From: Synechococcus sp. AG-686-F08
GTDB lineage: Bacteria; Cyanobacteriota; Cyanobacteriia; PCC-6307; Cyanobiaceae
Assembly (NCBI GenBank): GCA_003210315.1
Contig: QCVQ01000005.1
Coordinates: 1 to 64,000 of the forward strand
Direction of reading: 5' to 3'
Length of the DNA stretch: 64,000 bases
A program made the translations under genes and the position numbers. The notes below the pieces were generated by a model, which ran no database searches, was not told the DNA's origin, and saw only the letters and a program-made list of their open reading frames with translations. Of the stretch, positions 1 to 64,000 are shown one piece after another. Numbering within the stretch: position 1 is the stretch's first letter; each line of letters begins with the position of its first letter.

Positions 1-25
1 AACGTCGCCGCTTGGAGATCGGTTG

Positions 26-2113
26 ATGAAGTCCTGGCAATTTCGTGGGTTGCTGACTTTGATTTGGCTGATCTCAACCTTGATCGACAGGTTTTGGTGG
101 GCCAATCATGGAGGCCTACCCGCCTGGGATCAGGCGGATTATCTCAACAGCGCTCTTGACCACGGTCGTGCTTTGGCCCTTCTCCCCGGTGGCAGCTGGC
201 AAGGGTGGGGCTCTTTATTAGACCTTTCGCCCAAGATTCCTCCTTTGGCCTCTCTGGTGAATGGGACGGTGATGGCCATCGCCGGTGATTGGCCATCACA
301 AGCGGCCTGGAGCCTGAGCCTGTGGAATGGACTGTTGCTGTTTGTGGTTGCGTCCTGGGCCCTGGAGTTGCGTCAGCCCTTGAAAGCAGCACGACAATTT
401 GCACTCCTTTGCTGCGTTTTCGTTGCAATGGCTCCGCTTCTTCTGGAGCTTCGGACCGATTACGTGTTGGAGCTTCCGCTTACCGCCATGGTCGCCCTGG
501 CTCTCTGGCGTCTTGGCGATTGGTGGCATCCGATTCATGGCGGGCGTTGGAGGCAGGCGTTCTGGGCTGCTCTGTCGATTGCGGCGGCGTTGCTGGTGAA
601 ACAAAGTGCGCTGTTGATTCTCATCCCAGTGCTGTTGTTGGTCGTGGCGAGCGTTTGCCTGGACCGAAGTCGTCGCGTTGTTGCGCGCCGTTGGCAGTTG
701 GTGATGGGCTTGGGTTTGGTGTGCGCGGCAGTTTTGCCCTGGTTAAGACATAACTGGATCACGACCTTGGGCGGCACCAACCGTGCCGTGATCGAATCGG
801 CGGCTCTTGAGGGTGATCCTGGAGTGTTGAGTCTCGAGGGCTGGCTTTGGTACGTCCGTCTGCTGCCTGATCAGATCGGTTGGGGTTTGCTCGTGCTTGG
901 CGTTAGTGGTCTCATCCTTTGGTGTTGGCAGCGGCGCACGTTCAAAGGCGATGAGTGGCTTGCTTGGCGTTGGGTGATGCTCAGCCTCGCAGCGGGGTGG
1001 ATCTTTACCCATCTCAGCCCAAATAAGGACGACCGCTACATCGCCCCCTTGTTGCCCATGCTCCTGATGCTGTTGACGCGTGGCCTTTGGCAGTGGGGCC
1101 TCTGGATTAAGCAGCGCTGGCCGGCGCGTTCCAGCTGGTTGCCTGGATTGGCCATGCTGTTGGGTGGATGCAACATGGTTTGGACTGGATGGTCGACCCA
1201 GGCCATGCGCTTAAACCAAGGGCATCAAGGCCCTTTGAACGCGATTGTGCGTCGGGCTGGAGGCGGAGATCCTCATTCGCAGCCGAACACGTTGATTGTG
1301 GTGCCGAGTACCCCTGATCTCAATCAGCACAATGTGAGCTATTACGGCCGCCGTGAAGGCGGACGGCTCGTCGGCAGGCAACTGGGCAGCAGCAAGTCTG
1401 ATGTGAAGCCTGTGCTTGAGCAGGCGCAATGGGTGTTGCTGGCGGAAGGGGGTCAGGGTTCAGTACGCGGCAGTGCTGAAAAACTGGATCTCGCTGTTCG
1501 CACGAGCGGAGTGTTTGCGCGTGTTGACACCTTCCCTAGGCCGCAGGGTGGGACTTATTCCCTCTGGCGTCGTCGTGCAGACAGCGTGGAACCTGTGTTA
1601 TTTCAGGAACGATTTTCCGCCCTCGCGGCAGGCCTGTCTCAGGGACCTGCGGGGTTAGAGGCTGTGTTCAGTTCCATTGCTGTGGAACACATGCTTGATG
1701 GTCACTTCCTCTATCGCGAACCGCTGAAGAAGCAGGCTCTGAGCCGTTTGGCTAGAAATCCCTCAGACAAGGAAGCGCGTTGGACACTGGCCCTTTTGGC
1801 TGTTTTGGCCAATCGTCCATCTGAAGCGGCCGGTCAGTTTGCCGCCCTGGAAGATTTGCTCCCTGACAATCCTTGGCCGAGTGCCTATCGAAGTGTTGTG
1901 ACCCTTGCGGGCTGGAATCCTTGGGGAGCATCCTCTGTGGCGAATGCTGCTCGGCAACAACATTCAGATCAGCCTGTTTTGGTGGGTCTAGATGCGCTCT
2001 CCGCCGTATTGGGAGGGGCGCTCTGGAGGTTGCCGGAGGCCGTGCAGTCACTACCGCCGGCTGTGCGGGCTGTGGAGAAGTCCTTAAGCAGTCAGGAGAA
2101 CACCTCTAATTGA
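26..2113 (+). CDS. GT-C type integral membrane glycosyltransferase (ArnT/PMT-like) with TPR-like tail
   Basis: This 695-residue protein looks like a GT39/ArnT-type transferase that moves a sugar from a polyprenyl-phosphate donor on the outer face of the plasma membrane. The N-terminus is hydrophobic, and the first loop carries an acidic motif (DQADY, residues 35-39) typical of the GT-C fold. About ten hydrophobic helices follow to near residue 390. A segment [12 protein letters not shown] before the last helices resembles the conserved ArnT/PMT loop. The last 130 residues are soluble, with helical, TPR-like texture. An ATG follows a TTG by one codon and I take the ATG. Its 3' end overlaps ndhO, which runs the opposite way, by 22 bp. 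The acceptor cannot be told from sequence. Confidence 0.75.
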
Positions 2114-2349
2114 GAAAGCTTGAGCCAAACATCTGGAACGGGACGCCTCCAGCGCACTTGTCCGTAGTCCCCTTTCACCAAAAGAAGCTCTCCAGGACCC
2201 TGAAAAATGTATTCAGGTGGCCTGGGATCACTGGCTGACGCCTCCACGCTTCCCATGTAGGACGCGCGGTTGACGCGAACCAATACCCCCTTTTTGAGCG
2301 TCACCGCTGGTTTGGCGGTTGGGGTGGGGTCAGCGGATGGTTCTGCCAT
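2092..2349 (-). CDS. ndhO: NAD(P)H-quinone oxidoreductase subunit O
   Basis: An 85-residue protein matching the cyanobacterial and plastid NdhO family, a small peripheral subunit of the thylakoid NDH-1 complex that carries cyclic electron flow and respiration. The central part ([11 protein letters not shown], then [13 protein letters not shown] and the tail [11 protein letters not shown]) is diagnostic. A Pro/Ala-rich N-terminal 18 residues is variable in the family. It is convergent with, and overlaps by 22 bp, the upstream glycosyltransferase gene. It lies 55 bp from the divergent antiporter gene, so both promoters must fit in that gap. Confidence 0.93.
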
Positions 2350-2404
2350 GAAGAGACGATCAATCGAAACCAGGCTAAAACCTCTTTACCAACAAGGCTG
2401 ATGT

Positions 2405-3658
2405 TTGTCCCACCCTCTTGCCTTGTACTTAGTGGCCTTTGGAGGGTTGCTACTCGTATCCGTTCTTCTTGACGATCTTGCAGCGCGAATCAGGGTCCCC
2501 GGCATCCTCATGGTGCTGCTTTTGGGCCTGTTGATTGAAAACCACGTTGGTGTTGTGGGAGACCAGCAGATCACGCTGCTAAACCTCAATCAAGCGCAGC
2601 AGATCAGTCAGGCCTCCTTGGTGCTGGTGCTTTTTTTTGGCGGTCTCACCACCAACTGGACTGCAGTTCGCAGTGTGATTACGCCTGCTGCGCGTTTGGC
2701 CACGGTTGGAGTTTTAATCACAGCGGCTTTGATTGGATGGGCTGGATTCGGACTAAGCGCAGCCAGTGGGGTTGAAACGAATCCAGCAACCCTGCCGCGG
2801 GTTTTATTCATTGGAGCCATGGTGGCGAGCACAGATGCCTCTGCGGTTTTGGTGCTCCTCCGCCCCTTGGCCGGGCGCTTGCCAAAGCGATTAATCGATT
2901 TGATCGAGTGTGAGTCGGGTTTTAACGATCCAATGGCTGTTGTTTTGGCTGGATTGGCGTTGGCTTTGGCCGGTGGTGATGGCGTTGGCGCCGGGGTTTT
3001 GGTCACAGATGTGGTCCGCCAATTTGTGCTCGGGATCTTGTTGGGGTTCATCGGCGGCACCCTCACCCTGCAGCTGCTCGGAACGCGTCTAACCCTCAAC
3101 CATGTCGCCATGCTCCCGGTCGTGAGCTTGGCCTTGCTGATGGTCTTAACCGGTGGAACGTTGTTGTTGGGTGGAAGTCCATTGCTAGCGGCCTACGTGG
3201 CGGGGTTAGTGCTTGGCAATGGACCAACGTTGGATCGAACGGCGCTTGCTGAGGCCCATTCCAGTTACGCAAAAATGGCTGAGCTTTTGCTGTTCTTGTG
3301 CATGGGGCTTGTCGTGGCCCCGCAGGATGTGGTGTATGCCTCTGGCTGGGCTTTCGTTTTATTCCTGTTGATGCAGGCGGTGAGATTTCTCATGGTGCAT
3401 GCCCTGCTTTGGCACACCATGTTCACTAGCAATGAACGAATCTTCGTGAGTTGTGCGGGATTGCGTGGAGCGGTTCCAATTGCATTGGCGATTGATGCCT
3501 GGTCGTCTGGCATCAGTTGGGGGGCGTCGATGCCCCCTCTTGCCCTTGCCGTCGTGCTTTATGGCCTGTTGATTCAGGGCTTTGCCCTCGTTCCCTTAGC
3601 TGAACGCATGAACCTCACACTGCCCTCTCCTCAACATGATCCGGACGCTGCTGCCTAG
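2405..3658 (+). CDS. CPA1 family cation/proton antiporter (NhaP2/CvrA-like)
   Basis: A 417-residue polytopic protein with about 12 hydrophobic segments. It exchanges Na+ or K+ for protons across the plasma membrane. The ion-binding region reads STDASAVLVLLRP (about residues 143-155), then ESGFNDPMAVVL (about 168-179), the form seen in the CvrA/NhaP2 branch of the CPA1 family. There is no C-terminal RCK or CNMP domain, so it is a short version. The start is TTG; an ATG four bases upstream is out of frame. Ion preference (Na+ or K+) is inference. In a marine cell it would serve salt and pH balance together with the Ktr pair near 52-54 kb. Confidence 0.88.
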   Translation: MSHPLALYLVAFGGLLLVSVLLDDLAARIRVPGILMVLLLGLLIENHVGVVGDQQITLLNLNQAQQISQASLVLVLFFGGLTTNWTAVRSVITPAARLATVGVLITAALIGWAGFGLSAASGVETNPATLPRVLFIGAMVASTDASAVLVLLRPLAGRLPKRLIDLIECESGFNDPMAVVLAGLALALAGGDGVGAGVLVTDVVRQFVLGILLGFIGGTLTLQLLGTRLTLNHVAMLPVVSLALLMVLTGGTLLLGGSPLLAAYVAGLVLGNGPTLDRTALAEAHSSYAKMAELLLFLCMGLVVAPQDVVYASGWAFVLFLLMQAVRFLMVHALLWHTMFTSNERIFVSCAGLRGAVPIALAIDAWSSGISWGASMPPLALAVVLYGLLIQGFALVPLAERMNLTLPSPQHDPDAAA

Positions 3659-3687
3659 CCTCTCGAAGCAGACAAAATGGATACTCC

Positions 3688-4632
3688 ATGCGCCTTTTGC
3701 TGATCGGATGCACCGGACTGGTCGGTCGTGCATTGGTTCCCATGCTTCAAACCGCTGGGCACGATCTCACCATTGTCAGTCGCAGGTCAGCTCCGGCGGG
3801 GCTTCCTGCCAGTTGTCTCGCAGACCTGTCGTGGGTGCAGTGCAATCCAGCCGATTCGATCAGTTGGGCGCCATCCAGCCCTCTGCAGCAGGCCTTGGCA
3901 CAAGCGCAAGGGGTTGTGAACTTGGCGGGCGAACCGATTGCAGAGAAGCGATGGACTGCAGCACATCTTCAATTGCTAGAAGACAGCCGCCTGCAGACCA
4001 CAGGTCAGCTTGTGAAGGCGATGGCAGATTTGGCCCAGCCTCCGGGAGTGTTGATTAACGCTTCTGCGGTTGGGTATTACGGAACCAGTGCAGATCAGTG
4101 TTTTGAAGAATCCAGCCCCTGTGGCAACGATGTGCTTGCAGGGCTCTGTCACCGCTGGGAAGCGATAGCTGCGGAAAAGCCTGACGCCACCCGATTGGTG
4201 GTGTTGCGCATTGGGATCGTGCTGGCGGCCGATGGTGGCGCGTTAGGCAAAATGCTGCCGATCTTTCGGATCGGTTTCGGTGGACCGATTGGCTCAGGTG
4301 GTCAGTGGATGAGTTGGATTGAACGCAGCGATCTCTGTCGAATGATCCTTGCGGCTGTGGAGAACGATGCTTGGACGGGGGCTGTGAATGCCGTCGCTCC
4401 AACACCAGTCACGATGGCCACATTCTCGGCCAGTCTGGGCCGTTGCTTGGGGCGTCCCAGCCTGCTGCCCGTCCCCGGACCACTCTTAAAAGTGTTGCTT
4501 GGCGATGGAGCACGGGTGGTGCTGGAAGGACAGAAGGTCCAGTCAGCGCGTCAGGCTGTGTTGAATTTCAACTGTCAGTTTTCTGAGCTGCCTGCTGCAT
4601 TCGACGCTGCCACCAGCTCCACAGCCCGTTGA
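3688..4632 (+). CDS. TIGR01777 / SDR39U1-type NAD(P)-dependent epimerase
   Basis: A 314-residue extended short-chain dehydrogenase of the TIGR01777 (YfcH, SDR39U1) family. The dinucleotide site GCTGLVGRAL lies at residues 8-17. Other family marks are VNLAGEPIAEKRWT, the catalytic-type tyrosine segment NASAVGYYGT and the later WMSWIERSDL. The C-terminal domain (DUF1731-like) reads GDGARVVLEGQKV. The substrate of the family is unknown; in plants the homologue affects chloroplast division. It starts at ATG 29 bp after the antiporter stop, so co-transcription is likely. The 3' end overlaps the opposing small membrane protein gene by 65 bp. Confidence 0.88.
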   Translation: MRLLLIGCTGLVGRALVPMLQTAGHDLTIVSRRSAPAGLPASCLADLSWVQCNPADSISWAPSSPLQQALAQAQGVVNLAGEPIAEKRWTAAHLQLLEDSRLQTTGQLVKAMADLAQPPGVLINASAVGYYGTSADQCFEESSPCGNDVLAGLCHRWEAIAAEKPDATRLVVLRIGIVLAADGGALGKMLPIFRIGFGGPIGSGGQWMSWIERSDLCRMILAAVENDAWTGAVNAVAPTPVTMATFSASLGRCLGRPSLLPVPGPLLKVLLGDGARVVLEGQKVQSARQAVLNFNCQFSELPAAFDAATSSTAR

Positions 4633-4843
4633 TCAGCGCGGCTGCCATCATTAGCCCAATCGCTGGGGTGAACAGGGGATCCCAGAGCCGTTGAAATTGC
4701 TGCATGGGCGCTTTAAGGCCTTGCCCGTCAGCGATGACGGCCACCGCAAACCAAACTGCTCCCCCCAACACCAGAAAAACATCCAGTACAAGGAGCCGAT
4801 CAAGCCAGCGTTTCCATGGGGGTTCAAGGTTTTTTGACGTCAT
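4568..4843 (-). CDS. Small conserved membrane protein, function unknown
   Basis: A 91-residue protein with a basic N-terminus (KNLEPPWKRWLDR) and two hydrophobic helices at about 16-36 and 59-76, followed by a polar tail rich in Gln and Arg. No family is recognised. Its ATG abuts the stop codon of the LpxB-like gene with no intergenic base, which suggests it is the last cistron of the iscA-type carrier, TPR, LpxB-like operon. Its last 65 bp are antisense to the end of the SDR39U1 gene. Codon use in this overlap looks normal in both frames, so I keep both genes. Confidence 0.7.
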   Translation of the reverse strand: MTSKNLEPPWKRWLDRLLVLDVFLVLGGAVWFAVAVIADGQGLKAPMQQFQRLWDPLFTPAIGLMMAAALINGLWSWWQRRMQQAAQKTDS

Positions 4844-6046
4844 CTAGCTCTTTTGCAGCAGCCCACTGATCAAGCCAGCCATTTTGCTACCGCCGCCTTG
4901 GGGGCCTAACCGTTGCATCGCCTGCTTCCGACAATCACGGCGGAGGTCTGGGTCGTTCACGCTTCGTTCCAGCAGCTCAACTGCCAGTTTGGCTGTTTCC
5001 CTGAGCAGCTCCTCTCCTGCGTAAGGGGCGGCAGCGCAGAAAACGGTTGGACCTAGTAATCGCCGCTGGGCTTCCGCGAAGCCTGCGGTGAATTGGGGGC
5101 CTTGGCCAGGGAGTTGCAGCACTGGTTTGGCCATGCCGACGGCCTGCTCCGCGGCTGTGCCTGCCATACACAGCAAGAGGTCTGAGCCTAAAAGTACGGA
5201 AGTGAACCCCTGACGTCGCACTTGAATCTGCCGTCCACCCTTTTCTAACCGTGCTGGGGAGCTGTCTTGCCCCAGAACAAGAGACCAGCCGTGGGACTGC
5301 GCAATGTTGTTCAAGTGGTCATCTCCCAGGGCTCCAACGAGTGCCAGATCGATCTCAAGGTCTCCAGGGCTGTGCTGCGAGATCGGGATCTGCTCGATCA
5401 CGCCCAGAAGCAGCACTAAATTGTGCTCAAGTTCTGGTCTCCGGCTGCCGGGCAAGAGCCCGAGGCGTCTTTTGGCATAGGGCAGGCGGTTGTTGGGGCT
5501 CAAAACAGAATCCATAAAAGGATTGCCGACGAACACCACCTCCCGCTTCAGCTGTTCGCTGAGATCCAAGGCTGTGAGGGCATCTCGACTGAACACCGCC
5601 TTGAACCTCTGGGACTTGAGGCAGTTCCCGCAGGGCCATGGAAGTCGCAGTTTTCCCTCGTAGTGACTGGAGTAAGCCACGAGATACGTTGCAACAGGCC
5701 GGTGGCAGAGCCATGCCGCCATAACGGGGATCACATCCCCGATCACCACCACTAAGTCATAACGGCCGGCGATACGAATCAGCCTTAGAAGCCGCCTTAG
5801 GAGATAAATCACCTGACCCTGGATCAGCTCTGTGAGACGCCCGCGAAACGTTGTGTAGCCAAGCCCACCCGTACTGAATTCGCGCGTGCGACCGACGAGC
5901 GGGATCGTTGCTTCGCTGTAGGGGTTGCCGCGACCGACAAGCGGCAGCGCTTCCACATCGTGCCCTTTTGCTTTTAAGGCTTGTCCAAGCAGAGCACCTG
6001 AGAGGTCTTCGCCATGACCATTGCTTAGAAGCAGCAGCCGAGCCAC
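4844..6046 (-). CDS. Lipid-A-disaccharide synthase-related protein (TIGR03492 type)
   Basis: A 400-residue GT-B fold protein related to LpxB. It begins LLLLSNGHGEDLSG, the form seen in the cyanobacterial and plant LpxB-like group rather than true LpxB. The C-terminal half has the nucleotide-sugar region LLGSDLLLCMAGTAAEQAVG and GPQFTAGFAEAQRRLLG. True LpxB joins UDP-diacylglucosamine to lipid X. Marine Synechococcus make a simplified lipid A, so the substrate here is uncertain and the annotation stays at family level. The start is GTG at 6046. It lies one base after the TPR gene stop and abuts the small membrane protein gene, which marks an operon. Confidence 0.85.
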   Translation of the reverse strand: MARLLLLSNGHGEDLSGALLGQALKAKGHDVEALPLVGRGNPYSEATIPLVGRTREFSTGGLGYTTFRGRLTELIQGQVIYLLRRLLRLIRIAGRYDLVVVIGDVIPVMAAWLCHRPVATYLVAYSSHYEGKLRLPWPCGNCLKSQRFKAVFSRDALTALDLSEQLKREVVFVGNPFMDSVLSPNNRLPYAKRRLGLLPGSRRPELEHNLVLLLGVIEQIPISQHSPGDLEIDLALVGALGDDHLNNIAQSHGWSLVLGQDSSPARLEKGGRQIQVRRQGFTSVLLGSDLLLCMAGTAAEQAVGMAKPVLQLPGQGPQFTAGFAEAQRRLLGPTVFCAAAPYAGEELLRETAKLAVELLERSVNDPDLRRDCRKQAMQRLGPQGGGSKMAGLISGLLQKS

Positions 6047-6047
6047 C

Positions 6048-6476
6048 TCAGAGCTCCAACCAACTCTTCACTTTGAGAAGTGCGGGCCAGTCTGGCCGAC
6101 GTTTAAAGCCATCGTTGATCGACTCTCTCAGCTCATCTCCCATTTCGGGAGCGACAGCTAAGACCTGCTGCACGACAGCAATTTGATCACGAACTCCCTT
6201 CGCTTTGGTTTCAAGCATGGCCAGAGTCAGATTGATCCTTGCTTGAGGATCCTGGCTGTTGAGCTTCACAGCTAATCGAGCAGAACGCAACGCATCGTCT
6301 GGCTTGTCGCAGAGCAAGAGCAGCCAAGCCAAGCAGGTCCAGCCTGACGATTGACGGGGTGCGGCTTCAGTGATCGCGACAAAATCATCGATCAAATCTG
6401 CTGCCGGTGCTCCAGCTTGATAACGGGCCATGGCCTGCTCGAACAGGCTGGATTCCTGAGATTCCTGGGACTCCAT
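6048..6476 (-). CDS. Small TPR-type helical repeat protein
   Basis: A 142-residue soluble protein, mostly alpha-helical, with one clear TPR-like pair (SSGWTCLAWLLLLCDKP then DALRSARLAVKLNSQDPQA), so probably a protein-protein adaptor. The N-terminus is rich in Ser, Gln and Glu. The start is an ATG; a TTG ten codons upstream would add an MTIFRESES leader and cannot be excluded. It sits between the A-type Fe-S carrier and the LpxB-like gene, with gaps of about 50 bp and 1 bp. No partner can be named. Confidence 0.7.
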   Translation of the reverse strand: MESQESQESSLFEQAMARYQAGAPAADLIDDFVAITEAAPRQSSGWTCLAWLLLLCDKPDDALRSARLAVKLNSQDPQARINLTLAMLETKAKGVRDQIAVVQQVLAVAPEMGDELRESINDGFKRRPDWPALLKVKSWLEL

Positions 6477-6527
6477 CGCTGATTCTGATTCTCTGAAAAT
6501 TGTCAACAGATTCCCACGCGGTGTAGC

Positions 6528-6920
6528 TCAGACCGCAAAGGAACTCCCGCATCCACAGGTTTGGGTGGCGTTGGGGTTGGTGAAGTTGAACCCACCCCCG
6601 ATAAGGGCAGTGCTGAAATCCAGCTGCATGCCGTAGATGTAAAGGAGGCTTTTGGGGTCACAGACCACCCGAAACGCAGCACCCGAGGGAGCGGCGTAGT
6701 CATAAACCTCATCACCTTCTTCGATCTCCGAGGCGGGCACAAAATCCATGGTGTAGCTCATCCCGCTGCACCCCCCAGAGCGCACGCCAACACGAAGGAT
6801 TTGCTCATCGCCTTGCTCTCTGCAGAGCTTCGAGAGTTGAAGCATCGCTGGATCCGTGATCTGAATACCTTTTCCACCTTTGGCCGTATGGGTCTCAGTA
6901 CTGGGGGTGGAGGTGGTCAT
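6528..6920 (-). CDS. A-type iron-sulfur cluster carrier (IscA/SufA/ErpA family)
   Basis: A 130-residue protein that carries or inserts Fe-S clusters into target proteins. The three conserved cysteines are present: C51 in RSGGCSGMSY and C122/C124 in QTCGCGSSF at the C-terminus. The N-terminal 18 residues are a polar extension rich in Thr. In cyanobacteria such carriers serve photosystem I and other Fe-S proteins; which one this is cannot be decided from sequence alone. It is divergent from the zeta-carotene desaturase gene across about 110 bp and is probably the first gene of the minus-strand operon that continues into the TPR and LpxB-like genes. Confidence 0.93.
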   Translation of the reverse strand: MTTSTPSTETHTAKGGKGIQITDPAMLQLSKLCREQGDEQILRVGVRSGGCSGMSYTMDFVPASEIEEGDEVYDYAAPSGAAFRVVCDPKSLLYIYGMQLDFSTALIGGGFNFTNPNATQTCGCGSSFAV

Positions 6921-7033
6921 GGGTCATGAATCCAGCTGGCATTTCATCACTGTATTGAACCCACGCGTCTCGTGCTTAAAGCAGTTAAGGCGTTCGAATT
7001 CATAGAGTCATTGAATTCTTGGTTGAAGCGCTG

Positions 7034-8506
7034 GTGCAGGTCGCGATTGTTGGCTCAGGACTGGCCGGCTTAGCCGCCGCTGTCGACCTTGTTGATGCAG
7101 GTCACAAAGTTGACCTCTATGAGGCGCGTCCGTTTATGGGCGGCAAAGTCGGCAGCTGGGTGGACGAAAACGAGAATCACATAGAGATGGGATTGCATGT
7201 TTTCTTTTTCAATTACGCGAACCTCTTTGCTCTGATGCGCAAGGTGGGTGCGATTGACAATTTGCTGCCCAAAGATCACACGCATTTGTTTGTGAATAGC
7301 GGAGGTGATCTGCGCGAACTCGATTTTCGTTTCCCTATTGGTGCTCCGTTTAATGGCCTCAAGGCTTTTTTTACAACTCCGCAGCTCACCTGGGTCGACA
7401 AATTGCGCAATGCATTGGCCTTGGGAACAAGTCCAATCGTTCGGGGCCTTGTTGATTACGAAGGGGCGATGCGCACGATTCGCGCCTTGGACTCTGTGAG
7501 TTTTCAGACCTGGTTTGTTAGCCATGGAGGCAGCCTGGAAAGCATTCGCAGAATGTGGAATCCGATTGCTTACGCCTTGGGCTTCATTGATTGCGAAGCC
7601 ATTTCGGCGCGATGCATGTTGACCATTTTCATGATGTTTGCTTCCAAGACAGAGGCTTCAAAGCTCAATCTGCTGAAAGGTTCGCCGCATCGATGGCTTA
7701 CCGGTCCAATTTTGGCTTACATCCAAGAACGCGGCGCCACGTTGCATCTTCGCCATCGGGTGAAGGAGGTGCATTACGAGGAGGGTGAGACCCCGAAGGT
7801 GACGTCCCTGACCTTGAGCACTCCCGAGGGAGAACGCGATGTTCAGGCGGATGTGTATCTCGCGGCCTGTGATGTTCCAGGAATCCAGCGCCTTCTCCCT
7901 GATGCGTGGCGTAAGCATGAGCAATTCGATGCCATTCATCGTTTGGAGGCTGTTCCGGTGGCCACGGTGCAGCTGCGCTACGACGGTTGGGTCACGGAAC
8001 TGGCGGAAGGAGAGCTCGCTGATACACGTCGGACGGATCTGTCCAATCCGATTGGTTTAAATAATTTGCTATACACCGCTGACGCAGACTTCAGTTGTTT
8101 CGCTGATTTGGCATTGGCGAGCCCAGAGGATTACCGCAAGCCAGGGGAAGGATCGTTGTTGCAGTGCGTCCTGACTCCGGGCGACCCCTGGATCCCAAAA
8201 TCAGTGAGTGACATCGTTGCTCACACCGATGCTCAGGTGCGGAAACTTTTCCCATCAGCTCAGCACTTGAATCTCACTTGGAGCAATGTTGTGAAGTTGG
8301 CCCAGTCTTTATATCGAGAAGCCCCTGGAATGGAGCCGTATCGCCCTGATCAACGCACGCCAGTCAGTAATTTTTTCCTTGCTGGTAGCTACACCCGACA
8401 GGATTACATCGATTCAATGGAGGGAGCCACGATGAGTGGTCATCTTGCCGCTGCAGCCATTCTTGGAGCGCCGGCAAAGCTGGCCACCAATACCGCGGTG
8501 GCCTGA
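7034..8506 (+). CDS. crtQ: Zeta-carotene desaturase (plant type)
   Basis: A 490-residue FAD-dependent desaturase that converts zeta-carotene to lycopene via neurosporene in the carotenoid pathway. The FAD site [17 protein letters not shown] starts at residue 3, followed by [14 protein letters not shown]. Near the C-terminus the family motif [19 protein letters not shown] closes the FAD pocket. I chose GTG at 7034 because homologues start just before the VAIVGSG motif; a TTG at 7019 would add five residues. It is followed after 4 bp by the SRPBCC gene, a pairing known in cyanobacteria. Confidence 0.95.
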
Positions 8507-8510
8507 ACAG

Positions 8511-8966
8511 ATGGGACGTTGGCTGGACCACACCGTAACCACCGAAGTTCATGCACCTGTGGATCAGGTTTGGATTGTTTGGAGTGATCTCGAAGCGATG
8601 CCTCGCTGGATGCGTTGGATCGAATCCGTCAAGACTCGCGAGGACCCTGACTTAACAGATTGGACTTTGGCCGCCCAAGGCTTCCGCTTTCAATGGAAAG
8701 CGCGCATTACCAGCCGGATTGATCAGCAGCAATTGTTGTGGGAATCGGTGGGGGGATTGCCCACCAAAGGTGCTGTTCGTTTTTATCAAGAGCAGCCTGA
8801 GCTCACAGCTGTGAAGTTGAGCGTGAGCTATGAACTCCCAGGAGTCTTGGCACCGTTGATGGAACCGAGCATCCTGGGAGGGATTGTTACCAAGGAGCTC
8901 CAGGCAAACCTTGACCGTTTTAGGGATTTGGTGGAAAGCGGCTACTCACCAAGGTCGGAGCCTTGA
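8511..8966 (+). CDS. SRPBCC (START-like) family protein
   Basis: A 151-residue protein of the polyketide cyclase/dehydrase (SRPBCC) fold that binds a hydrophobic ligand in a helix-grip cavity. The opening DHTVTTEVHAPVDQVWIVWSD and EAMPRWMRWIESV are typical of this fold, and the long C-terminal helix (LQANLDRFRDLVES) closes it. The ATG at 8511 is 4 bp after the desaturase stop, so translation is probably coupled. The context suggests a role with carotenoid or membrane lipid, but this is inference. Confidence 0.85.
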   Translation: MGRWLDHTVTTEVHAPVDQVWIVWSDLEAMPRWMRWIESVKTREDPDLTDWTLAAQGFRFQWKARITSRIDQQQLLWESVGGLPTKGAVRFYQEQPELTAVKLSVSYELPGVLAPLMEPSILGGIVTKELQANLDRFRDLVESGYSPRSEP

Positions 8967-8967
8967 G

Positions 8968-9471
8968 TTGAGACAAACCTCGAGCGTTGCTCTTTCAACG
9001 CTGATGCTTGGGGCATTGATTGCTGGCTGTTCCGCTGATTCAACGGATGTAACCCAATCCAATCGCGTGAACGAACCCCCCTTGGAGTTGCCTAATGCTG
9101 AGGTTGTGTCATCTCCGCCTGCAACGGCCTTAACCGTTTTGCCCAGTGTTGATGAGGTCCTCGTCGCCGTTCCAGAGGGGCGCAGCGATCCTTTTGCTCC
9201 TTTCCCGAAACGAACCTCTGGGCCTGAGCTCGGTGCCTCGGGTGAACGGGACTGGAAGGTCCTCGGTGTGCTTTCTGTGGCTGATCAATTGCGTGCACTG
9301 ATCAGCACTGCTGACGGATCAGGAGTGGTGTGTTTGGGGGCAGGAGGCCGTTGCCCTGGCGAGGCTCAGCAGCTTTTCCCGATGGATGTTGAAGTCCAAG
9401 CCATCAATATCCGTACGGGCTGCCTAACCGTTCTTCAGTCCGGGACGTCTCAGCGGGTTTGCATCACCTGA
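8968..9471 (+). CDS. Predicted lipoprotein, function unknown
   Basis: A 167-residue protein with an N-terminal hydrophobic stretch ending in a lipobox (LIAGC, Cys at residue 21), so it is likely anchored in a membrane facing the periplasm. The rest is acidic and Pro/Val-rich. A segment VPEGRSDPFAPFPKR at about residues 68-82 resembles the RDPF motif of pilus-assembly PilP-like proteins, and the C-terminus has two Cys pairs. The start is TTG, one base after the preceding stop; an ATG at 9004 leaves too short a signal. Its end overlaps hemD (opposite strand) by 22 bp. Confidence 0.72.
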   Translation: MRQTSSVALSTLMLGALIAGCSADSTDVTQSNRVNEPPLELPNAEVVSSPPATALTVLPSVDEVLVAVPEGRSDPFAPFPKRTSGPELGASGERDWKVLGVLSVADQLRALISTADGSGVVCLGAGGRCPGEAQQLFPMDVEVQAINIRTGCLTVLQSGTSQRVCIT

Positions 9472-10259
9472 ATGCAGGCCTGGGTTAAACCATCAAGATC
9501 GTGAGGGTTGGCTTCCTGGTCGACCCGACCAAATTGTTTCAGACAACGCTGGCTGGTTTGGGGTCCAATCGAAACAAGTGCGATGGAGCTCATGGCACGG
9601 GCTGCTGTCTCAGTTCCCAGTGTTTTCTCAAGCAGTGCAGCCGTATGGAGGACTGTTTTCCCACTGCTGAATGTGATGGCATCCACCTCACCTGATGCCA
9701 TCGCCGTTGCCGTGGTTTCTGGCATGTCCGCTGGACAGCGGGATTCATAGGCAGGAACCTCTACGACCCTGGCGCCAGCTTCCCCAAAGGCTTCAGCGAG
9801 CAGCGTGCGGCCGCCGCTTTGCACCCTTGGCAGAAGAAGTCTTAGTCCCCAACCTGAAACAGGGAAGTGGTCGATCAGGCTGTCGGCCACGAAGTCAGGT
9901 GGTACGAAATCAGCGGGCGCTCCCAGATGGTCCAGCAGCCGTGCCGTCTTGCGTCCCACAGCGCCGATCCGAAGCCCAGCAGGTCTACGGCCCAGGCTGC
10001 TGCCTTGGAGCCGCAGGCGTTCATCAACGGCTTGCACCCCATTGGCACTGGAGAAGATCACCCAATGGAATTCATCCAATTCAGCTAGGGCATCATCCAG
10101 AGGGCCCCACTCGTCGGGAGGGCCAATCTCTAAAGCAGGCAAGTCGAGGACCCTCGCACCTTGAAGCTCCAAAAGTTTTCGGGCCTCCCCTAGCTGTTCG
10201 CGAGCCCTCGTGACGACGATGGTGCGCCCCTGGAGACCTGGACGACCTTCAGCAATCAC
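9450..10259 (-). CDS. hemD: Uroporphyrinogen-III synthase
   Basis: A 269-residue enzyme that closes hydroxymethylbilane with inversion of ring D to give uroporphyrinogen III, the branch point to chlorophyll, haem and bilins. It shows the two-lobed family pattern: IVVTRAREQLGEARKLL near residue 14, VIFSSANGVQAV, then AVGRKTARLL, and the second lobe DAITFSSGKTV. The C-terminal SIGPQTSQ segment fits. HemD is poorly conserved, but this set is typical. Its start overlaps the stop of the upstream glycosyltransferase-TPR gene by 4 bp, so it is the last gene of the rbfA operon. Confidence 0.92.
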   Translation of the reverse strand: MIAEGRPGLQGRTIVVTRAREQLGEARKLLELQGARVLDLPALEIGPPDEWGPLDDALAELDEFHWVIFSSANGVQAVDERLRLQGSSLGRRPAGLRIGAVGRKTARLLDHLGAPADFVPPDFVADSLIDHFPVSGWGLRLLLPRVQSGGRTLLAEAFGEAGARVVEVPAYESRCPADMPETTATAMASGEVDAITFSSGKTVLHTAALLEKTLGTETAARAMSSIALVSIGPQTSQRCLKQFGRVDQEANPHDLDGLTQACIQVMQTR

Positions 10260-11464
10260 GCATTCACCTCGTTCAGTTTCACTAGTCCGCTCACCTGATC
10301 TTGCAAGGCTCTCGCTTGGTCGCCTTTCCCTTGGTTGTTGAGCAGGGAGATCGCCTCACGAAACGACGCTCTCGCTCCGTCGATGTCTCCACCGACGAGC
10401 CTGGCAACAGCAAGGTTCTGATGGCATTCGGCATGGCTGGGTTCCAGGCTGATCGCTCGTTCATAGGACTGCAGGGCGTCTTTGATCTCTCCTTTGCGGC
10501 GTTGCATGAGCCCCAGGTTGTACCAGGCAAGGGCCACCTCTGGAGCACGTTGGCAGGCTGTTGTGGTCAGTTGGATGGCCTCATCAATCTTGTTGGTCTG
10601 GAGCAGCAGGGCGGCCAAATTCAACCTGGCGCCAAGGCCAAGTCGGACGTCCAGAGATTGCGCGAGAGCTTGTTTGTAGAACTCGATGGCCTGGTCGGTG
10701 TCCTCTGTGCTTAAGGCGATGCCCAGATGGAGCAGTAGCTCATAGCGCTCTGCAGCGTTTTCATCACCCTCGCCAAGGTTGGCAAGGCCTTCTCTCAGCA
10801 GGGCGATGCCGTGAATCCGATCCCCATCCGCTACCTCGAGAGCCCCGAGCTTGGCGCAGGCGTAGGGATGTCCCGGCTCCTGTTCCAGCCATTCCTGCAT
10901 GGACCGGCGGAGACGGTCTGCTTTATCGGTCCCTTGCAGTTGTTCGGGCCTGTAACCGTCGTGAAGTAGGGCTGGTTCTGGGCAGTCGGCGATGCGCCAG
11001 TGGGGTTCGTCCTGGAGCAGTTCACGCACGCTGTCATCCACCATCGAGTGATACGGGCGGCTCCAGCGAATGCGGGGATGGCGACGAAAGAGGCGGCTCA
11101 CACTGGAGTAAGGCGCCATCGCAGCACCCTGCTCATGGCGCAGCAGGTTGATGACCAGCACATCCGGCTGGGCCATGAGCGCCTTGAGTGCAGGGATCGC
11201 TTCAGCTCTGAGACATTCATCTGCATCAAGCACGAGCACCCAGTCGCCTGTGACGAACTCCAGGGCGACATTGCGAGCTGGAGCGAAATCGCCTGGCCAA
11301 GGCAACTGTTCGACCCGTGCCCCTGCCGCCTTTGCAATGGCGATGGTGTTGTCGGTAGAGCCTGTGTCAACGACGACCATTTCGTCGGTGAAGGCTTTGA
11401 CGGAGTCCAGGCAGGCTCCCAGCCGCTCCTGCTCGTTTCGCACGATCATTGAGAGGCTGAGCAT
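10256..11464 (-). CDS. Family 2 glycosyltransferase fused to TPR repeats
   Basis: A 402-residue protein. The N-terminal 230 residues are a GT2 domain: LSLSMIVRNEQERL at the start, VVDTGSTDNT and the donor-binding DADE (VLVLDADECLR). Domains of this SunS-like sort often act on peptides or surface glycans. From about residue 230 a series of TPR motifs follows, the clearest being ALAWYNLGLMQRRKGEIKDA and LEPSHAECHQNLAVARLVGG. The start is the ATG at 11464; a GTG four codons upstream is possible. It lies 36 bp after the GH3 gene and overlaps hemD by 4 bp. Confidence 0.85.
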   Translation of the reverse strand: MLSLSMIVRNEQERLGACLDSVKAFTDEMVVVDTGSTDNTIAIAKAAGARVEQLPWPGDFAPARNVALEFVTGDWVLVLDADECLRAEAIPALKALMAQPDVLVINLLRHEQGAAMAPYSSVSRLFRRHPRIRWSRPYHSMVDDSVRELLQDEPHWRIADCPEPALLHDGYRPEQLQGTDKADRLRRSMQEWLEQEPGHPYACAKLGALEVADGDRIHGIALLREGLANLGEGDENAAERYELLLHLGIALSTEDTDQAIEFYKQALAQSLDVRLGLGARLNLAALLLQTNKIDEAIQLTTTACQRAPEVALAWYNLGLMQRRKGEIKDALQSYERAISLEPSHAECHQNLAVARLVGGDIDGARASFREAISLLNNQGKGDQARALQDQVSGLVKLNEVNA

Positions 11465-11500
11465 GGTCTTGGGCACAACTGGGGCTGAGGCTAGGCCCGT

Positions 11501-13174
11501 TTAGTCGGTGAATTCATTGATGCCCATCGTTGATGGAGCTGAAGATGGATTTGTAGGTAAGAGACGTTGAAGCAACTGTTGCTGCGCGTCAGGCATTTGC
11601 CCCGGGCTGTAAGCCGCTGGAATTGAACTGGGAAGCAGTGCGTTCAGGGCCTCCCATACGTAGGGGCTTCCATAGACCACCAAGCCAAACAGTCGGTTCA
11701 AGTCAATCAGTTGTTTGATGGCGTCAGTCCAGGGCTCACGCATGTTGCGGTTGGCTTGAAAGGGATTGCCACGCACAAACAATTGCAGGAGCAGCGGTCC
11801 GTTGCCGAGGCGATCGAGCGCCATGGGGCCCAGAGGGTCTGTTGCATCTGCCCACGGAGAAATGCCAAGGGGATGACTCAGCACGGAGTGGAATCCGAGG
11901 GCCTTGGGAAGAAGAATTGCAGGGGCATCGGCAGGAAGCACCGGGCAGGGAAGAACACCATCAACCCGGATCAGGTTGATGCCATGGATGGGCGTGGCTT
12001 GGGTTGATGCTTCGGGCTGGATTGACCGGTTCGCGGTTTGAGAGTTGGAGATCTCCAGCGACTGCTTCACGAGCTCCAACGTGAAAGCTCTTTCCTCTGT
12101 TGTTTCGATCGTCTGGTCGTTGTCGCACGAATCCTGCAGCAGCGGGATGGATTGCAAGGCAGCCTGACGGCGTTCGAGCGAGTCGTGAAGACGGGCCATG
12201 GGCACACGACCCGAATGGAGTGCATCGCAGAGGGCGTCGATGGCAGCCACGGCATCGGCCGGCATCAAAATGAGGTCTGCACCTGCGGCGAATGCAAGCA
12301 CTGCGGCCTCTCCTGCTCCGTAGCGTGCCGCAATCGCCTCCATCACCAAGGCATCGGTGACAACAAGGCCCTTGAAGCCAAGATCAACCCTCAAAAGGGT
12401 GGTGAGCACGTTTGCGGAAAGGGTGGCGGGCCACTGTTCATCCAATGTTGGAATCAATAGATGGGCGGTCATCACACTGCTGACTCCCTCCTGGATCAGG
12501 GTGCGAAACGGCTGAAGTTCAAGGCTCTCCAAGCGTTCGCGACTGTGTGGCAACAGAGGCAGTTCCAGGTGGGAGTCGGTGGCGGTGTCGCCATGGCCAG
12601 GGAAATGCTTGGCGCAGCCCAAGACGCCTGTAGCGGCCAGTCCCCGTTGAAAGGCTCCTGTTAACTCCCCGACGGTGTGTGGATCTTCTCCCCATGCCCG
12701 CACGTTGATGACCGGGTTGTCGGGGTTGCTGTTTACATCGCAAACCGGAGCCAGCACCCAATTCAGGCCGCAGCGCTTCGCCTGATTTCCAGAACAACGT
12801 CCGTAGTTTTCGGCAAGCTGGATCGCTTGTTGCGGATCACTCCGGTAGAGGCGTCCGAGCGCCATCGGTGGCACAAGCCAGCTGGCCCCCTCAAAGCGTT
12901 GGCCCACTCCCTCTTCAACGTCGGCGCACAACAGGATCGGTTGCCCAGCCCAGCGTTGAAAGGTGCGGCAGCGCTGTTGCAACTCTGTGGCTGTTCCCCC
13001 GAGCAGGATCACCCCACCAACCCCTGCTCTTAACAGCTCTTCAAGCTCGTGATTGCTCAGCTCCCAGCGCGGGTATCGCCTTTGCCTGTCTGTGGCATGA
13101 CCGCTGGCGCGCACAACCAACAACCGGGCGACGGCTTGACGCAGCTCGCTTTGACTGATGTCAGCCGCATTCAT
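11501..13174 (-). CDS. Glycoside hydrolase family 3 protein, beta-N-acetylhexosaminidase-like
   Basis: A 557-residue protein. Its first 340 residues are a GH3 catalytic domain with the NagZ mark [16 protein letters not shown] (catalytic His/Asp dyad) and the nucleophile region [15 protein letters not shown]. NagZ enzymes remove N-acetylglucosamine from muropeptides. The C-terminal 200 residues are an added domain of the GH3-C type, absent from short proteobacterial NagZ. No signal peptide is visible, so it acts in the cytoplasm. With anmK at 51-52 kb this gives two steps of cell-wall recycling. Its ATG overlaps the rbfA stop by 4 bp. Confidence 0.88.
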
Positions 13175-13575
13175 GGATTGTCTTGGAGTTCGGTTCCTTC
13201 CGGTATGTCTCCTCGTTCATCCCGCTCCCGTCCGAGTTCCCCAAGCAAATGGAGCACTGAGGTTCCTTTCTCAATTCCAAGATCGAGCTTGAAAACGATT
13301 TCAGGGGCTCGGCGCATTTGCAACCGACGGCCTAGCTCCCCACGGAGGAACCCTCTCGCAGCCTCAAGACCATCCATGACTTCGTCTTTTTGTGCTTGTT
13401 CCCCGAAGACACTTACAAAAATCCGACAATGTTGCAGGTCACCACTGACCTCCACTTCGGTGATGCTCACCATCCCCTGATGGACCCGTTCGTCACGGAT
13501 CCCATTGATGAGCAGCTCGCTGGTTTCCTTGCGGATCAAGGCCGCAACCCGTTCAACTCGACGTCCCTGGGCCAT
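13171..13575 (-). CDS. rbfA: Ribosome-binding factor A
   Basis: A 134-residue KH-fold protein that binds the 30S precursor and helps mature the 16S 5' end. Family marks are [17 protein letters not shown] at the start, [21 protein letters not shown] in the middle and [18 protein letters not shown], ending with the short acidic tail. It sits 2 bp after the DUF751 gene and overlaps the GH3 gene by 4 bp, the second cistron of the five-gene minus-strand operon. Confidence 0.96.
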
Positions 13576-13577
13576 CG

Positions 13578-13787
13578 TCAGCTCAGTGTTGCTGTAGTAG
13601 TCACCATGGCACGTAGCACCAGGACAAGAGTGATGAAGCCGCTAATCAAAGCTCCGATCAGAGCAACGGCGGTTACGGGATTGCTCAGCCGCTGAACGAG
13701 GGGCTGGGCAACGGAGTTGAGGACTCCAAGCCCGAAGGCAATGAGGTAGCGCGGGTAACGCGTCACATTGACGAAAAACTCGCGCAT
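13578..13787 (-). CDS. DUF751 family small membrane protein (Ycf33-like)
   Basis: A 69-residue protein of the DUF751/Ycf33 family found in cyanobacteria and plastids, of unknown function. It begins [16 protein letters not shown] and has two hydrophobic helices (about residues 13-27 and 38-60). I chose the ATG at 13787; an upstream in-frame GTG at 13847 would add 20 residues unlike the family. It is the first gene of the rbfA operon and lies 58 bp from the divergent GST gene. Confidence 0.85.
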
Positions 13788-13845
13788 GGTCCTGGCAGGG
13801 AAATGAATCTGATAGCTACTCTGCCGGCTTAGGGCTAAGACGGTC

Positions 13846-14571
13846 ATGCTTGAGCTGCATCAATTCCGTCACTCCGCCTTTTGCCTCAAGGTGCGGATGG
13901 CGTTGCATGCCAAAGGTTTGAGCTTTCGAGAAGTGGAAGTGACACCTGGAATCGGTCAACTTGCCGTGTTCCGTTTGTCAGGGCAAAGACAAGTTCCGGT
14001 GCTTGTGGATGGCGACACGGTGATGGCAGATTCCAGTGCGATCTGTCGTTATTTGGAGGAGCTTCAGCCCGAACCGTCGTTCTTCCCGAAGGATCGTCGC
14101 GCCGTTGCACAGATTCATGTGATCGAAGACTGGGCCGATACAACCTTGGCCGGATCCGTTCGCGCAGCTCTGCTGCAGGCAGCGGTGGATGATCCTGATC
14201 TGCGTGCGGCCCTTTTGCCTGATGACGTGCCAGGCCCGATTCGGCAGGTGATGACCGGTATGCCAACGGGTTGGCTGAGCGGGGTCAATGAGCTGTTTGG
14301 CCAGGAAGAGCGTTCCGCCATGCTCCACAACCTGATCGCGATTGCAGATGGCCTCACTCCTGACAGCTTTTTGGTTGGCGATGCCCTCAGCTTGGCTGAT
14401 TTGGCAGTAGCGGCTCAGCTTTCCCTGTTGCGCTTCCCCGCTTCAGCAGGGTCCCAATTGGCTGGCCGCGGCGTTGCTGGTCTCAGTGATCATCCTCGCC
14501 TTCAGCCTTTGTTTGAGTGGCGCGATCGACTGGAGGCTCGTGTGTTCAAGCAGGATCTTGCAGCTGTGTGA
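13846..14571 (+). CDS. Glutathione S-transferase family protein
   Basis: A 241-residue protein with an N-terminal thioredoxin-like domain (residues 1-78) and a helical C-terminal domain. The active-site region HSAFCLKVRMAL (about residues 8-19) carries a Cys rather than Tyr, and the glutathione-binding part reads RQVPVLVDGDTVMADSSAI. This is close to the omega/zeta or YfcG-like groups used in redox or detoxification. The C-terminal domain has the usual DALSLADLAVAAQLSLL. It is divergent from the DUF751-rbfA operon. Confidence 0.88.
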   Translation: MLELHQFRHSAFCLKVRMALHAKGLSFREVEVTPGIGQLAVFRLSGQRQVPVLVDGDTVMADSSAICRYLEELQPEPSFFPKDRRAVAQIHVIEDWADTTLAGSVRAALLQAAVDDPDLRAALLPDDVPGPIRQVMTGMPTGWLSGVNELFGQEERSAMLHNLIAIADGLTPDSFLVGDALSLADLAVAAQLSLLRFPASAGSQLAGRGVAGLSDHPRLQPLFEWRDRLEARVFKQDLAAV

Positions 14572-15271
14572 GCGTGAGCTTGTAGCGGCTTGCGCGTTGC
14601 ACAAAAGATTCGCTGGCTTCCCCTGGGGATGGATAGGTCTGTTGCCATTGCTCCACACAGATTTTGCTCATGCTTTCAGCGGTTGAAACGTCTGGGCATG
14701 GTTGATAGCGACTCAGGGTTTCAATCCTGCTGAGCCTTGGTGCTCTTGCCCCATGCATGACCTGAAGAACAAGCTCATCACTCAGAAAGACTGAGGCATC
14801 GATCGGGGTTTGTTTCCTCCCGATCACGGTCGTTTCCAGCAATCGATCGTCGCTCAGTCGAGCGAGCTGACGGTTCACCTGATCAGGGGCTTGCTCCACG
14901 CTGAGCAGTTGCTTGCCTAGAAGCGCCTGTCCAACGGCTCTGGCATTAAACGGTCGATTTCCCACCACATCGTTGTGCTGATTCAGCTGAAACTGGGCAA
15001 GATGCTTCAAGGGGGGCAAGCTTTCGTCCACCTTGCCGTTTGCTAAAAGATCAAGGCTTTCCACCTGCCAAAGCCCTTCAAACCAATTCGGGTACACAAG
15101 ATCCTGGTTGGGTCGTGGCCGCGGCAGAGGAGCTGGATCCGGCCAAGTTGGCCATGCCTCAAGGCGGGCTTCGAGTTGCTGACTGTTTTGGGTGTTGTCC
15201 GCTAGGGCTGGTTTTGAGGGCCCAACGAGTAAAAGCACGGCCATGATCAGTGCCAGTAGTGGCCGAGTCAT
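14546..15271 (-). CDS. Predicted secreted/lumenal cyanobacterial protein (DUF6816-like)
   Basis: A 241-residue protein with a signal peptide (TRPLLALIMAVLLLVG, cleavage after PALA near residue 25). The mature part begins with a Pro-rich stretch (PTWPDPAPLPRPRP) and YPNWFEGLWQVES. This pattern belongs to a cyanobacterial and plastid family of unknown role, and I think DUF6816, without certainty. The ATG at 15271 shares the palindrome CATG with the divergent gene at 15270, so the two genes overlap by 2 bp at their starts and each 5' leader lies inside the other gene. An upstream start at 15286 is also possible. Its 3' end overlaps the GST gene by 26 bp. Confidence 0.7.
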   Translation of the reverse strand: MTRPLLALIMAVLLLVGPSKPALADNTQNSQQLEARLEAWPTWPDPAPLPRPRPNQDLVYPNWFEGLWQVESLDLLANGKVDESLPPLKHLAQFQLNQHNDVVGNRPFNARAVGQALLGKQLLSVEQAPDQVNRQLARLSDDRLLETTVIGRKQTPIDASVFLSDELVLQVMHGARAPRLSRIETLSRYQPCPDVSTAESMSKICVEQWQQTYPSPGEASESFVQRASRYKLTLTQLQDPA

Positions 15272-15530
15272 GTCCGATCCCCTCATTCGTGCTTGTGATC
15301 ACTACGTGGTACTCGAGCCTGGCAAGCCAGAACGACTGCTCAGCTCCGACGACACCCTGACATGGCTGACGGAGCAGCTGGAAAATATGTCAGTGCTACC
15401 CAGTGATTTGCGTGATTTTGGGTCTTCATCTGCTGCCGCAGAAAGATTGTTGGATACGGCGTGCGATCTCGAACTAGCACCTGGTCTCAATCTTCAATGG
15501 TTTGCGGTGCGTTTGGAGCCTGGAACATGA
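15270..15530 (+). CDS. Short conserved protein, function unknown
   Basis: An 86-residue acidic, soluble protein with no signal, starting [18 protein letters not shown] and ending [13 protein letters not shown]. The texture (alternating hydrophobic and acidic residues, [10 protein letters not shown] helix) is that of a compact folded protein found in marine cyanobacteria, but I recognise no domain. It shares the CATG start with the opposing secreted-protein gene and overlaps the 3' end of aroK by 44 bp. The start codon is ATG; a Shine-Dalgarno is not obvious. Confidence 0.6.
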
Positions 15531-16101
15531 GCTCATGGGGTTTGAGGATGCCAGGAATGGCCTCAAGAATCTGCTCTGTCACAGCGTTCACCGTCTCGTG
15601 GCCCACAGTGATCCGTAAATCCGCCTCGGCATAAAGAGGGGTACGAGCTTCAAGGATCGCGTCGAGAGCCGCGGCAGGATCATGCTCCTGAAGCAATGGC
15701 CTTTCCCCTGGATCCACAAGGAGACGCGCCAGCAGTTGGTCCCGTTCAGGGGCAAGCCAGATCACGATCCCTTGATGCAGAACACCCCAGTTTTCTGGTT
15801 GCGTGATCACCCCACCACCGGTTGCAACCACGAGCGAATGGCGTTGGCCAATGGCTTGCAGCACCTGGCTTTCAAGGGTTCGGAACCCTTGCTCTCCGTC
15901 GGTCTCAAAGATTTGGGGAATGGGGCGGCCAGCCAGCGCTTCCACGACTCCATCGGCGTCAACGAAGCCATAGCCCAGTCGTTGGGCTAAAGGGCGCCCT
16001 GTGCTGCTTTTGCCACTGCCCATCATTCCGATCAGATAAAGGTTGCGTCCTCCCAGACGGGCCTTCAAAGGGTGTGGTGTCGTGGTCGCGCCGTCAGCCA
16101 T
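15487..16101 (-). CDS. aroK: Shikimate kinase
   Basis: A 204-residue enzyme that phosphorylates shikimate at O3 with ATP, in the path to chorismate and aromatic amino acids. The Walker A site [15 protein letters not shown] is at residues 25-39. The shikimate-binding pattern FVDADGVVE and later ATGGGVI, plus [14 protein letters not shown] in the lid, are as expected. An N-terminal extension of about 20 residues and a C-terminal tail make it longer than the 175-residue E. coli enzyme, common in cyanobacteria. It is divergent from the PTPS gene across 52 bp. Confidence 0.95.
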
Positions 16102-16153
16102 CAGTTCGGCAGGTGGGTGAACTCACTAGGATGATCGCTGGTCAGACCACGTC

Positions 16154-17074
16154 ATGACTGATGCCATCACGACGGCACCGCACGGCCAAGGTCGTGGCTG
16201 TGTCATCACCCGCCGAGCCTGTTTCAGCTCCAGCCACCGTTACTGGTTGCCGGAATTAAGTGCTGACGACAATGCTGCCCGCTTTGGATCCTGTGCAATG
16301 GCCCCTGGCCATGGACACAACTACGAATTGATCGTGTCCATGGCCGGTGGTCTTGACGCCAACGGCATGGTGCTGAATCTCTCTGAGGTGAAGCATGCGA
16401 TTCGTTCTGAGGTCACGGAACAACTCGACTTCCGCTTCCTCAATGAGGCTTGGCCAGAATTCGATGTCTCCAGTTCGGAGGGTTGCCTGCCAACCACCGA
16501 AGCTCTTGTTCGAATTATTTGGTCTCGGTTGGCCAATCAGCTCCCGCTTGTGGCGCTGCGCCTTTATGAATCATCTGGCCTGTGGGCCGACTACCTCGGA
16601 CAAACCATGGACGCCTATCTCACCATCCGCACTCACTTCGCTGCTGCGCACCGCCTGGCAAGACCAGAGCTAAGCCAGGAAGAAAATGAGCTGATCTACG
16701 GCAAATGCGCCAGACCCCATGGCCATGGCCACAATTATTTAGTCGACGTAACGGTTCGCGGAAGCATTGATCCACGTACTGGGATGGTTTGCGATTTAGC
16801 AGCGCTTCAGCGTCTCGTGAGCGATTTGGTCGTTGAGCCTTTTGATCACACTTTCCTGAATAAGGACGTCGCCCATTTCGCCGATTGTGTCCCTACCGCT
16901 GAGAACATTGCCCTTCATATCGTTGATCGACTGACCACTCCCGTGCGCGCCATTGGAGCGCAGCTTCATAAGGTTCGACTTCAGGAAAGCCCAAATAACG
17001 CTGCAGAGGTCTATGCCGAGGCTCCGGCGCTGAATGCAATGCCTGAAGCAATGCATGCCGTCGTGAACGGCTGA
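16154..17074 (+). CDS. Tandem-domain 6-pyruvoyltetrahydropterin synthase / QueD family protein
   Basis: A 306-residue protein made of two PTPS/QueD domains. Domain 1 (about 18-145) has the zinc histidines SSSHRYWLP and GHGHNYE and the cysteine segment GSCAMAPGHGH. Domain 2 (about 152-290) has AAAHRLARPE and GKCARPHGHGHNY, with the catalytic-type Cys and the usual downstream PTAENIALHIVDRL. The usual protein is a single 120-140 residue domain that turns dihydroneopterin triphosphate into 6-pyruvoyl- or 6-carboxytetrahydropterin. Domain 2 is closer to the classic motif; domain 1 has AMAP in place of ARPH. It lies 12 bp upstream of a RibD-like reductase gene, which supports a pterin role rather than queuosine. 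Marine Synechococcus do make pterin glycosides. Confidence 0.9.
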   Translation: MTDAITTAPHGQGRGCVITRRACFSSSHRYWLPELSADDNAARFGSCAMAPGHGHNYELIVSMAGGLDANGMVLNLSEVKHAIRSEVTEQLDFRFLNEAWPEFDVSSSEGCLPTTEALVRIIWSRLANQLPLVALRLYESSGLWADYLGQTMDAYLTIRTHFAAAHRLARPELSQEENELIYGKCARPHGHGHNYLVDVTVRGSIDPRTGMVCDLAALQRLVSDLVVEPFDHTFLNKDVAHFADCVPTAENIALHIVDRLTTPVRAIGAQLHKVRLQESPNNAAEVYAEAPALNAMPEAMHAVVNG

Positions 17075-17086
17075 GCCCGCTTCGAC

Positions 17087-17743
17087 GTGCAGCGACCATT
17101 GGTTCGTCTAGTGCTTGCTGTCAGCCTGGATGGACGGCTTGCCCCTCCCCTAGGTGGTGCTGCTCAACTAGGGGGTGCCGGTGATCGGCGGGTGCTTGAG
17201 CAAGCTTTGGCTTGGTCTGATGCTGTGTTGATCGGTGCAGGAACACTGCGAGCCCATCGCTGCACCTGTTTGATTCATGATCCACAGCTGTTGGCTCAGC
17301 GAAAGCAAGACGGCAGGCCCTTGCAGCCAGCGGCTTTTGTTGTGAGCCGCCATCCCGACTTTTGTCAGGAATGGCCGTTTTTCCACCAAGCGCTTGAGCG
17401 TCATCTCTTGACCCCAGATCGGATGTCAGCAGAGGGGTTTTTCTCTACTCATCGCTTGCAACTCTCTTGGGGAAGCACCTTGGTTGAGCTTGCTGCATTG
17501 GGTTTTCAGCGCTTTGTCCTTCTTGGAGGCGCTGGTCTTTGCGGATCACTACTGGAAGCCGATCAAGTCGATGAGCTCCAATTAACCCTGAGCCCGTGCC
17601 TGCTAGGAGGTCGGTTCAGCTGGATTCCGAGCGATGGATGCTGCATGCCACCGGCGCTGTCGCAGCCCAATGCGTGGACGCTGATCTCGGCCGATCAACT
17701 GAGCGGCAATGAGCTCGTGGTTCGTTACGGACGCAGTCGCTGA
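17087..17743 (+). CDS. RibD C-terminal / dihydrofolate reductase-like protein
   Basis: A 218-residue NADPH-binding protein of the RibD_C fold, standing alone without the deaminase domain. Marks are VLAVSLDGRLAPP at the start, the pair DAVLIGAGTLRAH and, near residue 145, the glycine loop VLLGGAGLCGSLLEADQVDEL. The bifunctional RibD reductase reduces a ribosylaminopyrimidine; stand-alone copies also reduce pterins. The location just after the PTPS gene makes a pterin reductase plausible. The start is GTG at 17087. The end overlaps the opposite-strand secreted-protein gene by 19 bp. Confidence 0.8.
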   Translation: MQRPLVRLVLAVSLDGRLAPPLGGAAQLGGAGDRRVLEQALAWSDAVLIGAGTLRAHRCTCLIHDPQLLAQRKQDGRPLQPAAFVVSRHPDFCQEWPFFHQALERHLLTPDRMSAEGFFSTHRLQLSWGSTLVELAALGFQRFVLLGGAGLCGSLLEADQVDELQLTLSPCLLGGRFSWIPSDGCCMPPALSQPNAWTLISADQLSGNELVVRYGRSR

Positions 17744-18168
17744 AAGAGCTCGCTCAGGGGGACATCCTGGAGGTCTGTTGCCTGGAGTCCCAGCAGCGAT
17801 GCCAGGCAGCGCTTGATCACAACTTGGGCGTCATCTCCAATGCGGCCAGACAACAGTTCGCTGATAACACCGAGTTCTCTGCCACTGCGACTGGTTTCAC
17901 GAATGAGACATTCACTGACGGGCTTGGCTAATGCTTGGCAAGGCGGCTCCCCCATGCTGCTTAAGGGTTCAAGGTCGAGTTCAGCGTCCTTTAGGGCCTG
18001 TTTCGCTAGTTGTTGACATTGGTCAGCAAGCTGACTCTCGAGTTTGGGCCGCATCATTTGCAGCAATGGTTGCAGGAGTCCAGCTTGCACCGCACCTCCG
18101 CTGAGCATCAAGCTGACCGCCATGAGCGATAAAACCACCTGCTTTTTATGTGGTGTCGAACGGTTCAC
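17725..18168 (-). CDS. Predicted secreted protein, function unknown
   Basis: A 147-residue protein with a clear signal peptide (KKQVVLSLMAVSLMLSGG, cleavage after VQA near residue 29). The mature part has four cysteines (QCQQLAK, PPCQALA, ECLIRE, RCLASLL), suggesting disulfides and a periplasmic or lumenal location. No family is recognised. The gene is convergent with the RibD-like gene (19 bp overlap). Confidence 0.65.
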   Translation of the reverse strand: MNRSTPHKKQVVLSLMAVSLMLSGGAVQAGLLQPLLQMMRPKLESQLADQCQQLAKQALKDAELDLEPLSSMGEPPCQALAKPVSECLIRETSRSGRELGVISELLSGRIGDDAQVVIKRCLASLLGLQATDLQDVPLSELFQRLRP

Positions 18169-18259
18169 AGCAGGTTGAGCGGAACTGGCTTCCCTTCAGT
18201 GTGACTCCGGTGGCTCTCACTGGTTAGGGTCATCACCTTCGCCGCTGTCTTCGCCGGTT

Positions 18260-19441
18260 ATGGCATCCCTGAAGGCTCGTTGGCATCGCTCGATTCGGGA
18301 GATCCCTGAACAGCAGTGGGAGCAGCTGCTTGGTCCTGACGTCATTCCTTTTTATCGCTGGAACTGGCTCGCTGCCCTTGAGGATTCTGGGAGCGTGGCG
18401 CCCGATCAGGGATGGCAACCGCTTCACCTATCCCTGTGGCGCGGAGAGGACCAGCTTTGTGCGGTCGCACCTTTGTATCTGAAGGGGCACAGCTACGGGG
18501 AATTTGTTTTTGATCAAGCGTTTGCCCGGCTCGCTGGCGATCTTGGACTTCGTTATTACCCAAAGTTGATTGGGATGAGCCCCGTAAGCCCGGTACAGGG
18601 TTATCGCTTTCATGTGGCTGCGGATGAAGATCCTGCAGCATTGACTCAACTCATGCTGGAGTTAATTGATGCTTTTGCGCGGAATAATGGCATCCTTAGT
18701 TGTAATTTTCTCTATGTCGATCCTCTCTGGCGTCCTTTGGCAGAGGCGGCAGGTTGCGCCTCTTGGTTAAACCAGCAGAGCCTCTGGACATCAGATGGTC
18801 AGACCGATTTCAGCGACTATCTAGCAGGCTTTAATGCTAATCAGCGGCGCAACATCAAACGAGAGCGGAAGGCGGTTCGTGAGGCAGGGCTTGAGATCAC
18901 GCCTCTTTGTGGTGAGGACCTTGATCATTCGTTGATGCAATGCATGCATAGGTTCTATGAACAGCACTGCGCTCGTTGGGGGATGTGGGGTAGTAAGTAT
19001 CTCGAAGCATCATTTTTCGACGCTTTAGCGACAAACGCGTTGCGAGAGCGGATTGTTCTCTTTAGTGCTCATCGTGGCAACCCCCATGAGCCCGTCGCGA
19101 TGTCACTTTGCGTCCATGACGATGCGTCTCTCTGGGGCCGTTACTGGGGCAGCAACGAAGAGATTGATTGTTTGCATTTTGAGGTTTGCTACTACGCGCC
19201 CATTGAGTGGGCGCTTAAGCAAGGATTGAAGAGTTTTGATCCAGGGGCAGGAGGGAGCCATAAGCGACGGCGTGGGTTTGTGGCTCGGCCTCATACCAGC
19301 CTCCATCGTTGGTATGAGCCCCAAATGGATGGACTGATTCGTGGCTGGCTAGGCAAGGTCAATCCATTGATGCTCGAGGAGATTGAGGCGATTAATGCTG
19401 AGCTGCCTTTCCGAAAAGAGACGCCATCGCTTGCTCTGTAA
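18260..19441 (+). CDS. FemAB/GNAT-like acyltransferase (DUF482, peptidogalycan biosynthesis type)
   Basis: A 393-residue soluble protein of the DUF482 family, related in fold to GNAT and FemAB acyltransferases. It shows RWNWLAALEDSGSVAP, GWQPLHLSLWRG and AVAPLYLKGHSYGEFVFD in the first domain, the basic NQRRNIKRERKAVREAGL segment near residue 195, and the typical second domain with GRYWGSNEEIDCLHFEVCYY and FDPGAGGSHKRRRGF. Proteins of this type are annotated for cell-wall or glycan precursor modification, but the substrate is unknown. The start is ATG. The DUF4346 gene follows after 24 bp and may be co-transcribed. Confidence 0.85.
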   Translation: MASLKARWHRSIREIPEQQWEQLLGPDVIPFYRWNWLAALEDSGSVAPDQGWQPLHLSLWRGEDQLCAVAPLYLKGHSYGEFVFDQAFARLAGDLGLRYYPKLIGMSPVSPVQGYRFHVAADEDPAALTQLMLELIDAFARNNGILSCNFLYVDPLWRPLAEAAGCASWLNQQSLWTSDGQTDFSDYLAGFNANQRRNIKRERKAVREAGLEITPLCGEDLDHSLMQCMHRFYEQHCARWGMWGSKYLEASFFDALATNALRERIVLFSAHRGNPHEPVAMSLCVHDDASLWGRYWGSNEEIDCLHFEVCYYAPIEWALKQGLKSFDPGAGGSHKRRRGFVARPHTSLHRWYEPQMDGLIRGWLGKVNPLMLEEIEAINAELPFRKETPSLAL

Positions 19442-19465
19442 GTTGAGAAGAGAATCGCAGTCAGA

Positions 19466-19864
19466 TTGAACCAGACCAACACCGTCATTGACCTAAACGC
19501 GTGTGCTCAGCTGGATGATCAGTTGTCGCAGCGGTTTATAGCTTTGGATCCATTGGGTTATTTCTTGATTCGAGTGGATGCTGCAGCGGCTGAATTGGTT
19601 GTTGAGCACTACGGCAACACGATTGATGAGCAAGGTCTTGCACGAGACCCCGATTCAGGCGAAGTAATTGCTTGCCGTCAAGGTGGTCCAAGAACGCCTA
19701 CGGCCGTGTTGCGTGGGCGCACTGCAAAAGAGGTGGGCATTGCCTTAAGCGAAGGGGAGGGAAACCATCCCCTCAGCTGTTTAGATCATGCGTTGTATTT
19801 AGGCCGTGAACTTCAGAAGGCTGAACAGTGCTTGCGGGAAGGAAGCGCGTACGTTCAGGATTAA
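19466..19864 (+). CDS. DUF4346 domain protein
   Basis: A 132-residue cyanobacterial protein. The visible core is LDPLGYFLIRVDAAAAELV, then RTPTAVLRGRTAKEVGIAL and HALYLGRELQKAEQCL, matching the DUF4346 domain that is also found fused to folate- or tetrahydromethanopterin-type proteins. No catalytic residues can be named. The start is TTG at 19466. It ends 4 bp from the end of the convergent radical SAM gene. Confidence 0.78.
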   Translation: MNQTNTVIDLNACAQLDDQLSQRFIALDPLGYFLIRVDAAAAELVVEHYGNTIDEQGLARDPDSGEVIACRQGGPRTPTAVLRGRTAKEVGIALSEGEGNHPLSCLDHALYLGRELQKAEQCLREGSAYVQD

Positions 19865-19868
19865 TACT

Positions 19869-21443
19869 TCAAACAGGCTGAAGTTCGCGCGAGTTACTGG
19901 GTTCTTCTGGTGGCAATGATTCCAGTTGTTCACGGATTTCTTTTTGCACAATGGCTCTGTATTCCATGAAATGCTCGTTGTGAGCAAGAACAACGATGAA
20001 TTGTTCAAGCATGGCTGGATTTTGGCGTGCCATCCCAAAGAGATAGCGCCAAAAGCGTCCTCTTGTATCGCGTTTGAGGCCTTGGCGCCAGATCACGATC
20101 GAAAGCGCTTTGACATCCGTCCAAGTTGGCAATTTGCTAGTGCCTTTCCAGCGTGGAGCACCCATCTTTAAGTAATAGGAGTAAACGCGATCCATGTAGG
20201 CATTGGGTTCATAGAGCGTGCAAAATGCTTCTACGTACTCGTTAGCAATGTCACGAATTGGTCGGGTTGGTTTGAAATTAAGCAGGTTAGTTTGATTCAC
20301 GCCTTTGGCAGCCGATTCATCTTGAATCAGGCGACCTTCTTTCTCAAGGCGATGCCATAGGGCTGTTTGGGGAAGAGCTTGGAGCATTCCCATCATTGCT
20401 GCGGGGATGCCTGTGCGGGTCACGAAGTCAACGATCCGGAGGCCGGCGCCATCCTTTTCTCCATCAAAACCGATGATGAATCCAGCCATAACCCGAATGC
20501 CATTTGCCGTAATCCGGTCAACAGCGGCGTCAAGGGGATTGCGAGTGTTTTGAACTTTTCTCGCAACTTCCAAACTGGCTTCGTCTGGAGTTTCGATACC
20601 CAGAAACACGCTTTCGAAACGAGCTTCGTGCATCATTCGCATCATTTCGTCGTCATCTGCTAGATCGACTGACGCCTCTGTGGCAAAACTAAATGGGTAG
20701 CCACGATCTTCTTGCCAGGATCTGATTTCAGGAAGCAAAAGCTTCGCGTTGCGCTTATTTCCGATGAAATTGTCATCCACCAGGAAGATCGAACGTCTCC
20801 ATCCGAGGTCGTAGAGAGATTGCAATTCAGCGATCAACTGCTCAGGTGTTTTGGTGCGTGGTTTGCGGCCGTAGAGAACGATGATGTCGCAAAATTCGCA
20901 ATTAAACGGGCATCCGCGAGAGAACTGCACGCTCATTGAGTCATAAGCATCGAGCTGCAGCAGGTCAAAGCGAGGAATTGGAGTGGAGGTCACATCTGGT
21001 TTTTCGCCTTCAGCGCTAAACCGACCGCCGCTGTCACCCCTTTGGATGGCTTCGATAAAGAGAGGCAGGGTGATTTCTCCCTCATCCAAGATCTTGAAGT
21101 CGGCGTCCGCAATTTCCGGCGCATCAGGGGTGGAGCTGGCGTATGGACCACCCACTGCCACAGGAATGCCACGGCGCTTTGCCTCATTGATCTGCTGTTG
21201 CATGTCGTCCTTCTGGACGATCATTCCTGAGATCACCACCAGCTCTGCCCAATCCCATTCGGCATCGGTCACCTCGCGCACGTTCCGATCCACCAACTTC
21301 ATCTCCCATTCCTGGGGAAGTAAGGCTGCAACTGTGACCAGGCCTAAAGGAGGCAGCAGTACTTTTCGATTAACCAGTTCCAGAATTTTTTCGTAACTCC
21401 AGAATGTTTTGGGGAATACGGGGTAGATGAAAAGAGTGCGCAT
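19869..21443 (-). CDS. B12-binding domain radical SAM protein (DUF4070 type)
   Basis: A 524-residue protein. The N-terminal 130 residues form a cobalamin-binding-like domain. The radical SAM core has its cluster motif CPFNCEFC (C178, C182, C185), followed by the SAM-binding FLVDDNFIGNKRNAK and ESVFLGIETPDEASLE. A C-terminal DUF4070-like domain ends the protein. This family includes methyltransferases for tetrapyrrole and lipid substrates; the bacteriochlorophyll BchQ/R and hopanoid HpnP enzymes have the same layout. The substrate here is unknown. I chose the ATG at 21443, where homologues begin (MRTLFIYPVFPKTFW); the reading frame stays open 36 codons further upstream. Confidence 0.88.
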   Translation of the reverse strand: MRTLFIYPVFPKTFWSYEKILELVNRKVLLPPLGLVTVAALLPQEWEMKLVDRNVREVTDAEWDWAELVVISGMIVQKDDMQQQINEAKRRGIPVAVGGPYASSTPDAPEIADADFKILDEGEITLPLFIEAIQRGDSGGRFSAEGEKPDVTSTPIPRFDLLQLDAYDSMSVQFSRGCPFNCEFCDIIVLYGRKPRTKTPEQLIAELQSLYDLGWRRSIFLVDDNFIGNKRNAKLLLPEIRSWQEDRGYPFSFATEASVDLADDDEMMRMMHEARFESVFLGIETPDEASLEVARKVQNTRNPLDAAVDRITANGIRVMAGFIIGFDGEKDGAGLRIVDFVTRTGIPAAMMGMLQALPQTALWHRLEKEGRLIQDESAAKGVNQTNLLNFKPTRPIRDIANEYVEAFCTLYEPNAYMDRVYSYYLKMGAPRWKGTSKLPTWTDVKALSIVIWRQGLKRDTRGRFWRYLFGMARQNPAMLEQFIVVLAHNEHFMEYRAIVQKEIREQLESLPPEEPSNSRELQPV

Positions 21444-21597
21444 GGTGGTAACGGGAGAGCTAAGCGTTCGTGGAATCCGGCCGACCCTCAACAGACCGGT
21501 AATAAATCCGAAGATTGCGATGCGCACAAGCTTAAGCGCGTTTGTACGCAACTCGGCAGGGTTTCTGATCTAATGGTTGCTGCAATCTGTGTCTGTT

Positions 21598-21690
21598 ATG
21601 GGCGTCGTTATTTACTTAGGTCTTGTGGGTGCCGGTTTGGTTGCAGCTTTTGCCTTCAGCACTCTTCTGCGCGGCATCAAGCTGATTTGA
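21598..21690 (+). CDS. petL: Cytochrome b6-f complex subunit 6 (PetL)
   Basis: A 30-residue ORF: one hydrophobic helix (VVIYLGLVGAGLVAAFAF) and the C-terminal LLRGIKLI, which matches the SKIRLI-type end of plant and cyanobacterial PetL. PetL is a single-helix subunit that stabilises the cytochrome b6f dimer in the thylakoid membrane. It starts at an ATG 154 bp from the divergent radical SAM gene and overlaps the end of the convergent MFS gene by 14 bp. The gene is below common length cut-offs. Identity rests on the short C-terminal motif and helix length. Confidence 0.72.
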   Translation: MGVVIYLGLVGAGLVAAFAFSTLLRGIKLI

Positions 21691-22907
21691 CTTCGTTCAT
21701 CGGCATTGCACCGCGACGCCAGATCTCCCCTAGGGAGAGAATCAGGCCAATTCCCCCTGCAATCGCAAATGTTGCTTGAAGTCCAAGGGTGATCGTGAGC
21801 TGAGCTGCGATCAGGCCACTTAAGCCTCCACCACCCAAAAAAGCGATTTGGCTTAACCCGGCCATACGGCCTCTCAGCACCTGCTGCGAGCCAACTTGGG
21901 TGATCAAATTGGCGCTACTGAGAAGTCCAGCGGTTCCAGCGCCAATTAGCCAAACCATCAGCAGCACGACGGGAATCAATCGGCTGCTGGCCATCCCAAG
22001 TTGAGCGATGGCTGTAATCAAGGCGAAACAACCCAGCGTGAGACCAGGACGGCTGCTGAATTTGTGGCTGTTGCGTTGCAAAATGATCCCACCGGTGATG
22101 CTGCCTGCGGCCAGCACACTCGTGAAGAGGCCAAGGTCTTGAGGGCTTGGCCCGAGGGTGTCAGCCGCAATCAGGGGTGCCAGACCTGGGTGAAAGAAGC
22201 CAACCACGCAAATCAGGCCGGTGAACTTCAGCACGTGCCGTAAAACGGGTCCGCATTCTCTCCAGGCTGAGTTCAGAGTGGCCGAACTGGAAGTGCTACT
22301 CAGTTGCTCAATTGATCGGTTTGGCTTCAGCAACCAGATCACGCTGGCAATCGGTAAGAAATAAGTGAGGGCATCGAGGCTGAGGGCGGTTGCAGGTCCG
22401 GTCAAAGCCACCAGCCATCCCCCGATGGGGGGGGCCGACTAATTTCCCAACATTGAAAACAACCGAAAAGCTGGTGAGGTACGGCGCCAATGTGCGTGGA
22501 TCATCCACCAGCAAAGCGCAGTACTTATTGCGGGCAGTGAGTTCATAGGCACTGGCAATTCCCATGAGAAGTGTGCTGGCGAGGAGCACTGCAACTTGGG
22601 CTGTGCCGACCAAAAGAGGAATCGATAGGGCAGCAAGGAGCCCTGCTCCTAGTAGCGCCCATTGGGCCTGAATGAGCACTTGTTCGCAGCCGATGCGATC
22701 GGTGCGAACACCAGCTGGACCACTCACGATCAGGGTCGGGAGTGAGAGAGCTGCAAAGTGCAGGGCGAGCAACATGGCGTTGTCGGTGCCGCTCATCAAG
22801 ATCCAACCCTTGGCAGTGAGACCTGCAAAAGACCCAGCTGTGCTTACCCCAGAGGCAAGAAGAAAAATGGTGCGTTGCCGTTCATGCCAGCTGGCGCTCC
22901 TGTTCAC
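21677..22907 (-). pseudogene. MFS exporter split by a +1 frameshift in a G8 run
   Basis: Two overlapping frames encode the halves of one major facilitator protein of about 410 residues (MFS_3/EntS-like). The 5' half runs from 22907 ([18 protein letters not shown]...) to NVGKLVGPP. It then goes out of frame at a run of eight G (22427-22434, C on the coding strand). The second half resumes at once with ALTGPATALSLDALTYF in another frame. With seven C the reading would be GPPIGGWLVALTG, the expected MFS loop. All 12 helices can then be seen. This may be a true pseudogene, a phase-variable tract or a sequencing error. The start overlaps the rimO stop by 4 bp. Confidence 0.85.
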
Positions 22908-24301
22908 GTCGCACCGCGAGCTGCGGCGACCATATGAGCGGCACTCACCACTCTGCCGGTTAGGTCGTAGATGTCTGCTCCTGTGATTTGAACGGGCACC
23001 ATGGTTCCTGGATTCACTTGCAGTCCGTTATCTCCGGGATGCACCAGCACTTCTCCGTCCACTTCAGGAGCGAATCGGGAGCATCGGCCAATCATTTCTC
23101 CTGTAGAGGGATTGTGTTGCTCCACTAGGACATCCACGGTTTTGCCAATCCAGGAAGCATTACGAGCGGCAGAAATGGGCTGTTGCAAGGTCATTAACTT
23201 GTCCTTGCGCGCGATGGCAATTTCATCTGGCACTGAGTTGGGAAGTGTTGCTGCAGCCGTGCCGTCTTCTGGCGAAAAGGTGAAAATCCCAACGTGATCA
23301 AAGCGTTGACGTTCTAAGAAACCGGCCAGATGCTCAAATTGGGCTTCTGTTTCGCCCGGGAATCCCACAATCAATGTGGTGCGAAGGATCGAATCCGGTA
23401 GTTGTTCACGAATCTGATCGAGCAATCGTTCATTGACATCCGCTTGCCAAGGTCGATTCATGGCTCGCAACACCTCAGGATGGCTGTGCTGAAGCGGTAA
23501 ATCGAGATAGGGCAGCACATTCGGAACATCTCGGTAGGCGGCAAGAACGCTTGGGGTAAGCCCCGTGGGGTAGGCGTAGTGCACGCGAATCCAGGGGATT
23601 TCCACGTCGCCGAGTGCCTTTAGGAGGTCGGCAAGACGGGGCTTGCCGTAGAGGTCAAGCCCGTAATTGGTGGTGATCTGGCTGATCAGGATCAATTCCT
23701 GAACCCCTTGTGCTGCCAACTGATGGGCTTCAGCCACGATCGATTCGATCGTTCTTGAGCGTTGATTTCCGCGCAGATGGGGAATGATGCAAAACGCGCA
23801 GCGGTAGTCGCAGCCTTCAGCAACTTTTAAATAGGCAACGGCTTCACCTGTGGTGCGGTAACGAGGCAGGTTTTCGTCGGCTACGAAGGTTGGCGTTTGA
23901 CTCACGCGGTTCACCCGTTCTCCCGCTTCGACCTGCTGCAGCACCTCCACGATGTGTTGGTAGTCGCCGGTTCCAACGATCGCTTTTGCCTCTGGTATCG
24001 ACTCCAGAAGCTCGTCTTGAAAATGCTGGGCCAGGCATCCAGCAATGATCAACTCCTTGCCTTGCTCGGCAAGTCCCACAAGGGTTCGTACTGATTCTTC
24101 GCGGGCGTCTTGTATAAAGCTGCAGGTGTTGACCACCACAAGGTTGGCATCGTTTTCATCGCTGCTTACCCCATAGCCGGCTTCCGCGAGAAGTCCAAGC
24201 ATGTGCTCTGTATCCACGCGATTTTTTTCGCAGCCCAAATGGGCGAAGGCCACCGTTGGCCGTTCCGAGAGGCTGTTGCCTGTTTTGGCGTCCCCGGCCA
24301 T
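22904..24301 (-). CDS. rimO: Ribosomal protein S12 methylthiotransferase
   Basis: A 465-residue MTTase that adds a methylthio group to the beta carbon of the conserved Asp of ribosomal protein S12. The N-terminal UPF0004 domain has [20 protein letters not shown] and [11 protein letters not shown]. The radical SAM motif is CDYRCAFC (Cx3Cx2C), followed by [11 protein letters not shown], and a C-terminal TRAM domain. The RimO form of the first motif (GCEKNRVD) separates it from MiaB. I chose the ATG at 24301; a TTG five codons upstream is possible. The MFS gene follows with a 4-bp overlap. Confidence 0.95.
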
Positions 24302-24414
24302 GGCATGACCCTGCAATCCCCCAGTTTAAGAGCGGATGCACGGATGACACCCATGCTTAAACGCTGAATTGCTCACGCTTTGCTGCCAAAATCATGGGTA
24401 ATTGATCGGCCTTA

Positions 24415-25356
24415 ATGGCAACTCAGCGTCTCACCAGCCGACGCCGGCAGGACCAAGGCTCGAAATGGGTTCGGATTGTGATGGCCGTTTTGGCCACGAT
24501 CGGCGTCATCGATACGGGCTCGATCACTCTCAAGTTCTGGGGAGTACTTGGGGATCTCACCTGTCCGATGGGCGCAGGTGGTTGTGACAAGGTCCTGAAT
24601 AGTCCTTGGGGCACGTTGGTTCAGGGGGATGGCTTCAGCATTCCCCTCTCCTTTGCAGGCTTAATTGCTTATCTCGCCGTGCTGGTCATGGCGGTTGTGC
24701 CCTTGCTCCCAGGTTTGTCAGAGAACAAAGCTGACCTGTCGCGTCGCACTTGGTGGGGCTTGTTTACTGTCTCACTCGTCATGGCTGTGTTCAGCCTGGT
24801 GCTCGTGGGCCTGATGGTGATCAAGATCCAGGCCTTCTGCTTTTTCTGTGTTCTTTCGGCGGTTCTCTCCCTCACCTTGCTGGTGTTGTCGTTGGTCGGA
24901 GGAGGGTGGGACGAACCCTCTCAACTGCTGTTTCGGGGATTCCTTCTCGCACTGGCCGTGTTGCTTGGTGGCCTGATTTGGGCTTCAGTTTTGGATCCTG
25001 CACGTCCTGATGCCGTAGCGACAGGCCCTGGCGCAGCTCCACCGGTGCTCACGGAGAGCAACCCAGCAAAAACTTCTCTTGCCGAACACCTCACCGCTTC
25101 TGGAGCTGTGATGTACAGCGCCTATTGGTGCCCTCATTGCCATGAGCAGAAGGAGATGTTCGGTAAGGAAGCTGCCAAAACTCTCAAGGTTGTTGAGTGC
25201 GCTCCAACAGGTCAAAACAACGAAGCCAAGCTCTGTCAAAGCAAGGGGATTGAAGGCTTCCCGACTTGGGAAATAAACGGTGAGCTCGATTCAGGCGTGA
25301 AAAAACTTCCTGACCTTGCCCGACTTTCTGGATATAAGGGGCCCAATGACTTCTGA
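24415..25356 (+). CDS. VKOR-thioredoxin fusion protein
   Basis: A 313-residue membrane protein with a VKOR domain (residues 15-165, four helices) fused to a periplasmic/lumenal thioredoxin-like domain (about 210-313). The VKOR cysteines are visible: the loop pair CPMGAGGC and the redox pair CFFC near residue 142. The thioredoxin active site is YWCPHC (about residue 240). The protein passes electrons from new disulfides to quinone; in cyanobacteria and chloroplasts (LTO1) it helps assemble photosystem II. It is convergent with nadB, with 16 bp between stops. Confidence 0.93.
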   Translation: MATQRLTSRRRQDQGSKWVRIVMAVLATIGVIDTGSITLKFWGVLGDLTCPMGAGGCDKVLNSPWGTLVQGDGFSIPLSFAGLIAYLAVLVMAVVPLLPGLSENKADLSRRTWWGLFTVSLVMAVFSLVLVGLMVIKIQAFCFFCVLSAVLSLTLLVLSLVGGGWDEPSQLLFRGFLLALAVLLGGLIWASVLDPARPDAVATGPGAAPPVLTESNPAKTSLAEHLTASGAVMYSAYWCPHCHEQKEMFGKEAAKTLKVVECAPTGQNNEAKLCQSKGIEGFPTWEINGELDSGVKKLPDLARLSGYKGPNDF

Positions 25357-25372
25357 ACCCAAGATCCACTCT

Positions 25373-27052
25373 TTAAGACGTCACGGCTCTCGTCCCGGTG
25401 GCTTGGCCTTTGACTTGGCGGCTATGGCGGCACCATTGAGGCATGGGAGCTGGGGTGTCATTACGGAAATGTCCGCCCCTGCTTTCTTTCCTAAATAAGC
25501 AAGCTTCCAACAGCAAAGCACTTGATTGCTGGCGATGCAGTAAGTCCAACATCAGGTTCAGCTCCGCACGCCTGCTTTCATTCAGAAGGGTGCTCTGCTC
25601 AGGATGTTGCTGTTGCATGAGCCTGAGAGGCGTCATCGCTTCGAGGCTTGGCGTGGCTTTCTGCAGTGTTCGCAACACGTCTTGCATGCCATGGGCTGAT
25701 CGATCAACGCCGGCAACGCGCCAGCACTCTGATCTCAGCCACTGGATGGATTGGGTTAGTTCTTGTTTGCTGAGTGTTCCACGATCGTGATCGTTGTCTG
25801 ATGTTGCTTCTGATGGTCGTTCTTCTTTGGTTGTTTTAGGGAGTGGATTGCCAAGATCGATGTCACGCAGTTGCCTTGCAAATACAAGGCATTCCATCAA
25901 TGAGTTGCTGGCAAGTCGATTGGCTCCATGCAGACCGGTGCAGGCCACTTCGCCTACGGCGTAAAGACCAGGAAGGCTGGTGGCAGCTTTCAAGTCGGTG
26001 GCGACACCTCCCATCCAATAGTGGGCTGCAGGAGCCACGGGAATCGGCTGGTTCTCTGGGTTGATCCCGAAGTTGTGGCAGCGTTCCAGAATCGTGGGAA
26101 AGCGCCGTAGCAAGGTCTCAGTGTTGATTGGGGTGAGGTCTAAGCCCATGTGAGCAACCCCCTGGGCCTGCATGCGGCGAACCAGAGCGCGACTGACCTG
26201 ATCTCTTGGGGCTAAGTCTTTCCCTTCCAGTTCATGGACGGGGCTCTGTCCCAAGGAGTCAACAAGTAGAGCCCCCTCTCCGCGGACGGCTTCAGAGATT
26301 AAGAAGCAAGGTGCATGTTCAAGTTTGAGGGCTGTGGGATGGAACTGAATGAATTCCAGATCTTCGATGGCGGCTCCGGCTTGCCAGGCCAGTGCAACAC
26401 CTTCGCCGCAGGCTTGTGCTGGGTTGGTGGTGTTGGTGTAAAGGTGGCCGCCACCTCCGGTGGCTAACACCACGGCACGGGCAGGAATCCAGTGAAGTCT
26501 TGGGCCTTCGAGAACCTGGACGCCACAGCAGCGATTGTTATGCACCCAGAGTTGGGTCACCCGAACCCCTCGGCGATGCTGCAAACCAGGACGAGCATCC
26601 ACGCGTTCTCTCAAGACATCCACTAAAGCTTTGCCCGTGCGGTCTTGTACGTGGAGAACCCTTCGATGACTATGTGCGGCCTCGAGGGTGGTCGCCAGTG
26701 ACCCATCAGGGTTGCGATCAAACTCCATGCCAAGCTCTTGCAGTCTGAGCACGCTGTGTGGGGCTGCATCAACCAGAAGGCGCACGGCATCGCCATCACA
26801 CAGCCCAGCTCCTGCTCGAACGGTGTCTTCGCCGTGGCTTCCAGCATCGTCGTTGGAACGGGTGACCGCTGCAATCCCTCCTTGAGCCCACCGACTCGAC
26901 GATCGCCTGCTTGTGTTTCGATTGAGGAGCAGGACCCGCAGACCAGCTGGTAGCTCCAAACATGTCATCAGCCCGGCCGCACCGGCGCCAATCACGATCA
27001 CATCCCAGGGTCCAGGCGCAATCGGATCGATAAAGGTTGAGATGCTGCTCAT
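25373..27052 (-). CDS. nadB: L-aspartate oxidase
   Basis: A 559-residue flavoenzyme that oxidises L-aspartate to iminoaspartate, the first step to quinolinate and NAD. The FAD site reads VIVIGAGAAGLMTC near residue 18, followed by SSRWAQGGIAAV, the substrate pocket HSHRRVLHVQDRTG, EFIQFHPTAL and GANRLASNSLMECLVFA. The C-terminal helical domain is long. The ATG at 27052 lies 6 bp from the psbU terminator hairpin on the same strand, so nadB has its own promoter or depends on read-through. Confidence 0.95.
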   Translation of the reverse strand: MSSISTFIDPIAPGPWDVIVIGAGAAGLMTCLELPAGLRVLLLNRNTSRRSSSRWAQGGIAAVTRSNDDAGSHGEDTVRAGAGLCDGDAVRLLVDAAPHSVLRLQELGMEFDRNPDGSLATTLEAAHSHRRVLHVQDRTGKALVDVLRERVDARPGLQHRRGVRVTQLWVHNNRCCGVQVLEGPRLHWIPARAVVLATGGGGHLYTNTTNPAQACGEGVALAWQAGAAIEDLEFIQFHPTALKLEHAPCFLISEAVRGEGALLVDSLGQSPVHELEGKDLAPRDQVSRALVRRMQAQGVAHMGLDLTPINTETLLRRFPTILERCHNFGINPENQPIPVAPAAHYWMGGVATDLKAATSLPGLYAVGEVACTGLHGANRLASNSLMECLVFARQLRDIDLGNPLPKTTKEERPSEATSDNDHDRGTLSKQELTQSIQWLRSECWRVAGVDRSAHGMQDVLRTLQKATPSLEAMTPLRLMQQQHPEQSTLLNESRRAELNLMLDLLHRQQSSALLLEACLFRKESRGGHFRNDTPAPMPQWCRHSRQVKGQATGTRAVTS

Positions 27053-27058
27053 GGGAGC

Positions 27059-27084
27059 AAAAACCGCCAGTGCTCCTGGCGGTT
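27059..27084 (-). terminator. Rho-independent terminator of psbU
   Basis: Read on the minus strand, a 9-bp perfect stem (AACCGCCAG 27084-27076 with CTGGCGGTT 27070-27062) and a 5-base loop are followed by a run of T. It begins 16 bp after the psbU stop and ends just before the nadB start. Confidence 0.8.
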
Positions 27085-27100
27085 CAAGCTTGGATCAAAG

Positions 27101-27478
27101 TCAACGGTACTGACCGTCGTTGATGCGATCGAAGCCCTCGTTGAGAGCAATCGATGGAGCTGTGACCACGAAATTGTCGCGGTATTTCTCGAACAACTCT
27201 TTCTGACGCTCTGAGAGGTCGAGTTCTAAAACGTCATCGACGTTCTCGTAGGGACCTCCCAAAACAATCTTTCCCGCGAAAGTGGGGTACATCCCAGGGA
27301 ATTGCTGAAAGCGACGCACCGAGGAATTGTTTAAATCAACCTTGTCGCCGCGTTCGGCGAGTTTGTCGTCTGCGACATTTCTAATCTCAGCGGCAGAAAC
27401 ACTGGGGGGAACGAGAAGGCCTATCAATAGGCCTCCGATCACAACCAAGCCCGTCAGCCAGGACAACAGGCGCTTCAT
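27101..27478 (-). CDS. psbU: Photosystem II 12 kDa extrinsic protein
   Basis: A 125-residue extrinsic PSII subunit that stabilises the oxygen-evolving cluster on the lumen side. The N-terminal 30 residues are a signal peptide (RLLSWLTGLVVIGGLLIG, cleavage after SAA). The mature part has the family core NVADDKLAERGDKVDLNN, the helix-hairpin-helix QQFPGMYPTFAGKIV and the end LFEKYRDNFVV. The start ATG has a GGAGAG Shine-Dalgarno 6 bp upstream. The leader contains a small CCGGC-GCT-GCCGG hairpin (27511-27523). Its terminator lies at 27059-27084. Confidence 0.96.
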   Translation of the reverse strand: MKRLLSWLTGLVVIGGLLIGLLVPPSVSAAEIRNVADDKLAERGDKVDLNNSSVRRFQQFPGMYPTFAGKIVLGGPYENVDDVLELDLSERQKELFEKYRDNFVVTAPSIALNEGFDRINDGQYR

Positions 27479-27589
27479 CTGAACTCTCCGTCGGGATTCG
27501 GAACTAACTTCCGGCAGCGCCGGTATGGAAACCTTACAAGTGCAGAACCCTTTTGCTGCCTCAGTACAGCCAGGCGTTCGCAGTTCGTT

Positions 27590-28285
27590 TCAGATCAGAC
27601 CACTCAGGCTTGGAACTGAGAGGGAGAGCACAAGAAACAAAGCATCAATAAGGAGGGTGGTGGAGAGCACCGCTGTGGCAACCCGCCAAGCATCCTGATG
27701 CTCTGTGGGTTTGGCTGCTTGCGTCCGAAACCGCTTTGCCAACCAGAGAATTAGCCCTGCAAATGCAATGAGGATCGATAGCGAAACGGGTTGCAAAACC
27801 AGCTTTGCAGCCTCGTTAAGAAGATGGGGGGCTTCGCTTGAAGTGGCTTGAACAACTTCTGGCCAAAACGACATGACCCCGGTCAGAGCCATCGTGATAT
27901 CGGTGATCGCTGTGCCCAGAAGAGAGGCTAGGTAAAAGGAACAGCTCAACTTCCAGCGACTATTAAGCCCACCAATGGCGAGCGGTAGAGCAATGGCCTC
28001 GACGGGGAGATGCAGTACCGGATGCATGCGCAGCCATCCCCAAAACAGGGTGCCGGCCAACCAACTTCCGCTGAATCCCACGAGCAAAGTTCCCGCCTGT
28101 CTCCAAGACGCATTGCCCATCTGCACTGCCACGATCCCCGCCGTCAGCAGCACTGCAGTAAAGAGACAGGAACTGAATGGGTGAAAACGCACCCATGGTG
28201 CTTGCAGGAAGACTGGCAGAACAACCAATGCCGAAGCCCAGAAGGACAACGAGCGAAGGAACGAAACCGACGGAACCTTGGACAT
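27590..28285 (-). CDS. DUF3120 family membrane protein
   Basis: A 231-residue protein with six or seven hydrophobic helices, matching the cyanobacterial DUF3120 family. A typical stretch is PWVRFHPFSSCLFTAVLL followed by SGSWLAGTLFWGWLRMHPVLHLPVE. A transport or assembly role is possible but not shown. I chose the ATG at 28285 (MSKVPSVSF); a 17-codon extension to 28336 is open. Confidence 0.82.
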   Translation of the reverse strand: MSKVPSVSFLRSLSFWASALVVLPVFLQAPWVRFHPFSSCLFTAVLLTAGIVAVQMGNASWRQAGTLLVGFSGSWLAGTLFWGWLRMHPVLHLPVEAIALPLAIGGLNSRWKLSCSFYLASLLGTAITDITMALTGVMSFWPEVVQATSSEAPHLLNEAAKLVLQPVSLSILIAFAGLILWLAKRFRTQAAKPTEHQDAWRVATAVLSTTLLIDALFLVLSLSVPSLSGLI

Positions 28286-28458
28286 CACCAGGGTTTTCGT
28301 TTCCGTTGTTGGCGTCTGAATCAGACCACTCAGCAAAAGGGTTCCCCCGAATGAAGCAAAGAAAGGACTCGAAGATTAGAAGATTTGAACCGATAGTCGG
28401 GATCTGGTTTAGAAGCGCAATAGCGCATAGTCGTATTGCCCTCAGCTAAAAGAGTGCT

Positions 28459-29310
28459 TTGACGACAGATCCCGGACTGCTTGAAGCTTGCTGGCGTGAT
28501 TTTGTACTCGGCGTTGTGCAGGGGCTAACGGAATTTTTGCCGGTTAGCAGCACGGCCCATCTCAAGGTTGTGCCCGTTCTTGCAGGCTGGGGCGACCCTG
28601 GTGTCTCTGTGACTGCCGTGATTCAACTGGGCAGCATCGTGGCTGTCATTGCTTACTTTCGTGCTGATTTGGCGGGAGTGCTCAAAGGCATCAGTGGAGC
28701 GTTCAGGCGCGGTCAATGGCGTGAGCCTGAGGCGCGGCTTGGAATTGCGATGGCGATCGGCACCTTGCCGATTTTGGTTGCAGGGTTGTGCATCAAGTTG
28801 TTTTGGCCGGGCTATGCCACCTCCCCCTTACGCAGTGTTCCGGCCATCGCTGTGGTCTCGATCGTGATGGCGCTGCTGTTAGGCCTCGCTGAACGAATGG
28901 GACCGCGCTTGAAACAGCTCACTCAGGTGGAGGGACGCGACGGACTCGTGGTGGGTTTAGCGCAGGTGCTGGCCTTGATCCCTGGCGTTTCGCGCTCAGG
29001 AAGCACGCTTACAGCATCACTTTTTGATGGTTGGAAGCGGGCGGATGCGGCGCGCTTCTCGTTTTTGTTAGGGATTCCTGCCATCACGATCGCAGGATTG
29101 GTGGAATTGAAAGATGCCTTCTCAGAGCCCAGCGCGGGAGGTGTGTTGCCTGTTTTTGTTGGAATCTGCTCTGCCGCAGTGGTGTCCTGGCTGGCGATCG
29201 ACTGGCTCATTAAATATCTCCAGAGCCACAGCACCTGGATTTTTGTTGTGTACAGGTTGCTCTTTGGTGTCCTTCTTCTGGTCTGGTGGTCTGGTTCGGC
29301 ATCAAACTGA
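28459..29310 (+). CDS. uppP: Undecaprenyl-diphosphatase (BacA/UppP)
   Basis: A 283-residue membrane phosphatase that recycles undecaprenyl diphosphate to the lipid carrier used for peptidoglycan and surface glycans, and gives bacitracin resistance. The two catalytic motifs are present: GLTEFLPVSSTAHL (about residues 20-33) and PGVSRSGSTLTASLF (about 174-188). Eight hydrophobic helices fit the family. The start is TTG. It is the first of four plus-strand genes running to the inositol phosphatase; the next starts 6 bp later. Confidence 0.95.
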   Translation: MTTDPGLLEACWRDFVLGVVQGLTEFLPVSSTAHLKVVPVLAGWGDPGVSVTAVIQLGSIVAVIAYFRADLAGVLKGISGAFRRGQWREPEARLGIAMAIGTLPILVAGLCIKLFWPGYATSPLRSVPAIAVVSIVMALLLGLAERMGPRLKQLTQVEGRDGLVVGLAQVLALIPGVSRSGSTLTASLFDGWKRADAARFSFLLGIPAITIAGLVELKDAFSEPSAGGVLPVFVGICSAAVVSWLAIDWLIKYLQSHSTWIFVVYRLLFGVLLLVWWSGSASN

Positions 29311-29316
29311 ACGGAG

Positions 29317-30729
29317 TTGAGCGTCAGCCCCGTGTGGAATGAACCTTCTGCCGGTGTGGCTGTTGCAGCTCTTGATCCGGATCGTGCTTCCCGTCAGCCC
29401 GCACCGGCCGTTGTGGCATCGGTGGAGCCGGGATCGATCGGAGAGGACCTTGGCTTTGAGCCTGGGGATCAGTTGTTGAGCATTAATGGTGTTCGTCCCC
29501 GAGATCTGATCGATTACCGCTATCTAATTGTTGAAGAAGAGTTGCACTTAGAGATTCGCGATGCGGCAGGGGCGCTTCATCATGTGGATCTTGAAAAGGA
29601 TGAGGACGACGGCCTTGGCCTGGCCTTCACAGAAGCATTGTTCGATGGATTGCGTCAGTGCAGCAATGCTTGTGCCTTCTGCTTCATCGATCAGCAACCA
29701 CCTGGCCACCGCAGCAGCCTCTATCTCAAGGACGATGACTACCGCTTGAGCTTCCTCTATGGCTCCTACTTAACACTCACAAATCTCAGCGATTCCGATT
29801 GGCAAAGGATCGAACAACAGCGTCTGTCGCCTTTATTCGTTTCTGTCCATGCCACTGACCCCGAGCTGCGCTCGAGCCTTTTGCAAAATCCACGGGCCGG
29901 TCAGCTCTTGCAGCAACTGAGCTGGTTCGCCGAGCGTGATCTGCAGATCCACGCACAGGTGGTGGTGTGTCCTGATCAAAACGATGGAGCGGCTTTGCTG
30001 GGCACCATCGAGGATTTGGCTCAATTTGCCGGTGGTGAGTGGCCGGCAGTGCTCTCCGTAGCAGTTGTTCCTGTTGGCCTAACCCGGTTCAGGCCTCCCT
30101 CCGATGGCTTACGTGCGGTTAACCCAGTGGATGCCAGAAAGGTGATTGCTGCAGTGGAACCTCTTCAGAAAGAATTTCAGACCAAATTTGAGAGCAACTT
30201 TGTCTGGCTTTCAGACGAGTGGTACTTGATCGCTGGTTTGTCGTTGCCCTCGCGCGCGAGCTACGAAGACTTCCCTCAGCAAGAAAATGGCGTAGGCAGT
30301 ATCCGAGCGTTCCTCGCTTCTTTGGATGAGGCAACCACCAATCTCCCCCAGGCGGTTGAGAAACCAGTGAAGAGCAGCTGGGTGGTTGGACGTTTGGTCG
30401 AAACCGCCCTGGAACCTGTTCTGAAGAGGCTTAATGCAGTGGAGGGTGTTCAGTTGACCTTGCATGGCCTCCCGAGCCCTTACTGGGGGCAAGATCAGGT
30501 TGTTACTGGCTTGCTAACGGGACAAGACCTCCTTGATGGCCTGTTGGATCAGGACCTTGGTGATCAGCTTTTGCTGCCTTCCGTCATGCTCCGCCAAGGC
30601 GATCCTGTGTTTTTGGACGACATGACCTTGGATCAATTAAGGGCGAGTTTGCCGGTTCCGGTCCGAATCGTGCATGGAGCAGCTGAAATCGTGGCCTCTG
30701 CACTCGGTTCCCTTGAGAAAAGCACTTAA
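29317..30729 (+). CDS. TIGR03279 family (DUF512) FeS/radical SAM-like protein
   Basis: A 470-residue cyanobacterial protein. An N-terminal PDZ-like domain (about 20-80, VVASVEPGSIGEDLGFEPGDQL) is followed by a radical SAM-like core with CSNACAFCFIDQ (Cx3Cx2C) near residue 110, and a C-terminal DUF512 domain (LPSVMLRQGDPVFLDDMTL). This is the TIGR03279 family, found in nearly all cyanobacteria and of unknown function. The start is TTG. It lies 6 bp after uppP and 24 bp before the TolC gene, so it may be in one operon. Confidence 0.88.
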   Translation: MSVSPVWNEPSAGVAVAALDPDRASRQPAPAVVASVEPGSIGEDLGFEPGDQLLSINGVRPRDLIDYRYLIVEEELHLEIRDAAGALHHVDLEKDEDDGLGLAFTEALFDGLRQCSNACAFCFIDQQPPGHRSSLYLKDDDYRLSFLYGSYLTLTNLSDSDWQRIEQQRLSPLFVSVHATDPELRSSLLQNPRAGQLLQQLSWFAERDLQIHAQVVVCPDQNDGAALLGTIEDLAQFAGGEWPAVLSVAVVPVGLTRFRPPSDGLRAVNPVDARKVIAAVEPLQKEFQTKFESNFVWLSDEWYLIAGLSLPSRASYEDFPQQENGVGSIRAFLASLDEATTNLPQAVEKPVKSSWVVGRLVETALEPVLKRLNAVEGVQLTLHGLPSPYWGQDQVVTGLLTGQDLLDGLLDQDLGDQLLLPSVMLRQGDPVFLDDMTLDQLRASLPVPVRIVHGAAEIVASALGSLEKST

Positions 30730-30753
30730 GCTCCGCAGAGTTCCAGTTTTGTT

Positions 30754-32466
30754 GTGCTTCGGACAGCTGCTCATATTTTTTTAGTTGCAGGTTGTTTGCC
30801 TGTGTTTGCAGTTTCGACTGCCTTTGCTCAGATAGCGGAGGGCGAGTCCCCCTCCTCTAAATCGTCACTGGCTGAGTCGTCACTGATGGATCAGTCGACA
30901 CTCCCCAATGCCATCGAGCTCAAAGGATCACGTCCCAAGGCAGATCCATCGGTCATGCCTCCCGCAGCAACCACGCTTCCTGAAGATTTGGATGCGCTGA
31001 ATGCACCTGACAGTCTTGCTCTACCTGATCTCCCTTCCCAGGTCACGATTCGCGAACTACGCCCTTTAACTCTTCAAGAAGTAGAGCGAATTGTTGAAGT
31101 CAATAATCCAAGTTTGAAAGCAGCTGGAAGTCAGGTAGAGCAAGCTAAATCAGGGGTCCTTGCTGCGATATCAGCCTGGTACCCCACTGTGAATCTCACA
31201 GCGAATGGACTCCCTCAGTACTTGCAAGCTGATACATACAAGAACCCGAAAACCCTTTCTCAATTCAATACCCCGGATGACAGTGCTGTTAGAACGACGA
31301 GTAGTCAATGGTCTGCCAATTTTTCAGCTCAAGTGCAATGGAATCTGATTGATCCCTCACGTGTTCCTCAAATTGCAGCAGCACGCGACAACTTTGAGAA
31401 AGCAAGTGCCGCCTACCTGATCGCATTGCGAGAATTGAGGCTTCAAGCGGTAACTGGGTATTTCCAGCTTCAGCGTCAGGATGAACAGGTCCGCATTGGT
31501 CAACAGTCAGTCCGTGCTTCGCTTGTGAGTTTGCGTGATGCCCGTGCTCGATATCAGGCTGGAGTTGCGACTAAATTGGAAGTGTTGGAAGCGCAAACGC
31601 AATTATCCAGAGATCGTTTGGTTCTCACCGATGGTTTGGCTGGTCAAGCACGTGCTCGCAGATCCTTAGCTGCACTTCTGGATCTCCCACAGGACGTAAC
31701 TCCAACGGCAGCCAATCCGTCTCGCGTCCTGGGAACCTGGCAACCATCACTGCAAGAAAGCATTATTGCGGCTTATGCATTCAGGGAGGAACTCGATCAG
31801 TTCATACTCGATATCTCAATTAATAACAGCAATGCAAATGCTGCTTTGGCTGCTGTGCAACCAATTCTCAGTTTAGTCAACAACTTTTCCAGCTCTCGAA
31901 CCCAAGGTCAGAGAAATGTTATTGATTTGGATATGGGAGATTACGGATGGTCGGCAAGTAATACGATTGGCCTAAATGCCTCTTGGGCCATATTTGATGG
32001 TGGGCGTGCCCGTGCTCAGTACCGCCAAAACAAGCAGCGCGCTGAAGAGAGCAAATTCAACTTTGCGTCTGAGCGTGATCGCATCCGTTCCGAAGTTGAA
32101 GATAGCTTCTTCAATCTCCGCAAAGCGTCCCAAAATATCCATACTTCCGCCAGCGAGGTTCTCTCAACGGCTGAGTCCCTTCGGTTGGCTCGTCTGCGCT
32201 TTCAAGCCGGTGTAACAACCCAACGAGAGGTTGTAGACACGCAGCGCGACCTCACAAAAGCTGAAGTGAGTTATGCCAACGCGATTACCGACTACAACGT
32301 CAGTATTGCCGAGCTGCGACGTCGTACTGGCCTTGATCAAGTGCTGGCGTGTCCAGCTCTCAATCTGCCTGCTGCAAAACCAAATCAGGTCGATCTTGAT
32401 ATTCCTATTGAGCCGCAACCCAATCGTCCTGCTTGTGAAGCTCCTGTTCCTGTTTTTCAAGGCTGA
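30754..32466 (+). CDS. TolC-family outer membrane efflux protein
   Basis: A 570-residue outer membrane channel protein. A signal peptide (HIFLVAGCLPVFAVSTAFAQ) is followed by a Ser/Pro-rich linker and two OEP repeats. The first repeat has LTLQEVERIVEVNNPSLKAA and VTGYFQLQRQDEQVRIGQQS; the second has LNASWAIFDGGRARAQYRQN and LRLARLRFQAGVTTQREVVD. It forms the outer end of a type I secretion or RND efflux line. The partner proteins are not next to it; an adaptor begins at 63778. It ends with the stop codon directly against the next start (no gap). Confidence 0.9.
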   Translation: MLRTAAHIFLVAGCLPVFAVSTAFAQIAEGESPSSKSSLAESSLMDQSTLPNAIELKGSRPKADPSVMPPAATTLPEDLDALNAPDSLALPDLPSQVTIRELRPLTLQEVERIVEVNNPSLKAAGSQVEQAKSGVLAAISAWYPTVNLTANGLPQYLQADTYKNPKTLSQFNTPDDSAVRTTSSQWSANFSAQVQWNLIDPSRVPQIAAARDNFEKASAAYLIALRELRLQAVTGYFQLQRQDEQVRIGQQSVRASLVSLRDARARYQAGVATKLEVLEAQTQLSRDRLVLTDGLAGQARARRSLAALLDLPQDVTPTAANPSRVLGTWQPSLQESIIAAYAFREELDQFILDISINNSNANAALAAVQPILSLVNNFSSSRTQGQRNVIDLDMGDYGWSASNTIGLNASWAIFDGGRARAQYRQNKQRAEESKFNFASERDRIRSEVEDSFFNLRKASQNIHTSASEVLSTAESLRLARLRFQAGVTTQREVVDTQRDLTKAEVSYANAITDYNVSIAELRRRTGLDQVLACPALNLPAAKPNQVDLDIPIEPQPNRPACEAPVPVFQG

Positions 32467-33273
32467 TTGAGGGTGCCCGATCCGCTTACTTCCCAGCAAC
32501 TGCAGAGCGTGCATCGCCTGATCGATCGGGTTGCTGAACGTCAGCGCAATGACTTTGGTCACATCGTGTCTGATGTCAAACCTGATGGAACCCTGATCAC
32601 AGCCTGTGATCGATGGAGTGATGCCGCCTTTGTAGAGGGACTAGCCGAGATTGCCCCTGGCGAGGGTGTGCTCAGCGAAGAGGGAAGTCAGAAGTGTCCG
32701 ACGACTCCTGCGTACTGGGTGGTTGATCCGTTAGATGGCACCACCAATTTTGCTGCTGGGATTCCCTACTGGGCTATTTCGATTGCAAGATTCGTCGATG
32801 GAGAGCCTGCGGAGGCGTTTCTCGACATCCCATCCTTGCGCCAGCGGATCGTTGCGATTCGAGGACAAGGGGCTTGGCGGAATCAAAAACGTTTGACCCC
32901 TGAGAGCAGGGCTGTTGCTGGAAGCTCTTGCGTATCGCTTTGCAGTCGATCAATTCGTGTTCTCCAAAAAAGACCCGATCAGTCCTTTCCTGGAAAAATT
33001 CGTCTCTTGGGTGTAGCAAGCCTCAATTTGGTCAGTGTGGCGATGGGCCAAACCGCGGGTGCGCTCGAGGCCACTCCGAAAATTTGGGACATAGCAGCAG
33101 CTTGGCTCGTGCTCACGGAACTGGACTGCCCGCTGATCTGGCTGGGCCCTCACCCCGCTCATTTGGAACCAGGTCGTGATCTTTCGGAGATGGGCTTCCC
33201 TGTTGTGGCTGCTGGCTCTAGGAAGCAGCTGGAACGCTTGGCGCCCTGGGGAGAGTTTCTGCGCAAGTCTTGA
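32467..33273 (+). CDS. Inositol monophosphatase family protein (HisN/ImpA-like)
   Basis: A 268-residue Mg2+-dependent phosphatase. The metal-binding motifs are VVDPLDGTTNFAAGIPYW near residue 87 and WDIAAAWLVL near residue 205; the first metal ligand site is LSEEGS. The family hydrolyses inositol phosphate, histidinol phosphate or nucleotide bisphosphates, and the exact substrate cannot be told. The start is TTG directly after the TolC stop. Its stop at 33273 is followed by the promoter of the rRNA leader. Confidence 0.88.
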   Translation: MRVPDPLTSQQLQSVHRLIDRVAERQRNDFGHIVSDVKPDGTLITACDRWSDAAFVEGLAEIAPGEGVLSEEGSQKCPTTPAYWVVDPLDGTTNFAAGIPYWAISIARFVDGEPAEAFLDIPSLRQRIVAIRGQGAWRNQKRLTPESRAVAGSSCVSLCSRSIRVLQKRPDQSFPGKIRLLGVASLNLVSVAMGQTAGALEATPKIWDIAAAWLVLTELDCPLIWLGPHPAHLEPGRDLSEMGFPVVAAGSRKQLERLAPWGEFLRKS

Positions 33274-33296
33274 GATGCTCTAACTGCAGGAAGGGG

Positions 33297-33326
33297 TTGC
33301 GAATGGGGTGAGTAGTGGGTTATGGT
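33297..33326 (+). promoter_or_regulatory. Candidate promoter of the rRNA leader / structured RNA
   Basis: A -35-like TTGCGA (33297-33302), an 18-bp spacer and a -10-like TATGGT (33321-33326) lie 24 bp after the inositol phosphatase stop. The start point would be near 33331-33335, just where the first strong hairpin begins. Both elements are imperfect matches to the sigma-70 consensus. Confidence 0.4.
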
Positions 33327-33332
33327 TTTGGA

Positions 33333-33578
33333 CTGCGCGAGGGAGTAGTACTCCGAGGCGCAGCCGAGGGACAGGAAGGGCGAAAGCTTGAAGTGTTCTG
33401 AGGGTGCTTACGAGATTGGGGGAGAGATCCCACGATGTTGTAAGTTTCAAAGGCGGTCGCGAGACCGCAGGCCGCACGTCTCTGAAAGGGGACGCAAAGC
33501 CAGAACCTGGACAATCGAAAAGTTTAGGAACTGACGCTTTTATCGCGTTTAGTTGTAGTTAATACCGAAAGGTATTAA
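33333..33578 (+). ncRNA. Candidate structured RNA in the rRNA leader
   Basis: The 606-bp gap before 16S holds no gene, but its first half is strongly folded. (1) CTGCGC 33333-33338 pairs with GCGCAG 33358-33363 around an inner GGAGT/ACTCC hairpin. (2) CTTAC 33407-33411 pairs with GTAAG 33440-33444. (3) GCGGTC-GCGA-GACCGC 33453-33468 is perfect with a GNRA loop. (4) GGC 33470-33472 pairs with GCC 33499-33501, enclosing an internal loop and a CGTCTCT/GGGGACG stem with a GAAA loop. (5) TTAATACC-GAAA-GGTATTAA 33559-33578 is perfect. The text GGGACGCAAAGCC recalls riboswitch cores (see findings). It may be a leader segment of the rRNA transcript or a separate RNA. Confidence 0.4.
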
Positions 33579-33879
33579 TGAGAGCTAAATGATATTGCGA
33601 TAGAGGTGTGAGGTCCCGTCAACATTATTTTAGTTGCAGAGAAGCATTGTGCTTACAACTTGAAGGTTTTCACGAACCGTTGAGTTGTCGGTGTGCGCAA
33701 TGTGGAGCAACGACCGGATCTGAGATCCTGGAAAGTCAAAGGAAGAAGAGATTCTAAATTTGCACTCTTGTGAATCCTTCTGTCAGAGGAAGGGGGCGAC
33801 AACTGCGACCAGTACGCCAGTGCTGGGCCCGTGGGTGAAGCAAGTCAATCTGAGGTGAGAACCAAAAGGGATTGATCTA
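33579..33879 (+). other. rRNA operon leader, no gene
   Basis: This part of the gap before 16S contains no convincing reading frame on either strand. It is the expected 5' leader of the rRNA precursor, with a Pu-rich stretch and short hairpins. No clear second promoter or boxA could be fixed by eye. Confidence 0.6.
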
Positions 33880-35362
<1,483 letters not shown>

Positions 35363-35548
35363 ACAGGGAGACAAACAACGATTTTGATGTCTGAGTTATT
35401 TATTCTTAGGCCAAAATCCTGTCACCTTAGGTCGATCGGTACCTCAACTTTGAAGCTAAGAGAGTTCCAGCAATGGTTGTCTGCTTAGTGGAGATTTTTA
35501 GTTCCTAAACTTTGTCTAGTTCACAACCCATTAGGGATGAGACTCCTG
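35363..35548 (+). other. 16S - tRNA-Ile internal transcribed spacer
   Basis: A 186-bp spacer with no gene. It holds the region used for strain typing of marine Synechococcus. Confidence 0.8.
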
Positions 35549-35621
<73 letters not shown>

Positions 35622-35630
35622 TTCGGTGTA

Positions 35631-35703
35631 GGGGGTTTAGCTCAGTTGGTAGAGCGCCTGCTTTGCAAGCAGGATGTCAGGAGTTCGAGTCTCCTAACCT
35701 CCA
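35631..35703 (+). tRNA. trnA: tRNA-Ala (anticodon UGC)
   Basis: A 73-nt cloverleaf: acceptor GGGGGTT with AACCTCC, D-arm GCTC/GAGC, anticodon arm CCTGC-TTTGCAA-GCAGG, T-arm AGGAG-TTCGAGT-CTCCT and discriminator A. CCA is not encoded. Its place after tRNA-Ile in the 16S-23S spacer is standard. Confidence 0.97.
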
Positions 35704-36123
35704 CTGACTGCAAAGAATCCCCATCTCCAAAACCTGGAGTATGAACTCGTATGGATTGTGATTTAGATATGTCCGCTAGATGACCCTAGCTTCTTGTCAT
35801 TTTAAGGCATGGAAATAATTCCATGATTTGATTGATAGGATGCTGGGCTCGATCCAATGTATTGAGAGATCAATGCATTGTTTTGATGTCTGGCCGAACC
35901 TTGACAACTGCATAGTAAAAGTCTGGAAAGAATAAAGCATCTCATAGATGCATCATTCTTGAGTGTTTATTCACTTTGGGATGGTGTTAATTCTAAGAGC
36001 AAGAGCCGAGACTCCAGCATGTTCTTTCAAATGTGTCGAGCATTTGAGAGTTTGATTTTAATTTCTACTTGTAGAAGTTAGAAGAATCTGTTTCAACGAC
36101 AGCAAGCGTGTTGGAGATACATT
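35704..36123 (+). other. tRNA-Ala - 23S internal transcribed spacer
   Basis: A 420-bp spacer with no gene. It contains a boxB-like hairpin and the antiterminator boxA near 35896. Just before 23S the segment GTGTTGG is complementary to CCAACAC after 23S (38986-38992), forming the 23S processing stem. Confidence 0.75.
35896..35907 (+). promoter_or_regulatory. boxA antitermination site in the rRNA spacer
   Basis: GAACCTTGACAA at 35896 matches the cyanobacterial ITS boxA (GAACCTTGAAAA, one difference), bound by NusB/S10 to prevent early termination. An AGATCAA/TTTGATGTCT boxB-like hairpin lies just upstream. Confidence 0.65.
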
Positions 36124-38990
<2,867 letters not shown>

Positions 38991-39103
38991 CACTTGGTTC
39001 TTGCCTTGAAAAACTTTATTCAATCCAGATTGCATCACTAAGACGAAAGTTGAGGTGATGAAGCTATGCAGTTCTCAGGGGTCAAACCTTGGGAATTTTC
39101 TAT

Positions 39104-39221
39104 CCTGGTGTCCATAGCGCTGTGGAACCACTCCGATCCATCTCGAACTCGGTTGTGAAACGCAGCAGCGGCGACGATATTTGGGGGGTAGCCCCCTGAG
39201 AAAATAGCTCGATGCCAGGTA
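39104..39221 (+). rRNA. rrf: 5S ribosomal RNA
   Basis: About 118 nt. It begins TCCTGGTGTCC and ends GCCAGGTA, which pair. It contains CCACTCCGATCCATCTCGAA and the GGGGGGTAGCCCCC arm. It follows 23S by 113 bp, and a terminator follows after 20 bp. Confidence 0.96.
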
Positions 39222-39240
39222 AAAACATTCCAAACGAAGA

Positions 39241-39270
39241 AAGCCATCCCTTGAAGGGGTGGCTTTTTTT
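39241..39270 (+). terminator. Rho-independent terminator of the rRNA operon
   Basis: AAGCCATCCC then a TTGA loop then AGGGGTGGCTT followed by a run of seven T. It lies 20 bp after 5S. Confidence 0.85.
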
Positions 39271-39300
39271 GTGCCATTTTTCGCGTTAGTTTGGATTTGA

Positions 39301-40251
39301 ATGGTGCCAGCAGCAGCCATGACTAAACGATTCCGGCTGCAACCCTTGGTTCATAGTCTTTGGTGCGCCTGTTTGCGTTGGGCGAAGTGCGATTGCGTGG
39401 ATTTAAGTGCTGCATTTGCGTACTACACGCTGCAGTCGATTTTCCCCATTCTTCTGATCTCATTGTCAATTGCCTCGTGGTTTCTTGGTCGGCAAGATGC
39501 ATTAGAGAGCAAGATTATTGCTTATGCAAGCGGTGTCTTGCCGCCATCGGCGGTCGTGATTGTGCAAAACACGCTGATGCAGTTAGTTCGTCAGGGCTTT
39601 GGCGCTGGGTTGTTAGGTGCTGGTGTGTTGTTACTCACTGCGGGGAATGTTTATCTGACATTGCAACGTGGTTCTGCAAGGCTTTGGGACGGTGTGATCG
39701 CGCCCCAGCAACGCAATCTTCCGTTCAAGCTTCAAGCAGTGCAGTTCATTCGCATTAGGCTCGAAGCTTTCTTCGTGGTGATCTTGATCGGTCTCTTGGT
39801 TGTTCTTGATCAGCTCAGTGCCAGTGTGCGCATGATTCCCACGGCTGCTTTATCCGAGTTGTCTGTTGCGGTTCCTTGGCTTGGTGCCTTCCTTTCTCAT
39901 ATTCCGGTCTTGCAATTTGGTCGGCTGATGGTTCCTTTCCTCGGGTTTTCGGTGACGGCCCTTTCTCTTCAATTCTTGCTTCCAAGCCGCAGAGTTCCGT
40001 TTAAGCCGCTCATACCAGGATCGTTATTAATTGGCTTCGCTCTCACTGTCCTTAATCTTGCCGTTAGTCGGAGCATCCTCTCTCTAGGTGCTCGTTTTCA
40101 GGCGTATGGAGTGATTGGGAGTGTTCTTGTTCTCACCCTGTGGGTTTGGATGGTGGGTGTTGTGATTTATTTTGGTCAATGTTGGAGTGTTGAGCTGGCT
40201 AAGGCTTCTTTCAGGAATGGCAGGGATCCGAACAGATCCCGCCATGCCTGA
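39301..40251 (+). CDS. YihY/BrkB family inner membrane protein
   Basis: A 316-residue protein with six or more hydrophobic helices. Family marks include SAAFAYYTLQSIFPILLI (about residues 38-55) and, near the end, YGVIGSVLVLTLWVWMVGV. The YihY/UPF0761 (once annotated RNase BN or BrkB) family has no agreed function. There are two ATGs, at 39301 and 39319 (MTKRFRLQP); the first is used. It begins 31 bp after the rRNA terminator. Confidence 0.88.
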   Translation: MVPAAAMTKRFRLQPLVHSLWCACLRWAKCDCVDLSAAFAYYTLQSIFPILLISLSIASWFLGRQDALESKIIAYASGVLPPSAVVIVQNTLMQLVRQGFGAGLLGAGVLLLTAGNVYLTLQRGSARLWDGVIAPQQRNLPFKLQAVQFIRIRLEAFFVVILIGLLVVLDQLSASVRMIPTAALSELSVAVPWLGAFLSHIPVLQFGRLMVPFLGFSVTALSLQFLLPSRRVPFKPLIPGSLLIGFALTVLNLAVSRSILSLGARFQAYGVIGSVLVLTLWVWMVGVVIYFGQCWSVELAKASFRNGRDPNRSRHA

Positions 40252-40302
40252 ATGCAAAAAAGCAGCGATTATGGAACAAACGTTCGTTTGGAATGTTGAT
40301 TG

Positions 40303-40653
40303 ATGGGACGCTTCCCTCCACTCCTTTGGTTGCTGCTGTTAGGCCTGTTGTTGCTGCCTACGGCAGCAGGACGTGTCTTGCTTGATTTGGCTGGAGGCCT
40401 GCTCATCGCATTGCTTGCCTTACCAGTTGTACTCGGTGGTTTGGGTTGGATCGGCTGGAAGGTGTTGCAAAGCCGGGTCAGAACGTGTGAGGCCTGTGGC
40501 TTGAGCACGATGACAACCGACGCTCAATGTCCTGCGTGTGGATCCATGCTTCCCTCAAAAAAATCTGGTCATTCATCTGCGGAAGCTGTTGATGATTCTC
40601 GGCCAGCGAGTGATGTCACAATCGATATCAAGGCCGAGGATGTCGATCCTTAA
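40303..40653 (+). CDS. Small membrane protein with C-terminal zinc ribbon
   Basis: A 116-residue protein. Two hydrophobic helices (about 5-21 and 28-50) are followed by a zinc-ribbon of the CxxC...CxxC type (CEAC at about 66-69 and CPAC at about 80-83) and an acidic tail rich in Asp. The zinc site would lie in the cytoplasm. No family name is recognised; similar proteins occur in marine picocyanobacteria. ATG at 40303; a TTG one codon upstream is possible. Confidence 0.7.
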   Translation: MGRFPPLLWLLLLGLLLLPTAAGRVLLDLAGGLLIALLALPVVLGGLGWIGWKVLQSRVRTCEACGLSTMTTDAQCPACGSMLPSKKSGHSSAEAVDDSRPASDVTIDIKAEDVDP

Positions 40654-40657
40654 TGCC

Positions 40658-41014
40658 TCATTCTGTTTGTTGTTCTGAATTGATCTCTATTAACTTGCGC
40701 TCTCGTAAATAGAGGAATAGTGGCCCTCCGCATGCGAAGGAAATACTGAAACTAATAATTAAGGCCACCCACCAGCCTTTGACTTGAAGTTTTCTTCCTT
40801 CGGTAATGATCCAAATGCTGAAGGCTGACGCAGCAATTAAAAGATCCCTGTTTAATGAGCGGGAGGCTGCATTGATATTGGCATCTTGGATAAATGTCTG
40901 AAGGTCAAATCCACCGCCTGGATTCATTTGCATGAATTCGAGATTGGCTTGCCAAGGAAGGATGGCTCCAAGGATTGCGAGCAAGAGGTAAATCCATGGA
41001 AGGAATTTATTCAT
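40658..41014 (-). CDS. DUF2834 family membrane protein
   Basis: A 118-residue protein with three hydrophobic helices (about 5-20, 56-72, 80-100). It matches the small DUF2834 family, seen in YLLLAILGAILPWQANLEF and FIQDANINAASRSLNRDLLI. The role is unknown. Its start overlaps the end of xseB by 8 bp, so it is the last gene of the exonuclease VII operon. Confidence 0.8.
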   Translation of the reverse strand: MNKFLPWIYLLLAILGAILPWQANLEFMQMNPGGGFDLQTFIQDANINAASRSLNRDLLIAASAFSIWIITEGRKLQVKGWWVALIISFSISFACGGPLFLYLRERKLIEINSEQQTE

Positions 41015-41291
41015 TGTTGCTCGTGTCGAGAGTGCACTCTTCCATAGTATTCGGATCGAGTTGGCGAACTGACTGTTCTACTTGACTGAGAAGCAAGTCA
41101 CAGCGATCGAGGTAGATCGAGGCACGGGCATGATTTCTTTGTAAATCCGCTAAGGGAACAGAATCGTCCTGTAATTGTCCGAGCAGTACATCAAGAGCCT
41201 GAAGAGCTTCTTCATAGCTGAGCTTGGAGGCATCCTCTTTCCATGTGTCTTGTTCCGATGTCTTTGCTTGTTCGGGCTTTTTGCGTGGCAT
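41007..41291 (-). CDS. xseB: Exodeoxyribonuclease VII small subunit
   Basis: A 94-residue protein. LSYEEALQALDVLLGQLQDDSVPL and the RCDLLLSQVEQSVRQLD end are the XseB helix pair that binds the large subunit. It has polar extensions at both ends compared with the 80-residue E. coli protein. It follows xseA by 5 bp. Confidence 0.92.
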   Translation of the reverse strand: MPRKKPEQAKTSEQDTWKEDASKLSYEEALQALDVLLGQLQDDSVPLADLQRNHARASIYLDRCDLLLSQVEQSVRQLDPNTMEECTLDTSNNE

Positions 41292-41296
41292 GGCAG

Positions 41297-42469
41297 TTAA
41301 TGAGATGTTTGGGAGTCAGATGTTTCAATCGCTTGAATGGTTTTGGTGATGGCCTGAATCACACCATCCTTGAGACGGATTTGAAGCTGTTCATTGAGGC
41401 TGATGTCATCAATGCTTTGAAGGGGATGGCCGTTGAGTGTGTTGAGCATTGCAAACCCCCGATTGAGCCATCGTTGGGGTGAAAGAGCACGCAACAATTG
41501 CTGTCGCTGTTGCCACTGATCTCGACGACGTTGCAGAGTGACAGCAGGCCGAAATGCCTGGAGTAGCAAATGTCGTTCCCTTAGCCGAGAGCTCGCTTGC
41601 TCTAATCGCCAGCGTTTGTACTCATTTAAGCGACTGCGTCTTTGCATGATGGTTTGTTGTGCCGACTCCTTGCTCGGCATCAGCGTGACCATGGCGGCTG
41701 TGGGCGTTGCAGCTCGATGGTCTGCCACAAGATCAGCAACGGTAAGGTCATCTTCATGCCCCAGTCCTGTCACCACTGGAAGAGGGAAGAATGCCAATTT
41801 TCTGCAAACCTCCGCATCATCAAAGACCATCAAATCTTCTCGGCTTCCTCCCCCGCGGGCGAGCACGATCGCGTCCAATCTGAGCTGATGATGTTGTTCT
41901 GCAAGGCGACTTAGAACCCCGCAAATGATCGGCGCGACCTCCCCTTGGACGGGGATCGGAACCACAAGAAGCTCGCACAAAGGCCATCGCTCTTGTGCGG
42001 TACGCAGCATGTCTGCCAGTGCTGAGCTTGGAACGCTTGTGAGCACGGCTAATCGTTGTGGGTAAGCCGGCAGCTTTCGACGCCGGCCGGGATCAATGAG
42101 GCCTTCCTCGAGCAACTGTGCTTTGACCGTTTCAAACCGTCGCAATACGGTGGTCAGGCTGGGCCTCATATCGAGAACCTGAACAGCAAGGCTCGCTCGT
42201 GCTGACCAGAAATTGAGCTTGCCAATCACGGTGACTCCGTCACCGTCGGCAGGAACAAAGTCCAATTGTTTTAATTTTGAAGCCCAGGCCACGGCAGTGA
42301 TGCTGGCTTCTCCATCACTCAAAGTGAACCAAAGATGGCCCTTTTTGACTTGAGGCCTCGATGCTGTTGCTTGGATCACAAACCGAGGAGCAAAACCCCG
42401 CTCCAACAGGACTCCAATCGCGTTGTTGAGTTCGCGGACGGAGTAGGTGGGAAGTGATTCAGCGCTCAA
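41297..42469 (-). CDS. xseA: Exodeoxyribonuclease VII large subunit
   Basis: A 390-residue subunit of the exonuclease that degrades single-stranded DNA in both directions. It has an N-terminal OB fold (YSVRELNNAIGVLLERGF, VKKGHLWFTLSDGEASITAV) and the catalytic core (LAVLTSVPSSALADMLRTA, IVLARGGGSREDLMVFDD, VVTGLGHEDDLTVADLVADHRAATPT). The start chosen is TTG at 42469. The reading frame stays open to 42517, but that part is occupied by the 58-aa membrane protein gene on the same strand, which ends 11 bp inside xseA. Confidence 0.92.
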   Translation of the reverse strand: MSAESLPTYSVRELNNAIGVLLERGFAPRFVIQATASRPQVKKGHLWFTLSDGEASITAVAWASKLKQLDFVPADGDGVTVIGKLNFWSARASLAVQVLDMRPSLTTVLRRFETVKAQLLEEGLIDPGRRRKLPAYPQRLAVLTSVPSSALADMLRTAQERWPLCELLVVPIPVQGEVAPIICGVLSRLAEQHHQLRLDAIVLARGGGSREDLMVFDDAEVCRKLAFFPLPVVTGLGHEDDLTVADLVADHRAATPTAAMVTLMPSKESAQQTIMQRRSRLNEYKRWRLEQASSRLRERHLLLQAFRPAVTLQRRRDQWQQRQQLLRALSPQRWLNRGFAMLNTLNGHPLQSIDDISLNEQLQIRLKDGVIQAITKTIQAIETSDSQTSH

Positions 42470-42635
42470 GACGTTGGTATGCCAATCCCCAATAAATGCA
42501 GACGATCCCAGAAACAATGCTCAGGATGATTCCCCACGTCTGGTGAACCTGCGTCAATCCGATGGCTAAGAAAACGAGCATGCTGCTCAGCAGCCTGGCG
42601 CCTTCACGGCGATTGCTAGCAAAGAAGGGAAGCAT
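42459..42635 (-). CDS. Small membrane protein upstream of xseA
   Basis: A 58-residue ORF that starts with ATG. It reads MLPFFASNRREGARLL then two hydrophobic helices (about 17-28 and 34-52) and ends with a basic AYQRLER. It overlaps the xseA start by 11 bp in another frame, which is typical of coupled translation and supports a real gene. I know no family for it. It is separated from the hli gene by a terminator. Confidence 0.6.
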   Translation of the reverse strand: MLPFFASNRREGARLLSSMLVFLAIGLTQVHQTWGIILSIVSGIVCIYWGLAYQRLER

Positions 42636-42683
42636 TGCTAACGGGCGAATTTATCCAGTTTGGCTTAATGGGTGGTTTCCATA

Positions 42684-42713
42684 AAAAAACCCACCATTTA
42701 GCTGGTGGGTTAA
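42684..42713 (-). terminator. Rho-independent terminator of the hli gene
   Basis: On the minus strand, AACCCACCA and TGGTGGGTT form a 9-bp stem with a six-base loop (GCTAAA) and are followed by a T run (42690-42684). It lies 33 bp after the hli stop. Confidence 0.85.
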
Positions 42714-42745
42714 AAGGACAGGACTCGGTCCCAGCGTCGAAAGGA

Positions 42746-42889
42746 TCAACCGAGGCCGACTTGAGTAAGGATGCCTTGACCGGTGAGAAGCTCAGTGCCC
42801 AGGCCGATGACGAAACCAAGCATGGCAAGACGGCCATTCCAGGTTTCAGCGAAATTAACGAAGCCAAAGCGGGGTGCGTTGTCAGACAT
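42746..42889 (-). CDS. hli: High-light-inducible protein (Hli/SCP)
   Basis: A 47-residue single-helix protein of the LHC-like family. The chlorophyll-binding motif ETWNGRLAMLGFVIG (about residues 15-29) is intact, preceded by PRFGFVNFAE, and the end is GQGILTQVGLG. Such proteins bind chlorophyll and carotenoid, protect newly made chlorophyll and are induced by strong light. The gene is monocistronic with its own terminator. It has about 88 bp for a promoter before hrpB. Confidence 0.95.
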   Translation of the reverse strand: MSDNAPRFGFVNFAETWNGRLAMLGFVIGLGTELLTGQGILTQVGLG

Positions 42890-42977
42890 GTGAAACTCCA
42901 ATACCCCCACATCTTAACAAACCGTAGCGTTCTCTTGCCTGTCCCTTTGGATACATTTAGGGCGATCGGGAAGCGCT

Positions 42978-45542
42978 TCAGGGGCGGGCTTTTCTTTTTG
43001 CCGTGGGCTCTGCCTTCGCTGGATCCTCTGGCCATGGATGCTTGGGATAGCGACCGCGCATCACCTTTCTCACCTCTTGGTAGCTGCCCTGCCAAAACCC
43101 AGAGAGGTCGCGGGTGCGTTGAAGTGGGCGTCCCGCGGGCGATAACAATTCAATAGTTACGGGGAGCTGGCCATTCAAAACAGCAGGTCCCTTAAGGCTG
43201 CCAAACATTTCTTGCAGCTTGACTGACAGCACAATGTCGTCATTTTGATAATTCAGTGCTGCGTTGCGCCCTGATGGGATTTTGATCTGCGTTGGTAAGA
43301 GCTGATCGAGTTGCTGCCTGTTCGACCAAGCGAGATCACCCCAAAGGGCTTCGATCAGTTGCTCTTCCTTGACGTCGTCCCAGCTTCTGCAACCCATCAA
43401 AGTGTCTCCAATCCAAGTATTGGGATGATTCTCCAGGTGTTGGAGAGTGCGTAGCGGCCACGGGGCTCCCAACCGTTGGTGGGCCAGAGCGAGCCGACTG
43501 CGAAGTTGCTCTGTGCGCGGGCTCCAGGGAAGTGCAGATATCCCGTCCTTGCTCAGTTGCTTGATCAAGACATCCCGACATTGTTCGCAAGACGGCTGTA
43601 GTTGGGCCTGTCGCTCGAGTTCCAGCGCACCAAGTTGCAAGACCCGTTCCGCTCTGACCCGCTTGGTTTGCTCGTCCCAAAGCACCCGCTCTTGCCAGTG
43701 ACCGTTCTGATCTGCAAGGTCCTTAACCCATTGATGTGTCAGGGGGAGGGCCAGTCGGATCTTGGCTCTCGTGTCACCGAGGTCGAGCTGTGCAATGGCA
43801 AGTGCCTCGGCGCCATCGAGCGGATCGCTCACCTGTAAAGCCGCACCGCGGCCTTGACGAAGCAAAAATTGTCCGCGTTGTCCCGGACGTGCCACTGCAA
43901 TCCATTCTGGAAAAGCTGTTGCAACCAGCTGCGCTGCAATTTGCTCGTCTGTGGCTTCGATGCCTTGGGGCTTTTGTTCCGGCTCGAATTGATCTAATTG
44001 TTGGAGCCATCGACGGCTCTGATCGGCGACTGTTTTAAGGCGATCAGCTGCTGCACGATCCCCTGCAATTCGCGCTGAGTTTCGGTTGTTGCGGAGAAAG
44101 AGCATGCGAGACCAAAGGTCACTGCCGTGGTTGTGCTGGCTTAAGAGATCGCGCTCATTGAGGATGGCGGCGAGATCGGCTCCTAGTTGCGCTCGCCCTA
44201 AGGCACGCGCTTGCAGCAGAAGCAAGCCCAGGCGTGGATGGGCACCAAATCGAGCCAACGTTTGCCCGGTGTTCGTGGGGCGTCCCTCTGCATTCAGAGC
44301 TCCTAGCGCAAGCAATTGCCGGCGGCCTTCCTGAAGTGAGGCCCTCGGAGGGGGCTCGAGCCAAGGCAAGGATTCGCCTAAACCAGCGCCCCAGAGCGCG
44401 AGATCCAGCACGGTGGGTTGGGGGTCAGCTCGCTGCAACTCAGGAATGTCGTGGGCTGGCCTTCGTTGCTGTTCGGCGGGAGACCAAAGCCTGATGCAAC
44501 GACCGGCGGTTTGGCGTCCAGCGCGGCCTCTCCGTTGATCAGCACTGGCCCGACTAGCTGGCACGGTGATCAGTCCCTCCATTCCGGTACCAGGATCAAA
44601 ATGGGTGTGCCGGGTGAGTCCGCAATCGATCACGAGGCGAACACCGTCCAGAGTGAGCGAACTTTCGGCGATGGACGTTGCCAAAACCACCCGTCCGTCG
44701 TGCTCGTGGTTGCAAGGCTTTAGGGCCCGCCCCTGCTCAGCGAGCGATTGCCTTCCATGCAAAGCGATGATCTCCCAACGGTTCAGCAGACTTGATTTGA
44801 GCAAGCGTTGCCGAGAGCGTTCGATCTCTCGTAATCCAGGCAGGAAGACCAACACCGTGGACGGATGATCGCCACCATCTTGTGGCGTTCGCAGGTGGGT
44901 TAACTCCTGCTCAATTGCTCGTAAAACCCGGCCTTCGAGAGGTTCATTCGGGCGGGGCGGGAGGTGTTGCGTGTCCACAGGGAAGGCCTTCCCTTCGCTC
45001 ATGAGGACTTGGGCATGAGGCAATTGGGCGCGCAGATTGGTGAGATCCAGCGTGGCCGACATCAGCAGTAGGCAGAGATCTGGCCTGAGTAATTCCTGTG
45101 CTTCCCGAACCAATGCAAGCGCTAGCTCACTGTTTCGACTGCGCTCATGGAATTCATCAAAGATCACGCAGTTAATCCCTGTGAGCTCGGGATCGTTTTG
45201 GAGTCGACGCAGGAAGAGCCCATCCGTCATCGCTTCGATCCGCGTGCGAGAGGAGCGCTTGTGCTCGTGCCGCACGGAATAGCCCACGCGCTCTCCAAGT
45301 GGTTCTTTCAGGCTGACGGCGAGCCTGGTTGCTGCAGCCCTCGCGGCAAGTCGCCTGGGCTCAAGCATTAGAGAGCGACCAGGCAGTGGCTCTGTCCCTG
45401 CAATTTCTCCAAGAAGGGCCAAGGGAACCCGGGTTGTTTTTCCAGCACCCGGCGGTGATTGCAATAACACCGTGGCGCCTGGAACAAGACTGGCGCGCAG
45501 CCTTGGCAATAAGGGATCAATCGGGAACTCGCCCAATAACAT
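42978..45542 (-). CDS. hrpB: ATP-dependent helicase HrpB
   Basis: An 854-residue DEAH-type helicase. Walker A is LLQSPPGAGKTTRVPLALLG (about residues 26-45), the Walker B box is DEFHERS, motif III SATLD, then STVLVFLPGLREIERSR, motif VI-type QRRGRAGR, and the HrpB-specific C-terminal domain. Known in E. coli and many bacteria, its substrate RNA is unclear. It stands alone at this locus, with the 34-aa ORF just upstream on the same strand. Confidence 0.95.
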   Translation of the reverse strand: MLLGEFPIDPLLPRLRASLVPGATVLLQSPPGAGKTTRVPLALLGEIAGTEPLPGRSLMLEPRRLAARAAATRLAVSLKEPLGERVGYSVRHEHKRSSRTRIEAMTDGLFLRRLQNDPELTGINCVIFDEFHERSRNSELALALVREAQELLRPDLCLLLMSATLDLTNLRAQLPHAQVLMSEGKAFPVDTQHLPPRPNEPLEGRVLRAIEQELTHLRTPQDGGDHPSTVLVFLPGLREIERSRQRLLKSSLLNRWEIIALHGRQSLAEQGRALKPCNHEHDGRVVLATSIAESSLTLDGVRLVIDCGLTRHTHFDPGTGMEGLITVPASRASADQRRGRAGRQTAGRCIRLWSPAEQQRRPAHDIPELQRADPQPTVLDLALWGAGLGESLPWLEPPPRASLQEGRRQLLALGALNAEGRPTNTGQTLARFGAHPRLGLLLLQARALGRAQLGADLAAILNERDLLSQHNHGSDLWSRMLFLRNNRNSARIAGDRAAADRLKTVADQSRRWLQQLDQFEPEQKPQGIEATDEQIAAQLVATAFPEWIAVARPGQRGQFLLRQGRGAALQVSDPLDGAEALAIAQLDLGDTRAKIRLALPLTHQWVKDLADQNGHWQERVLWDEQTKRVRAERVLQLGALELERQAQLQPSCEQCRDVLIKQLSKDGISALPWSPRTEQLRSRLALAHQRLGAPWPLRTLQHLENHPNTWIGDTLMGCRSWDDVKEEQLIEALWGDLAWSNRQQLDQLLPTQIKIPSGRNAALNYQNDDIVLSVKLQEMFGSLKGPAVLNGQLPVTIELLSPAGRPLQRTRDLSGFWQGSYQEVRKVMRGRYPKHPWPEDPAKAEPTAKRKARP

Positions 45543-45548
45543 TCGCCC

Positions 45549-45653
45549 TTAGCTGAAAAGGTTGATCATCCCAACGAGCAAGATGCTGCTGAGGGCTCCA
45601 AAGGCAGCCAAGAGGCGCACCAGTGGACCAAAGCGAACAGGAATAGAGGCCAA
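45549..45653 (-). CDS. Possible 34-residue single-helix protein
   Basis: An ORF starting TTG with a good AAGGA Shine-Dalgarno 7 bp upstream. It has a short basic start (ASIPVRFGPLVRLL) and one hydrophobic helix (AAFGALSSILLVGMINLF). The size and layout are those of small thylakoid subunits, but it matches no family I know. It ends 6 bp before the hrpB start. It may be chance. Confidence 0.4.
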   Translation of the reverse strand: MASIPVRFGPLVRLLAAFGALSSILLVGMINLFS

Positions 45654-45753
45654 GAAGAAATCCTTAAGGCCGGATTGGATTCATTTTTAGCTGAGCTCAG
45701 GGAGGATTCTCACTCCCTGTTTGCAGTGCTTCACAACTTCCCCAAAACTGGTG

Positions 45754-46137
45754 TCAGCGAATGTGACGTGCTCCATCAACCGGGTGGTATTCCTCCCCCG
45801 TGAGTTCCTCGTAAACAATGGCGGGGAGCCCTGTTTCGAACATTGTTTGAAGTGCCTCTTTTAGATAGGGGTTCCAGCCCCCAGTGCTGACATCGCCATG
45901 ACGCACGGTCCAGTCCCAGGTGCCCTGTAGGTCTCGTGGAATGCGGCCTTCCCGATCGCGGCGCGCCACTAGATCTAACGATTCCACCAATCCCACTTGA
46001 ATGGGGTCTTTCCCATAGGCAGGAGTCAGGCTGAGCTCAAGCCGCACAGGATCTTCCTTCAACAGCCGTAAGCGGAAGCGGGGCGGCAGTTTCACGGATT
46101 TGATTACCGCAGCCACAATCCGTGTTCGTTGATCCAC
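45754..46137 (-). CDS. Conserved cyanobacterial protein, function unknown
   Basis: A 127-residue soluble protein. It is basic in the first half (TRIVAAVIKSVKLPPRFRLRLL) and acidic at the end (EELTGEEYHPVDG). The middle TWDWTVRHGDVSTGGWNPYL is unusual in its Trp content. No domain is recognised. It starts with ATG, 57 bp after the DUF2973 gene on the same strand. Confidence 0.65.
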   Translation of the reverse strand: MDQRTRIVAAVIKSVKLPPRFRLRLLKEDPVRLELSLTPAYGKDPIQVGLVESLDLVARRDREGRIPRDLQGTWDWTVRHGDVSTGGWNPYLKEALQTMFETGLPAIVYEELTGEEYHPVDGARHIR

Positions 46138-46194
46138 CTAGGAGTCCCCTCTACGAGTCAATCGGACAACTCAAGCAGTTGCCATTAACCCAAC

Positions 46195-46452
46195 CTATTC
46201 ACCGGGGTTCGAAGTTGGATTTGGCGATTCACTATCGCCGCCAAATCGCACAGTCAAAAGATCCTCTTCCGTGAGGCGTCCTTCCCCATCAAGGAGCTCT
46301 GGATGAATCGTAAGGCGACCTGTCCGGTCGACCTTCTCCTCCAAAAATGGTTTGCCGGCAGCATTAAACCCGCGTCCCATCACGCGAAAGGCTTGCCACA
46401 ACAGGACGACGAAGATCAGTCCATAGACGAGGGGAAACAGGCTGCTGAGCAT
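46195..46452 (-). CDS. DUF2973 family small membrane protein
   Basis: An 85-residue protein with one hydrophobic helix at the start (LFPLVYGLIFVVLLWQAF) and a soluble tail with DRTGRLTIHPELLD and LTEEDLLTVRFGG. This is the DUF2973 family of cyanobacteria, function unknown. I chose the ATG at 46452; another ATG three codons upstream is open. It is divergent from the HtrA gene. Confidence 0.8.
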   Translation of the reverse strand: MLSSLFPLVYGLIFVVLLWQAFRVMGRGFNAAGKPFLEEKVDRTGRLTIHPELLDGEGRLTEEDLLTVRFGGDSESPNPTSNPGE

Positions 46453-46639
46453 GGCAATCACCGCAGAGCTCGGAGATGGGCCGAACCATCTATCTCATCA
46501 TCGCTCCTTTTGGACAAAGGGCGTTGATTTGGCTGACCCTGGTCGCATCCAGTCATGAAATCGCCGGAAATGGGTCTGTTCTTGTAGGGATTCACTGCCT
46601 ACGGTCACGGTGAATCACCACATTGATGAAATCGCGGCC

Positions 46640-47758
46640 ATGGCGGTGTCTAATTCTTTGCTCCCATTGGTTTGCGCTGGTGCGTTGACGTTTCCCGGAA
46701 TGCTGATGCAACCGCCGCGAGCCTTCGCAGCTACTGCACCGGCCGTTGCACCGAAGTCGTTTGTTGCGCAGGCGGTCGCACGCAGCGGACCGGCTGTTGT
46801 CACGCTTGAAACGCAGCGAACTGTCAGGACGGCAGGAGGAACTGGACTGCCTCGGAGCTTGATGGCGGATCCATTCCTGCGCCGTTTTTTTGGAATGCAA
46901 TCTCAATCAGCTCCGCGTTCAAGAGTTGAGCGTGGGCAGGGCAGTGGCGTGATTTTTGATGAACAAGGCCTAGTGCTAACCAACGCTCATGTTGTGGAGA
47001 ATGCGGATCGCGTCATGGTGGGACTGCCTGATGGCAGACGTGTCGCTGGTCGGGTGATTGGACAAGACTCGCTGACCGACTTGGCAGTGGTGCAGTTGGA
47101 AACAAAAGGGCCATGGCCTACGGCTCCCCTGGGCAACTCAGACCGTCTTCAGGTGGGGGATTGGGCTATCGCTGTGGGAAATCCCTTTGGCCTTGAGAAC
47201 ACAGTAACGATGGGGATTGTCAGCAATCTCAATCGCAACATGTCACAACTGGGAATCTCAGGAAAGCGTCTTGATCTCATCCAGACAGACGCTGCGATTA
47301 ACCCTGGTAATTCGGGTGGCCCGTTGTTGAACGCCCGTGGTGATGTGATTGGAATCAATACCCTCGTGCGCTCAGGTCCAGGGGCTGGTCTCGGCTTTGC
47401 AATCCCTATTAATCGGGCACGGTCAATCGCCAGTCAGCTCGTCAAGCAGGGAAGGGCGAGTCACCCCATGGTGGGTGTGGGGCTTTCAACGGTTCCTGCT
47501 CCCAGACCAGGTTCGACTGCTCCCCCCGGAGCTGTGATTCGATCAGTCGTGCCAGGTGGACCGGCCGATCGTGGAAATTTGCAAGTCGACGATGTAATCG
47601 TTGCGATCGATGGTCAATCGATTAGCAATCCCGCAGAAGTTGTTTCGGCGATCGATCGACATGGAGTGGATCGACCCTTGAATCTGGAAGTCATGCGATC
47701 TGGTCAACGCATGACGCTTTCAATTACGCCCGTTGAGATGACATCTTTGCGTCGATAG
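46640..47758 (+). CDS. HtrA/Deg family serine protease
   Basis: A 372-residue periplasmic or lumenal protease of the HhoA type. A signal peptide (LLPLVCAGALTFPGML) is followed by a linker and the trypsin-like domain. The triad is His in LTNAHVVENA, Asp in DSLTDLAVVQ and Ser in NPGNSGGPLLN. One PDZ domain follows (IRSVVPGGPADRGNLQVDD). It removes damaged proteins under stress. I chose the ATG at 46640 at the start of the signal peptide; a GTG ten codons upstream is possible. Confidence 0.92.
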   Translation: MAVSNSLLPLVCAGALTFPGMLMQPPRAFAATAPAVAPKSFVAQAVARSGPAVVTLETQRTVRTAGGTGLPRSLMADPFLRRFFGMQSQSAPRSRVERGQGSGVIFDEQGLVLTNAHVVENADRVMVGLPDGRRVAGRVIGQDSLTDLAVVQLETKGPWPTAPLGNSDRLQVGDWAIAVGNPFGLENTVTMGIVSNLNRNMSQLGISGKRLDLIQTDAAINPGNSGGPLLNARGDVIGINTLVRSGPGAGLGFAIPINRARSIASQLVKQGRASHPMVGVGLSTVPAPRPGSTAPPGAVIRSVVPGGPADRGNLQVDDVIVAIDGQSISNPAEVVSAIDRHGVDRPLNLEVMRSGQRMTLSITPVEMTSLRR

Positions 47759-47776
47759 TCATCTCATATCTATTAT

Positions 47777-47911
47777 TTAGCCGTCTGTGTCTTTGAGTTG
47801 TTCTACGCAGCGTGTGATGCATTCCCCATCATCGAGGGAGCATGTTGTGATGCACTCAAAGTAGGTCTCCACCGCATCCCAGGTCTGTGCATGCTCAGCG
47901 CTTTCAGTCAT
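47777..47911 (-). CDS. Twin CX3C microprotein, function unknown
   Basis: A 44-residue acidic protein with two CX3C motifs (CITTC and CITRC) separated by SLDDGE, in the run AVETYFECITTC then ECITRCVEQL. The spacing suggests a helical hairpin held by two disulfides or a metal site. The start chosen is the ATG at 47911; an in-frame extension of 17 codons to 47962 is open. I recall related short proteins in picocyanobacteria but no function. It is convergent with the HtrA gene and 18 bp away. Confidence 0.6.
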   Translation of the reverse strand: MTESAEHAQTWDAVETYFECITTCSLDDGECITRCVEQLKDTDG

Positions 47912-48079
47912 TGACGAAGGTGCCCAAGCGGCAGTGACATGACGTGCTTGCGTGTTGTGCATGGCCGACCGGGGATCAGTGATGTCAGCCTATCCACACC
48001 GTCTGAACTGGTAAAGAGAAATGAGTCTTCCTGCCTAAACAAGTGTGAAGTTTCGTCTTGCGATCGCTGAGAAGCCCTG

Positions 48080-49804
48080 CTACGCAGCGTTCTTTTTGCG
48101 AGAAGCTCTTTCTTTTTGCTTGGCGTTGTTCGCTTTGCGCTTGGCTTCTTTCTCGGCCATCAGCCTTTTTGTCTCTGCTTCAGCTTTTTCTTCGGCCTTT
48201 TTGTCTTGGTAGTAAGCGTAATTTCCGCGATAGATCACGAGCTCCCCATCGCGAATTTCCACGATTTTGTTTGCTACACGCGAGATGAAGTAACGGTCAT
48301 GCGATACCAATAAGGCGGCTCCTTCGTAGGCGCATAGCGCGTCTTCAAGCATCTGTTTGGCAGGGATGTCTAGGTGGTTTGTGGGCTCATCTAGAACCAG
48401 TAAATTGCATGGACTGAGCAACATCAGCGCAAGGGCAAGGCGTGCTTTCTCTCCGCCACTAAGTTTTCCGACGTCCTTGAAAACACTGTCGTTACTGAAA
48501 CAGAAACTCCCCAGTAATGAGCGCACTTGAGTTTGGGTCCAATCAGGAACGGCTTCGAACATGGTTTCGATCACCGTCTTGTTGAGATCGAGGGCTTCCG
48601 CCTGGTTTTGCTCGAAATAGCTGGCAATGACGTTGTGTTCCCCGAGCCTTGCTGAACCCTCCTCGGGAGTTTCGACCCCCATGATCAACCGGAGCAGGGT
48701 GGACTTTCCGGCTCCGTTAGGACCAACAAAGGCGATCCGATCACCTCTCTCGATTTCGAGATCAGCTTCCATGAAAAGGATGTTTTCCCCGTAGCAATGG
48801 GTCATGTTTTCGATCACAGCCACCTGAGCGCCAGATCGTGGTGCTGGGGGGAAGCGGAAACTGGGTCCACTCACTGACTCAACCGGGGCATCAACCCTTT
48901 CGACCTTGTCCAGCTGCTTCTCTCGGCTTTTTGCCTGGGTGCTGCGCGTTGCACTGGCACGGAATCGATCGATGTAGGCCTGTTGGGTGGCGATCTCTTT
49001 CTGCTGCCGTTCAAAAGCTGCTTGTGAAGCTTCTTTCTCGAGTGCTTTTTGCTCGAGGTGCGAGGTGTAATTGCCCAAGTACGCCCTTGATACGCCTCGC
49101 TCTGTGCTCACAATTTGATTGCAGACACGATCCAGAAACGTGCGGTCATGACTGATCACGACCAAGGCAGCTTTTTGTTCGATGAGATACCCCTCGAGCC
49201 ACTGAATCGTTTCGACATCGAGATGATTGGTGGGCTCGTCTAATAGAAGAAGATCAGGGTCTTGTAAGAGGATTTTTCCCAGTGCTAAACGCATTTGCCA
49301 GCCACCGGAGTAGTCCGAAACCATGCGGTCTGCCTCATCGAGTTTGAACCCGATAGTGGGGAGAAGTTTGTCGATGCGTGCATCGAGCTCGTAGCCATGC
49401 AGTCCTTCAAATCGGGTCTGCAGTCGCCCTAGTTCGTGAATGAGCTCATCGAGATGATCGGAGTCTGCCGCTGCGCGGTCTGATCCCATCTCTAATTCAA
49501 CTTTTTTTTGTTTGTCCAGCACAATGGCTGCTTCCCCAAAGGCTTGAAACAGCTCTTCGCGGACCGTGCGGCTGGGGTCGACATCGAATTCCTGCTGCAG
49601 GTAAGCGATTCTTGGCTCGCCTTGTTTCACGATTTGGCCACTGCTGGCTTCTTCCATGCCAGCAATCAGCCTTAGCTGGGTTGATTTCCCTGCTCCATTC
49701 ACTCCAACAAGGCCGATCCGGTCTCCGGGTTTGACCTCCCAGGTCACATCCCGCAGAACTTCTCCGGTGGGATAAATTTTGCCGACTCGCTCAAGTCGCA
49801 GCAC
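48080..49804 (-). CDS. ABC-F family ATPase (Uup/EttA-like)
   Basis: A 574-residue soluble protein with two ABC domains and no membrane segment. Domain 1 has Walker A GVNGAGKSTQLRL and signature YSGGWQMRLAL; domain 2 has GPNGAGKSTLLRL and LSGGEKARLAL. They are joined by a helical linker rich in Lys and Glu (about 240-300), and the C-terminus is a highly charged coiled coil. ABC-F proteins act on the ribosome E site. I chose GTG at 49804 (VLRLERVGK); ATGs at 49831/49828 would add nine residues. Confidence 0.92.
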   Translation of the reverse strand: MLRLERVGKIYPTGEVLRDVTWEVKPGDRIGLVGVNGAGKSTQLRLIAGMEEASSGQIVKQGEPRIAYLQQEFDVDPSRTVREELFQAFGEAAIVLDKQKKVELEMGSDRAAADSDHLDELIHELGRLQTRFEGLHGYELDARIDKLLPTIGFKLDEADRMVSDYSGGWQMRLALGKILLQDPDLLLLDEPTNHLDVETIQWLEGYLIEQKAALVVISHDRTFLDRVCNQIVSTERGVSRAYLGNYTSHLEQKALEKEASQAAFERQQKEIATQQAYIDRFRASATRSTQAKSREKQLDKVERVDAPVESVSGPSFRFPPAPRSGAQVAVIENMTHCYGENILFMEADLEIERGDRIAFVGPNGAGKSTLLRLIMGVETPEEGSARLGEHNVIASYFEQNQAEALDLNKTVIETMFEAVPDWTQTQVRSLLGSFCFSNDSVFKDVGKLSGGEKARLALALMLLSPCNLLVLDEPTNHLDIPAKQMLEDALCAYEGAALLVSHDRYFISRVANKIVEIRDGELVIYRGNYAYYQDKKAEEKAEAETKRLMAEKEAKRKANNAKQKERASRKKNAA

Positions 49805-49879
49805 GGAGTGGAGGCAGGGAAAACCCATCATCCCGTGTCGGGGTTTCCAGGCAGACTGCTAGAGCTGGGAGCAGGCTCA

Positions 49880-50083
49880 ATGCGTCGACTGGAGCAGGTC
49901 ACGGCCCTTGTGGTGGCAGCCGGTCTTGCCGTGATTAGTTATTGGTTGTTTTTCAGTTGGGCAGGCGGCGGCGGCGTGCGAGAACGTTCGGCACCCAAGC
50001 CAGCCTTCGCGCCCTCTGATCAATTAATGGAGTCAAAAGGCTCCACGGAATCAGCCGAAATCAAAGTCCCCCCCTCGCCTTGA
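49880..50083 (+). CDS. Small single-span membrane protein, function unknown
   Basis: A 67-residue protein. It has a short basic start (MRRLEQ), one hydrophobic helix (ALVVAAGLAVISYWLFFSW, about 8-26) and a polar, Ser/Glu-rich tail facing the other side. No family is recognised. It is divergent from the ABC-F gene; its 3' end overlaps the Nif11-like gene by 23 bp. Confidence 0.55.
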   Translation: MRRLEQVTALVVAAGLAVISYWLFFSWAGGGGVRERSAPKPAFAPSDQLMESKGSTESAEIKVPPSP

Positions 50084-50288
50084 TCAGCCATTGCTTGGTG
50101 ATCTCGTCGTCCAGGCTGTTGAGGTGATCCTTCACCTCTTGGAGCGTGACAGGCAAGTTGAGTTGACTGCCGATTTCGCAGATGGAATCGAGGGCTCCTG
50201 AAGGATTTTGGAGTGCCTGCCTGAATAACCCTTTGCTGAGGTCTCGATCATTCTCAATGCGTGCGTACAGCGCAGCTGCGTTGGACAT
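50061..50288 (-). CDS. Nif11 domain-like small protein
   Basis: A 75-residue acidic protein of the Nif11/leader type. It reads ARIENDRDLSKGLFRQALQN and LPVTLQEVKDHLNSL, then stops soon after. In RiPP gene clusters the Nif11 domain is a leader peptide that ends in a Gly-Gly site followed by a core. Here a GG occurs only two residues before the end, so there is no core peptide. It is therefore more likely a stand-alone Nif11 protein than a precursor. The function is unknown, and no lanthipeptide synthetase lies in the window. Confidence 0.75.
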   Translation of the reverse strand: MSNAAALYARIENDRDLSKGLFRQALQNPSGALDSICEIGSQLNLPVTLQEVKDHLNSLDDEITKQWLIKARGGL

Positions 50289-50357
50289 GATCGTGATGCT
50301 TCTGAAGAAACCTTATTCACGCCATCGCGAACTGCCATCCCTTCCCTTGGCCGCTGC

Positions 50358-50708
50358 CTATGCCGCTTGGTCGAGCTCCGTTGCTTTAAGTCCAGAGGCT
50401 GAAGCGTCTTCCATGCTGCGGGCATCCATGCAAAGCACTTTGCGCAGCTGGGCGTAATTCGCTGCTTGTGACCTGCGTCCGTCTTGAACGGCGCCGTATT
50501 CAGCGCGTTGGAGCACGTGATGGAGGTGAGTGAGCAGGTATGTGCTGATGACAGCCGACACCAGCACTTCGCTGTTTTCAGGGGTTCGGCTCGGGCGCCG
50601 AGTCTTTCGACGGTCGTTGTTTTGACGAGTGCTTTTACGAGCGACCGTCTTGGTAGGGCTTGGGAGCTGGGGGGAGCTGACGTCCGGGCTTTGGGAATGG
50701 GGGGGCAT
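50358..50708 (-). CDS. Basic/acidic conserved protein, function unknown
   Basis: A 116-residue soluble protein. The first 45 residues are very rich in Ser, Pro, Lys and Arg (KTVARKSTRQNNDRRKTRRP) and likely disordered or nucleic-acid binding. The middle holds a hydrophobic helix (VLVSAVISTYLLTHLHHVL). No family is recognised. It is divergent from the ribbon-helix-helix gene, with a perfect 7-bp-arm palindrome in the gap. A longer frame covering 50132-50806 on the same strand is a shadow. Confidence 0.6.
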   Translation of the reverse strand: MPPHSQSPDVSSPQLPSPTKTVARKSTRQNNDRRKTRRPSRTPENSEVLVSAVISTYLLTHLHHVLQRAEYGAVQDGRRSQAANYAQLRKVLCMDARSMEDASASGLKATELDQAA

Positions 50709-50751
50709 GGCACTCCTGGAATGGGTGGGCCGTGGGCCTGGCCTGCAGTTG

Positions 50752-50767
50752 GATCAGAGATCTGATC
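50752..50767. promoter_or_regulatory. Candidate operator, palindrome GATCAGA-GA-TCTGATC
   Basis: A perfect inverted repeat of 7-bp arms with a 2-bp centre lies in the 137-bp gap between two divergent genes, one of which encodes a ribbon-helix-helix protein. RHH repressors often bind such sites and control their own gene. A TTGCAC -35-like box begins at 50800, after the palindrome. Confidence 0.4.
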
Positions 50768-50845
50768 AATGACAGCAGCATAGTGCTGGATACTACCCTT
50801 GCACATCTCTGTACACTTTTAAGTAGCTCTGCCTCTTTCTGGGTC

Positions 50846-51157
50846 GTGGCCACTCGCCAAAATTCATCCAGTGGGAAGCCAAAGTCACCTCGTATTCAGG
50901 TGGTGCTCCCCGAAGATCTTTGCCTCCGCTTGACGGCGCTCGCTGAGGATGAATCGCGCACGGTCAGCAATATGGCCAAGGTGTTGATTCAGCAAGGGGT
51001 TCAGCGATACGAGCAGGGAAGTGACAGGCAGGTGGCAGCTCCTGTCGCAGACGCCAATCAGTCGTCAACAGAGCAATTGCGCAGTGCTTTGGAGTCGAAG
51101 AAAACCGGTCGGCTACGGGGCGCACCACGTCGCGTCAGGCTTCATCGCCCGACTTAA
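50846..51157 (+). CDS. Ribbon-helix-helix (CopG/MetJ-like) DNA-binding protein
   Basis: A 103-residue protein. The N-terminal 55 residues read IQVVLPEDLCLRLTALAEDE then SRTVSNMAKVLIQQGVQRYE, which is the beta strand and two helices of the RHH fold. The C-terminal half is polar and ends in a basic run (RLRGAPRRVRL). It could be a repressor or an antitoxin, but no toxin gene lies next to it. The GTG at 50846 is used; longer frames upstream lack a good start. It is convergent with anmK, 7 bp apart. Confidence 0.72.
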   Translation: MATRQNSSSGKPKSPRIQVVLPEDLCLRLTALAEDESRTVSNMAKVLIQQGVQRYEQGSDRQVAAPVADANQSSTEQLRSALESKKTGRLRGAPRRVRLHRPT

Positions 51158-51164
51158 TCCGAGA

Positions 51165-52319
51165 TCAAGCTGGATTGACGCGTATTCCAAGGACAGCCTC
51201 ATGCTGTGCACCAGTGATCGCTGGTGCATTTCCTGGATATCCCAAGTGATGCCACCACGCCAATAGAGCAAACACCATGGCTTCGCGGCTTTGGCTGGGG
51301 AGCTGAAGCTCATCGCTTCGACGCAGTCTTAGGCCTCGGCAGCGTCTGTTGAGTTCTCGCATCAATGTGAGGTTCTGACTGCCACCGCCAGCGACCAAGA
51401 GCTCGATGGGGAGAGGATGGTTTTGGTTGGAGAGCTGTTGCAGATCCTGCGCTACAACAGCGGCTGAGAAGGCTGTGAGGGTTGCGATTTGATTGGCAAT
51501 CGGTCGTCCTTGCATGTCCTGAAGGCGCCTTGTTAGATCAGCTCTTCCAAAGAGTTCACGACCTGTGGACTTGGGTGGGTTGAGCTGGAAATAAGGCTCA
51601 GCAAGCCAGCGGAGGATTAAGGCTTCATCGCAGTGACCAGTCGTTGCTAGGCGGCCGCCCTTGTCGTAGCTTTCCTTCCCTTCGCTGAACTGTTCCATCG
51701 CCAGGTCGATCAAGCTATTGGCTGGCCCGCAATCCCACCCCCTGACGGGTTGGAGTCGATCAGGACCTGCATCAGGTGGAATGAGGGTGAGATTGGCGAT
51801 GCCACCCAAATTGAGCAATGCTCTCCAGCCTTTGGTTCGTCCCAAAAGGGCCGCATCAGCTTTGGGAACAAGGGGTGCTCCTTGACCTCCTAGGGCCAGA
51901 TCAGCAGCCCGAAAGTCGAAGATCACAGGGCGTTTCAGCAGTTGAGCCAGTAGGGGTGCTTGCAGCATCTGCCAGCTCGCTCCGCGCTGAAGTTCGCCAG
52001 TTCTCGATCGTTCGGGAGGGCGATGCCAAAGGGTCTGTCCATGGCATCCCACCAGCTGCGCTTGCCCTTCTGGGTCGCACTCAAGAGCTACTGCGGCCTG
52101 AATCTTGGTGATCGTTTCGGAAAGATTGAGCAGAGAGGCGGCGGTTTTGGCTTCGCCTTGGCCCACGGCCAAAATCAGTTGACGTGTCGAGGTTGGGTAG
52201 TCCAGCGATGCCGACCGCAGCAGTGACCAACGGGGGTGGTCGGCGGACCCGGAGAGTTCGACAAGGACAGCATCAACGCCATCGGCGCTCGTGCCGCTCA
52301 TCAGTCCGAGAACGCGCAT
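51165..52319 (-). CDS. anmK: Anhydro-N-acetylmuramic acid kinase
   Basis: A 384-residue kinase that phosphorylates 1,6-anhydro-MurNAc released by peptidoglycan turnover, so the sugar can be re-used. The ATP site is LGLMSGTSADGVDAVLVE at residues 4-21; other marks are CHGQTLWHRPP, VIFDFRAADLALGGQGAPLVP and LNLGGIANLTLI, plus GWDCGPANSLID. It pairs with the NagZ-type GH3 gene at 11.5-13.2 kb. It is the last gene of the minus-strand run that begins with ktrB, 3 bp after ktrA. Confidence 0.94.
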   Translation of the reverse strand: MRVLGLMSGTSADGVDAVLVELSGSADHPRWSLLRSASLDYPTSTRQLILAVGQGEAKTAASLLNLSETITKIQAAVALECDPEGQAQLVGCHGQTLWHRPPERSRTGELQRGASWQMLQAPLLAQLLKRPVIFDFRAADLALGGQGAPLVPKADAALLGRTKGWRALLNLGGIANLTLIPPDAGPDRLQPVRGWDCGPANSLIDLAMEQFSEGKESYDKGGRLATTGHCDEALILRWLAEPYFQLNPPKSTGRELFGRADLTRRLQDMQGRPIANQIATLTAFSAAVVAQDLQQLSNQNHPLPIELLVAGGGSQNLTLMRELNRRCRGLRLRRSDELQLPSQSREAMVFALLAWWHHLGYPGNAPAITGAQHEAVLGIRVNPA

Positions 52320-52322
52320 GAC

Positions 52323-53027
52323 TCAGGTTTTCGGAAGCTCTTGAAGGTCGTCGGTTAAACCCATCACCACGAGAACGTGCCCCTCTTGAAGCACATGGGA
52401 TGCGGGTGGGTTGACCATGAGCTCTTTTGCCGGACCTGCCGCAAGCACATTCACTCGGAAATTTTTGCGCAGGTTTAGGTCTCGCAGCGAGCGCCCCACG
52501 AACCGGCCAGGAACCTTGATTTCTTCAATCGAATGATGCTTATCGAGTTCGAGTCGCTCCATCAGGTTGGGCCGCACCAACTCCACACCCAGGCGTTCGC
52601 CCTGCATTCGGGAGGGAAAGACCACCCGATCGGCTCCCACGCGCTTGAGCATTTTTTCGTGCAAATCGCTGGTGGCGCGAGCAATCACACGACGAACCTT
52701 GCTCCCTGCACTGTCTTTGGCAATAAGTGTGGCTGTGATGCTGGCTTCGATGGGTTCGCTGATGGCGACAACCACGGTTTCCATATCGAGGATCCCTGCT
52801 TCGCGAAGGGCTTCCTCATCGGTGCAGTCCACGATGCGGGCTTCGATCGATGGCTCAAGTTGGCGTAGTTCCTCGATGGCCTTGGAGGAACGGTCAACGG
52901 CAAGAACTTCAGCACCGTTTTGCATCAGTTCCTTGCAGACAGCACTTCCGAAACGACCCAACCCCACAATTCCGAAGCTTGAAGGTTCAGCCTGGTTGGA
53001 TTGGGACCAATGCCACCACTCCCTCAC
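52323..53027 (-). CDS. TrkA/KtrA-type regulatory subunit of K+ uptake
   Basis: A 234-residue cytoplasmic protein. RCK_N (about 18-140) has the Rossmann loop GIVGLGRFGSAVCKEL, and RCK_C (about 150-228) follows with IKVPGRFVGRSLRDLNLRKN. A single RCK pair of this length is the KtrA type; it binds ATP/ADP or NAD(H) and gates the membrane subunit. It starts with GTG, 24 bp after the KtrB-like gene, so the two form one transport system. Confidence 0.9.
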   Translation of the reverse strand: MREWWHWSQSNQAEPSSFGIVGLGRFGSAVCKELMQNGAEVLAVDRSSKAIEELRQLEPSIEARIVDCTDEEALREAGILDMETVVVAISEPIEASITATLIAKDSAGSKVRRVIARATSDLHEKMLKRVGADRVVFPSRMQGERLGVELVRPNLMERLELDKHHSIEEIKVPGRFVGRSLRDLNLRKNFRVNVLAAGPAKELMVNPPASHVLQEGHVLVVMGLTDDLQELPKT

Positions 53028-53051
53028 TGCACTGCTCCCAGGGGTTGGTGA

Positions 53052-54455
53052 TCAAACATAGAGATCCTCGCGGGGATAACCAACGCGATTCTCGCGCTGC
53101 AGATGTCCGCGGTTGAAGCTCTCCCAAATGGCGCTTAAAAGCAAAAGGATGCCCAGGCGTCCCACAAACATTCCCATCACAAGCACAAACTGACCAAAAG
53201 GAGCAAGTTGGCGTGTAACGCCTAGATCCAATCCAACGGTGGCAAAGGCGGAGATACAAGTAAAAACAAGCTCCAGGAACGTGAACGGTTCTTCTCCGCT
53301 GAGATTGCTGCTTAATGCCAATAGGAGGGCCATTCCGAGCACAAACAGAAGGGAGGCAACCGTGATGCTTAAGGCGCGCAGCACAACTTTGTCTGAGATC
53401 TGACGATGGCGAATCACCACATCATTGTGACCGCGCAGGGTGGAGCGCGTAGCGGCCATTAGGGCTGCCACCGTTGTGGTTTTGATCCCACCCCCTGTTC
53501 CTCCTGGACTCGCACCGATGAACATCAGGGTCATCACCAACAACAGGCCTGAATCGGAAAAGCTGTTCAGAGAAAGGGGCACCGTGGTGAATCCAGCGGT
53601 TCTTGAACTCACCGATTCGAAAAGGGCGCTCATTAACCGTTCTCCCCAACCCATATCTGTGAGCACATGGCCTATGGAAAGGGATTCCGTCAGCATTAAT
53701 CCGAAGGTCCCGATCAAGATGAGAAGACCAGAGGTGCGCAGAACGAGGCGCGTGTGCAAGCTGAGATGACGTCGTCTAAGCCGTTGGCGATTGATCCATA
53801 AATCATTGGTGACACGCCAGCCCAGTCCGCCCAGGACCACCAACACCATGATCACTGCGTTCACAGTGCTGTTGGTGCGGTAACTCTCAAGACTGTCGTT
53901 CCAGAGCCCAAAGCCAGCGTTGTTGTAGGCAGAAATGCTGTGAAAGAGAGCGGCCCATAGACGTTCCCCTCCAGGCGCAATGTCCGTGAATCCAAAGACG
54001 TAGAGCATGAACGCCCCAATCAAGATCAGCACTACCGCTGTGAGTGCAATGCCGCGAAAGGTGGTTCCTACCCCCCCAACCCCAAACTCATCGAGGGTTT
54101 GGCCACGATCGAGGCGCCGCCTAAGAGCGGTCCCGCGAACTACAAACCCCTGCAGAAACGTCGTGACCGCCATCAATCCCAGGCCTCCGACCATGATCAT
54201 CATCGCCAGCACGATTTGCCCAGGGCGGGTCAGATCTTCGCGGATGTCTATCACCGAAAGCCCTGTAACGGTCACGGCTGATGTGGCGGTGAAGAAGGCT
54301 TCCCACAGGCCCACTCTGGGACTTGAACACAGTGGCGTCGCGAGGATCAGTGTGCCGGCTGCGATGACAAGTAACCCCGTCACAACGGTGAACTGGGGAA
54401 TCGTGAGGCGGCGGTACCAGGCCTGAGTGCGGTGAATGGCGTAGGGAATTGGCAT
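53052..54455 (-). CDS. KtrB/TrkH-type K+ uptake membrane protein
   Basis: A 467-residue transporter built of four M1-P-M2 repeats. Each pore loop has its selectivity-filter Gly: AVTVTGLSVI, AYNNAGFGLW, SRTAGFTTV and FATVGLDLG. This is the KtrB/NtpJ branch, giving Na+-dependent K+ uptake in cyanobacteria. Ten hydrophobic helices are expected. The gene begins at ATG; ktrA follows 24 bp later. A KtrE-type third subunit is not next to it. Confidence 0.92.
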   Translation of the reverse strand: MPIPYAIHRTQAWYRRLTIPQFTVVTGLLVIAAGTLILATPLCSSPRVGLWEAFFTATSAVTVTGLSVIDIREDLTRPGQIVLAMMIMVGGLGLMAVTTFLQGFVVRGTALRRRLDRGQTLDEFGVGGVGTTFRGIALTAVVLILIGAFMLYVFGFTDIAPGGERLWAALFHSISAYNNAGFGLWNDSLESYRTNSTVNAVIMVLVVLGGLGWRVTNDLWINRQRLRRRHLSLHTRLVLRTSGLLILIGTFGLMLTESLSIGHVLTDMGWGERLMSALFESVSSRTAGFTTVPLSLNSFSDSGLLLVMTLMFIGASPGGTGGGIKTTTVAALMAATRSTLRGHNDVVIRHRQISDKVVLRALSITVASLLFVLGMALLLALSSNLSGEEPFTFLELVFTCISAFATVGLDLGVTRQLAPFGQFVLVMGMFVGRLGILLLLSAIWESFNRGHLQRENRVGYPREDLYV

Positions 54456-54543
54456 CGCGCTTACCTGCCTCTCTGTGGCGAGACGCCCAATGCAGAACTC
54501 CTGCGCGTCAGCGTCCGACCAGGCCGACTTAGCGCTCGGGAGA

Positions 54544-54572
54544 TGAGCTCAGCCATTATTGAGCTCAGCCAT
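54544..54572. repeat. 13-bp tandem direct repeat at the hflX end
   Basis: TGAGCTCAGCCAT occurs at 54544-54556 and again at 54560-54572, a 16-base period. The second copy contains the hflX stop codon. A simple slippage duplication is the easiest reading. Confidence 0.7.
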
Positions 54573-56265
54573 GGTCGGGAAATGATCTCTGTTGGGTGAA
54601 GGATTCAGGGGTTGCTGCGTCGTCCCAAAACTGCTTTTCAAGCCAGTTTCGCAGACCCTTCAGTCCCGTACCCTCCGTAGCTGATAGGTAGATCACATCC
54701 GGTTCGAGAGTGCGAATCGTTTCGATCGCCGCAGCGTCGCAACGGTCAATTTGATTGGCCACCACTTTGCGCAGTTGGTCACAGCTGAGGCCATCCAAGA
54801 GTTGATGAACCGCTTCCAATTGTGATTGCCAATCGGGGTCGGCAAGATCCACAACCAGTAGCAATAGATCGGCCTCGCGTGTCTCTTCCAACGTGGCTCT
54901 GAACGCTTCCAAAAGCGGTTTGGGAAGTTCACGAATGAATCCCACGGTGTCTGTCATGAGCACCTCTTTCGGAGCCGCTGATGTCTGGGGAAGGCTGAGT
55001 CTTCGCGTGGTGGGATCAAGCGTGGCGAATAACTTGTTCTCCGCTAGAACCGCCAGCCCTGGATTGCGACAGCACAGCGCATTTAAGAGAGACGATTTTC
55101 CGGCATTCGTATACCCAACGAGGGCGACGCGAGGTAGGCCGTCTCTGCGATCGCGCAAGCGAGCGCGATGGGCTCCTAGCTCGATCAGTGATCGGCCTAG
55201 ATGTTCGATGCGACGGCTGATCGCACGGCGATCCTTTTCCAATTGGGTTTCACCTGGTCCTCGCGTACCAATCCCTCCCCCTTGGCGCGAGAGGCTGAGG
55301 CCGCGGCCTTTCAGCCTCGGAAGTCGGTAGCGCAATTGAGCAAGCTCCACTTGAAGTCGTCCAGCGGCGCTCGCTGCTCGCTGGGCAAAAATATCCAGAA
55401 TCAACTCACTGCGATCCATCACTGGGCAGTCAATGAGTGACTCAAGATTGCGGGCTTGAACGGGAGAGAGTTCCCGATCTGTGATCACGAGCGTGGCTTC
55501 ATGGCGTCTCGCTTCGAGCGCCGCTTCTTGTAATTTTCCAGTACCCCAAAGGGTCTGAGGGTTGGGTTGTCCCTGTCGTTGCCGGCAGACCGCAACGGGC
55601 AGTGCACCTGCACTGCGAACGAGCCCCTCCAATTCAGCCAGATCCCTTTCGCTGCGCTGGGTGTTGGCACCCGTGAGAATCAGTAGCAAGACCCGCTCTT
55701 GTACGTCAGAGGGAGCCGTCGCGGGGCGAGTGGAATCAAGGTCTTTGGAGGTCTCTGGAGCGGGGCGGTCGCAGAGCTCCTTGAGAGTGCCAAGCGCGGC
55801 TTGATGCCACCCGGACTGCTGTCCTGTATCTGGTTGCCAAAGCGAGGCGAGATGCCCACCCCCTGTGGAGGGCGATGCCTGAAAACGAAGCCAGGTGTCG
55901 GGCTTGAGATCGAGGGCGACGACGGCATCTCTGCCATCTGGCTTTAGGTCCGTTCCCGCTTTTCCTTGCAGGCTGCTGATCAATCTCCAGCGTCGCTTGA
56001 TCCGCCGTGGCCCCCCCGGTAAATGGCTGCGTAATTGTTCTGATTCGCTCAGGGGCCCGACCCAGAGCAGTCGGCAGAGTCCTCGTTCGTCGAGGATCAG
56101 ATGCAACGGCTGACCTAAATCGAGCACCAGCTCAGAAAGTCGTTCCAAGGTGAGCGGATCGGCGCCGCTTGAGCTGGGATGCCTCCTCTGACTAAGACGC
56201 TCAAGCTGACGGTTCAGTGAGGGGCGTAAGCCATTGGTTCGGCCTGCTAGGTGAGCCTGCTTCAA
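54565..56265 (-). CDS. hflX: GTPase HflX
   Basis: A 566-residue ribosome-associated GTPase that splits stalled 70S ribosomes. The HflX N-terminal domain has LTGANTQRSERDLAELEGLV and the motif SRQGGGIGTRGPGETQLEKD (about residues 355-374). The G domain shows G1 GYTNAGKSSLL, G3 DTVGFIRELP and G4 NQID. It is longer than E. coli HflX (426) because of an extra N-terminal region of about 190 residues. The TTG start at 56265 overlaps the stop of the NDH-2 gene by 4 bp (coupled translation). The frame remains open upstream to 56535, which overlaps that gene and is not used. Confidence 0.93.
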   Translation of the reverse strand: MKQAHLAGRTNGLRPSLNRQLERLSQRRHPSSSGADPLTLERLSELVLDLGQPLHLILDERGLCRLLWVGPLSESEQLRSHLPGGPRRIKRRWRLISSLQGKAGTDLKPDGRDAVVALDLKPDTWLRFQASPSTGGGHLASLWQPDTGQQSGWHQAALGTLKELCDRPAPETSKDLDSTRPATAPSDVQERVLLLILTGANTQRSERDLAELEGLVRSAGALPVAVCRQRQGQPNPQTLWGTGKLQEAALEARRHEATLVITDRELSPVQARNLESLIDCPVMDRSELILDIFAQRAASAAGRLQVELAQLRYRLPRLKGRGLSLSRQGGGIGTRGPGETQLEKDRRAISRRIEHLGRSLIELGAHRARLRDRRDGLPRVALVGYTNAGKSSLLNALCCRNPGLAVLAENKLFATLDPTTRRLSLPQTSAAPKEVLMTDTVGFIRELPKPLLEAFRATLEETREADLLLLVVDLADPDWQSQLEAVHQLLDGLSCDQLRKVVANQIDRCDAAAIETIRTLEPDVIYLSATEGTGLKGLRNWLEKQFWDDAATPESFTQQRSFPDHG

Positions 56266-57410
56266 GAATGAACCAGCCAGGCGCCTGCAGACCTCAAGCC
56301 CAAGGAGAGTCCCGGCATCCGAGCGAGGTAAGTGAGTCGCCTCATGCGATAGGCGAGAGGGCCGGCGAGGGTCAGTCCCATGCCTGTAATCGAGGCATCT
56401 CCCATCCCAAGGCTGAGCATCTCGCCAAGATCTTGAAACTGAAAACTGGGAACAGCCTTTCCCATTCGAATGGCCTGAAGCGTTCGGGCCGCCGCCGTTC
56501 CTTGCTGGAGTGCCGATTGCGCAGAGAGGGGCCAAGGGGTGTCTGCAGCGTTATGAGAGGCGATATCCCCAAGGACCACGACATTTGGGTCTGTCGTTAA
56601 TTGCAATCCATCGTCAACACTGAGAAGTCCTCGCTCCCGGGTCGGGTTGGGGATCAGGGCGGGCAACACCGGTTTGGTCCCTGCCGTCCAGATCAAACCG
56701 TCATGGTTGAGAGTTTGCGGCAAGTCGTTTTTGAGCAGTTGTACGGTGTTGGCTGATACAGATGTCACGCGAGTGTTCAGGTGGCGATGAACGCCCTTTT
56801 GATCCAGTGCCTTTTGTGCTTGTTCACGATTGAAGGCCGGGGAGCGGGAGAGAACGCTGTCCCCTAATTCGACAAGATGAATGGCGGCTGAGCCCTCAAG
56901 CATGTCGCTGAGCTTGCAAGCCAATTCAACGCCTGTTGCTCCCGCGCCAACGATGACCAGTGCCCCGTCCTTGGATGCCCGGTTGCGAAGACTGTGGACG
57001 CGTTCTTTGAGCGGAGGAATATCAGTCAGGGAATGGAAGGTGAGAGCATGCTCCTTGACTCCCGTAATCCCAAAGTCATCGGGCTGCGAGCCAGTTGCGA
57101 GCACCAGCTGGCTGTAGTTCAGAACCTGGCCGCGGCTGGTTTGTAGAGATTTCTTCGCAGTATTAATCGATGTCACCCGGTCATCGAGGTGGGGAATGCG
57201 TCGCCCCTGGAGAAGGCTGTCGTAGCTGGGAGCGATCTCCCAACTCTTCATTTCGCCACTGAGGAGCTCGTAGAGAAGCGGTAAGAAAAGGAATTGTTGG
57301 CGCGGCTCAATCAACAACAGCGGCGGACGGGGCCGTTGATTACTGAGCGCTAAAGCCGTTGTTAAACCTGCAAATCCACCGCCCACAACAATGATTGGAT
57401 CGTTGTGCAT
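56262..57410 (-). CDS. Type II NADH dehydrogenase-like FAD protein
   Basis: A 382-residue flavoprotein of the NDH-2 group, which oxidises NAD(P)H and passes electrons to quinone without pumping protons. The FAD site IIVVGGGFAGLTTALALS begins at residue 6, the NAD site VIVGAGATGVELACKL near 145, and the second FAD contact VVLGDIASHNAADTPWP near 290. The C-terminus reads GLTLAGPLAYRMRRLTYL. I use the ATG at 57410, just before the FAD motif; longer starts at 57461 or 57518 would overlap cysH. It is divergent from cysH across about 85 bp. Confidence 0.88.
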   Translation of the reverse strand: MHNDPIIVVGGGFAGLTTALALSNQRPRPPLLLIEPRQQFLFLPLLYELLSGEMKSWEIAPSYDSLLQGRRIPHLDDRVTSINTAKKSLQTSRGQVLNYSQLVLATGSQPDDFGITGVKEHALTFHSLTDIPPLKERVHSLRNRASKDGALVIVGAGATGVELACKLSDMLEGSAAIHLVELGDSVLSRSPAFNREQAQKALDQKGVHRHLNTRVTSVSANTVQLLKNDLPQTLNHDGLIWTAGTKPVLPALIPNPTRERGLLSVDDGLQLTTDPNVVVLGDIASHNAADTPWPLSAQSALQQGTAAARTLQAIRMGKAVPSFQFQDLGEMLSLGMGDASITGMGLTLAGPLAYRMRRLTYLARMPGLSLGLRSAGAWLVHS

Positions 57411-57495
57411 GGTGGTGTCGGAAGTCAGAGCTTCGGAAGCGGTTTTCGAAACCATAGACATGACGCCATGCCCCTCGGCGTTGGATGATGGAGAG

Positions 57496-58269
57496 ATGAG
57501 GGATGTCTCCACCTCCAAGAATCAGCCTGTCGTTGCCGCTGGCCCCAAGGCTGAGGCGGGAGACCCGCAACAAGCGCGTGAGCAGCTTGAGCCGTTGGAT
57601 GCGCGCTCAAGGCTGCTGTGGGCTCATGAGCAATTTGGCTCGGGTTTTGCCCTAACCACCAGCTTCGGAATCCAATCCTCTGTGTTGCTGCACTTGTTGA
57701 GCGGGATGGATCGAGGCCGAGACATTCCAGTGATCTGGGTGGATACGGGCTATCTCCCCCCTGAAACCTATCGCTATGCCGAAGATCTTCGCGAACGCTT
57801 CGATCTGAATCTCCACATCGCTCAGTCTTCCTCGTCTGCAGCTCGGATGGAGGCGCTCCATGGCCGCCTTTGGGAATCAGGTGTTGTTGAGGACATGGAG
57901 CTCTACCTCAAAATGCGCAAAGTTGAGCCACTTGAAGAAGCGATGCATCGTCTTCAAGTGGCTTGTTGGGCAAGCGGTGTGCGCCGTGCTCAGACGGATA
58001 CACGCCGAACCATGACTGCGCTCGATCCCATTCGCGGTCGCTTGTCCTTGAGGCCGCTTTTGGAGTGGACCTCTCGCGATGTCTTCTACTACATGAAGGA
58101 GAACGATCTCCCCCAGCATCCCTTGTTTGAAAAGGGGTATTCCACAGTTGGAGACTGGCACTCCAGTGGCCCTGACGGGATGGAGGCGACGGGACGAGAC
58201 ACTCGCTTTGCAGGCCTAAAGCAGGAATGTGGCATCCATGTGCCAGGTGTCATGGGTGATGGCATCTAG
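57496..58269 (+). CDS. cysH: Phosphoadenylyl-sulfate reductase (PAPS reductase)
   Basis: A 257-residue enzyme that reduces PAPS to sulfite, using thioredoxin. Marks are FALTTSFGIQSSVLLHLL, VIWVDTGYLPPETY, SLRPLLEWTSRDVF and the end KQECGIHVPG with the catalytic Cys. It lacks the CC...CxxC pairs of 4Fe-4S APS reductases, so PAPS is the likely substrate. I chose the ATG at 57496 (MRDVSTSK); another ATG 12 codons upstream is open. coaX overlaps its end by 11 bp. Confidence 0.92.
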   Translation: MRDVSTSKNQPVVAAGPKAEAGDPQQAREQLEPLDARSRLLWAHEQFGSGFALTTSFGIQSSVLLHLLSGMDRGRDIPVIWVDTGYLPPETYRYAEDLRERFDLNLHIAQSSSSAARMEALHGRLWESGVVEDMELYLKMRKVEPLEEAMHRLQVACWASGVRRAQTDTRRTMTALDPIRGRLSLRPLLEWTSRDVFYYMKENDLPQHPLFEKGYSTVGDWHSSGPDGMEATGRDTRFAGLKQECGIHVPGVMGDGI

Positions 58270-58957
58270 CGAAGATCTCCGATCCCGATGCTTGCTGATT
58301 GGAAACAGCCGCTGGCACTGGGCAGAGCAGAAAGGTAATTCTCACTGGGTCTATCAGCATGAGGCCGCGGCACCTGAAGCGTTGGAAGCACCCAGCGATC
58401 TCCTCTCCTGGGCCGCTGTGGGGGTGATCCCAAACCATCCTGGTTTGCAGTCAAGTAAACGCTTGAACCTGAGTGCGATCCCACTTCAGGGGATTCCGCC
58501 TTGGTTAGGCATCGATCGAGCGCTCGCTGGATGGGGGGCTTGGCGTGCGAATCAAAATCGTGTTGGCGTCCTGGTGGTGGATGCAGGCACGGTTCTCAGC
58601 CTTACCAGAATTTCTGCGGATGGATCGTTCTCTGGTGGGTTGTTGGCGGCTGGCTACGGCCTTCAATTGCGCGCGATGAGTGAGGCCACAGCAGGCCTTA
58701 CAGAGACCTCGCCCTTTGTTTTAGATCCCAAAGAAGCGGAGACTTTCCCTTTCGAGACTCAGGCAGCCATGCGCTCTGGAGTGCAGCAAAGTTTGGTGGG
58801 TCTCATCCGTCAAGCCCATGCGCAAAGCCCATGGCCGATTTGGCTCTGTGGAGGAGATTCCCCCCAACTGCTCCCGAAACTTCAGGAGCAGTTGGGGATG
58901 GAGGTGATTCATGCCCCGAACTTGGTGATGGAGGCGATGGTCGAGCTGATCAGCTGA
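58259..58957 (+). CDS. coaX: Type III pantothenate kinase
   Basis: A 232-residue kinase for the first step of coenzyme A synthesis. The ATP-binding start is LLIGNSRWHWAEQ (DXGNT-like, here with IGNSR). The DxGT motif VVDAGTVLSLTRIS and GGLLAAGYGLQLRAM are typical of CoaX. It is shorter and more divergent than the 255-residue enzymes, as in other marine Synechococcus. The ATG at 58259 overlaps the cysH stop by 11 bp, and the gene's end overlaps bcp by 8 bp. Confidence 0.85.
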   Translation: MASSEDLRSRCLLIGNSRWHWAEQKGNSHWVYQHEAAAPEALEAPSDLLSWAAVGVIPNHPGLQSSKRLNLSAIPLQGIPPWLGIDRALAGWGAWRANQNRVGVLVVDAGTVLSLTRISADGSFSGGLLAAGYGLQLRAMSEATAGLTETSPFVLDPKEAETFPFETQAAMRSGVQQSLVGLIRQAHAQSPWPIWLCGGDSPQLLPKLQEQLGMEVIHAPNLVMEAMVELIS

Positions 58958-59417
58958 TGCCTAGATCACTGAGGATTTGATCGGCCATGGAGTCAGATTT
59001 CACTTTTCGGTAGATCAATTCCAACCGCCCTTCCGCGTCTACGACGAAGGTGTGACGCATCATCCCCATGGATTCGCGACCCATGAACTTTTTCAGACCG
59101 TAACTCTCAAAGCTGCTGGCAACGGGGCAGGGCGCTTCATCACTCAGCAGCGTGAAGGGCAATTCCTGCTTGGCGATGAAGCGTGTGTGCGATGACGCGT
59201 TGTCCTTGCTGATCCCTAAGACGTGGATTCCATGGTCCTTAAAGGACGACCAGCGATCTCGGAAATTGCAGGCCTCTTTCGTGCAACCAGGGGTGGCGTC
59301 TTTGGGATAGAAATAGATCACCACGCGCTGCCCCCGTAAGGAGGCCAAGTGCACGGGCTCTCCGTTTTGGTCAGGAAGTGTGAAATCAGGCGCGAGATCG
59401 CCGATCTGCAAAGTCAT
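58950..59417 (-). CDS. bcp: Peroxiredoxin (BCP/PrxQ type)
   Basis: A 155-residue thiol peroxidase. The peroxidatic and resolving Cys are in ATPGCTKEACNFRDRW (Cx4C), the PrxQ hallmark, after DLAPDFTLPDQNGEPVHLAS. It reduces H2O2 and lipid peroxides with thioredoxin; in plastids PrxQ protects the thylakoid. The start ATG at 59417 is on the opposite strand to, and close to, the phosphopantetheinyl transferase gene. A short extension to 59429 is open. Confidence 0.95.
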   Translation of the reverse strand: MTLQIGDLAPDFTLPDQNGEPVHLASLRGQRVVIYFYPKDATPGCTKEACNFRDRWSSFKDHGIHVLGISKDNASSHTRFIAKQELPFTLLSDEAPCPVASSFESYGLKKFMGRESMGMMRHTFVVDAEGRLELIYRKVKSDSMADQILSDLGIS

Positions 59418-59454
59418 GGAGGAAGGCAACAGCCGGAGCGGAAGCGTAACCGTG

Positions 59455-60072
59455 ATGTGGCTTGGACCGGCTTCCTCAAGAAATCCTTGCGTGTCAGATC
59501 AGGAACGAGTTTGGGCATGCAACTTGGGTCACACCCGGCAGCAGCGTTTCCTTGGATCCCGAGCTTGGATGCGTTCGTGTCTTGGTGATTTGTGGGCAGT
59601 GCCCGCGCAGGACATTCCCCTGCATGCGCCCCCGGGTGCGCCTCCCTCGATGCACTCAGGTTGGGGATTTATCAGCCTCAGCCATAGCCAAGGTTTTGCG
59701 TTGATGGCCTGGTCTTCTGCCCCCGTTGGGGTTGATTTAGAGCGACTGGATCGGCCCTTCGCTTCTGAAGCGCTGATGAGGCGTTACTACGCATCAAGCG
59801 AGCAGCATCAATTGAAAGGCCTCCCCAAGCATGCGTTTCACGAAAGTGTTTTGCAGCACTGGCTGATTAAGGAAGCTGCGATTAAGTGGCAGCAGGGATC
59901 TTTGGCTCGGGACCTGTCGCACTGGGTTGTGTCGGCCGATGGGCTGAGTGCAAGCCACCGAGGCAAAGATTTTCAGGTATCGGCGCACAGTCGCCAACTA
60001 GGCCCATGGGGTATGGCGATCGTGTCAGCTTGCGAGCAGAACTTGACTGGAGTAACGGTCTGCCTAAGTTGA
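59455..60072 (+). CDS. 4'-phosphopantetheinyl transferase (Sfp/HetI-like)
   Basis: A 205-residue enzyme that moves the phosphopantetheine arm from CoA to carrier proteins. Marks are HAPPGAPP and WGFISLSHSQGFALMAW in the first half, then APVGVDLERLDRP (Mg2+ site) and WLIKEAAIKWQQGSL in the second. In marine cyanobacteria this is usually the only such enzyme and serves fatty acid ACP. I chose the ATG at 59455, in line with homologues; an ATG at 59416 would share CATG with the bcp start. Confidence 0.87.
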   Translation: MWLGPASSRNPCVSDQERVWACNLGHTRQQRFLGSRAWMRSCLGDLWAVPAQDIPLHAPPGAPPSMHSGWGFISLSHSQGFALMAWSSAPVGVDLERLDRPFASEALMRRYYASSEQHQLKGLPKHAFHESVLQHWLIKEAAIKWQQGSLARDLSHWVVSADGLSASHRGKDFQVSAHSRQLGPWGMAIVSACEQNLTGVTVCLS

Positions 60073-60103
60073 AATTTCAATTGGAATCAAGATTCTCATT
60101 GGC

Positions 60104-60610
60104 GTGACTGAAGCTTGGATGCGATCTCTTTCCACTTCTGTTCCAACGGTGGTGGCAGCCCTTCTTTTGGGCGGCCTAGGAGTGATTGCGACTAGCGAAA
60201 CGAAGGTGTCCACTCCTGGTGAAATTGGTCTCTCAATGGATGCACGACTTGTTCGACAGCTCGATGATCAAGAAGCAACCTTGAATCAACGTCTCCAAGC
60301 CGAAACCTTGCTTAGGGCGTTCGTGCGCGGTCAGCTCGCCAGCTTTTATTGGGGACAATTTGCGTCATCGCTGGTTGACCTTGGTTTGAGTAGCGATAAA
60401 AACGTGAATGTTCGCGTTGAAACGAAGGGCAGCAGTACGCGCCTATGGGTCTCCCCTCAACGCGGGAGTGAAAACTATGTTGCGATTGTGCATTTCAATG
60501 GCTCCAAGCTTGTTCGGCGTCAATGTCGAGGAATAACCCCTGTTTCTGCTGACCAGAAAGCTGCTGTTTGCCCCGAAGGATGGAAGGCGTTTGAGATCCC
60601 TGAGGTCTGA
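60104..60610 (+). CDS. Predicted secreted protein, function unknown
   Basis: A 168-residue protein with a hydrophobic N-terminal helix (VPTVVAALLLGGLGVIA, about 13-29) that may be a signal or anchor. The rest is polar and beta-rich, with two cysteines near the end (RRQCRGITP and AVCPEGWK) that could form a disulfide. The start helix and the C-terminal Cys pair recall minor pilin-like proteins, but no prepilin cleavage site is clear. The start is GTG at 60104; an ATG at 60119 is also in frame. Confidence 0.55.
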   Translation: MTEAWMRSLSTSVPTVVAALLLGGLGVIATSETKVSTPGEIGLSMDARLVRQLDDQEATLNQRLQAETLLRAFVRGQLASFYWGQFASSLVDLGLSSDKNVNVRVETKGSSTRLWVSPQRGSENYVAIVHFNGSKLVRRQCRGITPVSADQKAAVCPEGWKAFEIPEV

Positions 60611-60620
60611 GTTTTGATCG

Positions 60621-60695
60621 CCCTAAAGCACTAATAGAGCGAGAGTCTCGATTTAATACCCAATAGTGCATTGGTTCTATTAGTGCGCATTAGGG
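60621..60695. promoter_or_regulatory. 75-bp near-palindrome upstream of the DUF1400-like gene
   Basis: CCCTAA (60621-60626) and GCACTAATAGA (60628-60638) pair with TCTATTAGTGC (60676-60686) and TTAGGG (60690-60695), a 17-bp imperfect stem. A small CGAGA-G-TCTCG palindrome lies inside. No T run follows, so it is not a usual terminator. An operator, a processing site or an RNA element are all possible. Confidence 0.5.
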
Positions 60696-60762
60696 ACAGT
60701 TTCTTGTACTGGACCCACCATTTTTGTTGGCAATCCATTTTCCTGCGACTAAGTTTTAAGTG

Positions 60763-61416
60763 ATGTCTATATCTCCATCGTCCGTGTTCACCCGTCTTGC
60801 AGCTGGCGTTCTCGCCGCCGCTTCTCTCACAACTCTGGCTGTTGCAGCCGAAGCCGCTGAGCGCCCTGTGCGCTGGAAAACTGGCGGTGCTGTTTGGTCC
60901 ACCAAGTCCTCAGCTTTCAGAACCTTCTTCGCTGACGGTGAAATCACCGATCGCGGCCTCCAAGGTGGAATCAACAATTCCGGCTGGACTGCAGAAGAAA
61001 TCCAAGAGGGCATGACCCGCTCCTACCAGGTTGACCTCGTGGGCGTTTCACGTTTCCTCTATTCCAGCGACGGCGTTGCCTTCCTTCAGGACCAGACCAA
61101 GAGTTACTACCCCTACTGGAGGAAACAGGAGACAGCTGTTGTTGCTCTTCGCTCCGCCATCATCCTTGACGCTGCTGACGGCCAGATCTCTTCTGCCGGC
61201 ATCCTGAATGGCCTCCCCGTTGACTTCGCTCTGGCTGACAACGGTGCATCTGATGGCTCCCAGAACGTCTGTAAGAGTGGTCTTGATGGCGCCCAGGCCA
61301 CTTCGCTGATGTCTTGGTACGTCTTCCTTCCTGCTTGTGTGCAAGCCAAGCAGATCCTTCCTGCTGCTCCAGCTCCTCGCGCTGCTGCACCTGCTCCCGT
61401 TCGCGGCCTCTGGTGA
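60763..61416 (+). CDS. Secreted DUF1400-like protein without hydrolase domain
   Basis: A 217-residue protein with a signal peptide (RLAAGVLAAASLTTLAVAA, cleavage near residue 30). The mature part resembles the DUF1400 domain that in many cyanobacteria precedes an alpha/beta hydrolase: FRTFFADGEITDRGLQGG and FLYSSDGVAFLQDQT, then RSAIILDAADGQIS. No hydrolase domain follows; instead there is a Cys-containing end and a Pro/Ala-rich tail (LPAAPAPRAAAPAP). The gene has a palindromic leader and a strong terminator and is rich in codons favoured by abundant genes, so it may be well expressed. The function is unknown. The ATG at 60763 is used; 60760 is an adjacent alternative. Confidence 0.75.
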   Translation: MSISPSSVFTRLAAGVLAAASLTTLAVAAEAAERPVRWKTGGAVWSTKSSAFRTFFADGEITDRGLQGGINNSGWTAEEIQEGMTRSYQVDLVGVSRFLYSSDGVAFLQDQTKSYYPYWRKQETAVVALRSAIILDAADGQISSAGILNGLPVDFALADNGASDGSQNVCKSGLDGAQATSLMSWYVFLPACVQAKQILPAAPAPRAAAPAPVRGLW

Positions 61417-61437
61417 TCGAACGGCTTCGGCCGTTTC

Positions 61438-61466
61438 AAGCCTCGGCAATGCCGGGGCTTTTTTTA
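61438..61466 (+). terminator. Rho-independent terminator of the DUF1400-like gene
   Basis: AAGCCTCGGCA and TGCCGGGGCTT pair with a short loop, followed by seven T. It lies 22 bp after the stop codon. A second weak hairpin (GGCTTCGGCC) precedes it. Confidence 0.85.
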
Positions 61467-61480
61467 TGGCTGGCCGTTAC

Positions 61481-63673
61481 TTAGGAAGGCATCGTGCAGG
61501 CAAGTCGCTGATGGATCAGAGGTTGTGACAGTTGCCCTCCCCGTTTTGTTTGCAGAAGTTGCTGAAGTGTGCTGAGCACCTTCTCGGGCTGGCTGCAGCG
61601 ATTGACGAGAGATCGATAGGGACGATCGTCTGCAAGCCAACGTTTCAGAAGGCGTTCGTCAATCGGAAGTGACAGGGGTTCCTGCCATTGCTCTGTGCTG
61701 ACTGATGTTGCGAGGCCTTCGAGCTGCTGGCGTACGAGCTGATCAAGCTGCTGGGTGAGGAGCCACTGTTGTTCTTTTTCTAGAAGTTCTAACAGTGCTT
61801 CGGTCGATCCAGGGCATTGCTCTGAAAGCGCCGCCGCGGGCCCGATGGCGGTTTGGCTGAGAAGAACATGCAGTTGAGCTGCTGGTGAAAGCTTTAAGTG
61901 GAGTTGCTGCCAAAACTCTGGAGATTCGATCCAAGCGCGATCATCACCGCTGAACCGGCCTCCCACCACTTCGAATCGCCAGTCTTGAGGAAGCGCCTGC
62001 AAAGCCTTGCCCCCTCCTGTGAGGAGATTAGGGCGAAGGAGTGGATCAAGAAGATCCAGCTGTGCTTCAAGTCGGGCTTGCTCTTCAGTGGTGCTGCAAA
62101 GGATCGTGACGCTTCCCTCCTGCACAGCATTCATTGGACCTAAAGCCCAGAGCAGGGAACGCCCCCCGAGCACCAGCACCCTGTCGGTGCGTTGAAAGGT
62201 CACTGGGGTCCAAAGTCGCTGCTGTAGGTCTTGCAAACGTTCATCGTTTTGGGCGAGCTGTCGATGCAGCCAGCGCTCCACCTCAGGCAGGTCTGGACCA
62301 CTGCTGAGGAGGAGCGGGTGGGTTTGGGCCGCCTCTGCCGCGACGGCGAGCTGAGCAGCTCGACGTTCGAGCATCCGTCCTCGCCGTTCTCCTTCCCACC
62401 CCTGCTTGCTCGGTGTCCAGAACACCTCCCCCTGCAGGGCATCGGGGAGGTAGTTCTGTGCGATCCAATGCTCCCTGTAGGCGTGGGGGTAGCGGTACCC
62501 CTTTCCATCGCCGAAGGCTTCACCATCGCGATGGGCATCGCGGAGATGGCTTGGCACAGTTTGGCTTTGCGTACTGCGTACAAGACGGATGGCTTCGAAC
62601 AATCCCATCGTGCTGTTGCTTTTTTCGGCGCAGGCCAGGTACAGAGCTGCCTGGGCAAGCGGGTAAAGCCCTTCTGGCAAACCGATGCGCTCGAAGGCTG
62701 CTGCGCAGGCTTCCACGACGACCATGGCTTGGGGGTCGGCTAGACCAATGTCCTCGCCCGCTGAAATCAACATCCGTCGAAAGATGAACCTTGGGTTTTC
62801 CCCTGCTTCCAACATTCGAGCCAGCCAAAATAAAGCTGCATCAGCATCGGAGCCCCGAAGGGATTTGATGAATGCGCTAATCGTGTCGAAGTGGGCATCT
62901 CCCTGTTTGTCGTAGAGCACAGCTCGCTCTTGAATCGACTCCTCGGCGATGGTCAAATCAATTGCAATCGTTGCCTCTGGATCGGAGGGGGTTGTGCTTT
63001 CCACTGCCAGCTCGAGGGCATTGAGAAGGCTGCGCGCGTCACCGTTGGCCACATCCACCATGTGGGCTTCGGCCTCGGGAGTGATCGTGACCGAACGATT
63101 GCCATAGCCCCGCTCTTTGTCGTGAAGGGCACGATGGAGCAATTGATGGAGATCGCTGGCTTCCAGGCTTTGAAGACGAAACAGGCGTGAACGGCTCACG
63201 AGCGCTTTGTTGACTTCGAAGTAAGGGTTCTCAGTGGTGGCACCGATCAGGGTGAGAGTGCCGTTCTCGACCCAAGGGAGCAGCGCATCTTGTTGAGCAC
63301 TGTTGAAGCGATGCACTTCATCGATGAACAGGATGGTTCGCAAGCCATGTCTCTCCAAGCGCTCTTTGGCGGCGTCTACTTGCTCACGCAGGTCCTTCAC
63401 GCCGGCCAGAACAGCATTCAGGCTGCTGAACTGCGCACGGGTGTGGGTGGCAATGATCCTGGCCAGGGTTGTTTTCCCGACACCAGGCGGTCCGTGCAGG
63501 ATCAGATTGCCCACCCGGTCTGCGGCGATCGCCCGGCGCAGCAAACGGCCTTCAGCAAGGATCGCGTTTTGGCCTGCAAATTCATCGAGTGTTGTGGGCC
63601 TCAATCGGTCAGCTAGGGGTGCCTGTTGCCGCCTTAGCTGGTTTCCGTGGTGGCTGAACAGATCTTCAACCAA
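61481..63673 (-). CDS. RarA/MgsA recombination ATPase with C-terminal unknown domain
   Basis: A 730-residue protein. The first 440 residues are RarA (MgsA), an AAA+ ATPase related to clamp loaders that acts at stalled forks. Walker A is LHGPPGVGKTTLARI (about residues 58-72), Walker B ILFIDEVHRFN, sensor 1 GATTENP, and the MgsA C-terminal part reads ENPRFIFRRMLISAGEDIGLADP. The last 290 residues are an extension, degenerate and Gln/Leu-rich, with VLVLGGRSLLWAL and VTILCSTTEEQARL which look like a methyltransferase-type Rossmann core. Such fusions are known in cyanobacteria as RarA with an unknown domain. The start is TTG at 63673. Confidence 0.9.
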   Translation of the reverse strand: MVEDLFSHHGNQLRRQQAPLADRLRPTTLDEFAGQNAILAEGRLLRRAIAADRVGNLILHGPPGVGKTTLARIIATHTRAQFSSLNAVLAGVKDLREQVDAAKERLERHGLRTILFIDEVHRFNSAQQDALLPWVENGTLTLIGATTENPYFEVNKALVSRSRLFRLQSLEASDLHQLLHRALHDKERGYGNRSVTITPEAEAHMVDVANGDARSLLNALELAVESTTPSDPEATIAIDLTIAEESIQERAVLYDKQGDAHFDTISAFIKSLRGSDADAALFWLARMLEAGENPRFIFRRMLISAGEDIGLADPQAMVVVEACAAAFERIGLPEGLYPLAQAALYLACAEKSNSTMGLFEAIRLVRSTQSQTVPSHLRDAHRDGEAFGDGKGYRYPHAYREHWIAQNYLPDALQGEVFWTPSKQGWEGERRGRMLERRAAQLAVAAEAAQTHPLLLSSGPDLPEVERWLHRQLAQNDERLQDLQQRLWTPVTFQRTDRVLVLGGRSLLWALGPMNAVQEGSVTILCSTTEEQARLEAQLDLLDPLLRPNLLTGGGKALQALPQDWRFEVVGGRFSGDDRAWIESPEFWQQLHLKLSPAAQLHVLLSQTAIGPAAALSEQCPGSTEALLELLEKEQQWLLTQQLDQLVRQQLEGLATSVSTEQWQEPLSLPIDERLLKRWLADDRPYRSLVNRCSQPEKVLSTLQQLLQTKRGGQLSQPLIHQRLACTMPS

Positions 63674-63777
63674 CCGACCAATCTCCCCTCAATAGTCTCT
63701 GTGTATGGATTCTTGCCTGATCCGAACCAAAATTGGGGTGAAATTCGACCATAATCCCTACGTTCGTCACAGGATTT

Positions 63778-64000
63778 GTGCTGCGTTTTCGTCCACTGCT
63801 GCCTGTGCTCCTAACAGCAATTTCCGTAACTGCTTGCGGAGGCTCTGATGAAAAGACGCCAGCGCTACCGGTCCAGCAAGCCTCAGTTCTAGAAGCGACG
63901 TTTACTGACAATATCGATACGGTGAGCACGCTAGAGGCCAATGCGTTGGTTGAGCTAGCCGCCCAAACATCAGGTCGTGTCACTGAGCTCAAGGTGTCTC
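63778..64000 (+). CDS. RND/ABC efflux adaptor (HlyD-like membrane fusion protein), partial
   Basis: The frame runs off the window end. It starts with GTG and shows a lipoprotein signal (LPVLLTAISVTAC, lipobox Cys near residue 20), then a polar part and QASVLEATFTDNIDTVSTLEA followed by LVELAAQTSGRVTELKVS. That last stretch is the biotinyl-lipoyl-like start of periplasmic adaptors. It would bridge an inner membrane pump and a TolC-type channel such as the one at 30.8-32.5 kb. Only 74 residues are visible. Confidence 0.75.
   Translation, partial: MLRFRPLLPVLLTAISVTACGGSDEKTPALPVQQASVLEATFTDNIDTVSTLEANALVELAAQTSGRVTELKVS

Follow-up and report, generated by a model that had tools for sequence, protein, structure and literature searches.

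The window analysed here is a stretch of 64,000 nucleotides from Synechococcus sp. AG-686-F08, and the region under study is located at positions 33333-33578. Its upstream neighbour is a gene of the inositol-monophosphatase family (PF00459, 32467-33273), and the 16S rRNA gene lies directly downstream of the leader in the same orientation. The pre-16S rRNA leader is about 545 nt long, and 33333-33578 makes up its 5' half. The original prediction, which was made from the letters of the DNA, described 245 bp with no coding potential; indeed, no ORF of at least 80 amino acids overlaps the region. The features of the locus are as follows.

33297-33326, + strand: candidate rrn promoter (TTGCGA at 33297-33302, an 18-base spacer, and TATGGT at 33321-33326; our own reading)
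33334-33362, + strand: leader hairpin 1 (CTGCGC/GCGCAG, inner GGAG/CTCC); covariation, with one inner pair GC in 15, AU in 9, and CG in 2 sequences
33363-33405, + strand: leader hairpin 2; outer stem covaries
33406-33446, + strand: leader hairpin 3 (GCTTACGA.../...TTGTAAGT); outer stem with 97.7% of cells paired and both-side change in 5 of 10 pairs
33453-33468, + strand: leader hairpin 4 (GCGGTC-GCGA-GACCGC); 95% of cells paired, both-side change in 4 of 6 pairs
33471-33501, + strand: leader hairpin 5, which adjoins boxA (the position of boxB) and contains GGGACGCAAAGCC; inner stem with 95.4% of cells paired, both-side change in 3 of 6 pairs
33503-33514, + strand: leader boxA, GAACCTGGACAA; pattern across leaders, differs at a single base from the published boxA of the spacer
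33519-33534, + strand: 5' strand of the leader-trailer helix (boxC-like position); joint fold, strict scoring, and operon comparison
33534-33609, + strand: long leader hairpin; 95.3% of cells paired, 14 of 25 pairs changed on both sides (31 sequences)
33606-33622, + strand: near-invariant leader motif GTGTGAGGTCCCGTCAA; alignment of family leaders
33633-33711, + strand: further leader hairpin between the leader-trailer helix and 16S rRNA; predicted, with covariation
33879-35363, + strand: 16S rRNA; Rfam RF00177
35498-35513, + strand: 3' strand of the leader-trailer helix, upstream of tRNA-Ile within the 16S-23S spacer; joint fold, strict scoring, and operon comparison
35896-35915, + strand: 16S-23S spacer boxA, GAACCTTGACAACTGCATAG; exact reverse complement of the published primer Picocya-boxA-R

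The promoter-like pair of elements noted in the original prediction was upheld in part: motifs TTGC and TTATG flank a spacer of variable length in most of the 30 aligned leaders, but a promoter consensus scan gave no site over the threshold at the candidate promoter. From the sequence, we infer that transcription starts near 33333. Among the leaders from several other families (L087-L099), several have a near-canonical TTGACA promoter, in contrast to the weak promoter of the leaders in the family Cyanobiaceae (hereafter, the family), and a TAAAGCGC-like block near the presumed transcription start.

The predicted stems were found at their places, in a fold with a minimum free energy of -100.9 kcal/mol for 33333-33578, which was more stable than all 200 shuffled sequences (-72.2 ± 4.4 kcal/mol; z = -6.51). 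While these stems are real, the proposed end of the element at 33578 cuts a larger hairpin, 33534-33609, of which the TTAATACC-GAAA-GGTATTAA hairpin (33559-33578) is the apex. The lower stem of this larger hairpin consists of 12 pairs that are paired in 100% of the cells (31 sequences), and base 33534 is common to the hairpin and the leader-trailer strand. Predicted structure extends up to the start of 16S rRNA at 33879.

The covariation check suggested with the prediction was performed by alignment-based counts with shuffled and slid controls, and the stems covaried among the relatives. The leader alignment contained 30 leaders; in a prediction on 28 of them (L018 and L026 were left out), 20 of the 25 helices had both-side change in at least one pair. 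Compensated changes were observed in 15 of 24 pairs in hairpins 1 and 2 (26 sequences). In hairpins 3 to 5 (30 sequences), 96.1% of the cells were paired and 13 of 25 pairs had changed on both sides; the covariation score was reached by none of 500 shuffles, and the count of further pair types, a less clear measure, by 9 of 500. The covariation score of hairpin 33534-33609 was likewise reached by none of 500 shuffles, and its number of pairs with both-side change, also a less clear measure, by 1 of 500; the structures behind these counts and those for hairpins 3 to 5 were predicted on the same alignments and are therefore favoured over the slid controls. One leader (L063 1-284, genome G014), left out of alignment A3, has a second tandem copy of hairpins 3 and 4 ahead of boxA.

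Besides the hairpins, GTGTGAGGTCCCGTCAA (33606-33622) and ACCGGATCTGAGATCCTGGAAAGTC (33713-33737) are almost constant across the family leaders, and this conservation, which exceeds the needs of pairing, may point to a site bound by a protein. After boxA, several other families have a shorter, CCTCGTCAA-like form that looks related to GTGTGAGGTCCCGTCAA.

The pre-16S leader contains a boxA, which was found by pattern in 29 of the 30 family leaders; the thirtieth genome carries CACCTGGACAA. In other families, the pattern detected it in 15 of 17 leaders, and looser patterns were necessary for the remaining two. The boxA of E. coli differs in sequence from that of the family leaders. The primer Picocya-boxA-R targets the spacer 'antitermination Box A motif' of picocyanobacteria (PMC9769826). 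The string GAACCTKGACAA is common to this spacer boxA and the leader boxA, and in the whole window it occurs twice, in the leader and in the 16S-23S spacer (chance mean, 0.02). The leader copy, GAACCTGGACAA, is followed by the leader-trailer strand, whereas the spacer boxA is followed by CTGCATAG. The leader boxA may be an antitermination-type signal for NusB-S10, and the sequence tied to this proposed site is GAACCUGGACAA. Two diverged leaders of the same family (L111 and L112, from genomes G098 and G176) have ACCTAGACAA and no match with the covariance model described below.

The long-range pairing was proposed by a joint fold of the leader and the spacer, and strict scoring narrowed it to 33519-33534 with 35498-35513. 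Unrestricted RNAduplex gave a meaningless full-length pairing, and the helices from a local alignment with permissive gap scoring were too long; thus, strict scoring with shuffle and window controls was used instead. We parsed 61 operons, of which 6 had no usable trailer and 12 were duplicates in the boxA region and trailer, leaving 43 distinct operons (30 from the family and 13 from other families). The helix flanks 16S rRNA in all 43. In each of them, the 40-nt window anchored at boxA was the best partner of the trailer, among windows more than 40 nt from boxA, and the helix score exceeded those of all 60 mononucleotide shuffles of the trailer. One position of the helix showed compensatory change (AU in 30, GC in 9, UA in 3, and CG in 1); these pair counts were obtained with a trace that looks for pairs and are biased towards pairing, while the shuffle and window scores are independent of them. 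Under strict scoring, 16 pairs make up the helix in the window, and other operons mostly have 14-18, with a gap within the helix in L073. As its partner lies in the 16S-23S spacer, 33519-33534 should not be read as a local hairpin only.

This arrangement resembles that of the pre-16S rRNA in Enterobacteriaceae, which comprises boxA, a leader-trailer helix of 25-40 bp with a conserved 5'-strand sequence, and leader helices (PMC10250234). The leader-trailer helix of E. coli is essential, with a length of 17 said to be needed, boxA mutations cost 2- to 3-fold, the leader helices affect fidelity, and the work points to rRNA folding and quality control for the antitermination complex (PMC10250234). 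The order of hairpin, boxA, 5' helix strand, leader helices, and 16S rRNA is the same as that of the enterobacterial boxB-boxA-boxC, hLT, hA, and hB, and a covarying long-range helix exists in both, but the core of the family helix is shorter (16 pairs, mostly 14-18, versus 25-40 bp; PMC10250234), although close to the E. coli requirement of 17. In contrast to E. coli, the family leader has five hairpins before boxA, and Rho was found in none of 40 genomes. The 17 operons of other cyanobacterial families likewise have the boxA-like motif, with the leader-trailer helix at the same relative place in the 13 with a usable trailer.

The leaders of the family are longer than those of the other families. 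The distance from boxA to 16S rRNA was 334-421 nt (median 385.5) in 44 family operons, some of which are further copies from a genome already represented (such copies were fetched for a subset of the genomes), versus 87-279 nt (median 163) in 17 other-family operons. From the -10 element to boxA, the distance was 174-190 nt (median 177; 36 family operons) versus 26-75 nt (median 51; 9 other-family operons), with promoter patterns that were typed by hand and differed between the two groups. By these medians, the leader was enlarged about 2.4-fold after boxA and about 3.5-fold before it, and the enlargement after boxA was also observed in genomes of 1.5-1.9 Mb. The extra hairpins are a family-level enlargement of the leader and, like hA and hB of E. 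coli, likely serve as a scaffold for assembly or processing.

NusB is encoded in the family: matches were obtained in 39 of 40 genomes, 35 of them over the cut-off. The window's own incomplete genome gave only a weak match, in a 459-aa frame, and other genomes have such a match beside their NusB. No Rho was detected in the 40 genomes, with the control positive in 8 of 14 genomes; thus, boxA can hardly serve against Rho. Apart from protection against Rho, the signal may still work like an antitermination signal. The E. coli protein SuhB, an inositol monophosphatase, is part of the rRNA antitermination complex (PMC6614801). Homologues of the upstream neighbour (71-97% identical) were observed in 20 further loci of 40 searched, all of which were fetched round rRNA leader matches. 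Orthology of the 32467-33273 product to SuhB is not supported, because its score falls far short of the cut-off for the E. coli-type model.

The original prediction left three readings of the region: a ligand-binding RNA of the c-di-GMP-I or Na+ kind, an independent RNA, and a processing element in the rRNA leader. The first rests on GGGACGCAAAGCC, which, according to the original prediction, resembles the c-di-GMP-I core in a string of about 13 letters, and on the structural conservation of its hairpin. The stem bearing the GGGACGCAAAGC letters is in fact maintained by compensation, but the letters themselves are not conserved: a loose pattern found GGGACGCAAAGC-like letters in 7 of 30 leaders (the window and its nearest relatives), and other leaders show, for example, GGGAGCGCGACGGC on the same stem. 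The Rfam scan suggested with the prediction gave no family over the cut-off in the leader, and at E values up to 10 there were three matches to unrelated families (E = 0.43-1.8), none of them the c-di-GMP-I (RF01051) or Na+ riboswitch (RF03071) model. Direct searches with the two covariance models also gave no match in the leader; the control for RF03071 was over the cut-off in 1 of 14 genomes, and that for RF01051 in 0 of 14, so that the latter search had no positive control. The listed matches of these models in the window's own genome are on other contigs. Moreover, no terminator-like site that could form an expression platform was found in the leader, and the downstream gene is 16S rRNA. 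A riboswitch of these types or a relative that sets rRNA synthesis by ligand is therefore scarcely credible, and the resemblance to c-di-GMP-I is most likely accidental.

An independent small RNA that happens to precede 16S rRNA would agree with the candidate promoter, the compact fold, and the matches of a covariance model built on 33406-33534 in 112 of 151 family genomes. The leader DNA itself matched 32 of 60 genomes, including the window's own, and none of 23 genomes outside the family. In a class-wide search (96 genomes), the model matched all 8 family genomes and 1 of 88 others, weakly and in two places, both slightly more than 100 nt before 16S matches. However, in 120 of the 150 family matches listed, a 16S start follows at a distance of 297-551 nt. 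Of the other 30, 25 are cut short by contig ends or masked bases (14 were fetched, of which 13 reach a contig end and 1 masked bases; 11 are at contig starts on the minus strand by coordinate). The remaining five comprise one (G158) near the presumed end of a circular record and four outside this examination. The region also has no internal terminator-like site, and both boxA and a strand of the leader-trailer helix lie within it. Thus, an independent RNA is very improbable. Another possibility is that a leader fragment released by processing, although a by-product, has a further function as a regulatory RNA. The hairpins in 33334-33501 are kept by compensation outside the leader-trailer helix, as this idea would have it, but hairpins that help to fold the leader or take part in the boxA complex should be equally conserved; we consider it distinctly improbable.

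Matches to the promoter end scattered on other contigs were also considered as independent copies and rejected. Eight of the nine loci printed are at a contig end or at most 7 bases away, and in the ninth (L038) the match covers bases 5-50 of a contig read on its minus strand; all nine look like rRNA operons broken in assembly. In the opposite direction, 20 of 140 listed 16S starts had no listed model match within 1.5 kb, for reasons that include weak matches beyond the list, fragment starts, and one genus with a diverged boxA region. Genomes of one genus within the family (G098, G149, G176, and G231, the last absent from the matching rows) had no model match. A text pattern of boxA plus the helix strand gave 95 stretches in named genomes, and the 80 that were listed belong to Prochlorococcus, Synechococcus, Synechococcaceae, Vulcanococcus, Cyanobium, and one unnamed cyanobacterium. 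Both elements are present in Synechococcus WH7803.

The processing element in the rRNA leader is the reading supported by boxA, the leader-trailer helix, and the location before 16S rRNA. Very probably, 33333-33578 is the 5' half of a pre-16S rRNA leader, as judged from the location, the covarying structure, the boxA-like motif, the pairing, and the restriction to rRNA leaders among the copies placed. Transcription would start near 33333, and the five hairpins would form ahead of boxA. NusB/S10 would then bind boxA at 33503-33514 and keep the leader attached to the polymerase during elongation. Once transcription has reached the trailer, about 2 kb further on, 33519-33534 would pair with 35498-35513 and unite the two ends of 16S rRNA. 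Cleavage of the helix, which RNase III performs in other bacteria, would follow, and the leader would be removed with the whole stretch. By analogy with E. coli, a role in folding, processing, and quality control of 16S rRNA, rather than protection from Rho, appears the likeliest.

We also propose, as a model that we regard as unlikely, that the enlarged leader of the family is a folding switch for ribosome assembly: in the nascent RNA, boxA and the helix strand would form a local hairpin, which would be opened by the trailer as the leader-trailer helix forms, with release of the NusB complex. For such a hairpin (33506-33512 with 33522-33528), the predicted energy was -6.6 to -7.0 kcal/mol in 12 of the 13 distinct sequences from the family, a stability equalled by 1-13 of 200 shuffles; it is nearly invariant, so that covariation cannot judge it. 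The 16 other-family sequences gave 0.0 to -5.5 kcal/mol, and two of them keep the same register. If this model is true, boxA would serve the timing of 16S assembly alone in this lineage, whose searched genomes yielded no Rho.

A description of this picocyanobacterial leader was not found in the literature, a weak absence, as the coverage was incomplete. A survey of cyanobacterial RNA motifs (PMC2864571) contains neither 'rRNA operon' nor '16S rRNA', and three other papers mention that rRNA reads were removed or left out (PMC7368042, PMC5607370, and PMC3219970).

The leader belongs to a known kind of element, which has undergone a structured enlargement specific to this lineage, and is not a new sensor RNA. 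Our analysis disposes of a mistaken riboswitch lead and gives an account of the pre-16S leader in a highly abundant photosynthetic group. As boxA is kept in genomes in which no Rho was found, the family offers a natural setting in which to ask what roles the antitermination complex has beyond resisting Rho.
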